Source: Pseudoalteromonas distincta (GTDB lineage: Bacteria; Pseudomonadota; Gammaproteobacteria; Enterobacterales; Alteromonadaceae). From it: DNA of 64,000 nt. Position numbers and translations under genes: made by a program. The stretch covers positions 124,001 through 188,000 of the forward strand of contig NZ_JWIG01000001.1 in assembly GCF_000814675.1 (NCBI RefSeq), in the 5' to 3' direction. Below the pieces are notes generated by a model, which did not search any database, was not told where the DNA came from, and was given only the letters and a program-made list of their open reading frames with translations. Positions 1 to 64,000 of the stretch are shown piece by piece (within the stretch, counting starts at the first letter, position 1; each line of letters opens with the position of its first letter).

Positions 1-665
1 GACAGCGTCATGTTGGCATTAATTTCTTTGCCGTAATCAGTCATTGTGTGAGGAATATTTAAATCCCCTATAATAGCGGGCGTATTTTCACGAAAAATAC
101 CGGCTTTATCATAAGCCACTAACTCACGGGTATCACCTAAGTACTCTTTATGGTCTAAGTCTATAGTGGTGATCACGCTTGCAAAGGGATTGACTATATT
201 TGTGGCGTCAAAGCGCCCACCTAAACCAACCTCTAGTAATACATAATCGACGTTACAGCTTTTAAAAATTGCCAACGCCCCCAAAGTACCATATTCAAAA
301 TAAGTCAGAGCAGTGTCTTTACGGCCTTGCTCAAGCTGGTGAAAAGCATCTATATGAAATTGGTCTGCCAATTCTTCCCCATTAACTCGTACACGCTCGT
401 TATAACGAATTAAATGTGGAGATGCGTAAGTACCCACACTGAAACCTTGCGCTAGCAATAGCGACTCTAAGCAGCGTGCTGTGGTGCCCTTACCGTTTGT
501 ACCGGCAATAAGAATAATTTTACTTGGAGTGTTTAACAGGCCAATATTGTTAGCAACATTAGCAACTCGCTCTAAGCCCATAGCAATGTTAGCTGGGTGA
601 ACACTTTCTAAATAAAAAAGCCAATCATCAAGGCTTGATGATTGGCTAGGAATTTTTTTTGTCAT
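1..665 (-). CDS. folC: Folylpolyglutamate synthase / dihydrofolate synthase (partial, 3' end cut by window)
   Basis: ATP-dependent ligase that adds glutamate to dihydropteroate and to folates in the cytoplasm. I translated it directly: it opens MTKKIPSQSSSLDDWLFYLE and has the Mur-ligase P-loop GTNGKGTT near residue 55, then SPHLIRYNERVRVNG and GLGGRFDATN, all typical of FolC. ATG is at 663-665 and the frame stays open to base 1, giving about 221 of the usual 420 or so residues. Only 25 bases separate it from accD with no terminator between, so the two are probably co-transcribed, as in E. coli. The end of the gene lies outside the window. Confidence 0.93.
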   Translation of the reverse strand, partial: MTKKIPSQSSSLDDWLFYLESVHPANIAMGLERVANVANNIGLLNTPSKIILIAGTNGKGTTARCLESLLLAQGFSVGTYASPHLIRYNERVRVNGEELADQFHIDAFHQLEQGRKDTALTYFEYGTLGALAIFKSCNVDYVLLEVGLGGRFDATNIVNPFASVITTIDLDHKEYLGDTRELVAYDKAGIFRENTPAIIGDLNIPHTMTDYGKEINANMTL

Positions 666-690
666 AGCGTGTAATCAGTAAAGCTGAAAT

Positions 691-1566
691 TTACGCTACT
701 CTATGCTCTTGTTCCGTAGAAGGCAAGTTCATAAATTTAGCTAAAATGCGTGCAAGGGTATCGCGCATTTCACGGCGGTCAATAATCATGTCAATTGCAC
801 CGTGTTCAAGCAAAAATTCACTACGCTGAAAGCCTTCAGGTAATGTTTCGCGAACTGTTTGCTCAATAACACGAGGACCCGCAAAGCCAATTAACGCTTT
901 AGGTTCTGCAACGTTAATATCGCCCAGCATAGCAAGTGATGCAGATACACCACCCATAGTTGGGTCAGTCATGACTGAAATAAACGGAAGACCTTTTTCA
1001 GTCATTTTTGCAAGTGCAGCACTTGTTTTAGCCATTTGCATAAGCGACATAAGCGCTTCTTGCATGCGTGCACCGCCTGATGCAGAAAAACAAATAAGCG
1101 GCATGTTATGCTCTAAACATTGATCAACAGCATCAACAAAGCGAGCGCCAACAACAGAAGCCATTGAGCCACCCATAAATGAGAACTCAAATGCTACTGC
1201 TGCAACTGGAATGCCTTTTAATCGGCCTTTCATAGCTACAAGTGCATCTTTTTCACCACTTGCTTTTTGGGCTGCACTGATACGATCAGAGTATTTTTTA
1301 GAATCTTTAAACTTAAGAATGTCTTTAGGCTCATGTTGTGTGCCAAGCTCTTGACGGTCACCTTCATCTAAAAAGTGCTCCAGGCGCTTACGGCCACTAA
1401 CACGCATGTGGTGGTCACACTTAGGACATACGTTTAATGACTTTTCTAATTCAGCTTTATATAAAATTGAATCACACGATGTGCACTTAGCCCAAACACC
1501 TTCTGGGATTTCTTTACGACCTGATGATTTTGTCGTTTTAGGTAAGATTTTTTCTAGCCAACTCAT
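691..1566 (-). CDS. accD: Acetyl-CoA carboxylase carboxyltransferase subunit beta
   Basis: Beta half of the carboxyltransferase that makes malonyl-CoA for fatty acid synthesis; partner is AccA, encoded elsewhere. The product is 291 residues from [12 protein letters not shown]4 zinc ribbon is seen at C28/C31/C47/C50 (CTSCD and CPKCD), followed by the crotonase-like core with [15 protein letters not shown] and [15 protein letters not shown]. The frame extends upstream to 1614, but the ATG at 1566 has a purine-rich AGAGAG Shine-Dalgarno and matches the family start. It lies between truA and folC in the order conserved in gammaproteobacteria. Confidence 0.96.
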
Positions 1567-1721
1567 TTGCAACTCTCTTAATGCTGTTCTGTGTCGCGAG
1601 CCTGCCAATAGCAATTAGCAGACAAATTTTTTCAATTAAAACATGAATTACACTAACGCGGTATAAAAAACTGGTCTTAGTAGTTAAAAGTGTTCATAAA
1701 AAGTACTAACGACAACCATAA

Positions 1722-2516
1722 CTAAATTTCAGCGTCAGGTAAAAACAATGGACCTAAAGGCATTTTAGGAATATTAAACTCTTCAGGATAATCGACATCA
1801 ACTAAGTATAAACCTGCAGCTTTAGCTGTAGCACTTGCTTTAGCACGCTCTTTACAATCAAGTAATTCTTTCAACCAAATAGGCTGTTGCTTATGTATGC
1901 CAATATCCATCAAGCTCCCCGTTATATTACGTACCATGTGATGTAAGAACGCATTCGCCTTAATATCAATAATAACGTAACACCCTTGCCGCTGTACCGA
2001 TAAATGATGAATAGTGCGAGTCGGTGTATTCGCTTGACAATGGATCGCTCGAAAAGATGTAAAATCGTGTGTCCCGATCAAATACTGACAGGCTTCCTGC
2101 ATTTTAACTTCATCTAATGGGTGATGAAAATGCGTAACCCCTTCGCTTAACACTGCTCCTCGAAAAGGAGAGTTATAAATAATATAGCGGTATCGGCGAG
2201 CGGTTGCACTAAAACGAGCATGAAAATCGACAGCAACTGGTTGTGCAAAGCGAATAGCAATATCTTTAGGCAATAAGGTATTCATACCCATTGTAAATGC
2301 GACCATGTCACGCGAAGCTTCAGTTTCAAAATGTATTATTTGACCTGTACCGTGCACACCCGCATCAGTTCGCCCCGCACATACTACTTCAACTGGGTGA
2401 TTACAAATACGCGACAATGCCTTTTCTACTTCTTGTTGTACGCTATTTACATGTGATTGACGTTGCCACCCACTATAGCGTACGCCGTTGTATTCAACTC
2501 CAAGTGCTACTCGCAT
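1722..2516 (-). CDS. truA: tRNA pseudouridine(38-40) synthase
   Basis: Converts uridines 38-40 of the tRNA anticodon arm to pseudouridine. The start [11 protein letters not shown] (ATG at 2514-2516) gives 264 residues, the family's usual length; an 11-residue upstream extension in the same frame is not family-like. The catalytic aspartate sits in [11 protein letters not shown] (D51). The C-terminal half has [15 protein letters not shown], another signature. It is downstream of fimV on the same strand, but a strong terminator at 2745-2785 separates them, so truA probably has its own promoter in 2517-2740. Confidence 0.95.
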
Positions 2517-2744
2517 AATTACTGCTTTACCTACTGTGCTAATGAACACGGCATTTTATGCTATCTCTCGACGCAATAAAAGGAGGTGTGCGGTAATACC
2601 CTTTTTATTAAAAACATGATCATTTTAATGAATCAAATAACTTAATAATCACGATGTAAATTATTCTTTTATAACAATTACATACTATAAAATTCGCTTC
2701 ATTAATGCGTTGCTTTTCCTTGTTATAATTAAACTAACTTCCAT

Positions 2745-2785
2745 AAAAAAACCCTTAATTAGAATAACCAATTAAGGGTTTTTTA
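2745..2785 (-). terminator. Rho-independent terminator after fimV
   Basis: Arms AACCCTTAATT (2750-2760) and AATTAAGGGTT (2770-2780) are perfect inverted repeats with a 9-base loop. Runs of A and T on both sides let it work on either strand. It lies just past the fimV stop and isolates truA from fimV. Confidence 0.85.
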
Positions 2786-2795
2786 AAACAATTTG

Positions 2796-5700
2796 TTATT
2801 TTAGTTTCGCTTTTAAACTAAGTGCCTCTTCTTGAACTTCTTCTGGGCCTTTGTTGATGACATCCTCAATGACCTTGAGCGCAGAATCAAAATCATCAAT
2901 TTCAATATAAGCACGCGCTAAATCTAGTTTAGCTGAGTAGCCACCACTTTCAGCATCAACATCGGTTGGGTTATCACCAGCAAGTAATGCATCAAACTCA
3001 CTCAAACCGACATCCATATTAACGTCGGTGTAAGGTTCGTGTTCAAGTTCAGCCTCTTCACTTTCTTCTAATAATGAATCTATATCTACAAATTCATCAT
3101 TATCAAGTTGCTCAATATCACTACTTTCAACAAGTGGCTCTTTTGTAGTTAATGAGTCATCTTCCTCTAAGTCTTCTTTTAGCAAGCTGTCAAAGTCGAC
3201 ATCAAATTCACTGCTATCCTCAGCACTTAATTCTTCAGGCTCCGCTAACTCACTAAGTAATGAATCAAAATCAGTTTGCGTCAAATTTGACATAAACTCT
3301 TCATCAAGTTCATCGTCAGAGCTAATATCAGTGCTACCTGCTTCATCTGAGTTTGTTAACTGTGCTTCGCGCTCTGCATTTGTTTGCTCTTGCTGCTCGT
3401 CTGATAACTCATCAGTTAGCGCTTGCTCTAAAGTATCTTCGTCAAACTCAACATCTAAGTCAGAAAAATCGTCTTCAATTAAAATTTCATCATCAAAATC
3501 GTCTTCTAAACTATCTAAATCAGTATTTTCAGAAAGCGCATTTGATAAGTCCTGCTCAGCTTGGCTGGAAGCGACTCCCTGCGCATCACCGTCTAAATCA
3601 TCACCTTGTAATTCTTCGGGGGTAAATGGCAACTCACTTTCTAGTGTTTCTTGAACTTCATCAAGGTTAAGAGGTTTGGTATCCTCTTCTATACTAACTG
3701 GTTCAACAGAATCAATTCCGTCATTAATTTCTTGCAGTAAATCATCATCAAACGACTCGTCTTCAACCTTAGCTTCTGATTCAGAGAAGTCATTATCAAT
3801 TAATAGTTCATCATCAAAATCATCTTCTAAGCTATCTAAGTTAGCATTTTCAGAAAGCGCATTTGCGAGATCTTTCTCTGTTTGACTAAGTGCTACTGCA
3901 TTTTCTTCACTCGGTGCATTTTCTTTAGGTTCTTGCGGCTCAAACGAAGGTTCATTATCCAATAATGAATGATCATCATCTAATTCAAGTTCAGGATATT
4001 CATCTAACTCTTCACTTGGCGTTATAAGATCGCTATCAAGCTGCTCTTCAACTTTTGTAAGATCTGAGTCATCGTCGCCCGCTAACGGATCGTCACCAAG
4101 ATCTACTTCTATTTCTTCAAGATCGTCGTCAAGCTCATCTAATGACCAATCTGGTGTTTCTATATAGTCATCATCCGTCGCTTGTTGTAGCTCATTTAAA
4201 AGCTCATCAACGCTCTTTAAAGTATCATCTGTATATTCTTCAAGCGCATCTTCTGGATCAAGAAGCGACTCTGATGTATCTGAAAAATCATCAACCGTTA
4301 CATCTATAAGTTCAGGTTCTTCTTTTAGCTCAGGTTCTTCTTGAAGCTCAGGTTCTTCTACAAGCTCAGGTTCTTCTACAAGCTCGGGTTCTTCTTCAAG
4401 TTCAGGCTCATCGTAAAGCTCAGGCTCTTCTTCAAGCTCAGGTTCTTCTTCAAGCTCAGGTTCTTCTACAAGCTCAGGCTCTTCTTCAAGCTCAGGTTCT
4501 TCTACAAGCTCAGGTTCTTCTTCAAGCTCAGGTTCATCGTCAAGCTCAGGGGCTTCTTCAAGCGCAGGGGCTTCTTCAAGCTCAGGTTCTTCTACAAGCT
4601 CGGGTTCTTCTACAAGCTCGGGTTCTTCTACAAGCTCTGGTTCTTCTTCAAGTTCAGGTTCTTCTTCAAGTTCAGGTTCTTCTTCAAGCTCAGGCTCATC
4701 GTAAAGCGCAGGCTCTTCTTCAAGCTCAGGCTCTTCTTCAAGCTCAGGCTCATCGTAAAGCTCAGGTTCTTCTGCAAGTTCAGGCTCATCGTCAAGCTCA
4801 GGCTCTTCATTTAATGATGAAGCAAGCGACTCAATATCATCAACATTTAATTCTTCTTGAGCATCTGCTAAATCCTCAACTGAGTCTGCCAATGCATTAT
4901 CAATTTCTGAATCTCTTACATCTGAATTTTTTACTTCATCATCAATTAAGTTATCTATGTCGTCTAAATCAAAATCATCGCTTTGTTCAACTAATGAATC
5001 ATCTACAGTATCTACTGCAGCCTCATCAATTAAGCTATCTATGTCGTCTAAATCAAAGTCGTCACTTTCCTCAACTAATGAATCATTTGCAGTATCAACT
5101 GCTGCCTCATCAATTAAGCTATCTATATCGTCTAAATCAAAGTCGTCACTTTCCTCAACTAATGAATCATTTGCAGTATCAACCGCAGTCTCATCAATTA
5201 AGCTATCTATGTCGCCTAAATCAAAGTCGTCACTTTCCTCAACTAAAGAGTCATTCTCAGTATCAACCGCAGTCTCATCAATTAAGCTATCTATGTCGTC
5301 TAAATCAAAGTCGTCACTTTCCTCAACTAATGAATCATTTGCAGTATCAACTGCTGTCTCATCAATTAAACTATCTATATCGTCTAAATCAAAGTCTTCA
5401 CTTTCCTCAACTAATGAGTCATCTGCAGTATCGACTGCAGCCTCATCAATTAAGCTATCTATGTCATCTAAATCAAAGTCGTCGCTTTCTTCTAGAAGTT
5501 CATCTTCGTCGAGTAACTCTGCATTAAGTGAGTCATCTACCACATCACTTTTTGGGTCATTCGCTTCATCAATTAAGCTATCTATATCGTCTAAATCAAA
5601 ATCGTCGCTTGTATCAAGTTCAGCTGAAGTGCTATTTGAGGTATCTAATTCTGTTGATGTTTGATCTAATAATTCATCTATATCAAAATTATCTTCCTCT

Positions 5701-7091
5701 GCAAGCTCTTCACTTAAAGCCGCCATTTCATCATGAGATTCTAAGCTGTCATCCTCTAAAGCTTCGCTTGTTTGCGGTGCATCAAATTCAGGTAGACTAT
5801 CGTCTTCATCAAACAAGCTATCTAAATCGTCATTAGTTAGGATTTCATCATTGTTAATTGAGTCATCAGATAAGTCTAAATCTATATCTTCAGCGTTTTC
5901 ATCTGAAGGTTGATCAAACCCTTGCTGCATAAAAATATCGAGCTCATCATCGTCATCGGTATTTTCATCATCAAAAACAATGTCATCGCTTAGTAAGCTT
6001 TCGAGCTCATCCTGATCAAGTAAATTTTCGTCGCCAGAAAAATCATCTAAGCCGTCGTCTAAATCATCATTAGGCAACATATCACTTTCGAGACTATCAT
6101 CTAATTGAACACTCAAGTCATCTAAAGGGTCAGGTACAATTGGATCGTCATTTAAGCTTGGGCCTAAATCATCATCGCCAGTATAGGTTGGGGTTTGTGG
6201 TAAAAAGTCATCATCGTTTTGCGGCTCTTCTTGATTACTTGCTCGTTTGCGTAAAAACATAACGATTGCAAAAATAATCAGTAACCCAGGAATAAACATT
6301 AACAAGCCCAGTACTATGGGGTTTGAAAATAATGAGCCAAAATCAAATGACTCTTTTGGTATTACTTCTTGTTTTTTTTGTTGGGCAATAATCTCGTTTT
6401 GTTTAACAATGAGTTCTTTTAACTGATTTTGAATTTCGCTGTCTTGTCCTAATTGCAAACGTAAGTTTTCGAGCTCTTTTGATATTCCTGATAACTGTTT
6501 TTTAAGATTATTATTTTCAACTAAAATCTCTTCTACATTACTAACTGAGCTTTTAAACTGTTGTTGTAACTCAACAAGCTTAGTTCCTTGCTCTGTTTTT
6601 ATTTCATTTAATTCTTTCTGTATCTCTTTTTTAGCATCGTCTACATCAATTTTACGCGCTTGAGTTACTTTTGTTTGCGCTGAGTTAATTTCGCTTTGTG
6701 TAAGCGTGCCATTTTTTTTCTTTTCCCATAATGCATCATCTTGCTCAGAGCGTTGCTTTGCGAGCTGCGTATTTACAGCTTTTATTTCGGCTAAGGTAGG
6801 GATTTTTAAATAGGCACCATTTTGAATGTGGTTAAGATTTTGTTCTAAAAATGAATCGGGATTTTTGTTATACAAAGCCTGCATAACTTGATAAATACTG
6901 ACAGAATTGTCTGGGCGCACTTTAGCTGCTATACGCCAAAGCGTATCAGTTGGTTTAATTGGCCCAATTGATCGCCCTTGCGCACCATAGTCAACGCCTT
7001 TAGGCCCCTTTAATTGGGTACTGTCCTGAGAGTAAACTGGCGTTACTATCAATGCAGACGCTAATATAATAAGTGTAGCTAAACCGCGCAT
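2796..7091 (-). CDS. fimV: FimV-family polar inner-membrane hub protein, very acidic and repeat-rich
   Basis: FimV/HubP proteins sit at the cell pole in the inner membrane, bind peptidoglycan, and organise type IV pili, chemotaxis arrays and chromosome poles. This 1431-residue protein has a signal peptide (1-22), a LysM-like domain (about 45-100: TDTLWRIAAKVRP, IQNGAYLKIPT), a coiled coil (about 140-245), one transmembrane segment (about 256-279) ending in RKR, a roughly 1070-residue Asp/Glu-rich cytoplasmic region, and the short TPR-like FimV C-terminal domain (from YSAKLDLARAYIEIDDF). The acidic region contains two tandem repeat arrays, described separately. Position upstream of truA and downstream of asd is the usual fimV locus. 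ATG at 7089-7091 fits the signal peptide. Confidence 0.93.
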   Translation of the reverse strand: MRGLATLIILASALIVTPVYSQDSTQLKGPKGVDYGAQGRSIGPIKPTDTLWRIAAKVRPDNSVSIYQVMQALYNKNPDSFLEQNLNHIQNGAYLKIPTLAEIKAVNTQLAKQRSEQDDALWEKKKNGTLTQSEINSAQTKVTQARKIDVDDAKKEIQKELNEIKTEQGTKLVELQQQFKSSVSNVEEILVENNNLKKQLSGISKELENLRLQLGQDSEIQNQLKELIVKQNEIIAQQKKQEVIPKESFDFGSLFSNPIVLGLLMFIPGLLIIFAIVMFLRKRASNQEEPQNDDDFLPQTPTYTGDDDLGPSLNDDPIVPDPLDDLSVQLDDSLESDMLPNDDLDDGLDDFSGDENLLDQDELESLLSDDIVFDDENTDDDDELDIFMQQGFDQPSDENAEDIDLDLSDDSINNDEILTNDDLDSLFDEDDSLPEFDAPQTSEALEDDSLESHDEMAALSEELAEEDNFDIDELLDQTSTELDTSNSTSAELDTSDDFDLDDIDSLIDEANDPKSDVVDDSLNAELLDEDELLEESDDFDLDDIDSLIDEAAVDTADDSLVEESEDFDLDDIDSLIDETAVDTANDSLVEESDDFDLDDIDSLIDETAVDTENDSLVEESDDFDLGDIDSLIDETAVDTANDSLVEESDDFDLDDIDSLIDEAAVDTANDSLVEESDDFDLDDIDSLIDEAAVDTVDDSLVEQSDDFDLDDIDNLIDDEVKNSDVRDSEIDNALADSVEDLADAQEELNVDDIESLASSLNEEPELDDEPELAEEPELYDEPELEEEPELEEEPALYDEPELEEEPELEEEPELEEEPELVEEPELVEEPELVEEPELEEAPALEEAPELDDEPELEEEPELVEEPELEEEPELVEEPELEEEPELEEEPELYDEPELEEEPELVEEPELVEEPELQEEPELKEEPELIDVTVDDFSDTSESLLDPEDALEEYTDDTLKSVDELLNELQQATDDDYIETPDWSLDELDDDLEEIEVDLGDDPLAGDDDSDLTKVEEQLDSDLITPSEELDEYPELELDDDHSLLDNEPSFEPQEPKENAPSEENAVALSQTEKDLANALSENANLDSLEDDFDDELLIDNDFSESEAKVEDESFDDDLLQEINDGIDSVEPVSIEEDTKPLNLDEVQETLESELPFTPEELQGDDLDGDAQGVASSQAEQDLSNALSENTDLDSLEDDFDDEILIEDDFSDLDVEFDEDTLEQALTDELSDEQQEQTNAEREAQLTNSDEAGSTDISSDDELDEEFMSNLTQTDFDSLLSELAEPEELSAEDSSEFDVDFDSLLKEDLEEDDSLTTKEPLVESSDIEQLDNDEFVDIDSLLEESEEAELEHEPYTDVNMDVGLSEFDALLAGDNPTDVDAESGGYSAKLDLARAYIEIDDFDSALKVIEDVINKGPEEVQEEALSLKAKLK
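4306..4808 (-). repeat. 18-bp tandem repeats in fimV encoding PELxxE hexapeptides
   Basis: Reading the protein gives 27 consecutive hexapeptides of form P-E/A-L-x-x-E/A (PELEEE, PELVEE, PELYDE, PELDDE and variants) plus a partial one. DNA copies are spaced exactly 18 bases (for example CTCAGG at 4329 and 4347). On the opposite strand the array gives long spurious KLRFFFKL-type frames, which are not genes. The array is prone to copy-number change. Confidence 0.95.
4945..5620 (-). repeat. 84-bp tandem repeats in fimV encoding DDFDLDDIDSLID units
   Basis: Eight copies of the motif DDFDLDDIDSLID occur; six neighbours are joined in exact 28-residue (84-bp) periods with the spacer E-A/T-AVDT-x-x-DSLVEES. 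Equivalent bases at 5021, 5105 and 5189 confirm the 84-base period. Near-identity of the copies suggests recent duplication or gene conversion. Such acidic repeats are typical of FimV/HubP cytoplasmic regions. Confidence 0.95.
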
Positions 7092-7388
7092 GCTGATCCT
7101 TTAATATTTAAATATTAATAAAACACCTAAAACTTAAGTGCATAAATATTGTTTATTATTGCTATTATCAGCCAAATGACTGACTCGCATTTATTATTAC
7201 AATCTATTTTTATTGCAAGCTCTATTCCAATTACAAACTATAAACCAGTTAGAGCGTAATATCCATCGCAACACCTTGAAAATAAATGCCTTAAAACATC
7301 TTTATAAATATTAATTTATTGAGTGTTATCAATCAGTTTTTGTATTTTTAAAATTAAACGGCAAAAATTTGACAAGCCATATAAACAA
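7092..7388. other. Intergenic region between asd and fimV
   Basis: An AT-rich 300-base stretch. It must hold the fimV promoter (fimV reads leftward), but I could not pick clear -35/-10 boxes. No open frame or strong secondary structure apart from the asd terminator that follows. Confidence 0.5.
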
Positions 7389-7419
7389 AAAGCGGCAAAC
7401 AACTACTGTTTACCGCTTT
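7381..7419 (-). terminator. Rho-independent terminator after asd
   Basis: AAAGCGG at 7389-7395 pairs with CCGCTTT at 7413-7419, extended by AAAC/GTTT across one mismatch. On the minus strand it is followed by a T-rich tail (complement of 7381-7390). Confidence 0.8.
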
Positions 7420-7445
7420 AAAAGCATGTTTAGCGCAATTAACTA

Positions 7446-8462
7446 TTACATGTAATTGGCAATAAGCTCTTCTGCAATTTGAATGCTATTAGTTGCAGCA
7501 CCTTTACGAGTGTTGTCACTTACAACCCACATGTTTAGTCCATGAGGATGAGAAATATCAGCACGTAATCGACCTATATACACAGTATCGTTACCACTAG
7601 CGTCAGACACTGCTGTTGGGTAGTCACCTTCATCATCAATTAGCTCGACACCAGGCGCATCTTTTAAAAGTTGCTTAACGTGTTCAAAGTCATAAGGCAT
7701 GCGCGTTTCAATATTAATTGATTCTGAGTGCCCAAAAAATACGGGAACACGTACACACGTTGGGTTCACTGCAATAGTGGTATCACCCAAAATTTTATGA
7801 GTCTCGTTTACCATTTTCATTTCTTCGCGCGTATAGCCATTATCTTCAAAGCTATCAATTTGAGGAATAACGTTAAATGCAATTTGCTTTGGAAATACTT
7901 TATTATCCATAGGGCGTGCATTCATCAAATTAGCTGTTTGCTTTGCAAGTTCATCAACCGCGTCTTTACCTGCACCCGATACAGCTTGGTATGTAGATAC
8001 GTTAATACGGTCTATTCCGTAAGCATCATAAATTGGTTTAAGTGCTAACATCATCTGAATAGTTGAACAGTTAGGGTTAGCAATAATATTACGATTTCTA
8101 AAATCAGCTAGGCTTGAAGCATTAACTTCTGGCACCACGAGTGGGATTTCAAAATCATTTCTAAAGTGCGATGTATTATCGATTACAATACAGCCGGCAT
8201 CAGCAGCAATAGGAGCATATTTTTCAGATACACTGCCACCAGCAGAAAACAAACCTATATGCGCTTGGCTAAAGTCAAAGCCTTCAACGTCAAGTACTTC
8301 AATGGTCTCACCACGAAACTTTATATCTTCACCTGCGCTGCGGCTGCTAGCAAGTAAAAAAAGCTGATCAACAGGAAACTTACGATCTGCTAGCGTTTCA
8401 ATGATTTGACGGCCTACTAAACCAGTAGCGCCAAGTACGGCAACGTTATATTTTTGCGACAT
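7446..8462 (-). CDS. asd: Aspartate-semialdehyde dehydrogenase
   Basis: NADPH-dependent reduction of aspartyl phosphate to aspartate semialdehyde, the branch point to lysine/diaminopimelate, threonine and methionine. At 338 residues it belongs to the Vibrio Asd2-like class rather than the 367-residue E. coli Asd. Seen: N-terminal dinucleotide site GATGLVGRQ (11-19), catalytic cysteine in ANPNCSTIQ (C132), SGAGKDAVDELAKQT, and the C-terminal KGAATNSIQIAE. The active-site cysteine is present, unlike inactive Usg paralogues that occupy this place in enterics. It follows pdxB by 48 bases. Confidence 0.93.
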   Translation of the reverse strand: MSQKYNVAVLGATGLVGRQIIETLADRKFPVDQLFLLASSRSAGEDIKFRGETIEVLDVEGFDFSQAHIGLFSAGGSVSEKYAPIAADAGCIVIDNTSHFRNDFEIPLVVPEVNASSLADFRNRNIIANPNCSTIQMMLALKPIYDAYGIDRINVSTYQAVSGAGKDAVDELAKQTANLMNARPMDNKVFPKQIAFNVIPQIDSFEDNGYTREEMKMVNETHKILGDTTIAVNPTCVRVPVFFGHSESINIETRMPYDFEHVKQLLKDAPGVELIDDEGDYPTAVSDASGNDTVYIGRLRADISHPHGLNMWVVSDNTRKGAATNSIQIAEELIANYM

Positions 8463-8510
8463 ATTTCTTCCTCTATAAACGACATTAAAACAACATCGTT
8501 AGTTAAATAA

Positions 8511-9632
8511 TTATTCAGCTATGCTAAAGCCAAGCTGGCTAAGTGCTGCTAGTTGTGGGCTATCACCTTGTAGAAATAAGGTGCTAAATTCTCGCCTTAT
8601 AGGATAGTTTTTACGTAAACTATCAAAGCCGTCGCTCTCTAGGCGGCGAAGTAATATTCCGTCATCGCGGCGAACGTCATAAATTAAATGCACTAAACGA
8701 GCAATATCTTGCTCATTAAGGCTTTGCGTAACAGTTGCATTTGTAACGGCTGGTGTTGGTAAAAAATCATCCAACGATTTAATCGCCTCAACACCTTTGA
8801 GCTGACACAGTTTTTGATACAACATTTGTGTACCACGAGCTTTCCCCTCAAGTGTATGCCCTGCAATATGCACACTAGCGTAACGAACATGCTCTAGTAA
8901 TTCAGTTAAAATATTGGGTTCTTTCTCCCATACATCAAGTACTAAATCTAAATCAGCCCCAGCTTCCATTACCTCAAGCAATGCTTGGTTATCAATTACA
9001 TCGCCACGGCTTGCATTAATTAGCGTGGTTCCTGGCTTAAGTGCTTTTAAACGCTCTTTACCCATCATGTGCAGTGTTTTATGCTCGCCACTTTTAACAA
9101 GGGGAACGTGAAAAGTAACAGCATCTGACTGCGCTAATAACTCATCAAGCGCTACATGCTCTTGTAATAAGCCTTGTTCGTGCTTAATCGGATCGCACAG
9201 CAGTACAACTACGTTTAATGCTTTTAATTTTTGCGCCAAACATGTACCAATGTTGCCCATCCCTACAATACCAATTGTTTGAGCACACAATGGACGCGCA
9301 TTTTCTTGGCTTAATGCAAATAAGCTACTAATTACATATTCAGCTACAGCAACAGCATTACAACCAGGTGCACTTGTAAAAGCAATATTTCTATCATGCA
9401 GTAATTGCGTATCAATATGGTCAATGCCGATTGTGGCAGTACCTACAAAGCTCAACTTGTTAGCTTGTACCAAAAGTTCATGATTAACATTTGTCACCGA
9501 ACGAGTAAGAAGAACATCTACATCTATTAATTGTTCAGGCGTTAATTTACGACCATCAAAACGCTCAACCTCACCAAAGTCTGCAAAGTACTGCTCAACT
9601 AAAGGCATATTTTGATCGGCAAGAATTTTCAT
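8511..9632 (-). CDS. pdxB: Erythronate-4-phosphate dehydrogenase
   Basis: NAD-dependent oxidation of 4-phosphoerythronate, second step of the DXP-dependent pyridoxal 5'-phosphate pathway. The 373-residue product starting MKILADQNMPLVEQYF (ATG 9630-9632) has the PdxB opening. D-2-hydroxyacid dehydrogenase signatures: GIVGMGNIG (Rossmann), NASRGDVID, and VHIAGHTLEGKARGT with the catalytic His. A further in-frame start 15 codons upstream is not family-like. It heads the pdxB-asd pair; the order pdxB-asd-(fimV)-truA is conserved. Confidence 0.94.
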   Translation of the reverse strand: MKILADQNMPLVEQYFADFGEVERFDGRKLTPEQLIDVDVLLTRSVTNVNHELLVQANKLSFVGTATIGIDHIDTQLLHDRNIAFTSAPGCNAVAVAEYVISSLFALSQENARPLCAQTIGIVGMGNIGTCLAQKLKALNVVVLLCDPIKHEQGLLQEHVALDELLAQSDAVTFHVPLVKSGEHKTLHMMGKERLKALKPGTTLINASRGDVIDNQALLEVMEAGADLDLVLDVWEKEPNILTELLEHVRYASVHIAGHTLEGKARGTQMLYQKLCQLKGVEAIKSLDDFLPTPAVTNATVTQSLNEQDIARLVHLIYDVRRDDGILLRRLESDGFDSLRKNYPIRREFSTLFLQGDSPQLAALSQLGFSIAE

Positions 9633-9814
9633 TACAGAGTCCGTTTGGCAATTAAGAGGCGCCATTGTAGCGAACAACCTAGCCTTTACACAAACTAAAA
9701 AGGCGCATTTTAGTTAATACAAAGACTCAAAAATGGGGATGTGGATTGTTTTAAATCAGCAATTAAAATTAGGAATTTAAACGATGCAAATAATAACCTT
9801 ACTATTGAATACAC

Positions 9815-9850
9815 AAAGGCCGAATCACAGCATGATTCGGCCTTTATTAT
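9815..9850. terminator. Strong terminator downstream of the TonB-dependent receptor
   Basis: AAAGGCCGAATCA (9815-9827) and TGATTCGGCCTTT (9833-9845) are a perfect 13-base inverted repeat with loop CAGCA. It lies just past the receptor stop at 9888 on the minus strand, where its tail is only modestly T-rich. Confidence 0.85.
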
Positions 9851-9887
9851 GCAAAATAAACTTCAATTACATTTACTTGATTTTTGT

Positions 9888-12110
9888 TTATAGCTCAAAA
9901 TCTTTTTTGAATTTCAAACCAAATTCACTTCGATCATTACTGCGCATTACGCCAACAAAACCTGATTGTTGTAGACGACCAACATCGTAAACTTCGTTTA
10001 GAACGTTTTCACCATACAGTGTAACTTCCATATCGCCATATGGATTAGTGTAGGAAATATTAAAACCAACTAGTTCACGAGAGTCAATGGTCTCACTTTG
10101 GTTATAAACTGATTGCCCTTGCATTTCGCTTCGGTACGAATAATTAGCATTAAACGCAAGTGTTGCGCCGCTCTCTAAATCCATAAAGTAAGAAGGTGCA
10201 ACCATGACAGTCCAGCGTGGTGTAAGTGCTGGTGAATCGCCTTTACCTATACCTTGTACACCCTCAGCCACTTCTGTTATTTCAGAATCTAAATAACCAA
10301 CTGCACTGCGAATAGTAAAATCATCAGTAATAGCGACGGTTGTTTCAAGCTCAATACCTTGTGCTTTAGACTGACCCGCATTTTCTACAATTGTTACGAA
10401 ACCGCCACCTGCTGTTGGGTCTGAAAACGGTAATGCTAAATCAGTGTAATCAGTCACAAATACCGCAAGCATCATAGATACATTTTCGTGTACTTGGCCT
10501 TTTAGACCCATTTCGTAGTTAACCGCTTTCGTTTCGTCAAATGATACAAACTGGTCTGGTCCACCAAATGGGCGCGGTGGAAAACCACCTGTTTGGTAGC
10601 CTTTTTGAATTTGGCCATACACATTCATATTATTGCTAAGCTGATAAGATGCATTTACATCCCACGTAACTGCATCAAAATCTGCACTTACATACTTACG
10701 AGTAGGAAATGATGGGAATATAGCATTTGCATCTTTTTCATCTTTTGAATAACGAAGGCCACCACCTACCGTTAAATCGTCAGTTAAATCGTAGCTTGCA
10801 TTAAAGTAGGCTGCGTAAGAATTAGTTTCTTGGTTAATTTCAAAATCGCCGTAACCACCAAATGATTCTGTTACTCCGTCATTCAATAAGCCATTGGGTG
10901 TATTAAATGGGCTGAATACAAATGGGCCTGAACGTGTAAAGCCATCTTCATTAAAAAAGTAAAGGCCTGACACAAAGTCCATATTATCAAATGTTGCATT
11001 TAGTTGAATTTCAAACGAGTACTGATCAGCTCCGCCCTCTTCTGGAAACTCAGATAAGTTTAAAGGTGATGCATCGTCATCTAGGCCACCTTCATACTCA
11101 GATGTACGGTAGCTTGAGATAAACTTGGTAGTATAAGTATCGTTAATTGCCCAATCAGCCGAGAACGATGTGCCCCAACCTGAGTAAGAAGTTGATTCAA
11201 TACCAGCAACGGTTGTGCCTAAATCATCAGGGTCTGATGGAATTAAATCTTGAGTCAATAATGGGAAGTCGCCATTAAACACATCGTTTGCATCTAGCGG
11301 GTCAGTTAATTCAATTGTGTAAGGCGATTGACCTGACTCGTTATCAACTCCATCTAAAGCAAAAGTGAATGCTAAATCGCTGTTCGCTTGCCATTTAAGG
11401 GCTACACGACCACTAAATTCTTCTTCCTCACCAATTTCTTTCTCTGGATTTGCTAAATTAACAGCTTCACCAACACCATCACGTGTTTTGTAAGATGCAC
11501 TCGCAGACATGCTTAGTTCATCGTTTAGTGAGTTATTAAAATAAACATCACCAGCAATACGTCCACGACTTCCCAGCTTAGCTGAAGTAGTTACAATACC
11601 TTCATCACCAGGTTGCTTTGTAATTACATTTACAGCGCCACCTAACGTATTACGGCCATATAAAGTACCTTGTGGACCACGAAGCACTTCAACACGCTCA
11701 ACATTAGGTAATGATAAATTAGAACCCATTTGACGACCTAAATAAACGCCATCTAAGTATACGCCTACACCTGGATCAGTAGTTATTATGTGATCTTGCA
11801 GACCAATACCACGAATGAACACAGACGCATGTGCTGCATTACCAACACCGTAACGGGTGATGTTTAAGTTTGGAACATATTTACCAATATCTTCAAGATT
11901 ACTCATATTGGCTTTATCAATTAGGTTCGCCCCAATTGATGTGATAGCGGTTGGAGATTCAAATAAGCTCTCTGTACGTTTACGAGCTGTGACCTCGATT
12001 TTTTCAAACGCGTCTTGTTTTGCTGTTGTTTTGGCTTCTTCAGCATTTACTGAGGTAGATAGTGCAGCGACAATTGCTAGGCTTAACTGTGAGAGTGTGC
12101 GTAGTTTCAA
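9888..12110 (-). CDS. TonB-dependent outer-membrane receptor
   Basis: Active importer of iron chelates, sugars or other large nutrients across the outer membrane, driven by TonB-ExbBD. Signal peptide MKLRTLSQLSLAIVAALSTSVNA, then IEVTARKR near the mature N-terminus (TonB-box region), plug domain (PTAITSIGANLID, VFIRGIGLQD, VEVLRGPQGTLYGRNTLGG) and a C-terminal barrel ending GLKFKKDFEL. I choose the UUG at 12108-12110 because GGAG lies 6-7 bases upstream and it gives a clean signal peptide; a second UUG at 12122 is possible. About 740 residues. The substrate cannot be read from sequence. Its leader carries a terminator-like hairpin. A VpsT/CsgD-like regulator is divergent upstream. Confidence 0.9.
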   Translation of the reverse strand: MKLRTLSQLSLAIVAALSTSVNAEEAKTTAKQDAFEKIEVTARKRTESLFESPTAITSIGANLIDKANMSNLEDIGKYVPNLNITRYGVGNAAHASVFIRGIGLQDHIITTDPGVGVYLDGVYLGRQMGSNLSLPNVERVEVLRGPQGTLYGRNTLGGAVNVITKQPGDEGIVTTSAKLGSRGRIAGDVYFNNSLNDELSMSASASYKTRDGVGEAVNLANPEKEIGEEEEFSGRVALKWQANSDLAFTFALDGVDNESGQSPYTIELTDPLDANDVFNGDFPLLTQDLIPSDPDDLGTTVAGIESTSYSGWGTSFSADWAINDTYTTKFISSYRTSEYEGGLDDDASPLNLSEFPEEGGADQYSFEIQLNATFDNMDFVSGLYFFNEDGFTRSGPFVFSPFNTPNGLLNDGVTESFGGYGDFEINQETNSYAAYFNASYDLTDDLTVGGGLRYSKDEKDANAIFPSFPTRKYVSADFDAVTWDVNASYQLSNNMNVYGQIQKGYQTGGFPPRPFGGPDQFVSFDETKAVNYEMGLKGQVHENVSMMLAVFVTDYTDLALPFSDPTAGGGFVTIVENAGQSKAQGIELETTVAITDDFTIRSAVGYLDSEITEVAEGVQGIGKGDSPALTPRWTVMVAPSYFMDLESGATLAFNANYSYRSEMQGQSVYNQSETIDSRELVGFNISYTNPYGDMEVTLYGENVLNEVYDVGRLQQSGFVGVMRSNDRSEFGLKFKKDFEL

Positions 12111-12175
12111 AATATTCTCCAAAGGATACCGTGTGATTTTTGTTATGCTTTTATATTGATAATATAAATTTTAGG

Positions 12176-12204
12176 CATAAAAAAAGACGCTAAATAGCAT
12201 CTTT
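12176..12204 (-). promoter_or_regulatory. Terminator-like hairpin in the receptor leader (possible attenuator)
   Basis: Read on the minus strand, AAAGATGCTA-TT-TAGCGTCTTTTTTT: stem arms at 12183-12192 and 12195-12204 with one mismatch, followed by seven T. It sits about 75 bases upstream of the receptor start, in the expected 5' leader. It has intrinsic-terminator form, so it could be an attenuator or the end of a separate short transcript. Position and shape are seen; function is inferred. Confidence 0.5.
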
Positions 12205-12519
12205 CCTCTGGACAGGTATTATATGACATTATTGTGAATAAATGTATAAAATTATTTAAATAAATTCATAGAAAATGACAGTAATTTAAGCATTGTTAGC
12301 TTTAAATGAATTATCATAAATAAACCCCTTTGATATTTACCTCAGTAATAAACTGTTTTAAAACAAAAAATCGCATAAATACCATTTTAAAAAGCGCATA
12401 AAATATACTTATACATGTACTTAAGTGTATAAAAAAAGAGCTAAAACACATTCAGCAATCATTGAAATTAACTAAAAATAAGAATATAGTGCTAAAATGT
12501 AGTCTATGGATAGAATATT
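12205..12519. other. Intergenic region between divergent receptor and regulator
   Basis: Very AT-rich. Presumably carries promoters for both the receptor (leftward) and the LuxR-type regulator (rightward). No further gene or convincing operator seen. Confidence 0.5.
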
Positions 12520-13110
12520 ATGAATATTGAAAATACAGCCAATAAAAGCCCCACATGCTTCACCAGCCCAAATTACACGTCACTTTTTTGTGTTGCAGCT
12601 GACTTCAACGTCCTACTTGTTAATTATCAAGCTTTAAATGTTATTACAAACCATGAACTTATAAATCAGTTTATGCTAAAAAACGGTCATCAAGGCCTCG
12701 TTATTTTTGACGTGCCCAAAGACGGTGATGTTTTGGCATTAAAAGAGTGGCCTAATTTAAAAGGTTTGTTTTATGAAGGCACTGACGAAGTACTACTGCA
12801 GCAAGGATTAGAAGCAATAGAACAAGGAAAACTTTGGTTTCCACGTGCGGTAACTGATGGTTGGATGAGACAAATGCTAGCGAGTGAACAACAAACTACG
12901 CTGCAATCAAATAACTTAACCTGCAAAGAAATGAAAGTATTAAACTTATTATTTTCTGGCTTACATTCAAGCGCAATTGCAGACACTTTATTTATCAGTG
13001 AAGCTACAGTTCGTGTACATTTACACAAGGTGTATCAAAAAATCGCTGTAAAAAACAAGCAACAAGCATTGCTTTGGTGTCAAAAAAACTTAAATAAGAT
13101 TAATAGTTAA
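12520..13110 (+). CDS. LuxR-family transcriptional regulator of the VpsT/CsgD type
   Basis: A 196-residue DNA-binding regulator. The C-terminus (about 130-192: LTCKEMKVLNLLFSGL, SSAIADTLFISEATVRVHLH) is a LuxR/FixJ helix-turn-helix. The N-terminal half resembles a degenerate receiver, with FDVP where the phospho-acceptor motif would lie. WFPR at 106-109 stands at the position of the W[FLM][TS]R motif that binds c-di-GMP in VpsT and is related to YFTR in CsgD, but carries Pro at the third position. Family knowledge: VpsT/CsgD regulators control biofilm matrix genes. Here it faces a TonB-dependent receptor; whether it regulates it is unknown. Confidence 0.8.
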   Translation: MNIENTANKSPTCFTSPNYTSLFCVAADFNVLLVNYQALNVITNHELINQFMLKNGHQGLVIFDVPKDGDVLALKEWPNLKGLFYEGTDEVLLQQGLEAIEQGKLWFPRAVTDGWMRQMLASEQQTTLQSNNLTCKEMKVLNLLFSGLHSSAIADTLFISEATVRVHLHKVYQKIAVKNKQQALLWCQKNLNKINS

Positions 13111-13432
13111 AAACCGATTAAGCAAACTTGATAATAGCCATTGTAATTACCAGCAACATTCGTTCTAACTCCTTAACCAAAGAACGTAAAAAGAAAATTT
13201 AGTTATAATATTCCCGCCACTTTAAAAAAGCCTTATTAACTAGATTTAAAATTTATTCTAATAAAATCATACTATTCTGCTTTTAATACATACATAAAAT
13301 ATATATGTTACAAAATTAAAAAGCCGTTACTAAATTTATTTTTATTAACTCCCTAAATTTATTAGATAAAAAACACTATCACTTCTATAATCCTATTGAA
13401 ATCAACATCTAAATAACAAATAGGAAATACAT
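13111..13432. other. Intergenic region upstream of the porin gene
   Basis: AT-rich, about 320 bases, presumably with the porin promoter. AAATAGGAAATACATATG at its end supplies an AGGA ribosome site. No inverted repeat strong enough to call as an operator; I looked for a Pho box and saw no convincing one. Confidence 0.4.
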
Positions 13433-14581
13433 ATGAAAAAGCTATCTGTAGCAGTAGCTGTATGTGCTGTACTTGCATCTAGCTATGCAAGCGCTGAAGT
13501 ACGTATTAATGGTTTTGCATCTATCGTGGGTGGTAAAAGCCTAGACAGTGATCAAACCTTATACGGATATGACGACGATATCTCATTTAAAAATGAGAGT
13601 AAGTTCGCTTTACAACTATCTGCTGATCTTCAAGAGAAGCTAACGGCTACGGCTCAAATTATTGCGCGTGGAGAGGACGACTTTGACGCCACATTCGAAT
13701 GGGCATATGTTACTTATGAATACAGCGATGAACTGCAATTTAGCGCTGGTAAAATGCGTGTTCCCTTCTATAAATACTCAGATTTCTTGGATGTTGGCTA
13801 TGCTTATCGCTGGGTACGTCCACCTCGCTCAGTATACGGTATCCCATTTTCGACTTATGAAGGCTTGAGTGTTGTTTACAACAATCAATTAGGAGATTGG
13901 GACTCTACTTTGCAAGGGTTTTACGGCGCTTTTGATGGCGATATAGATGTATTTGGAGATAGCTTACCTGCTGAGTTAAATAATTTAGGCGGTATAAACT
14001 GGAGCCTATCATACGACTGGTTCAGTGCACGAGCTGCATATATTGTGGCCGACACTAGCATTTCTATTGATAGCAGTGACTCAAGTAACTTAAGTGCCTT
14101 AAATGGAATTATTGATGTACTCAATACTAACGGTTTAACCAGTACAGTAAATGATCTGATTACTGACGAAGATGAAACAACTTTTGTTGGTATTGGCTTC
14201 TCTATTGACTATGATAACTTCTTATTTGATGCTGAATATACACAGTTTGAAGTAGAGGGAAGTATTTTGGCTGAACAATCACAATACTATGCCTCTGCGG
14301 GTTATCGTATAGATGATGTTATTGTTCACTTCACCTATGAAAAAAATGATGATAAGCATGATTCGTCACGTTTTAATACTCTTGAATCAATTCCTTTATT
14401 AAATACTACTGTGAACTTTGCGCTCGAGAGCATGCGTGCAGAGAGTAACGTATACACAATTGGCGCACGTTATGACTTCCACCCTTCAGCTGCATTTAAA
14501 ATTGACTTCAGTCGATTTGATGATGACATCACTGACACTGAAACGGATATAGTCGCCGTTGGTGTTGATTTAGTATTTTAA
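13433..14581 (+). CDS. Outer-membrane porin
   Basis: Predicted outer-membrane beta-barrel of 382 residues. Signal peptide MKKLSVAVAVCAVLASSYASA, then alternating strands rich in Tyr/Phe/Asp (FEWAYVTYEYSDELQFSAGK, TYEGLSVVYNNQ) and a C-terminal phenylalanine (VGVDLVF), the BAM recognition signature. It is translationally close to the next gene (12 bases), a periplasmic phosphate-binding-like protein, so it may be a phosphate- or anion-selective porin. That specificity is inference from the pairing only. Confidence 0.8.
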   Translation: MKKLSVAVAVCAVLASSYASAEVRINGFASIVGGKSLDSDQTLYGYDDDISFKNESKFALQLSADLQEKLTATAQIIARGEDDFDATFEWAYVTYEYSDELQFSAGKMRVPFYKYSDFLDVGYAYRWVRPPRSVYGIPFSTYEGLSVVYNNQLGDWDSTLQGFYGAFDGDIDVFGDSLPAELNNLGGINWSLSYDWFSARAAYIVADTSISIDSSDSSNLSALNGIIDVLNTNGLTSTVNDLITDEDETTFVGIGFSIDYDNFLFDAEYTQFEVEGSILAEQSQYYASAGYRIDDVIVHFTYEKNDDKHDSSRFNTLESIPLLNTTVNFALESMRAESNVYTIGARYDFHPSAAFKIDFSRFDDDITDTETDIVAVGVDLVF

Positions 14582-14593
14582 TTGGAGCGGAAT

Positions 14594-15001
14594 ATGAAAA
14601 AATTAATCCTAGCTAGTGCGCTTTCATTATGTTCTTTCGGTGCTTTGGCTGAAGTTGCAGTAATTGTAAATCCTAGTAATGCAAATGCACTTGATGCAGA
14701 GACTATTAAGAAAATTTACTTAGGAAAGGCCAAGTCGTTTGATAACGGCAATAAGGTCAACCCAGCAACTCAAAACGGTACCGCTATTGCTGATGAATTC
14801 AATTCTAAAGTGGTAGGCAAATCGAGCAGCCAATTAAATGCCTATTGGTCAAAACTTGTTTTTACAGGTAAAGGAACACCGCCTGAAAAGTTTGATTCAG
14901 ATCAAGCTGTCATTGACTTTGTTGCCGCTAATGGTGATTCAATCGGCTATATAGATAGCAGTAAAGCAACTGATAAAGTTAAAGTGATTGCTACCTTTTA
15001 A
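14594..15001 (+). CDS. Small PstS-like periplasmic substrate-binding protein
   Basis: A 135-residue secreted protein with signal peptide MKKLILASALSLCSFGALA. The mature part (VAVIVNPSNANALDAETIKKIYLG, IADEFNSKVVGKSSSQLNAYWSKLVFTGKG, AANGDSIGYIDSS) matches short single-domain relatives of phosphate ABC-transporter binding proteins. It is much shorter than PstS (about 320) and no permease or ATPase is nearby, so it may bind phosphate or another anion and pass it on, or act as a sensor. Start chosen at the ATG at 14594, with GGAG at 14584; a UUG at 14582 is in frame. Co-transcribed with the porin. Confidence 0.8.
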   Translation: MKKLILASALSLCSFGALAEVAVIVNPSNANALDAETIKKIYLGKAKSFDNGNKVNPATQNGTAIADEFNSKVVGKSSSQLNAYWSKLVFTGKGTPPEKFDSDQAVIDFVAANGDSIGYIDSSKATDKVKVIATF

Positions 15002-15019
15002 TTGCTATTATTAAATAAA

Positions 15020-15047
15020 AAAAAACCACCTAATCGGTGGTTTTTTT
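15020..15047 (+). terminator. Terminator after the porin / binding-protein operon
   Basis: A-run plus CCACC (15026-15030), loop TAATC, then GGTGG and seven T (15036-15047). Textbook intrinsic terminator 20 bases past the stop. Confidence 0.9.
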
Positions 15048-15061
15048 ATAACTTAACTTTA

Positions 15062-15221
15062 ATAACAATTCGCTCAATTAAGTGAGATATTTTGAAGGAG
15101 AAAAACGGTGTCGATAGCAAGGCAAAAAATTTCTTATTTAGTATTCTAAATAAGAAATTTTAACGCAGCTAGCGTCTGACCTGCCCTCTCAAAATGAATA
15201 AGCATTACTGCGAATTGGTGT
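15062..15221. mobile_element. 160-bp palindromic MITE-like element, copy 1
   Basis: Ends ATAACAATTCGC (15062-15073) and GCGAATTGGTGT (15210-15221) are imperfect terminal inverted repeats. The centre is an exact 15-base hairpin, AAATTTCTTATTTAG (15127-15141) against CTAAATAAGAAATTT (15146-15160). A second copy of the same 160-bp length is at 54391-54550 and shares much of the sequence (TTAAGTGA, AGGCAAAAA, ATTTAG, ATTCTAAAT). It encodes nothing. It lies between convergent 3' ends. Confidence 0.85.
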
Positions 15222-15228
15222 AATTACA

Positions 15229-16854
15229 TTACTCAATTTTAAATTTAGCTGTGGCATCTAATAGGTTATCTGAAAGGTAATGAAGGTTTTTAGCTACATC
15301 CCTCACAGCTGTTAGCGAGTCCATTGTATCTTCAAATGATACGTGCATGTTTGTCACGTTTTCTACAACCATAGCAGCAACTGATGTTTGCTCTTCTGTG
15401 GCAGCAGCAATTTGTGAGTTCATTCCATTTATTTCTAACATTTGTTCTGCAATTTTCTCTATAGAAATACCTGTTTTTTCTGCTGCAGTTGCATTATCTG
15501 TAGCCATATCTCTTGCAGTCGTCATTGCAGTAACTGATTCGTTAGCCGCTTCAGTTAAAGTAGTCAACAGCTCTCTAATCTCATTTGTAGAGTGAGCAGT
15601 TCGCGATGCAAGCTCTCTAACTTCATCAGCAACAACAGCAAAGCCTCGGCCATGCTCGCCAGCACGGGCAGCCTCAATGGCAGCGTTAAGTGCTAGTAAA
15701 TTTGTTTGCTCCGCTATTGATGTAATAACATTTAATATTTGCGACACATTTTTTGTATCGTCTGCTAATTTATTGATAGTTGTAGCAGCGTGATTAATCT
15801 CATCACTTAACGTACGAGAAGCGGTTACTGATGTTTGTACTTGAGTTCGACTTTGCTCAACTTCTTTCTCAGCCGTTTGCGCTGCATGAGAAGCACTTGC
15901 AGCTGATTGAGATATATCTCCTACACTCTGTTTCATCTCTTCCATCGATTGCTTTACAATCTCAGCATCAGTGGTTTGTTTAGTCGTTGCACGCTCCGCT
16001 TGTTCCATCCCTTGCACTAAGCGAGTAGAGTTTTCCATTAACGGTTCGCAAACCGCGATAATTTCTAACACCGTTTTTTTCAATATGCCAATAAAAGAGT
16101 TGAAGTTTATAGATACTTGACCTATTTCATCTTCAGAGTTAACTGTCAATTTAGTGCTTAGCGAGCCTTTACCGCTTGCTAATAAGCTTAAATTATTTGC
16201 CGCATCACTTGCCGAAGAAGCAATTCGCTTAGCTATCCAAATAGCCATAAAGAGCAATAAAATAAGCGATACAATAGAAACAACTAACATTAACGTAAGG
16301 GCGTAATCAGAGCGGTCCTTTGTGCTTGCAACAAGTTCAAAAAAACGATCGTCAGCTTTGACTTGTGCTGCCTTAAACTTTTCTAAGACATCGTTATAAA
16401 GCGCTGTTTTCCTCTGTGCTTGTTGTTGAATTTTACTAAAATCTGCTGTTCCATTTACCATGCCATTTGCGATAGTCGCTGATATTTTTTCGTAATTTGC
16501 GAGCTGCTCTTTAGTGTCACTGTGAATGTAAGAGGCATTTATTTTTTCTATCGCAATAATATTCAATTCAAGTTGCTTGTATGTGTCAGATGCTTTCTCG
16601 ACTAAATCTTGCTCACCAAATGTTACTGCTTGGGTGTAAAGTTCGTCCAGTTTTTCTAAAATGCCAACATTAGCTGATGTTAACTTAACAACTTTGTAGG
16701 ATGAATTTTCCATTTCATCAAGTGCAATTCTATTATCATTCATAGCAAAATAGTTGTTCAGAACAATCACTAAAAATGCAACGACAGCAATACTCGTAAT
16801 CGCATGTATTTTTTTACTTATGCTGAGATTTTGAAAAGAGAAGCCTGAAGCCAT
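15229..16854 (-). CDS. Methyl-accepting chemotaxis protein (4HB-type sensor)
   Basis: Inner-membrane chemoreceptor of 541 residues that signals to CheA/CheW and the flagellar motor. Transmembrane segments at about 13-31 and 183-205 enclose a helical periplasmic sensor of roughly 150 residues that looks like a four-helix bundle. A HAMP region follows ([22 protein letters not shown]), then the signalling domain with the invariant hairpin tip [24 protein letters not shown] (split here by residues 389-412 approximately) and [13 protein letters not shown]. No CheR/CheB pentapeptide is seen at the C-terminus (ATAKFKIE). Ligand unknown. It is the next gene after tRNA-Leu on the same strand but behind the tRNA terminator. 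Confidence 0.93.
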
Positions 16855-17021
16855 TGTGAATACCTTATTTTATTGTCTAAATCTATTATCGGCTTATTAC
16901 TCATAAGTGTTAACTAAATTTGTAATATTTCTAGTTTTTTTTACAAATAATTAAAAATTCTACATAACTAATTGCCCTTTAAAAAAAGAAAGTACAAATA
17001 ACATTCAATTTAAATCACAGG

Positions 17022-17056
17022 CACAAAAAAACCAGTAACATTTCTGTTACTGGTTT
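17022..17056 (-). terminator. Terminator after tRNA-Leu
   Basis: AAACCAGTAACA (17029-17040), loop TTTC, TGTTACTGGTTT (17045-17056): perfect 12-base stem. On the minus strand it is followed by a T-run (complement of 17023-17030) and lies 8 bases past the tRNA 3' end. Confidence 0.9.
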
Positions 17057-17063
17057 CTAAATT

Positions 17064-17148
17064 TGGTGCGGATGGGGGGACTTGAACCCCCACGCCCGAA
17101 AGCACCACCCCCTCAAGGTGGCGTGTCTACCAATTCCACCACATCCGC
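17064..17148 (-). tRNA. tRNA-Leu (anticodon GAG)
   Basis: The minus strand reads GCGGATG...CATCCGC plus A and an encoded CCA (complement of 17064-17066). Anticodon stem CCACC/GGTGG holds loop TTGAGGG, anticodon GAG, reading CUC/CUU. The long variable arm (TGCTTTCGGGCG) and T-arm GGGGGTTCAAGTCCCCC are class II tRNA features. Total 85 bases including CCA. Lies downstream of secG, as in E. coli (leuU). Confidence 0.97.
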
Positions 17149-17228
17149 ATTTTTAAGCTTTCGCTTATTTGTTAAACATATGATTTATTTGAGGAGTATA
17201 AATCGTTTAACGATAACATTACGCTAAA

Positions 17229-17582
17229 TTAGTTCGGTACGTCAGAGCTTTGCTCTTTCGTAGATGTTACCGGAACATCTTCTTCAACAGGAACTACAGT
17301 TTCCACTGCAGGAGCTGCTTCTAGGTTTTCCCACTCGTCAGTCTTTTTAATTTGACCTGCAGTTAGGTTACCTAGCACAATGCTTAAAACAAAAAATACT
17401 GTTGCTAAGCTTGTGGTTGTTTTTGTCATAAAGTTACCAGCACCTGACGAACCAAAAACCGTGCCTGATGCACCAGCGCCAAATGAAGAACCCATATCTG
17501 CGCCTTTACCTTGTTGAATTAAAACCATTCCAACTAGAGCTAAAGCCACAACTAAATAAACTACTAATAAAATTTCGTACAT
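17229..17582 (-). CDS. secG: Preprotein translocase subunit SecG
   Basis: Small accessory subunit of the SecYEG channel in the inner membrane. 117 residues from MYEILLVVYLVVALALVGMVLIQQGKGADMGSSFG, with two transmembrane segments (about 3-22 and 51-71) and the conserved QQGKGADMGSSFGAGASGTVFG loop region, whose key residues are KGADMG. The acidic tail (VPVEEDVPVTSTKEQSSD) is usual in this order. ATG at 17580-17582 lies one base after the tpiA stop, with AAGGGA upstream, so it is translationally coupled to tpiA. The upstream in-frame extension is rejected. Confidence 0.95.
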   Translation of the reverse strand: MYEILLVVYLVVALALVGMVLIQQGKGADMGSSFGAGASGTVFGSSGAGNFMTKTTTSLATVFFVLSIVLGNLTAGQIKKTDEWENLEAAPAVETVVPVEEDVPVTSTKEQSSDVPN

Positions 17583-17583
17583 C

Positions 17584-18333
17584 TTATACAGTCCCTTTTG
17601 CACTGTTACAGATTGCAGTAAAAGATTCTGCTTTTAGACTTGCGCCGCCAATTAAGCCGCCATCTATATCTGTTTGTGCAAATAATAATTCGCTATTTTT
17701 TTCATTAACGCTACCACCATATAAGATGGAAAGCCCTTGTGCTAAAGTGCTATCAAGTGCAGCAATTTTATCACGGATAAATTTATGAACAGTTTGTGCC
17801 TGCTCTGGCGATGCAGTCTTACCTGTGCCTATGGCCCAAACGGGCTCGTATGCTATCACAGAATCTTTCAGTGCTGCTACACCTAATTTTTCAATTACTG
17901 CATCAATTTGTGCAGCAACTACTTGTTCGGTTTGACCGTTTTCTTGCTCACTTTCACTTTCGCCAACACATAAAATTGGTGTTAACCCAACTTCTTGTGC
18001 TCTAGCAAACTTTTCAGCGACAGTTTCATTACTTTCGTTATAAATACTGCGGCGTTCAGAGTGACCAACGAGTACGTAAGTTGCACCTAAATCTTTTAGA
18101 AGCTGTCCATCTACTTCACCGGTAAACGCACCAGGTGTATTTTCAGAAACAGTTTGAGCGCCTGTAGAAACACCACTAGCTATCATCGCTGGTACAAGTG
18201 GGAATGGAGGAAATAAAACAATGTCCATCTCTTGTGATTTTACATCGTTAATAGCATCAGACATTTGTTTAACTAGCTCTAACGAACCATTCATTTTCCA
18301 GTTGCCTGCGACCATCGCCTTGCGTATTGCCAT
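17584..18333 (-). CDS. tpiA: Triosephosphate isomerase
   Basis: Interconverts dihydroxyacetone phosphate and glyceraldehyde 3-phosphate in glycolysis and gluconeogenesis. 249 residues from MAIRKAMVAGNWKMNG (catalytic Lys in NWKMN), catalytic His in LVGHSERR, catalytic Glu in AYEPVWAIGTGK, and phosphate-binding GGSVNEKN and GGLIGGASL. ATG at 18331-18333 has GGAG at a good distance; the ORF extends four codons further without support. It is between glmM and secG, an arrangement seen in many gammaproteobacteria. Confidence 0.97.
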   Translation of the reverse strand: MAIRKAMVAGNWKMNGSLELVKQMSDAINDVKSQEMDIVLFPPFPLVPAMIASGVSTGAQTVSENTPGAFTGEVDGQLLKDLGATYVLVGHSERRSIYNESNETVAEKFARAQEVGLTPILCVGESESEQENGQTEQVVAAQIDAVIEKLGVAALKDSVIAYEPVWAIGTGKTASPEQAQTVHKFIRDKIAALDSTLAQGLSILYGGSVNEKNSELLFAQTDIDGGLIGGASLKAESFTAICNSAKGTV

Positions 18334-18404
18334 TTTCCACTCCACATTAGAAAGCGGGCGAGATATTAACTTTTCTCGCCCAAAGTTACAAGAGGTTATT
18401 GTTA

Positions 18405-19754
18405 TTAATCAGTCTGTTTGCTCATAGATTCTACAACAGCTGCAATTTTTTGAGCGCTGTCTATTACAATTTTTTCTTGCTCGGCTTCAACCATAACACG
18501 AACCACAGGTTCAGTACCTGATTTGCGAAGTAAAACTCGGCCTTTGTCGCCTAAAGCAAGCTCAACTTCTGCTACAGCTGAAAGTACCTCTGCCGCTTTT
18601 GTCGGATCTGTTCCAGCGGTATAGCGCACGTTAATCATTTTCATTGGATATTTAGTAAAACCAGCACCCAAATCTTGTAGTGTACGGTTTTGTGCAACCA
18701 TAGCTGCAAGTACTTGCAAACTTGATATAATGCCATCACCCGTGCTAATTAAATCTAAATTTAATACATGGCCTGAGCTTTCACCGCCAATTTTCCAGCC
18801 TTTTTGCTGTAGTAATTCCATTACATAGCGGTCACCCACTTTACTGCGAGCAAACTCGATACCTTTCGCTTTTAAAGCATTTTCAAGACCCATGTTAGAC
18901 ATTACAGTGCCAACTACACCTCCACCCAACATATCATCTTCGGCAGCTTGGCAAGCAATAATATAAACTAAATCGTCACCATCAAATACACGACCATTAT
19001 GATCAACCATCATTACACGATCGCCATCCCCATCGTATGCAATACCTACGTCAGCTTTAAATTCAAGCACTTTGCGTTTAAGAGTATCTACATGAGTAGC
19101 GCCACATTCATGATTTATATTAACGCCATTAGGCTCACATGCATGGGTTATAACTTCAGCGCCAAGTTCGCGCATGACAGAAGGAGCTATATGGTATGTA
19201 GCGCCATTTGCGCAATCGACAACAATTTTAAGCCCTTCTAAAGACAAACCTTGGGGGAACTGGCTCTTACAAAACTCTATATAACGGCCGTCTGCACTAA
19301 CTAAACGCGAAGCTTTACCTAATTTATCTGAAGCAACACAGGTCATTTGCTCATCAAGCATCGCTTCAATTTGAAGCTCTACTTCATCGTCAAGCTTTAG
19401 ACCCTGCCCATTGAAAAACTTAATACCGTTATCATAATAAGGGTTATGTGAGGCACTAATTACTATGCCTGCCTCTGCACGAAATGTTTGCGCTAAATAC
19501 GCAACTGCAGGTGTCGGCATTGGACCCAGTAATACAACATCAATACCAGCGGCAATTAAACCAGCCTCAAGTGCGGTTTCAAGCATGTAGCCAGAAATAC
19601 GCGTATCTTTACCTATAATGACTTTTTTAGTACCACTTTGAGATAATACGCGTCCTGCTGCCCAACCCAACTTCATTGCAAACTCAGGATTGATAGGAGC
19701 TGTACCTACTAAACCACGTACGCCATCAGTACCAAAATATTTTCTTTCTTTCAT
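18405..19754 (-). CDS. glmM: Phosphoglucosamine mutase
   Basis: Isomerises glucosamine-6-phosphate to glucosamine-1-phosphate for UDP-GlcNAc, hence peptidoglycan and LPS. 449 residues; [10 protein letters not shown] at the start, the phosphoserine loop [10 protein letters not shown] with S102, metal loop YDGDGDRVM, sugar-binding GGESSGH, and the C-terminal phosphate site [12 protein letters not shown]. Its ATG overlaps the folP stop as TAATG, so the two are translationally coupled. Order folP-glmM is near-universal in this class. Confidence 0.97.
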
Positions 19755-20599
19755 TATGCAATTCCTTTCTCGCAGGCTTGATATACACCAAGTACGTCTG
19801 CGGTTTCTTTAACGTCATGTACACGAATAATTTTTGCGCCATTTTGCGCCGCGATTAACGCACCCGCTAAGCTGCCCGCTAATCGCTCATTTGTTTCTCT
19901 ATTTAATAGATTACCTATCATCGACTTACGAGATAATCCGGCCAATAATGGCAAACCTAACTTATTAAAATCATCAAACTTAGCCAATATTTGATAGTTA
20001 TGGCTAAGTGTTTTTCCAAATCCAAAACCAGGGTCTAGAATAAGTCGCTCAAACTTAATCCCTGCTGTTTCACATGCTTTAATACGTTCACTAAAAAACA
20101 TATTTATATCTGCAAACAGATTGTCGTAATGAGGTGCGCACTGCATGCTGCGAGGTTGCCCTTGCATATGCATTAAACAAATTGCTACATCTTCATACTG
20201 CGCAACCGTTTCTAAGGCGTTTATTTCTTGTAGAGCTCTTACATCATTGACTATATCTGCCCCAGCGAGTATTGCTTGCTCCATAACTTGCGCTTTACTA
20301 GTATCAATTGAAATAACGCAATCACTGTACTCACGTATCGCTTTAATAGCAGGAATTACTCGGGCAAGTTCATCTTTTAAACTCACATCTGGCGCGCCGG
20401 GGCGGGTAGACTCCCCCCCAATATCTAAAATTTGCGCACCATCCTCTAACAATTGCATTGCGCGCTTTAGCGCTATTTTGGGGTCTAAAAACTGCCCGCC
20501 GTCAGAAAATGAGTCAGGCGTTACATTCAATATTCCCATAATAACAGGCTTTTCAATATTGAGCGTACGTCCTCTGGGAAGCTTTAATATATTAGTCAT
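19754..20599 (-). CDS. folP: Dihydropteroate synthase
   Basis: Condenses p-aminobenzoate with dihydropterin pyrophosphate; the sulfonamide target. 281 residues. Signatures: [66 protein letters not shown] and [13 protein letters not shown] at 20597-20599 follows AAAGG at a proper distance; an in-frame UUG two codons upstream exists but has no better site. Downstream of ftsH, but a terminator at 20635-20663 lies between. Confidence 0.97.
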
Positions 20600-20630
20600 T
20601 GCCAACCTTTATTCTTTTTCTAAATAGCTG

Positions 20631-20663
20631 ATACAAAAAAGCCCCGAAGTTCGGGGCTTTGAC
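20631..20663 (-). terminator. Terminator between ftsH and folP
   Basis: AAAGCCCCGAA and TTCGGGGCTTT flank a single G (20638-20660), with a T-rich tail on the minus strand. It ends the ftsH transcript, so folP-glmM-tpiA-secG may depend on readthrough or on a promoter in the 79 bases before folP. Confidence 0.85.
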
Positions 20664-20678
20664 TAGCTATTTTAACGA

Positions 20679-22622
20679 TTATTCAGCTTTATCATCAAGG
20701 TTTGTTTCATCTTTTTTTGATGAATCATCCGCTTTTTGACTTTCATCAAGCACTGGCTCTTGAGGCTCTTGCTCTTTTACCGGCTTAGCTTCATGGCGGT
20801 CATGTGCATCACGCGGCTCACGCACTGGTTGGCGCGCCATTAAATCATCAATTTGCTTAGCGTCGATTGTTTCGTATTTCATTAACGCGTCTTTCATTGA
20901 GTGAAGAATATCAATATTTTCTTTTAATATTTCTTCTGCTCTTTGGTAGTTACGATCTGAAAACAAGCGTACTTCAGCATCAATTACTTTAGCAGTATCA
21001 TCCGACATACTAGATGCACGGCTTCCGCCACCACCCATATACATCTCGTTTTGATCTTCAGCGTAAAGCAATGGACCTAGCTTTTCACTTAAACCCCAAT
21101 GTGTAACCATTTTACGTGCAATATCGGTTGCGCGCTCAATATCGTTACTTGCACCCGTTGTTACTTTGTCAGCACCATAAATAAGCGCTTCAGCAATACG
21201 GCCACCATAAAGGCTTGAAATCATTGATTCTAAAAGCTCTTTTGAATGACTAACACGGTCTTGTTCAGGCAAGTACATTGTTACACCTAGCGCACGGCCA
21301 CGTGGAATAATAGATACTTTGTAAACTGGATCATGCTCAGGAACCATACGGCCCACAATTGCGTGGCCTGCTTCGTGATATGCTGTCATTTCTTTTTCTT
21401 GCTCGCTCATCACCATGGTTTTGCGCTCTGCGCCCATCATGATTTTATCTTTAGCAGCATCAAATTCAGCCATGCTTACAACACGTTTATTACCACGTGC
21501 AGCATAAAGTGCAGCTTCGTTTACTAAGTTCGCTAAATCAGCGCCAGAAAAACCAGGTGTTCCACGTGCTATAAGAGCCGCTTCTACGTTATCGCCTAAT
21601 GGCACTTTACGCATGTGTACTTTAAGTATTTGCTCACGACCACGTATATCAGGTAAACCAACTTCTACTTGGCGGTCAAAACGACCTGGACGAAGTAATG
21701 CAGGATCTAGAACATCTGGTCGGTTAGTTGCCGCAATAACGATAATACCTTCGTTACCACCAAAACCATCCATTTCTACTAGCATTTGGTTAAGTGTTTG
21801 CTCTCGTTCATCGTTACCGCCGCCCATACCTGCGCCACGTTTACGACCAACCGCATCAATCTCATCTATAAAGATAATACAAGGTGCCGCTTTTTTAGCT
21901 TGTTCAAACATATCACGTACACGTGACGCACCCACACCGACAAACATTTCAACAAAATCTGAACCAGAAATTGTAAAAAACGGTACTTTCGCTTCACCCG
22001 CAACAGCCTTTGCAAGTAACGTTTTACCAGTACCAGGAGGACCAACCATTAGTACGCCTTTAGGAATACTACCGCCAAGCTTTTGAAACTTAGAAGGGTC
22101 ACGTAAAAAGTCTACCAATTCGGTAACATCTTCTTTCGCTTCATCACAACCAGCAACATCTGCAAACGTTGTTTTAATTTGATCTTCACTCATTAAGCGA
22201 GCTTTACTCTTACCAAATGACATAGCGCCTTTACCGCCGCCGCCTTGCATTTGACGCATGAAGAATATCCATACACCTATAAGCAGTATCATCGGGAACC
22301 AAGAAATAAATATACTTGCTAAGAATGATTGTTCTTCAGGTTGTACACCCTTCACATTTACATCATTTTTAAGTAAATCATTTATTAAGTCTTCATCGTA
22401 CATTGGCATCGTTGTTTGAAAACGCTCACCACTGCTCTTAGTACCAGTAATATTTCCTGTACCGCGGTCGATAATAACTTCTTGTAAAGAGCCACTGCGG
22501 ACATCTTTAACAAATTGAGTGTAACTTGTTTGACGATCAACTTGCTCGCCACCATTAAAGCTCTGAAAGACTGACATCAGCACAACTGCAATCACCAGCC
22601 ATAGTATTAAATTTTTCGCCAT
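20679..22622 (-). CDS. ftsH: ATP-dependent zinc metalloprotease FtsH
   Basis: Membrane-anchored AAA+ protease that degrades misfolded membrane proteins and regulators such as LpxC. 647 residues from [10 protein letters not shown]. Two transmembrane segments (about 4-22 and 97-117) flank the periplasmic domain. AAA module: Walker A GPPGTGKT, Walker [15 protein letters not shown] region [20 protein letters not shown]; protease motif HEAGH and later zinc-ligand region. The C-terminal tail is a long charged stretch rich in Glu/Asp/Lys. ATG at 22620-22622 with GAG upstream; UUG three codons earlier is rejected. rlmE lies upstream, the conserved rlmE-ftsH pair. Confidence 0.97.
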
Positions 22623-22688
22623 ATCGCTCAAGGGGTTAACCTCTTGTATCCAATTAATTTAAATTCAACTAAACGCCAAGCAACTGTA

Positions 22689-23318
22689 CTACAGTTTGTA
22701 TCCAGTCGCTACTATATATACTTCCCGAGAACGGGCACGTGAGGCATCAGGTTTGCGTATTTTCACTGCTTTAAAACTATTACGTACATCTTGCAAGTAT
22801 TGATCAAAGCCTTCACCTTGGAAAACCTTAACAATAAATGCGCCATTTTTCTTTAGTACTTGACTACACATATCCAGCGCAAGTTCTACCAAATACATAC
22901 TACCCGCTTGATCTACTGAGTTATTACCACTCATATTTGGTGCCATGTCAGAGAGTACCACATCAACATTTTTACCATCAATACGTTTTAGCAACGCATT
23001 TAACACAGCTTCTTCACGAAAGTCGCCTTGTAAAAAGTCAACACCCGCAAGTGAGTCCATAGGTAATATGTCACAGGCAATTACTTGACCTTTGTCACCT
23101 ACTTTTTCTGCCAAATATTGTGACCAGCTTCCTGGAGCTGCTCCTAAATCAACAACGGTCATACCAGGGCGAAGTAACTTATCTCTATTTTGTACTTCAT
23201 CTAATTTAAAAACCGCTCGGGAACGCCAGCCTTTTTTTTGCGCTTCTTGAACATATTTATCATCAAAATGTTCTTTCAGCCATCGCTGTGAACTGGCTGA
23301 CTGTTTTTTATTTGTCAT
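22689..23318 (-). CDS. rlmE: 23S rRNA (uridine(2552)-2'-O)-methyltransferase
   Basis: SAM-dependent 2'-O-methylation of U2552 in the 23S rRNA A-loop during late 50S assembly. 209 residues: RAVFKLDEV with catalytic Lys, SAM-binding [25 protein letters not shown] with catalytic Asp, and [10 protein letters not shown] with the second Lys. All four elements of the K-D-K-E tetrad can be placed (final Glu in [10 protein letters not shown]). It heads the rlmE-ftsH unit and is divergent from yhbY. Confidence 0.97.
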
Positions 23319-23406
23319 AAATTAACACGCAACTAATTAGTAATATTCTCTAGATGGCGTTAGAATACCCTTAATTCAAGCCATATTCAGCAAAATTTGT
23401 ATAAAC

Positions 23407-23703
23407 ATGACATTATCAAACAAACAAAAGCAGTTTTTAAAAGGTCAGGCACATAGCCTCAAGCCTGTAGTTTTACTAGGTTCTAACGGTTTAACCGAAG
23501 GCGTAGTAGTCGAAATTCAAAGTGCATTAGAAATTCACGAATTAATCAAAGTTAAAGTTCCAACTGATGATCGTGAAACAAAAGCACTTATTTTTGAAGC
23601 AATCGTACGTGAAACTGGTGCGACTAAGCTACAAACGATAGGTCACACTATTGTGCTTTATCGTCAAAGTGTTGAGAAAAAAATACATTTACCACGTAAC
23701 TAA
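23407..23703 (+). CDS. yhbY: Ribosome assembly RNA-binding protein YhbY (CRM domain)
   Basis: 98-residue single CRM-domain protein that associates with pre-50S particles. Seen: LSNKQKQFLKGQAHSLKPVV, the conserved GSNGLTEGVV loop (GxxG-type), and TIGHTIVLYR. Divergent from rlmE with 88 bases between, as in E. coli. The two ribosome-assembly genes probably share an intergenic promoter region. Confidence 0.95.
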   Translation: MTLSNKQKQFLKGQAHSLKPVVLLGSNGLTEGVVVEIQSALEIHELIKVKVPTDDRETKALIFEAIVRETGATKLQTIGHTIVLYRQSVEKKIHLPRN

Positions 23704-23736
23704 TTAATCCTATTTAAAGGATTTAGTACGTTTAAA

Positions 23737-23767
23737 TTAAAAAACCAGCTTAATGCTGGTTTTTTGT
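23737..23767. terminator. Terminator between yhbY and the histidine phosphatase gene
   Basis: AAAACCAGC, loop TTAAT, GCTGGTTTT (23739-23763 region) with T-run after it on the plus strand and A-run before it, so it can serve both convergent genes. Confidence 0.88.
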
Positions 23768-23785
23768 TATATAACACTTTTTAAT

Positions 23786-24286
23786 TTAAAAGCTCATTGT
23801 ATGGTGCGTTACATCATAATCAGTGCCATTACTTCTGGGCTTATTATGCAATATAAAATACTGAGTAAATTGTGTCTCACTCATAGCTGGCACTTTTTCA
23901 TTGGAGAGTAGTTCAGCCAGTTGCGGCGTCGTATTACTGTGCCCAATAACAACAACTACACCCTTTAGTTTGAGTAACTCATTTTTTAAATCACCTAGCT
24001 CACCTGCGTTATACACATTTAATTTGGTATTAAAATGTGCCTGCAAAGGTGCGGCTGTTTGCAACGTGCGTTTATAGTTGCTGCTAAAAAGATGTATATT
24101 TTGATGTTCTTTAAACAAAGTAACTAAATTATTTGCACGTGCCTTCCCCTCTTCTGAGAGCGCTGGGTTTTTCCCCGTTAACTTTTCGCTATGACGAAAC
24201 AAATATACCTCGTCAGGTGCGGCAAATGCCAAACTACAATTAAATGACAAGGCTAAAAAAGTGATTGCTAATATTATTTTATTCAT
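23786..24286 (-). CDS. Secreted histidine phosphatase superfamily protein
   Basis: 166-residue protein with signal peptide (1-22, ending AFA). Phosphoglycerate-mutase-like fold: phospho-acceptor H32 in LFRHSEK (RHS instead of the usual RHG), ALSEEGKARA, SSNYKRTLQTAAPL, and the second catalytic His in VVVIGHSNTT (H116). So it is a predicted periplasmic phosphomonoesterase; substrate unknown. It overlaps the serine hydrolase gene by 4 bases (ATGA), so the two are coupled. Confidence 0.85.
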   Translation of the reverse strand: MNKIILAITFLALSFNCSLAFAAPDEVYLFRHSEKLTGKNPALSEEGKARANNLVTLFKEHQNIHLFSSNYKRTLQTAAPLQAHFNTKLNVYNAGELGDLKNELLKLKGVVVVIGHSNTTPQLAELLSNEKVPAMSETQFTQYFILHNKPRSNGTDYDVTHHTMSF

Positions 24287-25437
24287 ATTTTTTTACCTCG
24301 TTTGTATTCTAATAGCCTGTCGATAAATTCAGTTGTTAATTCATTTATTACGCCGGTTTCAGCATTAACGATTAAACTAAAACCAACATTTAAGTGGGGA
24401 AACACAACCACATCGCTTCTATATCCTTGCACCCAGCCACTATGATAGTAAAGCGTTTCATCAGCGTAATTATAAACCCGCCAACCTAGTCCGTAATAAG
24501 CCTCATTAAGGTGTTTTTTCCACACCCTGCGATGCATTTCTTTTTTTGTATGTGTATAAGGACGCGTTTGCTTTGCTAGAGTATCCAATGACAAAACATC
24601 TGGGTATTGCCCTAGCTGGGCTTTTAACCAAATGGCCATGTCACTTGCACTTGCGTTTACACCCGCTGCAGGTCCCACTTTATAATAATTTTTTTTAAGC
24701 TTAGCGCTATACCAACGTTTTGTACCGCGCACGTGTGGTAATGCGTAATTTTCATCCTGAACCATAGATTCAAAACCTAAGCTGGCATCACTCATTTTTA
24801 AAGGCGCAAAAATAGTTTCTCGTAACCACTGCGCGTAACTTTTACCGCTGCTTTGTAATATCACATTACCTATAAGGCTAAACATAACATTTTGATAACC
24901 ATAACATTCGCCTGGTTTGCAAATAGGTTTAACACTAAGTAATTTTTCAACAATACTGGGGTAATCCATACGAGACTCTATCAAATTATCGTACGCATTA
25001 GGCACTAACCCACTTGCATGACTTAGAAGGTGAAATACTTTTAAATCATCTTGATAAACAGTCCCTTTGAACTCAGTTATGTAATCGCTAACAGCTTTAT
25101 CTAATTTAAGTAAACCCTCATTGGCTAATTTAGCAGATAACGAGCCTGCAAATGTTTTAGAAACAGACGCGAGCCTAAACCGGGTATGCTTATTTACTTT
25201 TTGTCCATTTCGGGTTTTAGTTACACCCATAGTATGTATGTAGTCTGAGTTATTTGTACTTACAATCGAAAGTGCAGCGCCTGGTATACCTTTATTTTTC
25301 AGTTTTTTTTGCGCATAACGGCCGTACTTTTTTACAAATGCGTCCCAATCAGGATCTGCTTTTGCTGCAAAACTCACAGAGCTAAACAACAAACACAAAG
25401 CAGGTAGGCTATACAATAAAGATTTGAGATACTTCAT
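24283..25437 (-). CDS. Secreted serine hydrolase, class C beta-lactamase / penicillin-binding protein family
   Basis: 384 residues, signal peptide 1-24. SxxK nucleophile motif S91-V-S-K94 (RLASVSKTFAG), tyrosine motif Y181-Q-N183, and HSG near residue 344 in place of KTG. This set is typical of the DD-peptidase, esterase and AmpC-like superfamily. HSG in place of KTG is common in esterase or peptidase members and argues against a classical AmpC. Probably acts in the periplasm on peptidoglycan peptides or small esters. Translationally coupled to the histidine phosphatase downstream. Confidence 0.85.
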   Translation of the reverse strand: MKYLKSLLYSLPALCLLFSSVSFAAKADPDWDAFVKKYGRYAQKKLKNKGIPGAALSIVSTNNSDYIHTMGVTKTRNGQKVNKHTRFRLASVSKTFAGSLSAKLANEGLLKLDKAVSDYITEFKGTVYQDDLKVFHLLSHASGLVPNAYDNLIESRMDYPSIVEKLLSVKPICKPGECYGYQNVMFSLIGNVILQSSGKSYAQWLRETIFAPLKMSDASLGFESMVQDENYALPHVRGTKRWYSAKLKKNYYKVGPAAGVNASASDMAIWLKAQLGQYPDVLSLDTLAKQTRPYTHTKKEMHRRVWKKHLNEAYYGLGWRVYNYADETLYYHSGWVQGYRSDVVVFPHLNVGFSLIVNAETGVINELTTEFIDRLLEYKRGKKI

Positions 25438-25549
25438 TTTTATAAATTTTATCTTTTTAACTACATCTATGTAGATAATATCATGAAGTTTTGTTTGGAC
25501 TAACGTACAATACGACGATTATTTGGTTTTAAGCGAGTGTTTAGTACTT

Positions 25550-26353
25550 ATGCGTTTTTTAGTTGTGTCACTTTTTGTTATATTATCAACTGGTTGTACT
25601 CTTACAAAGCAGCCGGCCGAGCCACTGGCTATGCCATTAAAGCCAACATTAAAAAGTCAGACCTACCAGCTTGAGTACACCACAGAACACTCATCCCCAA
25701 AAGTTAAATCCGTTCAACTTCCTGCACATAAGGTAGTTAGAAACCAAACAGTAAAAATTATTACCGATAAGGCAAGTGTCACCGATAAACTTTTATCGCA
25801 AATTAGCCAAGCACTTAACGATAAACAGCTAAAAGTAACCACTAAAAATAACAGCGACTACACACTAACTATTCAGCAACTTGATTTAACTTTCACTGAC
25901 GATGTTAAGTACGCAATAAAGCAACCTGAGAACCCTTTTACATTATATTCAGATATTGCTCAGCAATACCCAACTCAGGAATGTGCTGCAATATTTGCAC
26001 AAGTAAGTATGCGCCTCACACACAAAGCATCGGGTGATGTTGTTTGGTTTGCTAAATCTTCTATTGATAGTGCAAGTTTTCATCGTGAGCCGCTAGTTTA
26101 TAGTTTCACCGAAGAGCAAAAAATAACTAATGAGCTTGAGGTTGTCGCTTTTGTCCATCAGCAAAATACTGATGAAGCCCGCATGGAAAGACTTGGAAAA
26201 GACATTCAAATTCCTCAGTACAAAACGTTGTCAAAGTTATCTAGCCTTGCCAAGCTTAGTGGTCCATGTAACAGAACAGAAGTAAGCGCATTAACGCCTA
26301 TGATGCAGTTTTACTTAAGCAGTATATTAATCGATAAAATTAAAGTTCAGTAA
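25550..26353 (+). CDS. Predicted lipoprotein of unknown function
   Basis: 267 residues with a type II signal peptide MRFLVVSLFVILSTGC (lipid-modified C16). Mature protein is soluble, about 250 residues, with DYTLTIQQLDLTFTDDVKY and ASGDVVWFAKSSID suggestive of an alpha/beta domain. I do not recognise the family. Later part has two cysteines (PTQEC and SGPCNR) that could pair. ATG at 25550 fits the signal peptide; nine extra codons upstream do not. It is alone, divergent from the hydrolase and directly followed by a 317-bp repeat element. Confidence 0.75.
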   Translation: MRFLVVSLFVILSTGCTLTKQPAEPLAMPLKPTLKSQTYQLEYTTEHSSPKVKSVQLPAHKVVRNQTVKIITDKASVTDKLLSQISQALNDKQLKVTTKNNSDYTLTIQQLDLTFTDDVKYAIKQPENPFTLYSDIAQQYPTQECAAIFAQVSMRLTHKASGDVVWFAKSSIDSASFHREPLVYSFTEEQKITNELEVVAFVHQQNTDEARMERLGKDIQIPQYKTLSKLSSLAKLSGPCNRTEVSALTPMMQFYLSSILIDKIKVQ

Positions 26354-26354
26354 A

Positions 26355-26671
26355 TTAGGGTCTGTTGATCTTTACGGATTAAAATTTGTTCAAACTAGGG
26401 GCTATTTAATCGCGGCGCGAGGTTTGTAACCTAGTGGGCTCGGTAACGGCTCCTGCGTTACCCTACTGGCTTACATCCATGTAAGAATAAGTAAAAACCG
26501 AGCAACAAAGAGTAAATAGCCCCTAGGAAGAACCCTTTGGGCAGCGCCTGTTTGGCATTAATGCTACGTTATCGCCCATTTATGGGGAATAGCCACACTG
26601 CATAGGCTCTGCCTTGCCTAAATACCAAACAGACTGCTGCAAATTTAACCTTGAAAGTTCAACAGACCTAA
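26355..26671. mobile_element. 317-bp inverted-repeat element with nested palindromes (MITE-like)
   Basis: Ends TTAGGGTCTGTTGATCTTT (26355-26373) and AAAGTTCAACAGACCTAA (26654-26671) are imperfect terminal inverted repeats. Inside, CTAGGGGCTATTTA (26395-26408) and TAAATAGCCCCTAG (26513-26526) pair exactly, GGTAACG/CGTTACC forms a smaller hairpin, and CTGTTTGG (near 26548) pairs with CCAAACAG (near 26625). No open frame. It begins one base after the lipoprotein stop and fills the gap before the mipA-like gene. Confidence 0.8.
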
Positions 26672-26756
26672 CACTTACTACATTTTTTTACAGATTAAAG
26701 GAACGAATTAACAATATACTACGCTTAATAACAAATAATAATTAGGCCCTATAGGG

Positions 26757-27614
26757 ATGAGAAACACTTTGCTTAACCATACTTTAGTGAGCATAACATT
26801 GCTTTTTTGCTTTATTTTTAGCACCACAAGTATGGCAAGTAATCGCTATTATGCAGACAATACGTTAGAACCAACCCAAGGCTTTGCCTGGGACTGGAGT
26901 GCTGGTGCGGGCTTTTATATTGAAGATTCCTACCTAATCGGTATCGAATCTTACGATAAAGGCGTTGAGCTTGATTTAAGTCTTGCTGTTTCTTACGATA
27001 AATTTTATCTTGATTTTGACCACAATCAACTCAGCGGTGGCCTTGTAATTGGTTACAGTCTTATAGATAAATTTGATTGGGGCTTAGATATACTTGGCAC
27101 AAATACTCAAGCCGGGTTTGACGAAAAAGGCCTCGGGTTTTATAACCACGGTGTTATAAAAGAACTCCAAGGTATTAAAAAACGTAATTACGATTTTGAT
27201 GTTGGTCTTAGGCTCTCGCGCCGATTTGAAAACTCACAATTCTCCTTTGAATATCTTCATGACGTATCTGGTGCCCATAATGGCTGGGTTATAAATAGCT
27301 TTTTTAGCCACATTTTGCCATGGCGAAACTGGGAGTTTAGATCTGGTGTTGGTTTAAGCGCCTACTCTGCTGACTTTACCAATTATTACTTTGGCATTGA
27401 TAGCGATGAAGCCACCAGCCTTCGCCCGATTTATAGCAGCAATGCCAGTACTAGTATCATCTTTGAGTTCCATGCTGAATATCCAATAAGCCAAGATTGG
27501 GTGTTTTTATCCGGTTGGCTTACTACATGGTTTTCAAAAGAAATTGACGACAGTCCAATTATTTCCCAAGGATATCAACATAAAGCCAAGGTAGGCCTAC
27601 GTTATGTATTTTAG
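26757..27614 (+). CDS. MipA/OmpV family outer-membrane protein (module A)
   Basis: 285 residues, signal peptide to about 27 (SMA-SNRYY). The rest is beta-strand-rich, with WDWSAGAGFYIEDSYLIG, SGGLVIGYSLIDKFDWG, SFEYLHDVSGAHNGW and final KVGLRYVF, a BAM signal. This is the MipA/OmpV family pattern; family members are outer-membrane proteins implicated in murein-synthase scaffolding or antimicrobial response. The stop overlaps the next start by 11 bases. First of a four-gene unit (OMP, DUF3019, regulator, kinase) repeated at 35434-38671. Confidence 0.82.
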   Translation: MRNTLLNHTLVSITLLFCFIFSTTSMASNRYYADNTLEPTQGFAWDWSAGAGFYIEDSYLIGIESYDKGVELDLSLAVSYDKFYLDFDHNQLSGGLVIGYSLIDKFDWGLDILGTNTQAGFDEKGLGFYNHGVIKELQGIKKRNYDFDVGLRLSRRFENSQFSFEYLHDVSGAHNGWVINSFFSHILPWRNWEFRSGVGLSAYSADFTNYYFGIDSDEATSLRPIYSSNASTSIIFEFHAEYPISQDWVFLSGWLTTWFSKEIDDSPIISQGYQHKAKVGLRYVF

Positions 27615-27987
27615 ATGGATCTGGGTATTACTGATCTTTCCCAGTACCTTTACTGTTAAAGCGCAGGACCCCCCTGAAGCACTCATAGCACTACCCGACA
27701 CTTGCGTTGCACTGCGCGAAGGGCGTAATTGCTATGCCGATGTTACACTTACGTGGGAGCAGCCTATCATTGGTAATTACTGCCTACGCGATGCAACTTC
27801 AAAGTACATTATGCAATGTTGGCTAAAGCAACAAAGTGGTACTTTTAATTATGCTTTTGACTCACAGCAAAGCATTTCATTTGAACTATTTGATAGCAAT
27901 ACATCCAAAGTCATCAGTACAGCAGAAGTAAAACTACAGTGGGTTTATCAAAACAGACAAAAAAAACGCCGCTGGCGACTATTTTAA
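27604..27987 (+). CDS. DUF3019-type periplasmic protein (module A)
   Basis: 127 residues with a signal peptide (1-20, VKA-QDPP). Four cysteines (C34, C43, C60, C72) and the motif IMQCWLKQQSGTFNY are shared with the module B protein at 37414-37794, and both end in a strongly basic tail (QKKRRWRLF here). Predicted to be periplasmic with two disulfides. Function is not known. Being sandwiched between an outer-membrane protein and a two-component pair suggests a role as signal carrier or modulator of the kinase; that is inference. Confidence 0.78.
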   Translation: MYFRWIWVLLIFPSTFTVKAQDPPEALIALPDTCVALREGRNCYADVTLTWEQPIIGNYCLRDATSKYIMQCWLKQQSGTFNYAFDSQQSISFELFDSNTSKVISTAEVKLQWVYQNRQKKRRWRLF

Positions 27988-28011
27988 TACCAATTGCATT
28001 AGGGATATTTT

Positions 28012-28716
28012 ATGGATAACTACGGCACTATTTTACTTGTTGAAGACGATGCATCACTAGCGCAATGGGTTGCTGAATATTTAACAGAGCAAGGCTATAC
28101 AACGCATGTTTGTCATCGTGGTGACGAAGTTGTTAGCAAGGTCAAAACGTTAAACCCAAATATTGTGCTCCTTGATATTATGCTCCCGGGGCAAGATGGT
28201 ATCAGCGTATGTAGAGAGCTTCGTAGCTTTTATAATTCGCCTATTATAATGCTCACCGCACGCGATGAAGAGATGGATGAAGTTATTGGTTTAGAAGTTG
28301 GCGCAAGCGACTACATAATGAAACCGGTGCGTCCGCGTGCATTGCTAGCGCGCATAAAAGCAGCACTGCGTCAAAACAATGAGCCAAATAAGCCACAGGT
28401 TAGCCAAAGCGTTATTCAAGTTGGTGCACTTAGTATTAATACCGAATCTAGAAATGTGACCCTTAACGAGCAAGATATAAACATATCAAGCGCCGAATAT
28501 CTATTATTACACTACCTAGCGAGCAATGCAGGTCAAGTTGTCTCACGCGATGCCGTATTTAAAGCGACGAAAGGTAGAGAGTACGACGGGCTTGATAGAA
28601 GTGTTGATGTACTTATTTCTGCACTTCGTAAAAAATTTAATGATGATCCACAAAACCCCGAAAAAATTAAAACTATTTGGGGCCGTGGATATTTACTTGT
28701 TTCTACCGCGTGGTAA
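28012..28716 (+). CDS. OmpR/PhoB-family response regulator (module A)
   Basis: 234 residues: receiver (about 5-118) with acidic pocket VEDD (10-13), phospho-acceptor D55 in VLLDIMLPG, TAR and K in IMKPVRP; winged-helix DNA-binding domain (about 134-232) with SAEYLLLHYLASN, GREYDGLDRSVDVLISALRKK, IKTIWGRGYLL. Resembles RstA-type regulators. 24 bases after the DUF3019 gene, 19 bases before the kinase. Probable autoregulation of the operon is inferred. Confidence 0.93.
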   Translation: MDNYGTILLVEDDASLAQWVAEYLTEQGYTTHVCHRGDEVVSKVKTLNPNIVLLDIMLPGQDGISVCRELRSFYNSPIIMLTARDEEMDEVIGLEVGASDYIMKPVRPRALLARIKAALRQNNEPNKPQVSQSVIQVGALSINTESRNVTLNEQDINISSAEYLLLHYLASNAGQVVSRDAVFKATKGREYDGLDRSVDVLISALRKKFNDDPQNPEKIKTIWGRGYLLVSTAW

Positions 28717-28735
28717 TAGAGCGATGAATAAATAA

Positions 28736-30028
28736 ATGAAAAAGTTTTATATATCGCTTCTAGGCAGTGCACTTTTATCTATTGTGGTATTGGGCTGGCT
28801 TATTGATGCTTTTAGTCAACAAGCGCATACCCCACAAGATGAGTTTAGTCAGCAAAGTAAAATGATCATGGGTTTTAATAAGCAGTTAGCTAACATACCT
28901 ACATCTGAGCGCAGCGATTATGTAAAACAACTAGCCCGAGAGTTTGATGTTTTAATTGACTACAAGCCAAATGAGTCACTCGCTTTACCACCTTCTTTAT
29001 TATTACAAATGCACACGCCAGGTGGGCTGATTTTAGAGGATCAGCAAGGCTTTTATATGCTTTATAGTAGCGACGTTTTAAATCCTTTTCACTTATCAAT
29101 GCGTTTAGATAAAATTTTTGATAGCGAGCAGCATAACGACATTATATTAACTCTACTATTTTACGCAGGCCTATGTGTATTTATGGGGTTTATTATCGCG
29201 CCCTTAGCTAAACGGCTAACTGTCTTAAATGAAGCCGCTAAAAAGTTTGCCTCTGGTAATGTTCAAGCCCGAATAAAGGTATCGCACTTTACCTATATAA
29301 AAGATGTAGAACTTACTTTTAACCGCATGGCTAGCCAAATAGAGAAACTTGTCGCCGAAAACAAACTAATGGCCTCAAGCTTGTCTCACGACATCCGCAC
29401 CCCTATCGCGTGCCTGCGATTTGGTTTAGATGCGGCATTAGATAGCCATGATGAGCAAAAAGTAAAACAGTATTTAACTCGTATGGAGAACGATTTAGAT
29501 CATATGGAATCGATGCTTAGTAGCTATTTAGCATTTGCTACATTAGAGCAAAACGCGAATAAACTAACCTATTCATCAACCAATATTAAATCCTACCTTG
29601 AAGATATTTTAGTTCAACTTGCACCAAAACTTGAAATGCAAATGCTCAACGTACAACTCAATAGTACAGATAAAATAATCAATGCAGATCTTCACTGGCT
29701 GGCTCGTGCAATTACTAACTTATTAACTAACGCATGTGATTTTGCAAACCAACATATTTACCTCAGTGCAAAGTTACACGAGCAACAGCTTATAATAACG
29801 GTAGAAGATGACGGCCCTGGTATCGCACAAGAAAACTTTAATAACGTATTTAGCCCATTTTTTAGAGAGGAAGATCACCGTAACAGAGCCGATAAGAGTT
29901 ATGGCCTTGGCTTAGCCATTGTTACCAAAGTAGCTGATTGGCATCATGGCAGCGTTAAAGTAAGTAAAAGCACCCAGTTAGGTGGTGCGTGCTTTACTCT
30001 CACTATTGCACAGCACCATAATCCGTAA
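28736..30028 (+). CDS. Sensor histidine kinase (module A)
   Basis: 430 residues. Transmembrane segments about 5-23 and 137-157 bracket a periplasmic domain of roughly 110 residues. HAMP (about 158-208), HisKA with H218 in SLSHDIRTPIACL (Asp rather than the common Glu after His), N-box NLLTNACDFAN, G1 VEDDGPGI and G2 YGLGLAIV. RstB-like layout. Partner is the upstream response regulator. The N-box KYT element is replaced by DFA, a difference from the module B kinase. Confidence 0.93.
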   Translation: MKKFYISLLGSALLSIVVLGWLIDAFSQQAHTPQDEFSQQSKMIMGFNKQLANIPTSERSDYVKQLAREFDVLIDYKPNESLALPPSLLLQMHTPGGLILEDQQGFYMLYSSDVLNPFHLSMRLDKIFDSEQHNDIILTLLFYAGLCVFMGFIIAPLAKRLTVLNEAAKKFASGNVQARIKVSHFTYIKDVELTFNRMASQIEKLVAENKLMASSLSHDIRTPIACLRFGLDAALDSHDEQKVKQYLTRMENDLDHMESMLSSYLAFATLEQNANKLTYSSTNIKSYLEDILVQLAPKLEMQMLNVQLNSTDKIINADLHWLARAITNLLTNACDFANQHIYLSAKLHEQQLIITVEDDGPGIAQENFNNVFSPFFREEDHRNRADKSYGLGLAIVTKVADWHHGSVKVSKSTQLGGACFTLTIAQHHNP

Positions 30029-30232
30029 AGCAATAGTTACAGACTGTAATTAACAATTATTAAACAAAATCAACTCGTTATTTTAAACGACTTAATAACA
30101 ACAATTAAAATCGATGGTTATAACATACACTTTACTTATTAATTTGTGCTAGATCAGCAAATAAGCACTTTTTATTTTTTTACATTTCCAGTAGATTGTC
30201 ACCGCCGTCACACAATAGAGAAGTACAATAAT

Positions 30233-31588
30233 ATGAGCGCAGTTAGAGGCGAGTTTAGCTCTCGCTTTGGTTTTATTATGGCCGCCGCGGGTTCTGCCGT
30301 TGGTTTGGGCAATATTTGGGGATTCCCTACACAAACAGCAAGTAATGGCGGTGCTGCATTTTTAGTCGCATATTTAGTCCTTGCGTTCTTTTTAGCCTAC
30401 CCCGCTTTAATGGCTGAACTTATGATTGGACGTCATGGCCAAGCAAACGCAGTGTCATCACTTAAAAAAATATCTAATAAGCCATGGCAAAAACACTTTG
30501 CCTTTGCTGTTGGTTTTGGCGGTATTTTATGCGCTGGCTTTATACTAAGCTTTTACGCCATTGTTGCCGGTTGGATGCTCAGCGCCACAGCTGAACCCAT
30601 AGCCACTTTAGTTGGTGCCAACACAGCATCTACATGGTTAAGCGAGCAATCACTTACTCGAAATATTATATTCACTATGATCTTTATCGTACTAACTGTC
30701 GCTATTATAAGTAGAGGCGTTGAAAACGGTATTGAGAAGTGGTCTAAGCGTTTAATGCCTGCACTTTTAGGCATTTTATTTGCACTTATTGCTTATGTGA
30801 TGACGCAAGATGGTGCTATGGAAGGCTTAAAAGCCTACTTAGTTCCTGACTTTTCATCTATTTTTGACGCAAAACTATTAGTAAGTGCACTAGGGCAAGC
30901 TTTCTTCTCTTTATCGCTTGGCACTAGCGTAATGATTATTTACGGCTCGTACATTAGTAAAAAAGAAAACCTCGTTTCTTTAGGTGCCTATGTGACCCTT
31001 ATTGATGTATTTATAGCCTTTGTTGCAGGTTTACTGATTATTCCGGCTATGTACGTAGCACAAGCTCAAGGCGTTGAAATATTCTCGGCCACAACGGGTA
31101 AGCTACTCTCTGAAGATACATTAGTGTTTCAGGTACTCCCCGCTTTATTTGATGGAATGGGCGAAGTTGGCTTATTTGTGGGTTTTTCATTTTTTGCGTT
31201 AATGAGTATTGCCGCTTTAACATCATCTATTTCAATGTTAGAGGCGCCAGTATCATACACCGTAGAGCGCTTTGGGATGAAACGCGTTCAAGCAACGTGG
31301 TTAATTGGGGCGCTAATCGCTGTCGTCAGCATTACAATTGTGTGTAACCTTAGCAGCTTATTTGGCTTAGTAATCACTCTCACTACAAAAGTAGCTCAGC
31401 CTTTACTTGGTCTTATGTGTTGTATATTTGTAGGCTGGATTTGGTATAGAGGCTCATTACTAAAAGCAATTCAAGAGGGTAACCCTGAAGTTCACAATAC
31501 ATTGTTTTGGAAAATATGGCCTTGGTATACTAAGTTTGTATGTCCACTGGCTATTGGCATGGTGTTTTTACATTCACTATTGAGCTAA
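30233..31588 (+). CDS. Sodium-dependent transporter, NSS/SNF family
   Basis: Na+-coupled importer of amino acids or related solutes; 451 residues, about 11-12 transmembrane helices. The Na+ site motif GSAVGLGNIWGFP at the N-terminus is diagnostic of NSS (LeuT/SNF) proteins; also SLSLGTSVMIIYGSY and ALTSSISMLE. I take the ATG at 30233 (MSAVRGEFSSRFGF), with GAGAAG upstream, rather than an in-frame start 29 codons earlier. It follows the module A kinase but with a 204-base gap. The substrate cannot be assigned. Confidence 0.92.
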   Translation: MSAVRGEFSSRFGFIMAAAGSAVGLGNIWGFPTQTASNGGAAFLVAYLVLAFFLAYPALMAELMIGRHGQANAVSSLKKISNKPWQKHFAFAVGFGGILCAGFILSFYAIVAGWMLSATAEPIATLVGANTASTWLSEQSLTRNIIFTMIFIVLTVAIISRGVENGIEKWSKRLMPALLGILFALIAYVMTQDGAMEGLKAYLVPDFSSIFDAKLLVSALGQAFFSLSLGTSVMIIYGSYISKKENLVSLGAYVTLIDVFIAFVAGLLIIPAMYVAQAQGVEIFSATTGKLLSEDTLVFQVLPALFDGMGEVGLFVGFSFFALMSIAALTSSISMLEAPVSYTVERFGMKRVQATWLIGALIAVVSITIVCNLSSLFGLVITLTTKVAQPLLGLMCCIFVGWIWYRGSLLKAIQEGNPEVHNTLFWKIWPWYTKFVCPLAIGMVFLHSLLS

Positions 31589-31620
31589 ATGATACCTTAG
31601 CCTTAAAATAGTTTTAAATA

Positions 31621-31648
31621 AAATAGCCCACATTAGTGGGCTTTTTTA
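31621..31648. terminator. Bidirectional terminator between NSS transporter and elaA-like gene
   Basis: AGCCCAC (31625-31631), loop ATTA, GTGGGCT (31636-31642), then T-run; A-rich on the other side. Confidence 0.85.
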
Positions 31649-31666
31649 TAGCTGCTTCAATTGGAT

Positions 31667-32116
31667 TCATTGAGTGAGTTTTAAAATCATATCTTGATGA
31701 GGTATACCGTCTTCTAGATATTCACTTTTGTAATCTTCAAAGCCAAAGGAGCGGTAAAAATCAAGTAAATAGGTTTGTGCGCCAATATAAATATCTCGTT
31801 CAGGCCACCGCTCTTTACAGCACTCTATAGCTTTACTTACAAGTAAAGTGGCGTCGCCTTTGCCACGCGCACTTTTACTTACCAGCACGCGCCCTATTGC
31901 GCTGTATTGCTCATTTTTTTCGTAGCATCGCGCATAAGTGTGTAGCCGCCCATTGTCTAATGTATATAAATGCTGTGTATTTAAATCAATATCTACATCA
32001 TCAAGTTCAGGGTAAGGACACGCCTGCTCTACAACAAATACGTCTACACGTCCTCGCATAATAGTAAAAAGAGTATGCGCATCTAAAGCTTTAAACTGAT
32101 CACATTTAAATTGCAT
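31667..32116 (-). CDS. elaA: ElaA-family GNAT N-acetyltransferase
   Basis: 149 residues with the ElaA opening (FKALDAHTLFTIMRGRVDVFVVEQACPYPELDDVD) and acetyl-CoA-binding motif RVLVSKSARGKGDATLLV. ElaA proteins are GNAT acetyltransferases of uncertain substrate. ATG at 32114-32116 has AGGA 6 bases upstream, better than the UUG six codons earlier. Single gene between convergent NSS transporter and a Spo0M-like gene on the same strand. Confidence 0.88.
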   Translation of the reverse strand: MQFKCDQFKALDAHTLFTIMRGRVDVFVVEQACPYPELDDVDIDLNTQHLYTLDNGRLHTYARCYEKNEQYSAIGRVLVSKSARGKGDATLLVSKAIECCKERWPERDIYIGAQTYLLDFYRSFGFEDYKSEYLEDGIPHQDMILKLTQ

Positions 32117-32185
32117 TTTAAATCCTATAAACAATAAACCCAGCCTAGGCCGGGTTTAATAAAATTATTCACTTGTTAGTTTATA

Positions 32186-32929
32186 TTAAGCAAACAAGCG
32201 CTCTAGTTGGTCGCACAACTGCGATAAATTCACGTGGTCATGCTCTATGGTCAAATCTACATAACCATCGCCTCTAAAGGCCCTGTCTAGCTCTATAAGC
32301 ACATGTGTTTTATGTGCCTCTGGTACAAATGACAACTCAATCTCTTGAATGCCAAATAAACTACGGCTATTTGGCTTATATTCAAGTTCCTGATAACAGC
32401 CCGATAACGATTGAAATGTTGAAGCGCGCAAATGGCCTTTTTCTACATCAGCCTTCATTAAGCTAAAACCTAGCTTTTCCATCGCCTGCATGCACGTTTT
32501 AACAGCTTCATTAGGGTAAATATGTAAATGGTCTTTATCGCTCGGATCAAGTGCTAAATCAATATCCAAACCGGTTTCAAGCCACACATGAGATTGATTG
32601 TAACCTGCATTAATTTCTGTAATAGGTGTTTCAGAATGAAGACGTGCTTCAAAAGGGATACTTTTAACTTCGCCCGGCTCAATTGTACCTATATCTGTAA
32701 TTCGCCATTGGTCAATCACATGATTGGTAAAATAATCGCCATCATCACCTGCCACTTTAACACGGGTCATAAGTAATAAATCTAAGCCAGCAATATCTTG
32801 GCTAACATCACCTGCGGTAATGACTATTTGTGCATTAAAAAGCTGACCAGGTTGTAGGTGTTCAGTCTCTAAAACAGTATCTACTTTTGCAGCACCAATA
32901 CCTACCGACGCTAAAATCTTTTTAAACAT
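32186..32929 (-). CDS. Spo0M-like (SpoOM) family protein
   Basis: 247-residue cytoplasmic protein of the family named from Bacillus Spo0M. Seen: MFKKILASVGIGAAKVDTVLE, PGQLFNAQIVITAGDVSQDI, and IELDRAFRGDGYVDLTIEHD. Family members have an arrestin-like N-terminal fold. In non-sporulating gammaproteobacteria the role is unknown, perhaps envelope or motility related. It stands alone with its own leader (32930-33195 contains no other gene). Confidence 0.85.
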   Translation of the reverse strand: MFKKILASVGIGAAKVDTVLETEHLQPGQLFNAQIVITAGDVSQDIAGLDLLLMTRVKVAGDDGDYFTNHVIDQWRITDIGTIEPGEVKSIPFEARLHSETPITEINAGYNQSHVWLETGLDIDLALDPSDKDHLHIYPNEAVKTCMQAMEKLGFSLMKADVEKGHLRASTFQSLSGCYQELEYKPNSRSLFGIQEIELSFVPEAHKTHVLIELDRAFRGDGYVDLTIEHDHVNLSQLCDQLERLFA

Positions 32930-33195
32930 ATATTTCTCCTTAAGCTGAGCGGTTCTATTATTTGCTCTCGCTTAAACTTCTTCGTTATCGCATCTTAACC
33001 ATATTTAAAAGCCAATGTCAGTGAAAAAATGTTATTTACATACTATTTACGATTAAATATATGTTTGATGCGCATTTTTTATACACAGCTAGGCAAGTAT
33101 TTGATTAGACGCGTTCATTTTTAGGTCTATTTTTATTTTCAATGGTATAAATTTTTCGTTACACTGCAACCCCAAATGAAGTGATATTAAGAATT

Positions 33196-34770
33196 ATGGA
33201 ACTAATCTATTTTGCCGCCGCGTTTGTGTGTGGCTTTGCTGTTTATCAGTTAAAGCTGCCTCCTCTTATTGGATTTTTATTAGCAGGTTTTGCTTTAAAT
33301 TTATCGGGTTATAAAAGTACGGAGTTGCTCGATACAATAGCAGCACTTGGCGTAACCCTTCTTCTTTTTAGTATTGGTTTAAAGCTAAAGGTAAACAGTT
33401 TAATTAAACCCCAAGTGTGGGCGCCTGCAACATTGCATATTATTTTTAGCAGCGCGCTTTTTAGTGGCTTTATGTTATTGCTTGGTGTTTTCGCTATTCC
33501 ACTGTTTATTGATTTAAGTTGGCAAAGTGCTTTATTAGTTGGGTTTGCGCTTAGTTTTTCAAGTACTGTATTTGCAGTAAAAGTGCTTGAAGAACGCGGA
33601 GAAATGGCAAGCCTTCACGGTAAAATAGCCATTGGAATACTAGTCATGCAAGATATCTTTGCTGTTATCTTTTTAGCGATTAGTACAGGTAAAATTCCAA
33701 ATGTATGGGCAATTGCATTAATAATTGCTCTGCCTTTATTACGACCTGTCATGTATGGCGTATTAAATCGCTCTAAACATGGTGAACTATTACCATTATT
33801 TGGTTTTTTCTTTGCTTTAGTTGCTGGTTATCATGCATTTGAATTTGCAGGATTAAAAGGCGACCTAGGCGCACTGATAATTGGGATGATGTTTGCACCA
33901 CATAAAAAAGCAGGAGAACTATCAAAATCTCTGCTTAATTTAAAAGACATATTACTAGTCGGTTTTTTCTTAAGTATTGGCTTAAGCGCAGAGCTAACCA
34001 CTAGCTCATTAATCGTTGCTATTATACTTGTTTTAGTTTTACCTATTAAAATAGCGCTTTATTACGTGTTCACAAATATATTCAAACTACGCGCGCGTAC
34101 ATCATTACTTACCGCCTTTAGTTTATCTAACTACAGTGAATTTGGGTTAATTGTATGTGCAGTAGCGGCTAGCACAGGCATGATCACTTCTGAGTGGCTG
34201 GCCGTAATGGCAATTGCTGTTTCTATTACCTTTGTAATTGCCTCGCCGTTAAATAAGCGCTCAAACGAGCTATACGTAAAAATAGAGCACTGGCTATTAA
34301 AGTTTGAAAGCAAAACTCGTTTAGCTGAAGAGCTACCCGTTAACCTAAACGATACTAAGATAGTCATTTTTGGTATGGGACGTATTGGTACTGGTGCTTA
34401 TGAAACAATCAACGCGACTCACCCAAATGTTGTTGCAGGCATAGATATAAAACCTGAAGTGGTAGATAAACACGTTAACAGAGGCCGCAACGTCTTAATT
34501 GCTGATGCAACAGATCCTGACTTTTGGCAACGAGTAAATCATTCGCAAGTAGAAATGGTCATGCTTGCAATGCCAAAGCATATGCAAAATATTTTTGCGC
34601 TAGAGCAACTACAAGCCTCAGGTTATAAAGGCCAAGTAACAGCTATTGCAAACTACCCTGATCAACAAAAAGAGCTAGAAGAAATGGGTGTTCATTCTAC
34701 TTATAACTTTTACTTAGAAGCAGGTAGTGGTTTTGCAGAGCACGTTAAACAAGAGCTATTTAACGAATAA
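33196..34770 (+). CDS. Kef-type cation:proton antiporter with TrkA-N domain
   Basis: 524 residues. N-terminal CPA2 antiporter domain, about 12 helices (PPLIGFLLAGFALNLSG, LLLFSIGLKLKV, DLGALIIGMMFAPHKKAGELSKSLLNLKDILLVGFFLSIGLS with its conserved acidic and Gly residues), then a TrkA-N/RCK domain from about 385 (KIVIFGMGRIGTGAYETI, Rossmann). Family role is K+ or Na+/H+ exchange. It lacks a TrkA-C domain. ATG at 33196; GUG five codons upstream is alternative. Ends with its own terminator. Confidence 0.88.
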   Translation: MELIYFAAAFVCGFAVYQLKLPPLIGFLLAGFALNLSGYKSTELLDTIAALGVTLLLFSIGLKLKVNSLIKPQVWAPATLHIIFSSALFSGFMLLLGVFAIPLFIDLSWQSALLVGFALSFSSTVFAVKVLEERGEMASLHGKIAIGILVMQDIFAVIFLAISTGKIPNVWAIALIIALPLLRPVMYGVLNRSKHGELLPLFGFFFALVAGYHAFEFAGLKGDLGALIIGMMFAPHKKAGELSKSLLNLKDILLVGFFLSIGLSAELTTSSLIVAIILVLVLPIKIALYYVFTNIFKLRARTSLLTAFSLSNYSEFGLIVCAVAASTGMITSEWLAVMAIAVSITFVIASPLNKRSNELYVKIEHWLLKFESKTRLAEELPVNLNDTKIVIFGMGRIGTGAYETINATHPNVVAGIDIKPEVVDKHVNRGRNVLIADATDPDFWQRVNHSQVEMVMLAMPKHMQNIFALEQLQASGYKGQVTAIANYPDQQKELEEMGVHSTYNFYLEAGSGFAEHVKQELFNE

Positions 34771-34797
34771 TCACTTTTTATAACGTCTATAAATAAC

Positions 34798-34828
34798 AAA
34801 GCCTTAAAATCATTAAGGCTTTGTTATT
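34798..34828 (+). terminator. Terminator after the Kef-type antiporter gene
   Basis: AAAGCCTTAA, loop of 5, TTAAGGCTTT (34798-34822), followed by GTTATTAG TTTTT. Lies 28 bases past the stop. Confidence 0.8.
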
Positions 34829-35013
34829 AGTTTTTAAATGAAAAGCAATTCTATTTACATTCCTTTACAAGCCATTTCACCACGACCATAAAAAACAGGT
34901 AGACTATACATGTTGGTTAAATAAAAACCCATGTTCTAATAATAACTTAATTAGATCCCAGCTAATTAAAGTTCAACTAGGTTTATATTAATCAACAAAA
35001 AATTATTAAATCA

Positions 35014-35073
35014 GAGGGCCTACTCCCTCGCAAAATAGGCTGTTTCTTGCCCGTCACAGCCTATTTTATATTT
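35014..35073 (+). ncRNA. Tandem hairpins ending in a terminator-like stem (candidate small RNA 3' end or DUF3820 leader)
   Basis: First hairpin GAGGG/CCCTC (35014-35029). Second, AAAATAGGCTGT (35032-35043) pairs exactly over 12 bases with ACAGCCTATTTT (35056-35067), followed by ATATTTCT. The previous gene already has a terminator at 34798-34828, so a transcript ending here would start in 34830-35010, where no ORF lies. Alternatively it is part of the leader of the next gene, 54 bases downstream. Confidence 0.4.
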
Positions 35074-35120
35074 CTAAAATCCCTTACACTTACGCAGACT
35101 TTAAAACCTAAGTAACTCTT

Positions 35121-35342
35121 ATGGATCCAAAACAATTAAAAATAGCTGTAAATACAACGATGCCTTTTGGGAAATATGCTGGGCGCCCTTTATTACTACT
35201 ACCAGAACCTTATTTGGTGTGGTTCAAACAGCAGGGATTTCCTGACTCAAAACTTGGTAGCCAACTAGCGATGATGTATGAGGTTAAACTAAATGGCCTT
35301 GAGCAAATGTTAATGCCATTACTTGAAAAAAATAAAAAATAA
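35121..35342 (+). CDS. DUF3820 family small protein
   Basis: 73 residues with the DUF3820 core: MPFGKYAGRPLLLLPEPYLVWFKQQGFP (key residues MPFGKYxG, LPxxYLxWF). These small cytoplasmic proteins are widespread in gammaproteobacteria and of unknown function; some resemble putative nucleotide or exonuclease-associated domains. Single gene with its own leader and terminator. Confidence 0.85.
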   Translation: MDPKQLKIAVNTTMPFGKYAGRPLLLLPEPYLVWFKQQGFPDSKLGSQLAMMYEVKLNGLEQMLMPLLEKNKK

Positions 35343-35406
35343 TTGAGAACTTTTTTAAATACTTGCGGTCTATTATATTGCTACTTGTTGATTTTGGTTT
35401 TTAACC

Positions 35407-35437
35407 GCAAAAAAAGCGCCTTAGGCGCTTTTTTTAT
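35407..35437. terminator. Bidirectional terminator between DUF3820 gene and module B kinase
   Basis: AAAAAGCGCC (35411-35420), loop TTA, GGCGCTTTTTTT (35424-35435). Its T-run overlaps the kinase stop codon (TAA, complement of 35434-35436). Confidence 0.92.
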
Positions 35438-36681
35438 GTCTTAAATTTGAGAGGTAAATATACAATAAATTTAGCACCACCTAAGCTTGAGCTTTCTGCT
35501 TTACACTCTCCTTGGTGCCACGACACAATTTTAGCCACTATAGCAAGCCCTAAACCAAAGCCACCAGTGTCCTTGCCTCTACTTTTATCTAATCGAGTAA
35601 AAGGCTTAAATACGTTTTCTCGCTCAACGGGGTCAATCCCTTCACCATCATCTTCAACAATCAATACTATGTGAGTTGCCTCTTGTAGCAATGAAATTTT
35701 GACTTGCTGATGAGTATATTTGAGCGCATTGCCAATTAAATTTTGAAATACTCGCGCCATAAAATGGCTATCACAGTAGTAATTTAAATGCTCAGGGAGG
35801 TTTATAGAGAGTGTTGTTCTAGCTTCAAAATTTAGCTTTTCAACAGTGGTTTTTACCAGCCCAGCTAAATCGCAGTTTATTGGCTGTAAACTTGGTTGTT
35901 GAGAGTCTAATCGCGCGTATTCAAGCATTTCAGAGACTAGTGACTCAAGCTCGCTAATGTCTGTTTGCATATTGGTTAGGTATTTTTCGCCTTTTTCATC
36001 AAGCATTTGATCTTGTAACATTACAATTGCAAACTTTAAACGTGCTAATGGCGTTCTAAACTCATGCGATACCGATGAGGTAAGTTCTTGCTGTGCACTA
36101 AGCAAAAACTCAATACGTTGCTGCATTACTTTTAGTGTATCAGTTATAGGTAAAAAGAAAGACTTAGAAGAGTCATTTAGTTGAAAGTCTTGCAAACCCT
36201 CTACCGCTTCACACGCTTTACGTAGCTTTGCAAAGTCACGCCAGAGTAAAAAGCTCCATAGCCCAACTGGTATACCTACAATAATAAGTAGTAATAAATA
36301 CGGCCAAACGGAAGATGATTGCTGCGTTAATACACCTACCGGTCCTACTTGAAGTAATGAATCATTACCGAGATCTACATACCAAACAATGCGTTGTTGC
36401 TTATCATACAAATATAAGTAGTGGTTTTTATTTAGCTGCGATTGTTGTTTTTGAGGGAGTATTAAATCCCGTCGTTCAATCACTTTACTTTCAAAGTTAT
36501 GCTTTAGCTTTTTAAGACCATTTGGGGTTTGCGAAAGCAACCAGAGTGATTGCCCAAACTCATCGTCTAAGAAGACCTGCTGCTGTGACTCTTCATAGGG
36601 CCACAGCTGCTCAATAACACCACTTACAACAAATAATGAAACAATGATATATAAGTATAAGCTGGTAAACAGTTTTCCCAT
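35434..36681 (-). CDS. Sensor histidine kinase (module B)
   Basis: 415 residues; transmembrane segments about 5-22 and 127-147 with a roughly 100-residue periplasmic domain between; HisKA H206 in SVSHEFRTPLARL, N-box NLIGNALKYTH, G1 VEDDGEGI, G2 GFGLGLAIV. RstB-like layout. It follows its response regulator by 25 bases. Paralogue of the kinase at 28736-30028, but clearly divergent, especially in the periplasmic part, so the two probably sense different cues. Confidence 0.94.
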   Translation of the reverse strand: MGKLFTSLYLYIIVSLFVVSGVIEQLWPYEESQQQVFLDDEFGQSLWLLSQTPNGLKKLKHNFESKVIERRDLILPQKQQSQLNKNHYLYLYDKQQRIVWYVDLGNDSLLQVGPVGVLTQQSSSVWPYLLLLIIVGIPVGLWSFLLWRDFAKLRKACEAVEGLQDFQLNDSSKSFFLPITDTLKVMQQRIEFLLSAQQELTSSVSHEFRTPLARLKFAIVMLQDQMLDEKGEKYLTNMQTDISELESLVSEMLEYARLDSQQPSLQPINCDLAGLVKTTVEKLNFEARTTLSINLPEHLNYYCDSHFMARVFQNLIGNALKYTHQQVKISLLQEATHIVLIVEDDGEGIDPVERENVFKPFTRLDKSRGKDTGGFGLGLAIVAKIVSWHQGECKAESSSLGGAKFIVYLPLKFKT

Positions 36682-36706
36682 TACAGCCGATTAACCTTAA
36701 ATAGTT

Positions 36707-37399
36707 CTAGAGATCCCACGCATCAGAAACAAATAAATAGCCTTGTCCCCATACGGTTTTTATACGATACGGCTTATCGCTGTTGTCGCCTAATTTTTTA
36801 CGAATTCGTGATACGCGTACATCCACAGTTCTATCAAGTCCGTCGTATTGGCGGCCAATCATATGTTGGTGCACATGCTCTCTGCTTAGTACTTCACCCG
36901 CATTTGACGCTAATAACCATAGTAACTCAAACTCGTGCGAAGTTAATACAATCTCTGAATCACTTAGTTTTACAATACGGCTTGTTTTATCGATGACTAA
37001 ATCACCAAACTGCAGTTCTTCACTAGATTTTACTATTGGTTGCCCACGTCGAAGTAATGCATTGATCCGCGCTAGTAATACACGTGGCTCTGCTGGTTTT
37101 ATTACATAATCATCAGCACCAAGTTCTAAACCAAGCACTTGGTCGAAGTCTTCACCTTTAGCAGTCAACATTAAAATTGGTAGAGTAAATTTATCTCTTA
37201 CTTGGCGGCAAACGCTAAAGCCATCTTTACCTGGCAGCATAACGTCTAGAATCATTAAATCGGGTGTATTGTTTTCTAGGTAATTAAACACTTCGTCACC
37301 ACGGTCTAGTACTTCGACTTCAAGGCCATTATGTTCAAGGTAATCTTTTGTTAGCTGTTGTAAACCGAGATCATCTTCAACAAGTAAAATTTTTGGCAT
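36707..37399 (-). CDS. OmpR/PhoB-family response regulator (module B)
   Basis: 230 residues: receiver with VEDD, phospho-acceptor D52 (MILDVMLPG), K in VIKPAEP, then winged helix with TSHEFELLWLLASN, GRQYDGLDRTVDVRVSRIRKK and IKTVWGQGYLF. RstA-like. Its ribosome site AGGAG is well placed. Shares GDEV in the receiver and the YDGLDR(S/T)VDV recognition region with the module A regulator, so their DNA sites may be alike. Confidence 0.95.
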   Translation of the reverse strand: MPKILLVEDDLGLQQLTKDYLEHNGLEVEVLDRGDEVFNYLENNTPDLMILDVMLPGKDGFSVCRQVRDKFTLPILMLTAKGEDFDQVLGLELGADDYVIKPAEPRVLLARINALLRRGQPIVKSSEELQFGDLVIDKTSRIVKLSDSEIVLTSHEFELLWLLASNAGEVLSREHVHQHMIGRQYDGLDRTVDVRVSRIRKKLGDNSDKPYRIKTVWGQGYLFVSDAWDL

Positions 37400-37413
37400 T
37401 AGTTGCTCCTAAA

Positions 37414-37794
37414 TTAAAAAAAGCTCCACGGAGAGCGAAGCCTACGCCTATTTTTTTTAGCATGGGCGCTTTGTACTTCAACCTGTGTTTTTGCTATTAA
37501 CACACCCGTATGAGGATTGATTAAGGAGTATATGGTCTCCACCTGAACACGCGCTTTATAATTAAATTGCCCAGAACGCTGCTGCTGCCAGCATTGAAGT
37601 AGTTGTTCTTGTTGATACAAACAGACATCACTATAGGTGTTTAATAGCCATTTAAACTGTAAATCAAGATCGCAAAAATCCTGCTGTTCGGAAACCACGC
37701 AGACTTTTGGAGAAACACTAAAAATAGGGGTTTGTGCCACACTAAAACCACTAAAAAAAGTGGTAATAAACACAACTAATATTGAATACTTCAT
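37414..37794 (-). CDS. DUF3019-type periplasmic protein (module B)
   Basis: 126 residues, signal peptide 1-20 (SVA-QTP). Cysteines C32, C41, C58, C68 match the spacing of the module A protein (9 and 17 residues for the first two gaps), and LLQCWQQQRSGQFNYK aligns with its IMQCWLKQQSGTFNY. Basic C-terminus (KKNRRRLRSPW). Predicted periplasmic with disulfides; function unknown. One base after the mipA-like stop and 14 bases before the regulator, so in one operon. Confidence 0.78.
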   Translation of the reverse strand: MKYSILVVFITTFFSGFSVAQTPIFSVSPKVCVVSEQQDFCDLDLQFKWLLNTYSDVCLYQQEQLLQCWQQQRSGQFNYKARVQVETIYSLINPHTGVLIAKTQVEVQSAHAKKNRRRLRSPWSFF

Positions 37795-37795
37795 A

Positions 37796-38671
37796 TTAAA
37801 AAGTACGATCGAATCCTATAAATGCAGTCATTGAATAAGTACGTTCAAAGAGCGGACTGCCATCCATAGCCGAATAGTCGTAATATGCTACATGAAAACG
37901 AAGAGAGTCAGCCTTACTCAGTGGCCAACGGGCGTCGATTTTAGCATAAGGTTGCCAACTACTACCAACGTCTATTTTGCCAAATTGAGTTTCACCCTCA
38001 TTAAGTCCATAAAAATAGCTATTTAGTTCCGCAGATTTATAGTTTATTCCAAGTGTTGGCTTTATTTTAAGCTTTCCTAGCACAGTATGATATTGCCACT
38101 GCAATGCACCGCGTACACCTCGATAAACATCGGTTATATCATGCAGAGCCTGAACTGAAAAAACATGGTCTTCATTTACATAGTGATATGCAATACCCGC
38201 ATCCAAGGCAATTTGCCGTTTATGCAAATTATCAATATCAGCGTAGCGAGAGGACGAGGCTTCATTTTGCATTGCAAACTGATTATTAAGTGCACTACTT
38301 TGCAATGCAAATACATTTTTAGGGTGCCAGTCTATAAAAAAGCGAGATTCAGAGTTGAGTTCACTAACTAGATTAAAGTGATGCTTTGGGGATTGTGAAA
38401 ATGAATAGCCAAGGCGGCCATTATCAAAAAACCATTGCTCTGCATAAAACGCAATTTGTGGAATAAGCACAAGGGGAATATTATCTCCACCATGCAAAGG
38501 GTTGGTTATAACTCCAACCCCAACGCTTAAACTCAAATGCAGACGATCGGTTGTTATATCTTGCTCTGTATAATCGTCAGCATGCTTGCTTGCCTGTGTT
38601 GCTTGCACCGAAAGGCAAGCACACAAAGTGCTAAAACATAGAGCAGTTAATAAGGAGAAGGAATACCGCAT
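37796..38671 (-). CDS. MipA/OmpV family outer-membrane protein (module B)
   Basis: 291 residues, signal peptide about 1-24 (VQA-TQAS). Beta-rich: LHLSLSVGVGVITNPLHGGDN (key: GVGVxxNPLHGG), FYAEQWFFDNGRLGYSF, ALDAGIAYHYVNEDHVFSV, and final MTAFIGFDRTF with terminal Phe. MipA/OmpV pattern, including the substrate-pocket-like LVLIPQIAFYAEQWF. First gene of the module B operon, transcribed leftward. Low overall similarity to the module A homologue beyond the family features. Confidence 0.82.
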   Translation of the reverse strand: MRYSFSLLTALCFSTLCACLSVQATQASKHADDYTEQDITTDRLHLSLSVGVGVITNPLHGGDNIPLVLIPQIAFYAEQWFFDNGRLGYSFSQSPKHHFNLVSELNSESRFFIDWHPKNVFALQSSALNNQFAMQNEASSSRYADIDNLHKRQIALDAGIAYHYVNEDHVFSVQALHDITDVYRGVRGALQWQYHTVLGKLKIKPTLGINYKSAELNSYFYGLNEGETQFGKIDVGSSWQPYAKIDARWPLSKADSLRFHVAYYDYSAMDGSPLFERTYSMTAFIGFDRTF

Positions 38672-39009
38672 CAGCGTACATCAAAGAATTAAATTAAGTA
38701 AGTTCCCCATACTAGCAAGGTCTTTTTAAACTAGCTCTAGCTGGTTACAATTATTCACAATTTGTATACACAAATGTTAACTTTTATGTTTTTAAAGTGA
38801 CAAACCCTTCAAATTAGTTATGTGCGTTGGCTAAGCTAGTAGTGCTTTGAGAAACTTTGGAAATGAGGGATAACCTGGCAAATGCTTTAATTCAAATAAA
38901 ATCTGCAGGAAGCCAACTCTAACAACTTTATTTTATTAACCTTACAGCCTACTAGGTTACCAAAGTTAATAGCGGCTTTAGCCGTAATAAATCAAGCATC
39001 TGATGCTTA
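38672..39009. other. Intergenic region upstream of module B
   Basis: Holds the module B promoter region and the 3' end of the diguanylate cyclase gene. ATTTGT-ATAC-ACAAAT (38760-38775) is a small palindrome about 90 bases before the mipA-like start and is a candidate operator. Two short hairpins (AGCGGCTTTAGCCGT near 38970 and AAGCATCTGATGCTT near 38995) could end the cyclase transcript. No gene seen. Confidence 0.4.
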
Positions 39010-40056
39010 TTAAATATCAGGGGCTATTTCTATTCGGTTTCGTCCATGTGTTTTGGCAATGTATAAGGCTCTATCTGCACGCTCAACTAAAACTGAGCTA
39101 TTAGTAAATGGACGTAAAATAGCTAAACCAAAACTTGCAGAAATAGCACGTTTAGCTGTTACATCATGCTTTTTACGAATCGCTAATTTCGCAATAGCTA
39201 AACGTATACAATCGGCAAACGCTATTATATCGTTAATAGTGTCAAAATAAGCTGTTATACAAAACTCTTCGCCACCGTATCTATATATATTTGCTGTTTC
39301 AGTTGTATTCTCTCTCACTTTTTTGGCAACTAACCTCAATACTTCATCACCCTTTTGATGACCAAAGTCATCGTTAAAACGTTTAAAGTGATCAATATCA
39401 AACATAATTAGTACGGCAAGAGAATCTTCCTGTGCTTTCTCTGAGTATTCAAAACAAAATTTTACGATATCTGAATCAAACTTACCTCGGTTATAAAACC
39501 CCGTAAGCGTGTCGGTATCCGCTGCTTCTTTTGAAATATTAAGTGCTTCTTTTAAATCTTTTATTTCGTTGTAAGCAACAGCTAACTTAGTTTGAAATTC
39601 TCTAGCATAATCCTGCATAGCAATAGAATCGTCGGTTAAGCGCTCTACACAACCTAATATTTCATTATAAGAATTTACATCAGCAAGCATATTTAATTCA
39701 TTTTGTGAATCAACTAAACTTGTTGTAAAGCTTTTGGAATGCTCAAGCGTGGTGCTTATATCTTGCTGGACTTGCTCCATGGTTGTATGGAACTTTTCAG
39801 TCATTTCTTGAAAAAAAGCCAGATCGTCTTGCGTTAAATGCTTATCAAAAATTTCTTTTGCTTTGTCTTGTGAGCATGTTTGTTGCTCAGCAATAACATG
39901 GTCTAATTCAGCATTTAATGAAGGGTTACTCCCTTGAATGTAACAGTACCAAATTGCATAGTTGATAGGCGTAACCGGCATGCGGTATTTTACCATCAAA
40001 GGAATCGCCTTTTTAAGGCATTGAGCAGAATGAGCAAGTGATACGGCGTGGTTCAT
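39010..40056 (-). CDS. Diguanylate cyclase (GGDEF domain)
   Basis: 348 residues. N-terminal about 170 residues are soluble and helical (INYAIWYCYIQGSNPSLNAELD), a domain often found before GGDEF. C-terminal GGDEF domain: TDTLTGFYNRGKFD, MFDIDHFKRFNDDFGHQKGDEVL, and the active-site motif GGEEF at 261-265. The RxxD product-inhibition site normally five residues before GGEEF is absent (TETA there), so feedback by c-di-GMP through the I-site is unlikely. I prefer the ATG at 40056, which has GAGAG 8 bases upstream, over ATG 40077. Confidence 0.92.
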   Translation of the reverse strand: MNHAVSLAHSAQCLKKAIPLMVKYRMPVTPINYAIWYCYIQGSNPSLNAELDHVIAEQQTCSQDKAKEIFDKHLTQDDLAFFQEMTEKFHTTMEQVQQDISTTLEHSKSFTTSLVDSQNELNMLADVNSYNEILGCVERLTDDSIAMQDYAREFQTKLAVAYNEIKDLKEALNISKEAADTDTLTGFYNRGKFDSDIVKFCFEYSEKAQEDSLAVLIMFDIDHFKRFNDDFGHQKGDEVLRLVAKKVRENTTETANIYRYGGEEFCITAYFDTINDIIAFADCIRLAIAKLAIRKKHDVTAKRAISASFGLAILRPFTNSSVLVERADRALYIAKTHGRNRIEIAPDI

Positions 40057-40172
40057 AAATAAACTCTCAAGCGTCATTGTTTTTATTATTAGCACTCAAT
40101 GTTAAGTAATAGTAAACTCATACGCAACCTATATTAATACTATTTAACTAATTTGCTTGCTCTGTGTGCATA

Positions 40173-41078
40173 TTAAATTGCTTTTGCTTCTAAAGTTTGC
40201 GCTATATTCCACAACGCACTGATTGCAGGGTCATTTAACTCTTTTCTTAATACCGCCAAACCGATATCAAACCCTTCAGGTGCTTGCATTTTTGGTGTTA
40301 GGATTTGTACCTTATCTTGCAGCGGGCTGTTATCTAGCACTATTTTAGGGACCATAGCGACACCTAACCCTAAGCTCACCATAGATACCATTGCTTCATG
40401 TCCTGCAACTTGGGCGTAGATTTTTCCGTGAATATTATTTTTGCGCCACCAGTGCTCTAACCTTTGGCGAGAAAAACCTTGTTCTGGGACAATAAACTCT
40501 AAATCAGACCAATTAATACCATCACTATTTTGTGTAAGCTTTTGTGTGATCGGACATTGAATTTTTGGGCCAATTAATAAAAGTGGTGAGTGCCCAATAT
40601 CAACAAAGGCAATTTGCGACGGTAATTTATTAGGCTTAGCTGCAATTGCCATTAATTCGTGGCCATCTAGGACACGATTTATAGCAAGTGCTGGGTCGCC
40701 TGTATTTAATGTTATCTCTATGTACTGATGCTGCGCACGAAGTTGTTCTAATATTTGATGTAAAAAACTATAAGATGCAGTTACAGAACAATAAATACTT
40801 ACTTTGCCGTAAATATGCTGTTGTGGGTCTTTTACATTCGTTTTAAAACGTTGCCAATTAGCAAGCGTTGCCGTTGCGTAATCAATAAAGGACTCCCCCT
40901 CACGCGTTAATTTAACACTTCGGTTATCGCGGATAAACAATGCCACTCCAACTTCTTCTTCCAAATGTTTTATATTTCGGCTCAAAGTGGGTGCGCTTAT
41001 GTGGCAAAGCTCACTTGCGCGCCCAAAGTGAAGTGTTTTAGCCAACGCTAAAAAGTAGTTTAAGTGCTTATGTTCCAT
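40173..41078 (-). CDS. ilvY: LysR-family activator IlvY
   Basis: 301 residues: N-terminal winged helix (LNYFLALAKTLHFGRASELCHISAPTLSRNIKHLEEEVG; key LHFGRASxxCHISxPTLSR) and C-terminal ligand domain. Gene is divergent from ilvC with a palindrome between, the classic ilvY-ilvC arrangement. IlvY activates ilvC in response to acetolactate or acetohydroxybutyrate. Start at ATG 41076-41078 gives the usual MEHKHLNYF opening. Confidence 0.93.
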   Translation of the reverse strand: MEHKHLNYFLALAKTLHFGRASELCHISAPTLSRNIKHLEEEVGVALFIRDNRSVKLTREGESFIDYATATLANWQRFKTNVKDPQQHIYGKVSIYCSVTASYSFLHQILEQLRAQHQYIEITLNTGDPALAINRVLDGHELMAIAAKPNKLPSQIAFVDIGHSPLLLIGPKIQCPITQKLTQNSDGINWSDLEFIVPEQGFSRQRLEHWWRKNNIHGKIYAQVAGHEAMVSMVSLGLGVAMVPKIVLDNSPLQDKVQILTPKMQAPEGFDIGLAVLRKELNDPAISALWNIAQTLEAKAI

Positions 41079-41091
41079 CCAACCCCCTGTA

Positions 41092-41106
41092 TTTCATATT
41101 ATGAAA
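41092..41106. promoter_or_regulatory. Probable IlvY operator
   Basis: TTTCATATTATGAAA is a perfect 15-base palindrome around one central base, lying 14 bases from the ilvY start and 110 bases upstream of ilvC. It contains a T-N11-A LysR-type core. Assignment to IlvY rests on position. Confidence 0.6.
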
Positions 41107-41216
41107 CACTTTAATTCAAATATATCATTTTACGCAAGCAACGATTTTACATATGGTGTTTGTAAGCGCAGTAAACATTGCGCATCTAACAAACATGACT
41201 TTATAGGACACTAACA

Positions 41217-42689
41217 ATGGCGAATTATTTCAATACCTTACCTTTACGCGAGCAATTAGCGCAATTAGCGCAATGTGAATTTATGGACGCAGGCGAATTT
41301 GCCGATGGCGTTGATGCACTTAAAGGTAAAAAACTAGTTATTGTAGGCTGTGGCGCACAAGGTTTAAACCAAGGCTTAAACTTACGTGACTCTGGTTTAG
41401 ATGTTTCTTACACATTACGCGCATCAGCTATTTCTGAGCGTCGCCAATCATTTTTGAACGCATCTGAAAACGGCTTTACTGTTGGCACTTACGAAGAACT
41501 AATCCCAACAGCTGATGTAGTACTTAATTTAACACCAGATAAGCAACATACTGCTGTAGTAAGTGCAATTATGCCGCTTATGAAAAAAGGCTCTACACTT
41601 GCCTACTCTCATGGCTTTAATATTGTTGAAGAAGGCATGCAAGTACGTGAAGACATTACTGTAATCATGGTTGCGCCTAAGTGTCCTGGTTCTGAAGTAC
41701 GTGAAGAATACAAACGCGGTTTTGGTGTACCAACTCTAATTGCTGTTCACCCAGAAAATGACCCTCAAGGTCATGGTTTAGCACAAGCTAAAGCGTATGC
41801 AGCAGGGACTGGCGGACACCGTGCTGGTGTACTTAAATCATCATTTATTGCTGAAGTTAAGTCAGACCTAATGGGCGAGCAAACCATTTTATGTGGCATG
41901 TTACAAACTGGCTCTATTTTATGTTTTGATAAAATGATAGAAAAAGGCGTTGATGCGGGTTATGCATCAAAGCTAATTCAATACGGCTGGGAAGTAATTA
42001 CCGAGGCACTTAAGTACGGCGGCGTTACAAACATGCTTGACCGCCTTTCAAACCCTGCAAAAGTAAAAGCGTTTGAACTAAGCGAAGAGCTAAAACTAAT
42101 TATGCGCCCGCTTTATAATAAGCATCAAGATGACATCATCGACGGCACTTTCTCACGCACTATGATGGAAGACTGGAATAACGATGACGTAAACTTACTT
42201 AAATGGCGCGCTGAAACAGCAGAGACTAACTTTGAAAAGACCCCTGCTGGCGATGTAGAAATCTCAGAACAGGAATTTTTTGATAACGGTATTTTAATGG
42301 TAGCAATGGTAAAAGCAGGTGTTGAACTTGCTTTTGAAACCATGACAGCAGCCGGTATTATTGAAGAGTCAGCTTACTACGAGTCTTTACATGAAACGCC
42401 ATTAATTGCTAATACTATTGCACGCAAAAAGCTTTTTGAAATGAACCGTACAATTTCTGACACTGCAGAGTATGGATGTTACCTATATAACCATGCATGT
42501 TTGCCATTACTTGCAGATTTTATGAAAAAAATTGATACAGATGTTATTGGTAAAGGCCTTGGCGAGCACAGTAACCAAGTTGATAACCAAACATTAATTC
42601 AAATTAACGCCGCCCTTCGTGAACACCCAGTTGAAAAAGTAGGTGCTAAATTACGTGGCTACATGTCAGCAATGAAAAAGATTGTTTAA
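41217..42689 (+). CDS. ilvC: Ketol-acid reductoisomerase, class II (NADP+)
   Basis: Second step of isoleucine/valine synthesis: isomerises and reduces acetolactate or acetohydroxybutyrate. 490 residues, the long (E. coli-type) class with a duplicated C-terminal knotted domain. Seen: NADPH site [20 protein letters not shown], followed by [48 protein letters not shown] and C-terminal [16 protein letters not shown] follows GGACACTAACA. Regulated with ilvY from the shared divergent region. Confidence 0.97.
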
Positions 42690-42721
42690 CCCTAAACGAT
42701 AAATGTTTCGCTTGTTAGAAA

Positions 42722-42756
42722 CCAAGCCCATATGCTTTGCTTATGGGCTTTTTTAT
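42722..42756 (+). terminator. Terminator after ilvC
   Basis: AAGCCCATA (42724-42732) and TATGGGCTT (42742-42750) enclose a 9-base loop and are followed by a T-run. Confidence 0.88.
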
Positions 42757-42881
42757 GCATATTCATAAAACTTTAACCATAACACGCTACCTTCTATTCA
42801 TTTCACAGTAGGCAATATCTAGCTCTAAATAAATAATGTGCTAGTATAGTCCTCTACTCAGTTGTAAAATTAATTAATATC

Positions 42882-44801
42882 ATGACGATACAAAACCTTT
42901 CTATTACTCAAAAAATCACAGCTTTAGGCAGTGTTATTGCTATATGCGTAGCGGCACTGATTGGCTTGACCTCTTTATACAGCTCTAAAGACATAATTGA
43001 GCAACGTATGATCGAGTCAGAGCTACCTAGTAAACTGCAAACAATCAGCAATCACATAGGCGGTGAAATCAACGAGTTACTTGGTGCTGCTCAGCAACTA
43101 TCATCAAACGAATTTGTTTTACAATGGGCTCAATCAAACAACCAAGACGATACATTACTATTAAAAGAATTAAATCGTGTTGCCCAGCAATACGATTTAG
43201 CAACAGCATCTTGGGCAAATAGAGACACTGCACAGTATTGGAACCAAAATGGTTTTTTGCGTGTGTTAAAAAATGATGCAGCCGATGGCTGGTTCTTTGC
43301 TTTTAAGCAATCAAAACAACCTTATTCTATCAGTATTTATCAAGAGTCAGCCAATGATGTGAAAATGTTTGTAAATCATCAGCAGGCTAATGGTACTGGT
43401 TTAGCAGGTCTTGCAAAAAGCATCACTGATATGCAAAAGCTATTACAGCAATTTAAAATTGAGCAAACAGGTTTTGTATTTATTGCAGATAAAAATGGAT
43501 TAATTCAACTTCATAAAGATGCCAATAAAGTAGCAAAAGCAAATATTGACGATTTATATACTGCAAATATTCACAGCCAACTATTTAATAGTAATGGCTT
43601 TGCACTAGAAGAAATTAACTTAAATGGCGAACCTACTCTTATAGCTGCAACCCCAATTAAAAACACTGACTTATATGTTGTAGCTCAAGTACCAAAAAGT
43701 GAAGTATTCGCAAGTGTAAACACCCTACAATGGCAAATATTTACTTTTACAGTAATTACCGCGTTAGTTGCTAGCTTGATTAGTTACTTACTTGCTCGCT
43801 CTCTTTCGTCTCCACTTTCTAAAATGGCTGAGTTATTTTCACGCTTAGGCTCTGGCGATGCAAATTTAGCGTACCGCTTACCAGAATCAAGCCAACCAGA
43901 GCTCAACAATCTAAGTAATGGCTTTAACCAGTTTATAAATAAAATAGAAACAGCGATTACTCAAGTTGCCAGTGAAAGCCACGATATTCGCCAAAGTTCT
44001 GATCATGTATTTGAACAGGCAAAACGAAACTCGCAAGCAATTGATAATCAAAAAGAGCAAACAATATCTGTCGCAGCAGCTATCAACGAAATGGGCGCTA
44101 CAGTGCAAGAAATAGCACAAAGCGCAGCGAATACAGCTAAGTTAACCGATAACAGCCGTGAGAACACCATTCAAAGCCACAAACAAGTATTACAAAGCCA
44201 GGCAACTATCTCAGCCCTAGCTAGCGATATTGATGGCATAACAGAGCAAGTTACTTTGCTTTCTAAAAAAACGGTTGATATAGCAAGTATTGTGGATTCA
44301 ATTAGAGGGATATCGGATCAGACTAATCTACTTGCTTTAAACGCGGCAATTGAATCCGCTCGCGCAGGTGAGCACGGCCGAGGCTTTGCTGTTGTTGCTG
44401 ATGAAGTACGCGCTCTGGCAAACCGTACATCGCAATCAACCACCGAAATTCAGTCTATGATTGAAGAGCTTACAAGAATATCTGATGATGTAGTTAACGA
44501 TATTAGCCAATCAAAAGATAAAGCGCAGCAAAGCGTTGGAGCCATGCAAAGCTCAGTAGAATTACTCGATGCGATAGCCGAAACAGCTAATCAAATAAAC
44601 GATATGGCTACGCTTATTGCAACTGCAACTGAGCAGCAAAGTAATGTGGTTGCTGATGTAGGTCGTAACATAGAGCAAATAAGTGAAATTAGCGATAAAG
44701 CAATGAGCGAGCAAATCAATACAGAGCAAGCTATTCGTGACTTGGCAAACAGCGCTCAAACACTCGATGCACTTGTCGCTACCTTTGAAAAACATCGCTA
44801 A
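42882..44801 (+). CDS. Methyl-accepting chemotaxis protein (Cache-type sensor)
   Basis: 639-residue chemoreceptor. Transmembrane segments about 13-32 and 283-303; the periplasmic part of about 250 residues looks like a dCache domain (DGWFFAF near 130, [39 protein letters not shown]). HAMP follows ([21 protein letters not shown]), then the signalling domain with [20 protein letters not shown] and [18 protein letters not shown]. Ligand unknown; Cache receptors often bind amino acids or organic acids. No pentapeptide tether at the C-terminus ([10 protein letters not shown]). Confidence 0.94.
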
Positions 44802-44831
44802 GCAGCTATAACTGCTATATTTCCTTTGTGA

Positions 44832-44861
44832 GCAAAAGCTATATTAAAAGCTAGCTTTTGC
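44832..44861. terminator. Inverted repeat between convergent genes (possible terminator)
   Basis: GCAAAAGCTA (44832-44841) and TAGCTTTTGC (44852-44861), perfect 10-base arms, 10-base loop. No strong T-run, so termination is only likely. It separates the chemoreceptor from the GIY-YIG gene. Confidence 0.5.
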
Positions 44862-44895
44862 CCACAGCGAATACGGTTTAATCTAAGTAAATTAA

Positions 44896-45225
44896 CTAAA
44901 TGATTTTAGTGTCGCCGGTATTAAATGCTAAAACGTATGCTTCTTTTTTGGCTCTAGAAAGCTTTTTTAATTGATACTCAAGTTTACTTGCTTCACTTTT
45001 ATTACCAACTTGTTGTTGATGGATAAGTAAAAGCGGCCCTTTCCCTCTAAGGTTTTTGGCCCCTTTGCCGGCTTGATGAGTTGCAAAGCGTTTTTCAACA
45101 TTAGTCGTGATCCCTGTGTACCAATGACCAAATCGTGTCTCAACTATGTATAAAAACCAAGTAGACTCCGTTTTTAAAATATTCGTTTCGATGTGCTGTA
45201 AACTTTTTTCATTATTAATGGTCAA
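44896..45225 (-). CDS. GIY-YIG nuclease-domain protein (UPF0213 / YhbQ type)
   Basis: 109 residues consisting of one GIY-YIG domain: FLYIVETRFGHWYTGITTNVEKRFATHQ (key: LYIVE, YTGIT, R), then GKGAKNLRGKGPLLLIHQQ and KLEYQLKKLSRAKKEAYV with the catalytic Glu. The first tripeptide is YIV and the second YTG. Small single-domain members bind or cut nucleic acid in vitro, but their role is unclear. Divergent from bamE. Confidence 0.88.
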   Translation of the reverse strand: MTINNEKSLQHIETNILKTESTWFLYIVETRFGHWYTGITTNVEKRFATHQAGKGAKNLRGKGPLLLIHQQQVGNKSEASKLEYQLKKLSRAKKEAYVLAFNTGDTKII

Positions 45226-45332
45226 AACATTACCTTAACGCCCTTAACATAAAACAATTGCTTAAAAGGGTTTTACCTTCAGTGACTAATCGGTATCATG
45301 CAGATTATAAAAAATAAGGATCACAACTAACA

Positions 45333-45692
45333 ATGCAGTCGTTAAAAACTTTTTCTCTTTGGCTTATCGTTGCTTTAACACTTAGCTCAGCAGCAGGTTG
45401 CTCTAGCTGGGTATACCGAATTAACATCCCCCAAGGCAATTTTTTAGAGCAATCGGATGTTGAAAAACTTCGTGTAAATATGACTCGAGAGCAAGTTGTT
45501 TACGTATTAGGCAGACCTATTGCCGAGGACGCCTTTGATAACAATACTTGGCGTTATATTTACAGCTTTAATAAGGGCCGTAAAAACGAGCAAAATAAAG
45601 AGTTAGTAATTAACTTTGAAAATGAAAAGTTAGTTTCAATCTCAGGTGATTATGACCAACCTGAAAACTTTACTACACCGCTCGAGCAATAA
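45333..45692 (+). CDS. bamE: Outer-membrane protein assembly factor BamE (lipoprotein)
   Basis: 119 residues, lipobox with C23 (SSAAGCSS). BamE fold: VYRINIPQGNFLEQSDVEKLRVNMTREQVVYVLGRP (key: IPQGN, LxxGMT-like VNMTREQV, VLGRP), and TWRYIYSFN. Subunit of the BAM complex inserting barrels into the outer membrane. Location next to rnfH-ratA-smpB is canonical. Confidence 0.95.
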   Translation: MQSLKTFSLWLIVALTLSSAAGCSSWVYRINIPQGNFLEQSDVEKLRVNMTREQVVYVLGRPIAEDAFDNNTWRYIYSFNKGRKNEQNKELVINFENEKLVSISGDYDQPENFTTPLEQ

Positions 45693-45705
45693 ATTTCTCA
45701 AGTGG

Positions 45706-45740
45706 TAAAAAAAGGTGAGCATGGCTCACCTTTTTTATTG
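45706..45740. terminator. Bidirectional terminator between bamE and rnfH
   Basis: AAAAAGGTGAGC, loop ATG, GCTCACCTTTTTT (about 45709-45736). Very strong stem with T and A runs on the two sides. Confidence 0.92.
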
Positions 45741-45824
45741 GTTTATTTAAAAGCTTTTACCATTTTAAACAACGTTAGCGTGTGATTTAATCCGTTAAAT
45801 TTTCCACGTTTATACCGATCTTCG

Positions 45825-46148
45825 TTACTTTTCGAGTGGGCGGCCACCCGTTATTTTATTTGCACGCCCCTCTTCTTTAGCTTTTTCTGCACGCTTTCTA
45901 CGCGCATCTTTAGGGTCTGCAATTAATGGACGATATATTTCTATACGGTCACCGTCTTTTAACTCATAGTTAGCTTTTACAGTTCGATTCCACACACCTA
46001 ACGTTAGCGATGTAGCATCTATCTCAGGGCACTTTTGTATAATACCTGACTGAATAACAGCCTGTTCTACTGTAGTCCCTTGTGGCACTTCAATTGATAA
46101 ACACGTTGCCGTGGTTGGTAACGCAAATACCACCTCAACATTAATCAT
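45825..46148 (-). CDS. rnfH: RnfH family ubiquitin-like protein
   Basis: 107 residues, UPF0125/RnfH: MINVEVVFALPTTATCLSIEVPQGTTVEQAVIQSG and VGVWNRTVKANYELKDGDRIEIYRPLIADPKDARRKRA (here LGVWNR; key EIYRPLxxDPKxxRRxRA). A beta-grasp protein of unsettled role; often encoded next to ratA. Its ATG overlaps the ratA stop by 4 bases, so they are translationally coupled. The C-terminal basic tail is usual. Confidence 0.93.
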   Translation of the reverse strand: MINVEVVFALPTTATCLSIEVPQGTTVEQAVIQSGIIQKCPEIDATSLTLGVWNRTVKANYELKDGDRIEIYRPLIADPKDARRKRAEKAKEEGRANKITGGRPLEK

Positions 46149-46585
46149 GCTCTCGCTCCATAAACCTGTTTTGCACGTTGAGTAAATGCACTCACCATAT
46201 TTTTTGCAACATCGTTAAAAATCTTACCAAAGGCAAGCTCTATTAACTTACTTGAAAATTCAAATTCTAGTTGCAAGTGAACTTTACATGCTTTGGCGTC
46301 AAGCTCTTGAAAGTGCCAGCGCCCTTTTAACGTCTTAAATGGTCCATCAACAAGGCTTAGCAACACTGTTTGCTCATCAACAAAGGTGTTTTCGGTGGTA
46401 AACCACTTTTTTATACCCGCCTTAGATATTTCTAAACTCGCGGTCATGTTATTATCATGCTGTGAAACAATTTTTGAGTCTGAGCAATTTGGTAAAAACT
46501 GCGAATAAGCTTCTACATCATTAACTAGATCAAACATCTCTTTAGTGCTGTACATAACCAGCGCACTTTTTTCTATTTGTGGCAT
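46145..46585 (-). CDS. ratA: RatA/Coq10-like START-domain protein
   Basis: 147 residues from MPQIEKSALVMYSTKEMFDLVNDVEAYSQFLPNC (key: SALVxYS, MFDLVNDVExYxxFLPxC). A polyketide-cyclase/START fold; described in E. coli as the RatA ribosome-association toxin, and homologous to Coq10 ubiquinone-binding proteins, so the role here could be quinone handling. ATG 46583-46585 with GGGAG six bases upstream. Divergent from smpB, as in E. coli. Confidence 0.93.
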   Translation of the reverse strand: MPQIEKSALVMYSTKEMFDLVNDVEAYSQFLPNCSDSKIVSQHDNNMTASLEISKAGIKKWFTTENTFVDEQTVLLSLVDGPFKTLKGRWHFQELDAKACKVHLQLEFEFSSKLIELAFGKIFNDVAKNMVSAFTQRAKQVYGARA

Positions 46586-46732
46586 ACTCACTCCCAACTG
46601 TGTGGGCGAATTTTAGCAAGCTTTGCGCGTTTCCCCAAATTTTCATGCTGCTTAAATTAAAGCTTAATTTTTAAAAGCATTATTAAAAAAATCGATGTAA
46701 AACATCTCACATTACGTATATTATAGGGCACT

Positions 46733-47212
46733 ATGGCTAAGAAAAATTCATCAAAATCGACAAGTAATACCATCGCGCTAAACAAAAAAGCGCGACATGA
46801 GTATTTTTTACACGATAAGTTTGAAGCAGGTGTTGAACTACAAGGCTGGGAAGTAAAAAGTATCCGAGCAGGTAAGGTAAACATCACCGAAACTTATATT
46901 CATCTTAAAAATGGCGAAGCATTCTTGCTTGGCGCGCAAATCCAGCCACTTAATAGTGCATCAACCCATGTAATTTGCGATCCGTTGCGTTATCGTAAGT
47001 TACTATTAAGCAGACGCGAACTTGACCGTCTACTCGGTGCAACAGAGCGAGATGGCTATTCATTAATAGCTACAGCTATGTACTGGAAAAAATGTTGGGT
47101 GAAACTTGAATTTCATCTAGCAAAAGGTAAAAAGTTGCACGATAAACGTGACGACGGGAAAAATAAAGATTGGTCTCGCGAAAAAGAACGTTTAATGAAA
47201 CACAAAGTATAA
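46733..47212 (+). CDS. smpB: SsrA-binding protein SmpB
   Basis: 159 residues; binds tmRNA and brings it to stalled ribosomes. Signatures: [32 protein letters not shown] (key: NKKARHx[10 protein letters not shown]), [23 protein letters not shown], and the helical basic tail [22 protein letters not shown]. Followed by its own terminator. The tmRNA gene, which often lies next to smpB, is not in the 430 bases downstream. Confidence 0.97.
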
Positions 47213-47216
47213 GCAC

Positions 47217-47250
47217 AACGCCTAACTAACAAGTTAGGCGTTTTTTTTTA
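47217..47250 (+). terminator. Terminator after smpB
   Basis: AACGCCTAACT (47217-47227), loop of four, AGTTAGGCGTT (47232-47242), then eight more T. Confidence 0.93.
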
Positions 47251-47641
47251 TTAAAAAAAAACAACTATTATTTGTTTTATTAATATACAACAAGATTACT
47301 ATTCATTCAGAATATACATGTAAATAATTTATTACAATTTTATTGTGAATTAATTAATTTAATTATTACTCGCATTTAGGCTGTATTTGTTATTTCCAAA
47401 ATAAAGCATGTGCGCCTATTTCAACCTCCTTCAGCGCATAACATCTGCTTTAAAATCATCCAAAAACATACAAAAAACCATACTAAAATCACATTTCAGT
47501 CTAATTGCTAACACTTAAGTTACATGATATTAATGTCGTCGCTTGTTATATCAATCCGCTTAAATATGGGATTTATTTAACAATTTAAAAAGGATTGGTA
47601 TAGAGCAACTAAATTTATAACATATCAACAAGGACTTAAGG
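47251..47641. other. Upstream region of second TonB-dependent receptor
   Basis: AT-rich 390 bases with no ORF. Near its end, TATATCAATCC (47547-47557) and GGATTGGTATA (47592-47602) form an inverted repeat that resembles the ends of the 160-bp element (see finding). AAGGACTTAAGGATG gives the receptor's ribosome site. Confidence 0.5.
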
Positions 47642-50233
47642 ATGAAGCAATCAATTGCATTTACACCTAGCTTAATTGCAGGTGCTACAATCGCACTTTC
47701 AGCAGGTTTTACAACAACAACTTACGCTGCTGAAGAAGCTAAAAAAGTAGAGCGCATTGAAGTAACTGGCTCACGAATCAAACGTTCAGACATCGAAGGA
47801 CCTTCTCCGGTTCAATCAATCGCAAGAGCTGATATTGAGAACATGGGTTATGACAACCTACAACAACTCCTCGAAAGAATGCCTGTCGCGGGTAGCGGTA
47901 CTTTCTCAACACGTGGTAACAACCAAGATTCAACTGCAAATGGTTCTGCTGCTGTTAGTTTACGTGGCTTAGGTGCTGATGCTACGCTCGTACTCATCAA
48001 TGGCCGTCGTGTATCTATTAGTGCATTTGCCGAAGGTATCACAAACTCATTTGTAGATATTAACAGTATCCCAGTTTCTGCCATTGAGCGAATCGATATA
48101 CTAAAAGATGGTGCTTCAGCTATCTACGGCTCAGACGCAGTAGCGGGTGTTGTAAACGTTATCTTGAAAAAAGACATTGACGGTGTTGAAGTTAATTTGG
48201 GCTACGGTGGTACTGATGGCCCTAGCTATGAAGAAACAACAGCAAGTTTAGTATGGGGTACTACTAGCGAGAAAAGTAGCGCGTCAGTTATTATCGATTA
48301 CTTCAAAAATACATCTCTTTCTTCTGATGAAATGGGCAGCTTAGGTACAGCAAATCAATCACCTTATGGTGGTGAAGATTTTCGCTCATCTCGTGGCTTC
48401 CCTGGATATTTTTATGTAGACGGTGTTAAAACAATTGATCCGGCTTGTCCTGCTGAAAATGCAACTTCAAGCGGCAGTTGTTTATTTGATTACGGCCCTT
48501 ACGGTTATATCGCACCAGCGTCTGAACGCGTGGGTGCTATTTCTCAATTTGAATATAACTTTGATAATGGCATTACGGGCTTTTTAGAAATGGCAGTACA
48601 GCACAATACGTCTGTTGCAGCCGGAGCCCCTACTCCACTTGATGAAGATGCAGGCTTAACTGTCCCAGCTAGCCACCCTAACAATCCATTTGGTGAAGAC
48701 ATTCAAATTGGTCGTTACCGTACAGTTGATGCTGGCGCACGCCAATGGGATATTGAATCAGATACTCTTCGCTTTGTTGCAGGGCTTAGAGGTGAGTTTA
48801 ATGACTGGAGCTGGGAAACCGCTGTACAAAAAGGCCGAAGTAAATCTCTGCAAACAGGTGATAGAACACAAGGTTGGGTGCGTACTGATTTCTTACAACA
48901 AGAAATTGATGCAGGAAACTACAATCCATTTGGTGGCACATACAACGACCCTGCTGTAATTGATCGTATTACAACAAGCTTAGTGCGTCGTGGTGAGTCT
49001 CACATGACTTCCTTTGATGCAAACATTACAGGCGAAGCATTTAGTTTTGGCGATGATGTAGTAATGATGGCTGCAGGTATTGAGTACCGTGAAGAAGACG
49101 TTAATGACATTCCTGATGATCAATTTCAACGTGGTTTAATATTTGGCACAGAGTCTGTATCTGCATCTGCAGATCGTGAACAATACGCAGCCTATGTCGA
49201 GTTTTCTATCCCTCTTGCTGATAATTTAGAGCTACAACTTGCTGGCCGTTACGATGACTACAGTGACTTCGGTACAACAACAAACCCTAAAGTAGCTCTT
49301 CGCTGGGCGCCTACTGATGAAATCACAGTGCGTGGCTCTTGGGCACAAGGCTTTAGAGCGCCTTCTTTGGCACAAGTTGGTTTAGGTCCATCTCAAGAAA
49401 GCCAATTCTTTGTAGATACATACCGATGTGAAGCAACGGGCCTTGATTGTGATGCACTTGATTACAACATTGAATTTGCTGGTAACCCTGACCTTGAAGC
49501 TGAAGAATCAGAATCATGGAATGTCGGCTTTATTTGGGCGCCTTCTGCTGAGTTTGGTTTAAGTGTCGATGTGTGGAGCATCACTCAAGATAACAAAATT
49601 GATGAGCAAGAGTTTGGTCCAATTTATAACTCTGAGTGTAATAACCAAGATAGTACTGTATGTGTACGCTTAACACCTACAGGTGGCGATAGCTTAGGAA
49701 CAATTCAAAAAATTTACAGCACATTTGAAAACGTTTCTTCGCAAGAAGTATCTGGGGTTGATGTTTCAGCTAACTATAATCACTCACTTGATGACTTAGG
49801 TTTATTGAAATTTAATTTAGAATGGGCATACCAAGATAAATTTGAAAAAGATGGCCGCGATTACACCGGTGAGTATGGCTATCCAGAGCACCGCTGGATT
49901 TTCTCTACAAACTGGGAAATTGGCGAGTTTAATACAAACGTAAACATCAGTTATGTAGGTGAGTTTGAAGATACCCCAGATATTGATTTTGACGGTAATT
50001 TAGACTTTGATAGCAATACATCACGTATGGTTGATTCGCAAACATTGGTAGATTTACAAACATCTTATCGTGTTACTGACTCAACTAAAGTATCGTTAGG
50101 TGTAAATAACTTATTTGATGAAGAGCCACCATTTGCAATTGGTGATGGCGACGCTGATCTATACGGTTATGCTTCAGGTGTACACAACCCTAGAGGCCGA
50201 TACTTCTACACTAAAGTTAGTTTCTCGTTTTAA
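47642..50233 (+). CDS. TonB-dependent outer-membrane receptor
   Basis: 863 residues. Signal peptide about 1-29 (TYA-AEEAK); IEVTGSRIKRSDIEGPSPVQSI, a form widespread in Alteromonadales and Xanthomonadales receptors; plug VSLRGLGADATLVLINGRRVS, IERIDILKDGASAIYGSDAVAGVVNVILKK; a long barrel with VRGSWAQGFRAPSLAQVG; C-terminal YFYTKVSFSF ending in Phe. This GSRIKR/LINGRR class is frequently tied to carbohydrate or peptide uptake, but the substrate is not evident here and no degradative genes lie nearby. Confidence 0.92.
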   Translation: MKQSIAFTPSLIAGATIALSAGFTTTTYAAEEAKKVERIEVTGSRIKRSDIEGPSPVQSIARADIENMGYDNLQQLLERMPVAGSGTFSTRGNNQDSTANGSAAVSLRGLGADATLVLINGRRVSISAFAEGITNSFVDINSIPVSAIERIDILKDGASAIYGSDAVAGVVNVILKKDIDGVEVNLGYGGTDGPSYEETTASLVWGTTSEKSSASVIIDYFKNTSLSSDEMGSLGTANQSPYGGEDFRSSRGFPGYFYVDGVKTIDPACPAENATSSGSCLFDYGPYGYIAPASERVGAISQFEYNFDNGITGFLEMAVQHNTSVAAGAPTPLDEDAGLTVPASHPNNPFGEDIQIGRYRTVDAGARQWDIESDTLRFVAGLRGEFNDWSWETAVQKGRSKSLQTGDRTQGWVRTDFLQQEIDAGNYNPFGGTYNDPAVIDRITTSLVRRGESHMTSFDANITGEAFSFGDDVVMMAAGIEYREEDVNDIPDDQFQRGLIFGTESVSASADREQYAAYVEFSIPLADNLELQLAGRYDDYSDFGTTTNPKVALRWAPTDEITVRGSWAQGFRAPSLAQVGLGPSQESQFFVDTYRCEATGLDCDALDYNIEFAGNPDLEAEESESWNVGFIWAPSAEFGLSVDVWSITQDNKIDEQEFGPIYNSECNNQDSTVCVRLTPTGGDSLGTIQKIYSTFENVSSQEVSGVDVSANYNHSLDDLGLLKFNLEWAYQDKFEKDGRDYTGEYGYPEHRWIFSTNWEIGEFNTNVNISYVGEFEDTPDIDFDGNLDFDSNTSRMVDSQTLVDLQTSYRVTDSTKVSLGVNNLFDEEPPFAIGDGDADLYGYASGVHNPRGRYFYTKVSFSF

Positions 50234-50272
50234 CTTTACGAGCTTATTTTAAAGTGAGCTAACGCTACAAAT

Positions 50273-50303
50273 AAAAAAACCGCCAATTGGCGGTTTTTTT
50301 TAT
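50273..50303. terminator. Bidirectional terminator between the receptor and peroxiredoxin genes
   Basis: AAAAACCGCC, loop AATT, GGCGGTTTTT (about 50275-50298), flanked by A and T runs. Shared by two convergent genes. Confidence 0.93.
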
Positions 50304-50321
50304 TTAAAACTAAGGGCTAAA

Positions 50322-50927
50322 TTATAGCTCGCCTTCGTTTTCAGATAAGAACTTAGCAACGCCTTCAGGGCTTGCGTCCATACCTTTTTTACCTTCAGAC
50401 CAACCAGCAGGACATACTTCACCGTGCTCAGTGTGGAACGCTAGCGCGTCAACCATGCGAAGCATTTCGTCGATGTTACGACCTAGTGGTAAATCGTTCA
50501 CTACTTGATGACGTACGTTACCTTCTTCATCAATTAAGAAAGAACCACGGAACGCAACACCCGCTTCTGGATGCTCAACGTCGTATGCTTTACAAATTTC
50601 GTGTTTAACATCTGCAACTAGTGCGTATTGAACTTTACCAATACCGCCGTCTGCAACAGCAGTGTTACGCCATGCGTTATGTGAGAATTGTGAATCGATA
50701 GAAACACCAATTACTTCTACGCCACGCTTTTGAAACTCTTCAAAACGCTTATCAAATGCAATAAGTTCAGAAGGACATACAAACGTGAAATCTAGTGGGT
50801 AAAAGAAGATAACTGCTTTTTTACCTTTAATTGTTTCATGAAGGTTATAGCTATCTACAATTTCACCGTTACCAAGAACAGCTGCAGCGGTAAAGTCTGG
50901 TGCCTGGCGGCCTACTAATACACCCAT
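50322..50927 (-). CDS. Typical 2-Cys peroxiredoxin (AhpC/Prx1 type)
   Basis: 201 residues. Peroxidatic C51 in YPLDFTFVCPSELIAF and resolving C171 in HGEVCPAGW; catalytic Arg in FRGSFLIDEEG. Reduces peroxides with thioredoxin or AhpF as donor. The C-terminus lacks the YF motif and is short, the robust bacterial form. ATG at 50925-50927 has GGAG at 8 bases; the ORF runs 15 codons further up without support. Confidence 0.93.
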   Translation of the reverse strand: MGVLVGRQAPDFTAAAVLGNGEIVDSYNLHETIKGKKAVIFFYPLDFTFVCPSELIAFDKRFEEFQKRGVEVIGVSIDSQFSHNAWRNTAVADGGIGKVQYALVADVKHEICKAYDVEHPEAGVAFRGSFLIDEEGNVRHQVVNDLPLGRNIDEMLRMVDALAFHTEHGEVCPAGWSEGKKGMDASPEGVAKFLSENEGEL

Positions 50928-51254
50928 TTTATTCTCCAAATATTTTGAGTTTGTTTTCAATTGCTTTCGCAATGCTGGTACTTATATGGGCGCTAAAAAT
51001 TAAAAACCAATAGCGCATACATATAATTAATTGGAATTCTAAAGTTATTCACCACAAAAGAACAATCGCATTTAACGATGTGAGCAATCGAAAATAACGA
51101 ACACTTGCAACTTGCACTAATCTGCTTAAATAATAGGTCTATTTTAAAGGGTAAGTTGCGTTGTAACTAAGTAGAAATTTTAAAAATATCGAAGTGGTTT
51201 ATACATTAAACTTTTTAGAATTTCATATACGGTGACGCTAAATTTTACAGATAT
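50928..51254. other. Intergenic region upstream of the peroxiredoxin gene
   Basis: About 330 bases. Contains GCGCTA/TAGCGC arms near 50991-51017, a possible operator. No convincing OxyR pattern and no ORF seen. Confidence 0.35.
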
Positions 51255-51280
51255 AAAAAAACCTGCAAATGCAGGTTTCT
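51255..51280 (-). terminator. Terminator after fadR
   Basis: AAACCTGC (51259-51266), loop AAAT, GCAGGTTT (51271-51278), T-run on the minus strand. Confidence 0.88.
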
Positions 51281-51294
51281 CGCTTAGACTAGAC

Positions 51295-52008
51295 TTAGTC
51301 CATTATATCTGAGGGCATATCACCACGGATTTTTTGCCAAATCTCACCCGTTTGATGACCATATTTACGCATCATAGAAATAGCACCATCATGCTCTTTA
51401 TTTTCTGCCAAAATGGTTAAATCTTTATAAAACTGACGAGCAAGTTCACGAGTTCCGGCATCAGAGAAGTAATGACAACCAATCTTTGAATAAAAGCCTC
51501 TAAAACCATTAAGTATTAATACATAAATACGGTTATTACCCGCAACGGCTAATTCGTGATGCACTTTATAATCATAGTCAGCAAATGCTTGAGCGGTGTC
51601 TTCTAGCTCATGGCTTTGTGATAAAATTTCAATCACGCGTTCAGGATTTAACTTAATTGCAGCACGTGTATAAATAGCACTAATATTAGTACGTGCAGAT
51701 AAGAGCTGATCTGTCAGCTCTGGCATCTTGTCTTCATCTAAGCGCGCTAATGTTTCAAGAATGTTTAAGCCAGACGTTTCCCAAAAGTTATTTACTTTTG
51801 TCGGTTTACCATGCTGAATTGTTAGCCAACCATCACGTGCTAAACGCTGTAATACTTCTCTCAAGGTTGTTCTTGTAACACCAATTAACTCTGAAAGTTC
51901 TCGCTCGGCAGGTAAAATTGAACCTGGAGGGAAATCGCCGTTCCAAATGGACTCAACTATATATTCTTCAGCAAATCCTGCTGGGCTTTTCGCTTTAAAA
52001 ATTCTCAT
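51295..52008 (-). CDS. fadR: Fatty-acid responsive regulator FadR
   Basis: 237 residues (E. coli 239). GntR-type winged helix: [58 protein letters not shown] (key: PAGFAEx[33 protein letters not shown]), then an acyl-CoA-binding helical domain. Represses fad genes and activates fabA/fabB. ATG at 52006-52008 has GGGAAC upstream. Divergent from dsbB, as expected from enteric neighbourhoods where nhaB intervenes. Confidence 0.96.
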
Positions 52009-52445
52009 CCAGTTCCCACTCGAATTAATCAACACTCATCGTTTTACACGAATAACTGACTGATTGTACCAGACGAAGCACAACTAACAAGTAAAGTAAT
52101 ATATATTAATAAAGCAAATGGGTAGAAATTTAAAATTAATAAATAATTAAATTTGGGTTTCTCTAATTTAGCTACAATGCATGAATATCTAGAGTAATAT
52201 TCATTGTAGGTACATTGTTATTATGGAGATATTTTTATTTACGCAGCGCCCGAGCTTAATTAACTTATCCCGCACTTGCCATAAGAAAAAGTACAAAAAA
52301 GTGCAACCATAAAAAATTCTTTATATGATGCATCACCTTGGTATAAGTAAGCAATATAACTGAGCTTATGTATCGATGGGGAAATAATAGAACGTCATTT
52401 AACCTTTGCTAAGGCTGAATTGAGTAGTCATTAATTTCATCTTAT
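52009..52445. other. Long intergenic region between fadR and dsbB
   Basis: About 440 bases without a supported gene. Contains hairpin arms ATGAATAT/ATATTCAT extended by CTACA/TGTAG (52172-52209), a 29-codon frame at 52223 without a good ribosome site, and an orphan terminator at its right end (see next entry and finding). Confidence 0.5.
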
Positions 52446-52472
52446 AAAAAGCGACTTCGGTAGCTTTTTTTT
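52446..52472 (+). terminator. Orphan terminator upstream of dsbB
   Basis: AAAAAGC ... GCTTTTTTTT closing on a CTTCGG tetraloop (52446-52472). No ORF precedes it on the plus strand, so it ends either an untranslated RNA or a dsbB leader. Confidence 0.7.
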
Positions 52473-52538
52473 CCTTTTTGTTGCTGCATACTTTATCCTA
52501 CGTCATAATCTAACGTCCTATTAAAACGCGGAATTTTT

Positions 52539-53057
52539 ATGAACTGGCTTGCACAATTACCTACCCAACGAACCCCGTGGCTTTTATTTACAGCTATCGT
52601 TTTTTTGCTTGAAGTTACCGCTCTTTTCTTTCAATACAAAATGGGGTTAGCGCCTTGCATAATGTGTATATATCAACGCACAGCAGTATTGGGTTTGTTA
52701 GGCGCAGGGATTCTAGGCTCGAGTAAACCACAAAGTAAAACTGTGCGTATGATAGCGTATGTTATTTGGGGGATATCGAGTGTTTGGGGATACTTAATTG
52801 CTCGCGAACATATTGATATGCAAACCACCACAGACCCTTTTGCATTTAGCTGCGAGTTTGAACCAAATTTCCCATCATTTATGCCACTACATGAATGGAT
52901 ACCTAGCTTTTTTCAAGCTACCGGAGATTGTGGGAATATAGATTGGCAGTTTGTTGGCATGAGCATGCCTGCTTGGATGGAAGTGATATTTGGGATTTTC
53001 TCACTAACGCTATTTATTATAATTATTGCCCGTTTATTAATTAAAAAGTCGATTTGA
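52539..53057 (+). CDS. dsbB: Disulfide bond formation protein DsbB
   Basis: Inner-membrane quinone reductase that re-oxidises DsbA. 172 residues, four transmembrane helices. First redox pair C40-I-M-C43 (APCIMCIYQR), second pair C105 and C131 in the periplasmic loop. R48 equivalent (YQR) for quinone binding is present. The ATG at 52539 fits. The next gene starts 1 base after the stop, so they are co-transcribed. Confidence 0.96.
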   Translation: MNWLAQLPTQRTPWLLFTAIVFLLEVTALFFQYKMGLAPCIMCIYQRTAVLGLLGAGILGSSKPQSKTVRMIAYVIWGISSVWGYLIAREHIDMQTTTDPFAFSCEFEPNFPSFMPLHEWIPSFFQATGDCGNIDWQFVGMSMPAWMEVIFGIFSLTLFIIIIARLLIKKSI

Positions 53058-53058
53058 T

Positions 53059-53361
53059 ATGTTTACATTTTTTTCAAGCCAATTAGACCAGCTTAAGCAT
53101 TTAAAAGTACGCCAGCGTCAAGACGTAATTGCGCTTGCATTAAGCAAGCTATCGCCAACTGATAAAGTTCTATTGCGTATTATAAAGTTGCTATTACTTA
53201 GCCCACTATTTTTAATATTCACTGTATTTAAAGGTTGGATATTAATACCATTTTTGATACTTGGCGGATTGTGCTATCCACTATTAACTACACCTATTGA
53301 AATTAACTTTGCTAAAAAGCACTTAAGCGATGCACTAAAACAATTTAATCAGGGCGCCTAG
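53059..53361 (+). CDS. Small membrane protein of unknown function
   Basis: 100 residues with a soluble N-terminal part of about 40 residues (LKHLKVRQRQDVIALALSKLSP), one hydrophobic stretch at about 46-84 long enough for two transmembrane helices, and a charged C-terminus. I do not recognise it with certainty; it may belong to small families (DUF6170-like) seen in Pseudoalteromonas. It follows dsbB by one base, so it is co-transcribed with it. Confidence 0.7.
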   Translation: MFTFFSSQLDQLKHLKVRQRQDVIALALSKLSPTDKVLLRIIKLLLLSPLFLIFTVFKGWILIPFLILGGLCYPLLTTPIEINFAKKHLSDALKQFNQGA

Positions 53362-53385
53362 CACCCTGATTACTATTTAGAAATA

Positions 53386-53724
<339 letters not shown>

Positions 53725-53924
53725 TCAGGAAATCAATAAATAAGGAACTGTAAAGTTCATCACTTAAAGTGTACCTAAACGCATTATCACTATAATCCGA
53801 AATCCTGAAAATGCAGCTGGTACAACAAAGTGATTGCTTAACTAAAGTAAAGTTACCGTTTTTTGTCAAATTTAAGACACCTAAAAATTAATACTTCGCG
53901 CTTGCAAATTTACTTACAAACCAT

Positions 53925-53944
53925 TACTGTACATAAAAACAGTA
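53925..53944 (+). promoter_or_regulatory. LexA (SOS) box upstream of yebG
   Basis: TACTGTACATAAAAACAGTA contains CTGT-N8-ACAG (53927-53942), an exact match to the gammaproteobacterial LexA consensus core. It lies 53 bases before the yebG ATG, where a promoter would be. Confidence 0.85.
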
Positions 53945-53996
53945 ATCTAATGGTTTTTTAAAAACCACGGTGCCAAGCAATTTTGCAGGAGAAATC

Positions 53997-54314
53997 ATGG
54001 CTGTTGTTGTTAAATATGTTGTAGAACGAAACGGAGTCGAGCGTATGACGTTTACTACCAAAAAAGAAGCGGATGCTTATGACAAGATGCTCGATATAGC
54101 AGAATCACTTGAGCTGATGCTAGAAAAGGTAGACGTACCGCTTAGTGAGCAACAAATTGAATCACTTGCTTTAGAAATAGCGAAAAGCAAAGATGATTTT
54201 ATGACCATATTAAAAGGTGGCAAAGATCCAGCTGTTACCAAAGCGCCAGCAAAAAGTAAAAAGTCAGATAACGTTGCATCAATTGAAGATAACAACGATA
54301 AAAAAGTAAGTTAA
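53997..54314 (+). CDS. yebG: YebG family SOS-response protein
   Basis: 105 residues: MAVVVKYVVERNGVERMTFTTKKEADAYDKMLDIAESL (key: VKYVVxRxGVExMTFxxKKEADAYDKMLD), SEQQIESLALEIA. The family is LexA-controlled in E. coli; function is not known in detail. C-terminal tail (AKSKKSDNVAS) is variable. ATG at 53997 with CAGGAG eight bases upstream; ORF extends nine codons earlier without support. LexA box upstream supports SOS control. Confidence 0.93.
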   Translation: MAVVVKYVVERNGVERMTFTTKKEADAYDKMLDIAESLELMLEKVDVPLSEQQIESLALEIAKSKDDFMTILKGGKDPAVTKAPAKSKKSDNVASIEDNNDKKVS

Positions 54315-54352
54315 TTCATAGAATGTTCCCTCCTCGGACGGGACAAACTAAA

Positions 54353-54388
54353 TAAAAAAGGGAGCAACTAAGTTGCTCCCTTTTTTTA
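54353..54388 (+). terminator. Terminator after yebG
   Basis: AAAAAGGGAGCAAC, loop TAA, GTTGCTCCCTTTTTTT (54355-54387). Confidence 0.93.
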
Positions 54389-54390
54389 TT

Positions 54391-54550
54391 ATACCAATTC
54401 GCTTAATTAAGTGATCTCTTTGAGGGTGAAAAAACGTGTTGGTAGCTAGGCAAAAATTCGATATTTAGTTATTCTAAATGAGAATTTTTTAACACCGATA
54501 GCAACACGTTTAGCCCCGCAAAATGATTAAGTATTATTGCGGATTGGTAT
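54391..54550. mobile_element. 160-bp palindromic MITE-like element, copy 2
   Basis: Terminal inverted repeats ATACCAATTCGC (54391-54402) and GCGGATTGGTAT (54539-54550), 11 of 12 matched. Further nested pairing CGTGTTG/CAACACG (near 54435 and 54502), and AAAAATTC/GAATTTTT around the centre. Same length and strongly similar sequence to 15062-15221. It starts three bases after the yebG terminator and ends 39 bases before the putP stop. Confidence 0.88.
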
Positions 54551-54551
54551 T

Positions 54552-54583
54552 AATTACTACTCATTTTAAAATAAATAGTAATT
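54552..54583 (-). terminator. Weak inverted repeat after putP
   Basis: AATTACTA (54552-54559) and TAGTAATT (54576-54583). A-T rich stem; may end the putP transcript but is not a convincing terminator. Confidence 0.35.
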
Positions 54584-54588
54584 GCTAA

Positions 54589-56060
54589 TTAAAGCTCTTT
54601 TTCTACTTCATCAAATAAAGCAGTGATGTTTTGCTCAGGCTCTTTTGTTACTAAGCTAACAACAACAATTGCAATACTTGCTAAAATAAAGCCAGGTACT
54701 ATTTCGTACATAAAGCTACTTAAGCTTTCACCATTGATAGTAAATGGTCCATATATCCAAATTAGCACAGTAAATGCGCCTACTAACATACCAGCTAACG
54801 CACCAGCAAAGTTCATGCGTTTCCAATAAAGGCTAAACAATACAAGTGGTCCAAACGCAGCACCAAAGCCAGCCCACGCATTACTTACTAGGTCTAAAAT
54901 AGAGCTATCTCTGTCGTAAGCTAAATAAATAGCGAACATAGCAACTACGGCAACACTTATACGGCCAACAGCAACTAGCTCTTTATCACTGGCATCTTTA
55001 CGTAAGAATGTTTTATAGAAATCTTCTGTTAATGAACTTGAACTAACCAATAATTGAGATGAGATAGTACTCATAATCGCAGCCAAAATTGCAGCAAGTA
55101 AAAAGCCAGCAATAAGTGGGTGGAACAGCAATTCAGAAAGAATTAAGAAAATTGTTTCAGGGTCTTCAACTACAATGTTGTTCTCATAAGTATAAGCTGC
55201 ACCAAATATACCAGTACCAACAGCACCAATGGCAGCAACAATCATCCATGTCATACCAATACGGCGTGCTTTAGGCATATCTTTAACACTACGTACCGAC
55301 ATAAAACGAACAATGATATGTGGTTGGCCAAAATAACCTAAACCCCAAGCCATTGCAGAAATAATACCTAATGCAGAACCTGCACCAATCCAGTTAAGCA
55401 TATCTGGATTTACGCTATGTAAAGTTGATTCTAAAGGTTGTTCAAGCAAAGAGTATGCAACCGTTGGTACTAGAATAAGTGCAATGAACATAATACAACC
55501 TTGCACAAAGTCAGTTAAGCTTACAGCTAAAAAACCACCAAACAAGGTATATAAAACAACTACGCCCGTTGTAATGTATAAACCCATCTCATAAGTTAAA
55601 CCAAATGAGCTTTCAAACAATTTACCACCAGCGACAACACCAGATGAAGTATAAAGAGTAAAGAAAACAATAATTACCACAGCTGATACAACACGCAATA
55701 AGTTGGATTTATCATTGAAGCGATTTGAAAAGTAATCTGGGATGGTTATAGAGTCATTTGCTTTTTCAGTGTAAACACGTAATCTCGGTGCAACTAACAG
55801 ATAGTTTAACCAAGCACCAAGCCAATTGCTATCCATGTACTACTAAAACCAGTAACAAACATCGCACCAGGTAGGCCCATTAAAATCCAGCCACTCATAT
55901 CAGATGCACCTGCAGACAGTGCAGCTACACTTGGAGATAGATTTCGTCCACCTAACATGTAACCAGATACATCGTCAGTAGATTGCTTATATGCATATAG
56001 TCCGATACCTAACATTACAATAAAATATAATGCTAGTGAAATAATCATTCCTGTTTCCAA
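54589..56060 (-). pseudogene. putP: Sodium/proline symporter PutP, broken by a frameshift
   Basis: Two frames together make PutP. The N-terminal piece (56060-55806, METGMIISLALYFIVMLG, ASDMSGWILMGLPGAMF) stops after TWIAIGLVLG; the C-terminal piece (to 54589) resumes with AWLNYLLVAPRLRVYTE. Joined they give about 492 residues, the normal PutP length. The break lies at 55800-55825, where GGTGCTT is followed by GGTTAAAC; adding back one 7-base copy (GGTGCTT) restores the frame exactly. The rest is intact (DYFSNRF, FGQPHIIVRFM, SSSSLTEDFYK). So this is a recent inactivation, a phase-variable switch, or a sequencing error. An ATG at 55836 could in theory restart translation. Confidence 0.9.
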
Positions 56061-56391
56061 ATTAGCCTCCGCATAATTATTAATAATAGGCTTTAATCCA
56101 AATAATGACTCTTAAAATTTTATAGTTAAGACACTATTGGGGTAAAAACCATTCTCGCTGACTATATCATGCTTGATAATAAAATCTCCAACTTGTTGCC
56201 CTCACCTGATACAAAAATACTCATGTTGAATAATTTTAAAGCGAATTGGTGAAATATAATAAATTAAATACAAGAAACACCTTAATTTTTAATGATAATT
56301 TATTAATCTAGCAAATATACGTAATGCTATTTTGAGTCTTTTGCCATATATTATTACAATACCTAATTAGATTACTCTTACGGAACTGTTT
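56061..56391. other. Intergenic region between putP and the EAL-HDOD gene
   Basis: About 330 AT-rich bases with both divergent promoters. GCGAATTGGTG (56241-56251) equals the terminal 11 bases of the 160-bp element copy 1, without a clear partner; it may be a relic or chance. No ORF. Confidence 0.4.
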
Positions 56392-57618
56392 ATGTATTTT
56401 TACGCTGCACGCCAACCTATTTTAGACAGAGATAAAAAGCTCATCGGATATGAACTTTTATTTCGCGATGGCGTTGATAACGTATTTCCCGATATAGACG
56501 GTGACGAGGCAACTACACGACTAATTGAAGGTAGTCAGTTTAATTTCGGCTTAGAAGATTTAACCGACAATAAACCCGCCTATATAAATTTCACCCTAGA
56601 AACGCTATTAAAGGGCTACCCAACACTACTGGGCAAAGATACTGTAGTTGTAGAAATCCTTGAAACTGTGCAACCTGGGAAGCGATTATTAGCCATAGTG
56701 AAAGATCTAAAAGATAAAGGTTACACTATTGCTCTTGATGACTATATTCATCAGCCTGTTTGGCGCCACTTTTATCCATTTATTGATATTATTAAAATAG
56801 ACTTTTTAGCATCTGATATAGATACAATAAAAACGGTTCTTAATGATTTAAAACTGCACTCGCATATTAAGTTACTTGCCGAAAAAGTAGAAACCTATGA
56901 AATTTACCAACAAGCCCTAGAGCTTGGTTTTGATTATTTCCAAGGATTTTTCTTCTCCAAACCGGAAATGGTACAGAGTAAGGCTCTACCGCCTTCAGAA
57001 ATGGCATTAGCTGAATTACTTTACGAAACATCAAGCGTTGATATGGATCTTAAAAAAATCACTGATGTGTTTGAGCGTGATGTAAACCTATCTTACAAAT
57101 TACTTAGGTATTCAAATTCTGCTGCCTTTGCAAGGCGTGCTGAAATAAGTACCATTAAGCAAGCCCTTATAGTGCTTGGCGCTAACGAAATTAAAAAACT
57201 ATTATCATTATTATTTGCAGCGCAAGTATCAGCAGATAAACCTGTAGAGCTAATTAGGCTATCGCTTACGCGCGCTCGTTTTGGTGAGTTACTCGCTATA
57301 TCCCATGGACAATTTAAAGATACCGGCATGGCATTTTTAACCGGTATGATGTCTCTTATGGATGCTATTTTAGATGAGAGTATGGAAAGCGTTATGAAAA
57401 AGCTTCCACTTTCGAATGACATAAAAGCAGCGTTATTAAACGATGAGGGGTTGCTGGCAAAATATTTAAACTTAGTTAAGTATTATGAACAAGCTAACTG
57501 GTCAGCCGCAAACGAATTAACGAAAGAGCTAAACCTAGGTGAAAAAGTTCCTGATGCCTATCATGAAGCACTCACTTGGGTTAATGAGCAAATGCAGTTA
57601 ATAGTTAACGAAAAATAA
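56392..57618 (+). CDS. EAL-HDOD domain protein (CdgJ/YuxH type)
   Basis: 408 residues. N-terminal EAL-like domain (MYFYAARQPILDRDKKLIGYELLFRDG) carries YELLFR where active phosphodiesterases have EAxxR, but keeps DD in ALDDY, IKIDF and the EKVET and QGFFFSKP motifs. C-terminal HDOD domain (from about 198: DVNLSYKLLRYSNSAAF, LIVLGANEIKKLLSL). CdgJ-like proteins in Vibrio affect motility through c-di-GMP. Loss of the EAL metal-binding pattern suggests this one is a binding or regulatory protein, not an enzyme. Monocistronic. Confidence 0.9.
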   Translation: MYFYAARQPILDRDKKLIGYELLFRDGVDNVFPDIDGDEATTRLIEGSQFNFGLEDLTDNKPAYINFTLETLLKGYPTLLGKDTVVVEILETVQPGKRLLAIVKDLKDKGYTIALDDYIHQPVWRHFYPFIDIIKIDFLASDIDTIKTVLNDLKLHSHIKLLAEKVETYEIYQQALELGFDYFQGFFFSKPEMVQSKALPPSEMALAELLYETSSVDMDLKKITDVFERDVNLSYKLLRYSNSAAFARRAEISTIKQALIVLGANEIKKLLSLLFAAQVSADKPVELIRLSLTRARFGELLAISHGQFKDTGMAFLTGMMSLMDAILDESMESVMKKLPLSNDIKAALLNDEGLLAKYLNLVKYYEQANWSAANELTKELNLGEKVPDAYHEALTWVNEQMQLIVNEK

Positions 57619-57723
57619 GTAACCCGAACTCTGGTTAAGGTATTTACTAATATATTGAATCATAATGATACTTAAGTTTATTTTTCTCTAGCCAAAGTTC
57701 AGGTTCTATATAAACAGTAAATA

Positions 57724-57754
57724 AAAACGCCAGCATATAGCTGGCGTTTTTATC
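57724..57754. terminator. Terminator between the EAL-HDOD and mlaA genes
   Basis: AAAACGCCAGC, loop ATATA, GCTGGCGTTTTT (57725-57752). It is shared by the two convergent genes and is the end of the mlaA-ccm operon. Confidence 0.92.
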
Positions 57755-57765
57755 AGTGGCTTCAA

Positions 57766-58497
57766 TTATAAACTTTCTAAAAAGTCTTCATCAAAATCAG
57801 TTGGCTCTTCTTTTATAGGTGGATTGCCATCGTACAGCTCATAAATTTGACGCTGGAAGTAAATATCTTTTACAAATAAGTACGGATCAAGTGAATCATT
57901 TAATAGCCCTTCTTGTGGGATTAATGATGCACGCGCCTCAACTGCTTTTAAAACAAATACTAAAATAGTTTGTGGAGTCGTTAGCGCAACTTCAGGTAAT
58001 ACAAAATTGTCGACTACATCACCGGTCAGGTTACGTGCTGTTGTTGGCCCCATACCTGGTAGCATTAAATAGGCGCCATCACCTACGCCCCATACACCCA
58101 ACGTTTGTCCAAAGTCTTCATCGACTATTTCAAGACCTAGTGAGCTTGCAACATCAAAGATACCAAACAGACCGACAGTAGAGTTAACTAAAAAGCGTGC
58201 TAAGCTCACACTTGCATTACCCGGTTTACCTTGCAAACCCGCATTGATCATATCTACTGGTGCAGTGATATTACCTGTAAAATTAACAATACCGTTTCTT
58301 ACCGGTACAGGCGTTACTTCAACATAACCTACAGCAACTGGGCGCAACAAATAAGCATCCAGTACATCCATATTAAAGTCATATAATGGACGATTAATAC
58401 TTTGCAGCGGATCTCTGTCATCTACTTTGCTTTGAGGTACTTGAGCACAGCCGGCTAGTATCAATAAACATAAAAAAGTAAAACTGTGTTTTAACAT
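57766..58497 (-). CDS. mlaA: MlaA/VacJ lipoprotein, phospholipid retrograde transport
   Basis: 243 residues, lipobox LILAGC with C17. VacJ pattern: DPLQSINRPLYDFNMDVLDAYLLRPVAVGY, NFTGNITAPVDMINAGLQGKP and VLPEVALTTPQTILVFVLKAVEARA (key DPLxxxNRxxxxFN, NxxxNLxxP). Removes misplaced phospholipids from the outer leaflet with OmpC and the Mla system. Its start is 9 bases from the ccmI stop, so it is probably co-transcribed with the ccm genes, unusual company for mlaA. Confidence 0.93.
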   Translation of the reverse strand: MLKHSFTFLCLLILAGCAQVPQSKVDDRDPLQSINRPLYDFNMDVLDAYLLRPVAVGYVEVTPVPVRNGIVNFTGNITAPVDMINAGLQGKPGNASVSLARFLVNSTVGLFGIFDVASSLGLEIVDEDFGQTLGVWGVGDGAYLMLPGMGPTTARNLTGDVVDNFVLPEVALTTPQTILVFVLKAVEARASLIPQEGLLNDSLDPYLFVKDIYFQRQIYELYDGNPPIKEEPTDFDEDFLESL

Positions 58498-58506
58498 CTA
58501 ACGTCC

Positions 58507-59760
58507 TTAAGGTATTAATGTATCAATTTGAAGTTGGTAGTCACTTACACTTTCACGCTTTAACGCCTGTGAATGACCTTCTAGCTCACCAGAGCTTGGC
58601 ATAACAGAGTCATCGATAGAAATACGCGCCGAAATAATAATATTTTCTGCACTAGATAAGTTAAGCCCTGCAACCATTGCACTACTATCACTCAACTCAA
58701 CTGTAATTGGAAATGAATATTTAGTCAGCTTAACAGCAGCCAATGGCATAGGTGAGCCAGTTGCAGCTTTTGCAAATATAAACAAAATACCGTCTTTTGG
58801 CTGTTTATCAATAAGCTCTTTTGCAATGTCGACTGTAACTGCAATAGCACCCGTTGTAGTAGTAACTGGCATAACTGAGCCTTCACTTTGCATTTGCTGC
58901 TCAATATCAGCAATACGTTCTGAGATCATGTTATAACGTGAATCATTTTTTTCCATGCTCGCCAATAAAACTTCAAATGCAGTTTTAGCTTGCGGCCAAT
59001 CTTTACGCTCATACGCTATCAGCGCTAGTAACGAAATAGCATCTAAATTAGTAGGCTCAACGTTTAGCACTTTTGAAAGCATACCTGCCGCGCGAGTCAT
59101 ATTAGCTTCGCTACCTTCAAGTAATAAAACCTGACTGTAACTAATAAGAACCTGCATATTATCAGGGTTCATACGTAGTGCTTTATCAAATGACTGCTGC
59201 GCCATGTCAAGTTCATTAAGCGACATAGCCACTCGACCAAGTAGCATCCAAGCAACTTCATCATCGCCAGAGCGGCTAAGTTTAGTACGGAGCGCCAATG
59301 CAAAAGCCTGCAGCTCATTTTGACTAAGCGGCTCACCTTTTTGCATTACAGCACGCTCGCCATAATCAGCTAAATTATCCATTGCGTCATGCCAAGCCGA
59401 AATTTGCTGCTGACTGCCTGTAAAACTATAAAAAATCCCTGTAAGTGCAAGAACAAATGCACCGCCTGTTAAAGCAAAAATACGGTTATTACCTTTGCTG
59501 TTAAGTGATTTCTCTGGTGATAGCTCGTTCAATAAGCGACGTTTTAATTCAACAATTGATTCTGCGTGATTTACGCTATCAATCCGTTGATTATCTAAAT
59601 CAGTTTGCAAATCGACTAAACGCTGCTCATAAATACTAATTAATTCAGCATTGGCGTTATGAGTAATCGTTTGAACACGCTCTTTTTTTAAAAAAGGTAT
59701 CATAACAAAGCTAAGAGCAACCAGTGTGAGTAAGGCAAAACACGCCCACATTAAAATCAT
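58507..59760 (-). CDS. ccmI: Cytochrome c biogenesis protein CcmI
   Basis: 417 residues: two N-terminal transmembrane segments (about 1-20 and 96-114), a cytoplasmic loop with the leucine-zipper-like segment between, and periplasmic TPR repeats (SRSGDDEVAWMLLGRVAMSLNELDMAQQSFDKALRMNPDN). CcmI chaperones apocytochrome c for the CcmFH ligase. Its ATG directly abuts the ccmH stop codon. C-terminal beta domain (VTVDIAKELID) as in gammaproteobacterial CcmI. Confidence 0.93.
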   Translation of the reverse strand: MILMWACFALLTLVALSFVMIPFLKKERVQTITHNANAELISIYEQRLVDLQTDLDNQRIDSVNHAESIVELKRRLLNELSPEKSLNSKGNNRIFALTGGAFVLALTGIFYSFTGSQQQISAWHDAMDNLADYGERAVMQKGEPLSQNELQAFALALRTKLSRSGDDEVAWMLLGRVAMSLNELDMAQQSFDKALRMNPDNMQVLISYSQVLLLEGSEANMTRAAGMLSKVLNVEPTNLDAISLLALIAYERKDWPQAKTAFEVLLASMEKNDSRYNMISERIADIEQQMQSEGSVMPVTTTTGAIAVTVDIAKELIDKQPKDGILFIFAKAATGSPMPLAAVKLTKYSFPITVELSDSSAMVAGLNLSSAENIIISARISIDDSVMPSSGELEGHSQALKRESVSDYQLQIDTLIP

Positions 59761-60222
59761 TTAGCTTTGCTCCTGACGTTTATTTTGTTCAATTAGCTTC
59801 GCTAGCAGCATTTCATCGTCGCTGCTCCATGTTTGTTTTACTGATGCTTTTCGTTGGCGAATAACAATAAAACCAAAGCCAACAATTACAATTAATACCG
59901 GTAGTACCCACAGCACTAAAGTCGCTGGTGTAACAGGTGGGTCGTAATGAACAAAATAGCCAAAGCGGTCAATCATATAATCAATCACTTCGTCTTTGCT
60001 TTTACCTTCTTTAACCAATACGAGCACTTTATCGCGCAAGTCTTTAGCAACAACAGCGTCGGAGTCCGCAATGTTTTGATTTTGACACTTAGGGCAACGT
60101 AGCTCTTTGGTTAACTCTTCAAACAATATTGCTTGTTTGTTGTTATCAAATTGATAGCGATCTTGCTGTGCAAACGCCCCCATGCTTACAAAAAGGCTAA
60201 GCGTAAGTAGTAACCACTTCAT
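59761..60222 (-). CDS. ccmH: Cytochrome c biogenesis protein CcmH
   Basis: 153 residues with signal peptide (1-18), periplasmic domain with the thiol motif LRCPKCQNQNIADSDA (C43, C46; usual form RCxxCQ), and a transmembrane segment at about 102-120. Thioreductant for apocytochrome c. It is the short form, without the TPR part, which is in CcmI. Overlaps ccmG by one base (TAATG). Confidence 0.96.
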   Translation of the reverse strand: MKWLLLTLSLFVSMGAFAQQDRYQFDNNKQAILFEELTKELRCPKCQNQNIADSDAVVAKDLRDKVLVLVKEGKSKDEVIDYMIDRFGYFVHYDPPVTPATLVLWVLPVLIVIVGFGFIVIRQRKASVKQTWSSDDEMLLAKLIEQNKRQEQS

Positions 60223-60791
60223 TATTTAAGCTCCTGCATAATTGGCGCAAATTTAGCTCGCCATACTCGCGGATTTATATCACCGGTGTGATGTAACAAA
60301 ATAGTGCCGTTCTTATCGACTAAAAAAGTTTCTGGCGCACCCGACACGCCTAAATCCAACGACAAAGTACGGTGTAAATCTAAAATATTAAATTGGTAAG
60401 GGTCACCTGCACGTTGCAGCATATCAGTGACTTCGCTGCGAAGTGATTGCATATCAAACGGGCCATCAAAATCAGCGTCGTAACCTTGTACGTAATATAG
60501 TCCAATAATTTTAACGCCTTGCTCACGTAACTTAGTTAAATAACCAAGCTCGACTAAACATGTTGGGCACCACGTACCCCATACATTTAATAAGTAAACT
60601 TCACCTTTTAACGACTCGTTGGTCCACTGCTTATTGTCTTGCATTAAATCAGGTAGATTAAATGCTGGCATTTCTTGACCTAACCGCCCTGTTTGAATTT
60701 CACGAGGGTTGGCAAAAAGACCTTGGTATAAAAATACACACACAAAAGCAAACACTAAAAGCGGCGCAATAGCTAAAATTTTACGGTTCAT
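60222..60791 (-). CDS. ccmG: Thiol:disulfide interchange protein CcmG/DsbE
   Basis: 189 residues, an N-terminal membrane anchor (about 5-25) and a thioredoxin fold with C75-P-T-C78 (NVWGTWCPTCLVE) and cis-Pro region GVSGAPETFLVDKNG. Keeps apocytochrome c heme-binding cysteines reduced. ATGA overlap with ccmF (60788-60791). The GVxGxPETF motif is typical of CcmG. Confidence 0.97.
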   Translation of the reverse strand: MNRKILAIAPLLVFAFVCVFLYQGLFANPREIQTGRLGQEMPAFNLPDLMQDNKQWTNESLKGEVYLLNVWGTWCPTCLVELGYLTKLREQGVKIIGLYYVQGYDADFDGPFDMQSLRSEVTDMLQRAGDPYQFNILDLHRTLSLDLGVSGAPETFLVDKNGTILLHHTGDINPRVWRAKFAPIMQELK

Positions 60792-62758
60792 AAAACACTC
60801 TCCGGTACATCTTTACGGGCTTTTTTAGCTGATGTACGGTAACGTTTATCAAACAAAATCATGAAACCTGCAAATGACATAAGCACGCCACCAATCCATA
60901 TCCAGCGTACAAATGGTTTATGATAAATGCGAAGTGACCATGCATCACCACTTAATTGCTCACCTAATGCTAAATATAAATCACGTTTAAAACCGGCATC
61001 TATTGCCGCCTCAGTCATAAACTGCATACCAATGTCATATTTACGTTTTTCGGCGTGTAAACGTGTTACTAGCTCATTATTTTTAAGCACAGATACAACG
61101 CCCGCATGACCGCTGTAGTTTGGCCCACGAATAGTTTTAACGCCATCAAAGCGATATTCATACTCATTAAGCTGTGCTATTTCACCCGGTTTCATCGATA
61201 CATCACGCTCTACTGAATAAGCAGAGGTAAGTGTTACGCCCGCAATAATAAATGCAATACCAATATGCCCAAGTACCATAGCCCAGTAACTTACAGTAAA
61301 GCGTTTTAAGCCTTCTTTTAAGCTCCCGTGCACAGCTGCTTTGGTGTAAATATCAATCCCTGTTGATATTGCAATCCAAACCGCCAGTGTTGTCGCTAAT
61401 AACGTAAGTGGTTTTACTAAATCGTAACTTGAGAACAACCAAGCGCAGGTAATCACAACACTTGCTAATACGCCCATTAATATTTTGTTTTGCAAAAAAG
61501 CCCATTTGTTTTGCTTCCAACGTAAAAGTGGTCCTATACCCATCAAAATAGCAAACGGTACTAAAATTATTGCAAACATCTTATTAAAAAACGGTTCGCC
61601 AATAGAAATGCTACCTAAGCCCATTTCTTTATGAACCATTGGCAACAATGTACCTAACATAACAATTAATGTAGCAACAACTAAAAATATATTATTGAGC
61701 CATAACGCCACTTCGCGCGATACCAGCTTGTATCGTCCTTCACTGTGAACTTGTGACACACGCATTGCATATAACGCCAATCCACCACCGACAACTATGC
61801 CTAAAAAGGCGAGTATAAATAAGCCTCTATCAGGGTCTGTAGCAAACGCATGTACCGATACAATAATACCCGAGCGTACAATAAACGTACCTAGCAAACT
61901 TAAAGAGAATGCTGCAATTGCGAGTAATACTGTCCATGATTTAAATATACCGCGCTTTTCTGTCACACTTAATGAATGCAGTAATGCGGTTGCAACAAGC
62001 CAAGGCATAAGCGCTGCGTTTTCTACTGGATCCCAAAACCACCAGCCGCCCCAGCCTAGTTCTGAATACGCCCACCAGCTACCAATAGTAAGACCTAAAC
62101 CTAAGAAACCCCATGCAGTCATCGTCCACGGGCGTGACCATTTAGCCCATGTGTTATCAAGTTTACCAGTTAACAATGCAGCTATAGCAAAAGAGAAAGC
62201 AACCGACAGCCCCACATAACCCATGTACAGTAATGGTGGATGAATAATCATACCTGGATCTTGAAGCAGCGGATTCAAATCACGCCCTTCTACCGGAAAA
62301 TAAGGAAGTAGGCGCTCAAACGGGCTTGAAAGCAGTAAGGTGTACATCATAAAACCTACACCTAAAAAACCAAGTACACCCAGTACGCGAGCACGTAATA
62401 CCCAAGGTAATGATTTAGAACGCGCTGCTACAGCAGCAGTCCAACCCGCTTGCATTACTAACCACAATAAAATAGCTCCTTCATGACCGCCCCACGTAGA
62501 GGTAATTTTATAGTACCAAGGCAGCGTACTACTTGAATGATACGCTACGTAAGATACGGTAAAGTCGTCTGTTAAACTTGCATAAATAAGTGCAGCAAAT
62601 GAGATGAGTACAAAAGCAAACTGGCCTATTGCTAAAGATGGAGCCGCACGCATTAATCGAAGATTACCGGTATGCGCGCCCCAAAGAGGAAAAATACACA
62701 GTAAAACGCTTAGCACCATGGCAAGCGTTAAAGAAAAATAACCAATTTCTGGGATCAT
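60788..62758 (-). CDS. ccmF: Heme lyase CcmF
   Basis: 656 residues, about 14-15 transmembrane segments. The WWD heme-handling domain reads GWGGWWFWDPVENAALMPWL. Further conserved: SYVAYHSSSTLPWYYKITSTWGGHEGAILLW (key TWGGHEGSxLLW), HPPLLYMGYVGL and FLMGTLLPM-like MLGTLLPM. Ligates heme from CcmE to apocytochrome c, with CcmH and CcmI. Starts 2 bases after the ccmE stop. Confidence 0.98.
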   Translation of the reverse strand: MIPEIGYFSLTLAMVLSVLLCIFPLWGAHTGNLRLMRAAPSLAIGQFAFVLISFAALIYASLTDDFTVSYVAYHSSSTLPWYYKITSTWGGHEGAILLWLVMQAGWTAAVAARSKSLPWVLRARVLGVLGFLGVGFMMYTLLLSSPFERLLPYFPVEGRDLNPLLQDPGMIIHPPLLYMGYVGLSVAFSFAIAALLTGKLDNTWAKWSRPWTMTAWGFLGLGLTIGSWWAYSELGWGGWWFWDPVENAALMPWLVATALLHSLSVTEKRGIFKSWTVLLAIAAFSLSLLGTFIVRSGIIVSVHAFATDPDRGLFILAFLGIVVGGGLALYAMRVSQVHSEGRYKLVSREVALWLNNIFLVVATLIVMLGTLLPMVHKEMGLGSISIGEPFFNKMFAIILVPFAILMGIGPLLRWKQNKWAFLQNKILMGVLASVVITCAWLFSSYDLVKPLTLLATTLAVWIAISTGIDIYTKAAVHGSLKEGLKRFTVSYWAMVLGHIGIAFIIAGVTLTSAYSVERDVSMKPGEIAQLNEYEYRFDGVKTIRGPNYSGHAGVVSVLKNNELVTRLHAEKRKYDIGMQFMTEAAIDAGFKRDLYLALGEQLSGDAWSLRIYHKPFVRWIWIGGVLMSFAGFMILFDKRYRTSAKKARKDVPESVL

Positions 62759-62760
62759 AG

Positions 62761-63240
62761 CTAATTACCACTATCTAAGTTGTATTTTGGTTTTTCGTGC
62801 TTAATACCTTTAACTGCCTCTGCAACTTCTGCTGGCATATATTCTTCGTCATGCTTTGCAAGCACTTCAAATGCTTCAATAACATTAGGCTCGACTAATA
62901 CGCCCTGCGCTACAATGCCTTGCCCCTCACGAAACAAGTCTGGCAATATGCCTTGATAACGCACAGTCACTAATGGGCCTGTATCTATCAACTTAAAGCT
63001 TACTTGTAAGCTTTGTTCATTACGCTCAACCGTTCCTGGCACAACCATGCCGCCAATACGTAACTTTTGACCTATATGTGGTTTTTCTTTGTTAGGGCCT
63101 TTGCCATCAATTAATTCGCTTGGCGTATAAAAAAGATTAATATTTTCTTGCAGTGCATAAAGCACTAAACCAATTGACCCACCAATACCAAACAGTACGG
63201 CAATGATTACCAATAGGCGCTTTTTACGTCTTGGATTCAT
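62761..63240 (-). CDS. ccmE: Heme chaperone CcmE
   Basis: 159 residues, N-terminal anchor (about 8-30), OB-fold, and the covalent heme ligand H130 with Y134 in [11 protein letters not shown]130 is the same residue number as in E. coli. FYTPSEL and [11 protein letters not shown] are conserved. Transfers heme from CcmABCD to CcmF. Overlaps ccmD by 4 bases (63237-63240). Confidence 0.97.
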
Positions 63241-63440
63241 GAGATTTGTTCCTGCTTAGCTTTTTTAATTCGCGCTTCACGTATTATTTGTTGCTCAACT
63301 GAAGCCATAATACGTTTGGTGTCTCTCAAAGAGTTCACTAAAATACCGAGTAAAATAAGTGCGCATGTACCAAAAGAAAGCCAGACATAAAATCCATAAC
63401 CTCCCATTGCAATAAAATCAGAAAAAGAGTCAAACTGCAT
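63237..63440 (-). CDS. ccmD: Heme exporter accessory protein CcmD
   Basis: 67 residues, one transmembrane helix at about 16-36 ([19 protein letters not shown]) and a basic cytoplasmic tail ([12 protein letters not shown]). [23 protein letters not shown] has the family's FxxMGGYGxYVW motif. Small partner of the CcmABC complex. Between ccmC and ccmE, as usual. Confidence 0.93.
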
Positions 63441-63442
63441 AA

Positions 63443-64000
63443 TTACCCCTTATTTAACAACGAGCGCACCCACGGTCGGTGCTTTTCTCGTTGTAAAATT
63501 TCATTTTTAAGACGAATTAAAGTCACTGTTCCAACAAAAGCAGCAAAGGCTAAAATATTAACCATAAGAGGCCAAAACATACTTGGATCTATTGCTTTTG
63601 TGTCTAGCTTTGTAATGCTTGCACCTTGGTGTAATGTATTCCACCACTCAACAGAGTAATGAATAATAGGTAAATTAATTACGCCAACAATTGCTAAAAT
63701 AGAAGCCGCACGCCCTGCTGACTTCTTATCTTCAAATGCATGGTAAAGCGAAAGCACGCCAAGATATAAAAATAATAAAATAAGCTCAGACGTTAAACGT
63801 GCATCCCATACCCACCAAGCACCCCACATAGGTTTGCCCCAAGCAGCGCCAGTAATTAGCGCTATAGCAGTAATACATGCACCAACAGGCGCAATAGCAA
63901 TAACAGCAAGCTCGGCATTTCGTAGCTGCCATACAAGTGCAACAATGGCGGCAATAGCCATTGAGGAATAGGCGCCCATAGATAAAATGGCAGAAGGCAC
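63443..64000 (-). CDS. ccmC: Heme exporter protein CcmC (partial, 5' end beyond window)
   Basis: The last 185 residues of about 245. WWD-type motif WGKPMWGAWWVWDARLTSELILLFLYLG plus conserved His in IIHYSVEWWNTLHQG (key VWDARLT, HxSVxWWxTLHQ). Inserts heme into CcmE. The start lies upstream of base 64000. Remaining ccmA and ccmB are expected further right. Confidence 0.97.
   Translation of the reverse strand: MPSAILSMGAYSSMAIAAIVALVWQLRNAELAVIAIAPVGACITAIALITGAAWGKPMWGAWWVWDARLTSELILLFLYLGVLSLYHAFEDKKSAGRAASILAIVGVINLPIIHYSVEWWNTLHQGASITKLDTKAIDPSMFWPLMVNILAFAAFVGTVTLIRLKNEILQREKHRPWVRSLLNKG

Follow-up and report, generated by a model that had tools for sequence, protein, structure and literature searches.

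Two ancient versions of a MipA/OmpV-DUF3019-regulator-kinase operon in Pseudoalteromonas distincta and their possible role in envelope sensing

The DNA analyzed here is a stretch of 64,000 nt from Pseudoalteromonas distincta (GCF_000814675.1, contig NZ_JWIG01000001.1, positions 124,001-188,000 of the forward strand). We refer to this whole stretch as the window and all coordinates are positions within it. It carries two groups of four genes on opposite strands, modules A and B:

26757-27614, plus strand: mipA of module A (PF06629), MipA/OmpV outer-membrane barrel, 12 predicted strands
27604-27987, plus strand: DUF3019 gene of module A (PF11456), likely signal peptide, 4-Cys body, cationic tail
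27940-27984, plus strand: C-terminal 15 residues of DUF3019 A, net charge +6, with RQKKRRWRLF at the end
28012-28716, plus strand: response regulator of module A, OmpR/RstA-like, Asp55
28736-30028, plus strand: histidine kinase of module A, His218, periplasmic part estimated at 112 residues with net charge -8
35434-36681, minus strand: histidine kinase of module B, His206, periplasmic part estimated at 105 residues with net charge -2
36707-37399, minus strand: response regulator of module B, OmpR/RstA-like, Asp52
37414-37794, minus strand: DUF3019 gene of module B (PF11456)
37417-37461, minus strand: C-terminal 15 residues of DUF3019 B, net charge +6, with RRRLRSPWSFF at the end
37796-38671, minus strand: mipA of module B (PF06629), MipA/OmpV barrel

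Both modules are transcribed in the order MipA, DUF3019, regulator, kinase. The first two genes of module A overlap by 11 bases and are followed by gaps of 24 and 19 bases; the gaps in module B are 1, 14 and 25 bases. ORF coordinates and Pfam matches thus bear out the original prediction of the same four genes in the same order with gaps below 26 bases in both stretches. In Pfam profile searches PF06629 scored 117.6 (A) and 99.8 bits (B) against a cut-off of 24.2, and PF11456 scored 92.8 and 92.1 bits against 25, while both regulators carry Response_reg and Trans_reg_C domains and both kinases HisKA and HATPase_c. The 4.53 Mb genome has only two matches to each of PF06629 and PF11456, those in modules A and B. 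Between the modules, identity is 22.3% for MipA, 27.9% for DUF3019 and 29.4% for the kinase versus 50.0% for the regulator, so the earlier statement that barrel, DUF3019 and kinase are strongly diverged and the regulators similar holds.

DUF3019 was detected in 77 of 345 sampled genomes of the order, all of them among the 232 genomes that bear MipA (hypergeometric P 3e-16), and no genome in this sample has DUF3019 without MipA. All 108 Pseudoalteromonas genomes carry DUF3019. The order search gave 128 DUF3019 rows; removing the window's own two (G000), two counted in the class set (G139), a partial gene at a contig end (L136) and a DUF3019 gene fused with the regulator in a single frame (L159) leaves 122. 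The exact four-gene order is present for 104 of these 122 genes, and mipA lies directly before DUF3019 in 117 (at L056 only ~1.6 kb was fetched on the mipA side); the class set has the exact order for 7 of 8. At L081 and L083, MipA and DUF3019 genes are adjacent, the fetched sequence contains no two-component genes, and the DUF3019 tails have charges of +6/+7. Adjacency by chance in few genomes, which would speak against a functional unit, is not what this survey found.

Trees were built for 129 modules, including those of the window and 12 Pseudoalteromonas loci of subfamily A. Since a module entered this set only if it was complete and its kinase had at least 330 aa, the exceptions to the arrangement are absent from it. 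The four gene trees largely agree (pairwise Mantel r 0.73-0.87; 0/999 permutations), and discordant topologies, the other finding that could have overturned the proposed unit, did not emerge. One clade, "A super" (53 of 129 modules), is recovered exactly in each of the four trees with support of 0.975-0.999. Subfamily C is poorly recovered by the single-gene trees (Jaccard 0.65-0.71), and the DUF3019 tree is also weak for A2 (0.52) and D (0.62). Because of their adjacency and the agreement of their trees, the four genes are one conserved evolutionary unit.

The modules of the window belong to different old subfamilies, A spanning five bacterial families and B two, so the idea that the pair arose by a recent inverted duplication at this locus is not supported. 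Nine other genomes have both types, on different contigs in eight of them and ~80 kb apart in one. The origin by inverted duplication that had been proposed is therefore not retained, although a very old event of this kind at the root of the tree may have occurred. Two DUF3019 genes in convergent orientation occur in at least 43 of the 108 genomes of the genus, whatever the subfamily of the pair members, a count based on the 150 matches listed (90 genomes). By their sequences, the two modules appear to be distantly related, ancient versions of one four-gene operon.

RstA and RstB are the best NCBIfam matches of both regulators and both kinases, as had been suggested, yet all four scores fall below the equivalog cut-offs: 248.6 and 253 against 330 for the regulators (NF007977) and 217.9 and 245.5 against 478 for the kinases (NF007898). 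We therefore call these proteins RstAB-like rather than RstAB. RstAB is not known to have a MipA or DUF3019 partner gene. A further likeness to RstA is a tandem TACA site, exact in the module A promoter and imperfect in that of module B as judged from sequence only:

26679-26692, plus strand: putative regulator box of module A, TACATTTTTTTACA, tandem TACA of the RstA-box type
26715-26720, plus strand: likely -10 of the module A promoter, TATACT, 22 nt past the box, from sequence and alignment
38709-38714, minus strand: likely -10 of the module B promoter, TAGTAT, from sequence and alignment
38744-38760, minus strand: likely regulator box of module B, TTGTGAATAATTGTAAC, imperfect tandem TGTG/TGTA in the orientation opposite to box A

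The RstA consensus is TACATNTNGTTACA (PMC4117788; papers are cited here and below from partial texts). Of the 12 other Pseudoalteromonas A loci, 10 have box A unchanged ahead of mipA and one, L014, has a single change that falls inside the spacer; box B varies at only two positions across eight aligned Pseudoalteromonas B promoters. Exact TACA-n6-TACA occurs in 52 of 129 module promoters versus 4 of 387 coding stretches, which suggests that the modules may be autoregulated. The box was first spotted by eye in A orthologues, so the count for these is partly circular; the other subfamilies and an unbiased count that left out nine of these orthologues are not, and the latter gave 44 of 120 promoters versus 1.7 expected, with 16 for the best pair at the same spacing in shuffles. 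Only 2 of 31 subfamily C promoters have the exact box. A genome-wide search in this strain gave no regulon signal, with 9 matches to box A versus 5 to its reversed pattern and 6 versus 7 for box B.

The four cysteines of DUF3019 are invariant in all 129 aligned modules, its body is probably Ig-like according to structure prediction, and its C-terminal tail is cationic-aromatic. The last 15 residues have a mean net charge of +4.8 in the 139 DUF3019 proteins with mipA before their gene and of 0 to +3 in five without a neighboring mipA (Mann-Whitney P 1.7e-4; 6e-4 on genus means), a comparison that was noticed post hoc and rests on five genes from four genera. With the last 10 residues only, P is 0.014, and tails of +3 or less also occur in 23 of the 139 genes with mipA. 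Four of the five mipA-less genes retain regulator and kinase and one retains the regulator. Tail charge correlates weakly with the charges of MipA (-0.31) and of the kinase (-0.26). The invariant cysteines, the predicted Ig-like body and the tail that is less charged without mipA are new here.

The AlphaFold model of MipA A has 12 strands (pLDDT 88.2), and a fold search with this predicted structure matched PDB barrels, best Tsx (E 6.5e-7). In the Vibrio OmpV equivalog model (NF045789), MipA A and B score 75.2 and 38.4 bits against a cut-off of 400. Among module proteins, median net charges are -14 for MipA, -7 for the periplasmic part of the kinase and +5 for the tail; the MipA lumen is mildly acidic by a rough estimate (median -3, range -10 to +4). 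Module B is less acidic, with -7 for MipA and -2 for the periplasmic part of the kinase.

A complete unit without described function had been proposed. No paper on DUF3019 turned up in the literature searched, so this part stands, but MipA/OmpV proteins with two-component systems have been described (PMC10936184, PMC13413815, PMC9178039). In Pseudomonas aeruginosa, MipA is a polymyxin-binding protein, and one output of ParRS depends on mipBA (PMC10936184). Like both modules, in which ORFs and Pfam link a MipA gene to an OmpR-type two-component system, this locus combines a 12-stranded MipA/OmpV barrel, a secreted partner, an OmpR-type regulator and a kinase, and its regulator raises the barrel gene, as it would in our reading of the modules. 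MipB, however, is a lipoprotein of beta-lactamase fold; no such gene lies in the mipA operon of either module, where DUF3019 takes its place. Furthermore, mipBA and parRS belong to two different operons, and there is no induction of parRS, whereas here the four genes form one run that exists in several old paralogous versions. Vibrio also has an OmpV gene linked to an antimicrobial-peptide two-component system, in the order carRS(vprAB), ompV, virK, and CarR binds the ompV promoter region (PMC13413815, PMC9178039). The partial texts of these papers mention no DUF3019, and the V. mimicus authors see the action of OmpV as independent of CarRS (PMC13413815). No VirK name appears among the Pfam and NCBIfam matches of the four module genes, from a model set without virK. 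By analogy, our best reading is a MipA-DUF3019 circuit akin to MipA-MipB-ParRS and CarRS-OmpV, in which the partner is another protein that seems not to have been described.

The original prediction of an envelope-sensing circuit composed of barrel, periplasmic messenger, kinase and regulator thus remains the best reading, with adjacency and trees making it one unit, while its signal, direct contacts, signaling direction and sign of regulation are what we infer as follows. MipA would be a 12-stranded acidic outer-membrane barrel and DUF3019 a small secreted four-Cys protein whose cationic-aromatic tail engages MipA or anionic LPS at MipA. The MipA-DUF3019 state would change in response to a cationic antimicrobial peptide or a similar outer-membrane disturbance, and the kinase would receive this change through its periplasmic part, leading to phosphorylation of the regulator. 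The phosphorylated regulator would bind the tandem TACA box before mipA and raise the whole operon and, in other genomes, possibly an adjacent subtilase, beta-propeller protein or TonB receptor. On balance we lean towards each module being such a self-contained circuit, with a MipA-DUF3019 co-sensor feeding its own kinase. Besides the lack of a genome-wide regulon signal, the weak charge correlations and the view of the V. mimicus authors given above, two observations speak against it: the PF09826 beta-propeller family is absent from this genome, and no peptide-resistance gene was recognized among the neighbors (Pfam on four). The diverged parts and boxes may keep the two copies apart.

RcsF-OmpA and NlpE-CpxA use an outer-membrane or periplasmic protein to pass a signal from the surface on to a kinase in the inner membrane. 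The likeness of DUF3019 to these systems would be one of relay role. An analogy to NlpE is also drawn in PMC10936184, where the way in which ParRS and CprRS learn of peptides is called unknown. DUF3019, which diverges jointly with barrel, kinase and regulator, is a small candidate for the missing periplasmic messenger, and the mipA-less copies with weaker tails offer a natural comparison.

MipA and DUF3019 could instead be outputs only, with the kinase sensing directly by its periplasmic part and the operon raising two envelope-protective proteins. The gene order would suit this, since mipA is the first gene after the box and the two-component genes come last, and CarR of V. cholerae is reported to regulate ompV directly (PMC9178039). 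A MipA/OmpV gene also belongs to the regulon of the polymyxin-responsive two-component system BesRS of Burkholderia thailandensis, as a member at another locus tag that is not shown as co-sensor, in a paper whose text lacks the term DUF3019 (PMC9426598). Moreover, 155 of the 345 genomes of the order sample have MipA without DUF3019, and a 1.5-kb flank holds neither kinase nor regulator for 27 of the 30 MipA genes with the best scores. However, the joint divergence of the four genes exceeds the need of a mere output, the lower tail charge without mipA where two-component genes remain ties DUF3019 to MipA, and deletion of mipBA in P. aeruginosa abolishes mexXY-oprA induction by ParRS (PMC10936184). 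We consider this explanation rather unlikely.

Another possibility is a nutrient or polymer sensor, in which MipA admits or binds peptides or glycans from secreted enzymes and the module controls an adjacent hydrolase or TonB receptor. The neighborhoods in other genomes point in this direction: a secreted S8 subtilase gene divergently adjoins subfamily D in 17 of 24 cases, with two more nearby on the same strand, a PF09826 beta-propeller gene divergently adjoins B (11/21) and C (8/31), and a TonB receptor adjoins A in 11 of 32 (BLAST at 1e-6 with a single representative per type of partner gene). These genes suggest subfamily-specific outputs, and Tsx, the best fold match of MipA, is a nucleoside channel. 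Yet neither module of this genome has any of the three as a neighbor, the part common to all subfamilies is the tailed DUF3019 and not a substrate-specific one, and the described MipA/OmpV loci with a two-component system respond to cationic peptides, as far as the partial texts go; such a sensor seems improbable. Far less probable still is a cell-wall assembly module, in which MipA would hold murein enzymes together and DUF3019 would signal their state. The family is named for an interaction with MltA, and the discussion in PMC10936184 refers to an MltA/PBP1b proposal, but no murein enzyme was recognized among the recurrent neighbors listed, some of them annotated by Pfam.

Within the favored envelope-sensing circuit, the Arg/Trp/Phe tail of DUF3019 could be a built-in mimic of a cationic antimicrobial peptide, held at rest at an anionic MipA site or at LPS phosphates presented by MipA, from which real peptides displace it so that the freed body switches the kinase. 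This is a speculative extension that we regard as doubtful. If true, sensing would follow a new principle in which peptides compete with an internal decoy and displace it, and gammaproteobacteria would use it in about five old paralogous circuits, each wired separately and some with outputs of their own.

A PF00144 protein is encoded at 24283-25437, near module A on the other strand and outside the operon. In one relative (L065), a PF00144 gene lies between DUF3019 and the regulator.

The original prediction placed the same four genes, in the same order, twice in the window, and gene coordinates and Pfam matches agree. Modules A and B each encode MipA/OmpV (PF06629), DUF3019 (PF11456), an OmpR-type response regulator and a histidine kinase, and are convergent and separated by 5.4 kb. 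The modules and the neighbors discussed below are:

26757-30028, plus strand, module A operon
38671-35434, minus strand, module B operon
24283-25437, upstream of module A on the opposite strand, PF00144 serine hydrolase
23786-24286, upstream of module A on the opposite strand, small histidine-phosphatase-like protein (named by eye)
32186-32929, between modules A and B, Spo0M-like protein (named by eye)

Catalytic residues are present in both regulators (Asp55 in A, Asp52 in B) and both kinases (His218 in A, His206 in B), and the kinases also have N and G boxes. Identity between A and B is 22% for MipA, 28% for DUF3019 and 29% for the kinase versus 50% for the regulator, matching the predicted divergence of the first three proteins and similarity of the regulators. 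A whole-genome search gave no PF11456 or PF06629 match beyond modules A and B.

DUF3019 was detected in all 108 genomes of the genus, 77 of 345 in the order sample, 8 of 274 in the class sample and 18 of 398 in the phylum sample; these 18 are all inside the class, and the number of sampled genomes outside it is not given. In the named genome collection, the 12 relatives of the module A DUF3019 all belong to Pseudoalteromonas, which is therefore the most probable source genus of the window. MipA was present in 77 of 77 order-sample genomes with DUF3019, 155 of the 345 had MipA without DUF3019, and no DUF3019 was found in the fetched flanks of the 30 best-scoring MipA genes, which indicates that DUF3019 goes with MipA and not the reverse. 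A kinase was found near three of these 30.

DUF3019 matches from the order and class samples were retrieved together with flanks of at most 4 kb in either direction. The predicted unit is borne out by adjacency, since the exact MipA-DUF3019-regulator-kinase order was found at 104 of 122 DUF3019 genes in the order sample and 7 of 8 in the class sample; the eighth has the two-component genes ahead of mipA. Among the 122, mipA is doubled in three, one tandem accounts for two, a clearly detected regulator is missing in one, and mipA is missing in five (four with regulator and kinase, one with regulator only). Seven have a strict cluster of MipA-DUF3019 only, and in five of these one additional gene precedes the regulator. 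For the other two of the seven, L081 and L083, the fetched stretches contained no two-component genes. In Pseudoalteromonas sp. TB64 (L010:3056-4287) the mipA frame is apparently split in two and the other three genes match at full length. At L159:3761-5038, in a fragmentary assembly, DUF3019 and the response regulator share one uninterrupted 426-aa reading frame, which may reflect either a sequencing error or a true fusion. Three genomes from two genera (loci L118, L122, L123) have an additional small protein of 230-244 aa between DUF3019 and regulator; the one scanned (L123) gave weak outer-membrane-barrel matches.

Across 129 complete modules, the distance matrix of each protein is correlated with those of the other three (r 0.73-0.87, 0/999 permutations). 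In the joint tree, module A falls in a subfamily of 32 inside a clade of 53 and module B in a subfamily of 21, where its exact position is weak (support 0.22). The expectation of a shared topology held for the clade of 53, exact in each single-gene tree (support 0.975-0.999), and mostly for subfamily B, exact in three trees with a Jaccard index of 0.95 in the DUF3019 tree. It held less well for subfamily C in all four trees (0.65-0.71) and, in the DUF3019 tree, for A2 (0.52) and for D (0.62). Two of 66 strong splits of the MipA+DUF3019 tree conflict with strong splits of the regulator+kinase tree. Since subfamily A spans five bacterial families and B two, the two subfamilies parted before the genus arose. 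Among the matches listed (150 rows, 90 genomes), at least 43 genomes of the genus have a convergent DUF3019 gene pair 9.4-13 kb apart, in identical orientation in 43 of 43. None of the nine genomes outside the genus having both types carries them side by side: eight have them on different contigs and one about 80 kb apart.

The MipA-MipB-ParRS circuit of P. aeruginosa is a known parallel for the modules' likely mode of action. According to PMC10936184, MipA binds polymyxins, mipBA deletion abolishes ParRS-dependent mexXY-oprA induction, mipA is flanked by two-component genes in most cases, and the mipA-mipB link is restricted to Pseudomonas. Our results offer DUF3019 as a MipA partner in another large set. 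In the same source, MipB has a beta-lactamase fold, comparable to the PF00144 protein near module A, and the MipA model has 12 strands, as does our AlphaFold model of MipA A (pLDDT 88.2). Inward-facing residues of the latter include, by rough estimate, 15 acidic versus 7 basic; across the 129 modules position 86 is acidic in 85% and position 169 in 81%. Vibrio CarRS-OmpV (PMC9178039 and PMC13413815) and the BesRS regulon (PMC9426598) are additional parallels.

For neighbor counts, flanking genes were clustered and representatives were used for Pfam and BLAST searches. A divergent secreted S8 subtilase adjoins 17 of 24 subfamily D modules and is nearby in two more, across five genera; a PF09826 beta-propeller protein adjoins divergently in B (11/21) and C (8/31), and a TonB receptor adjoins A in 11 of 32. 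None of these three partners adjoins either module of the window. BLAST matched a serine hydrolase like that at 24283-25437 in 8 of 12 Pseudoalteromonas loci; in L065 DUF3019 and regulator are separated by a PF00144 serine hydrolase, and the place of the missing mipA in L144 is taken by a TonB receptor. In L134 a protein resembling the Spo0M-like one adjoins a cluster of DUF3019, regulator and kinase that lacks mipA.

Upstream of mipA, A orthologues have TACATTTTTTTACA followed by a likely -10, and module B has TTGTGAATAATTGTAAC, a site varying at only two positions in eight aligned B promoters. When spaced pairs of 4-mers were counted without bias, TACA-n6-TACA ranked first (44 of 120 promoters versus 1.7 expected); the best pair at this spacing in shuffled promoters reached 16. 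The exact pattern occurs in 52 of 129 modules versus 4 of 387 coding stretches (A 15/32, A2 12/21, B 8/21, D 15/24, C 2/31). With the exception of four second sites, its orientation is forward in subfamilies A and A2 and reverse in subfamilies B and D. Judged by sequence, this putative regulator site is of the RstA-box type (consensus from PMC4117788). Own-genome scans with the boxes gave no regulon exceeding control. Five subfamily D loci (L101, L107, L111, L115, L121) have two TACA-type boxes 48 bp apart upstream of mipA, in the divergent region common to mipA and the subtilase gene, apparently as if there were one per gene. Directly upstream of the module A box, an element at 26359-26668 carries imperfect inverted repeats of 28 nt at its ends (79%) and resembles a miniature transposable element beside the putative regulatory box; in the promoter alignment, similar sequence is absent from most other orthologues and present at the same place in L006.
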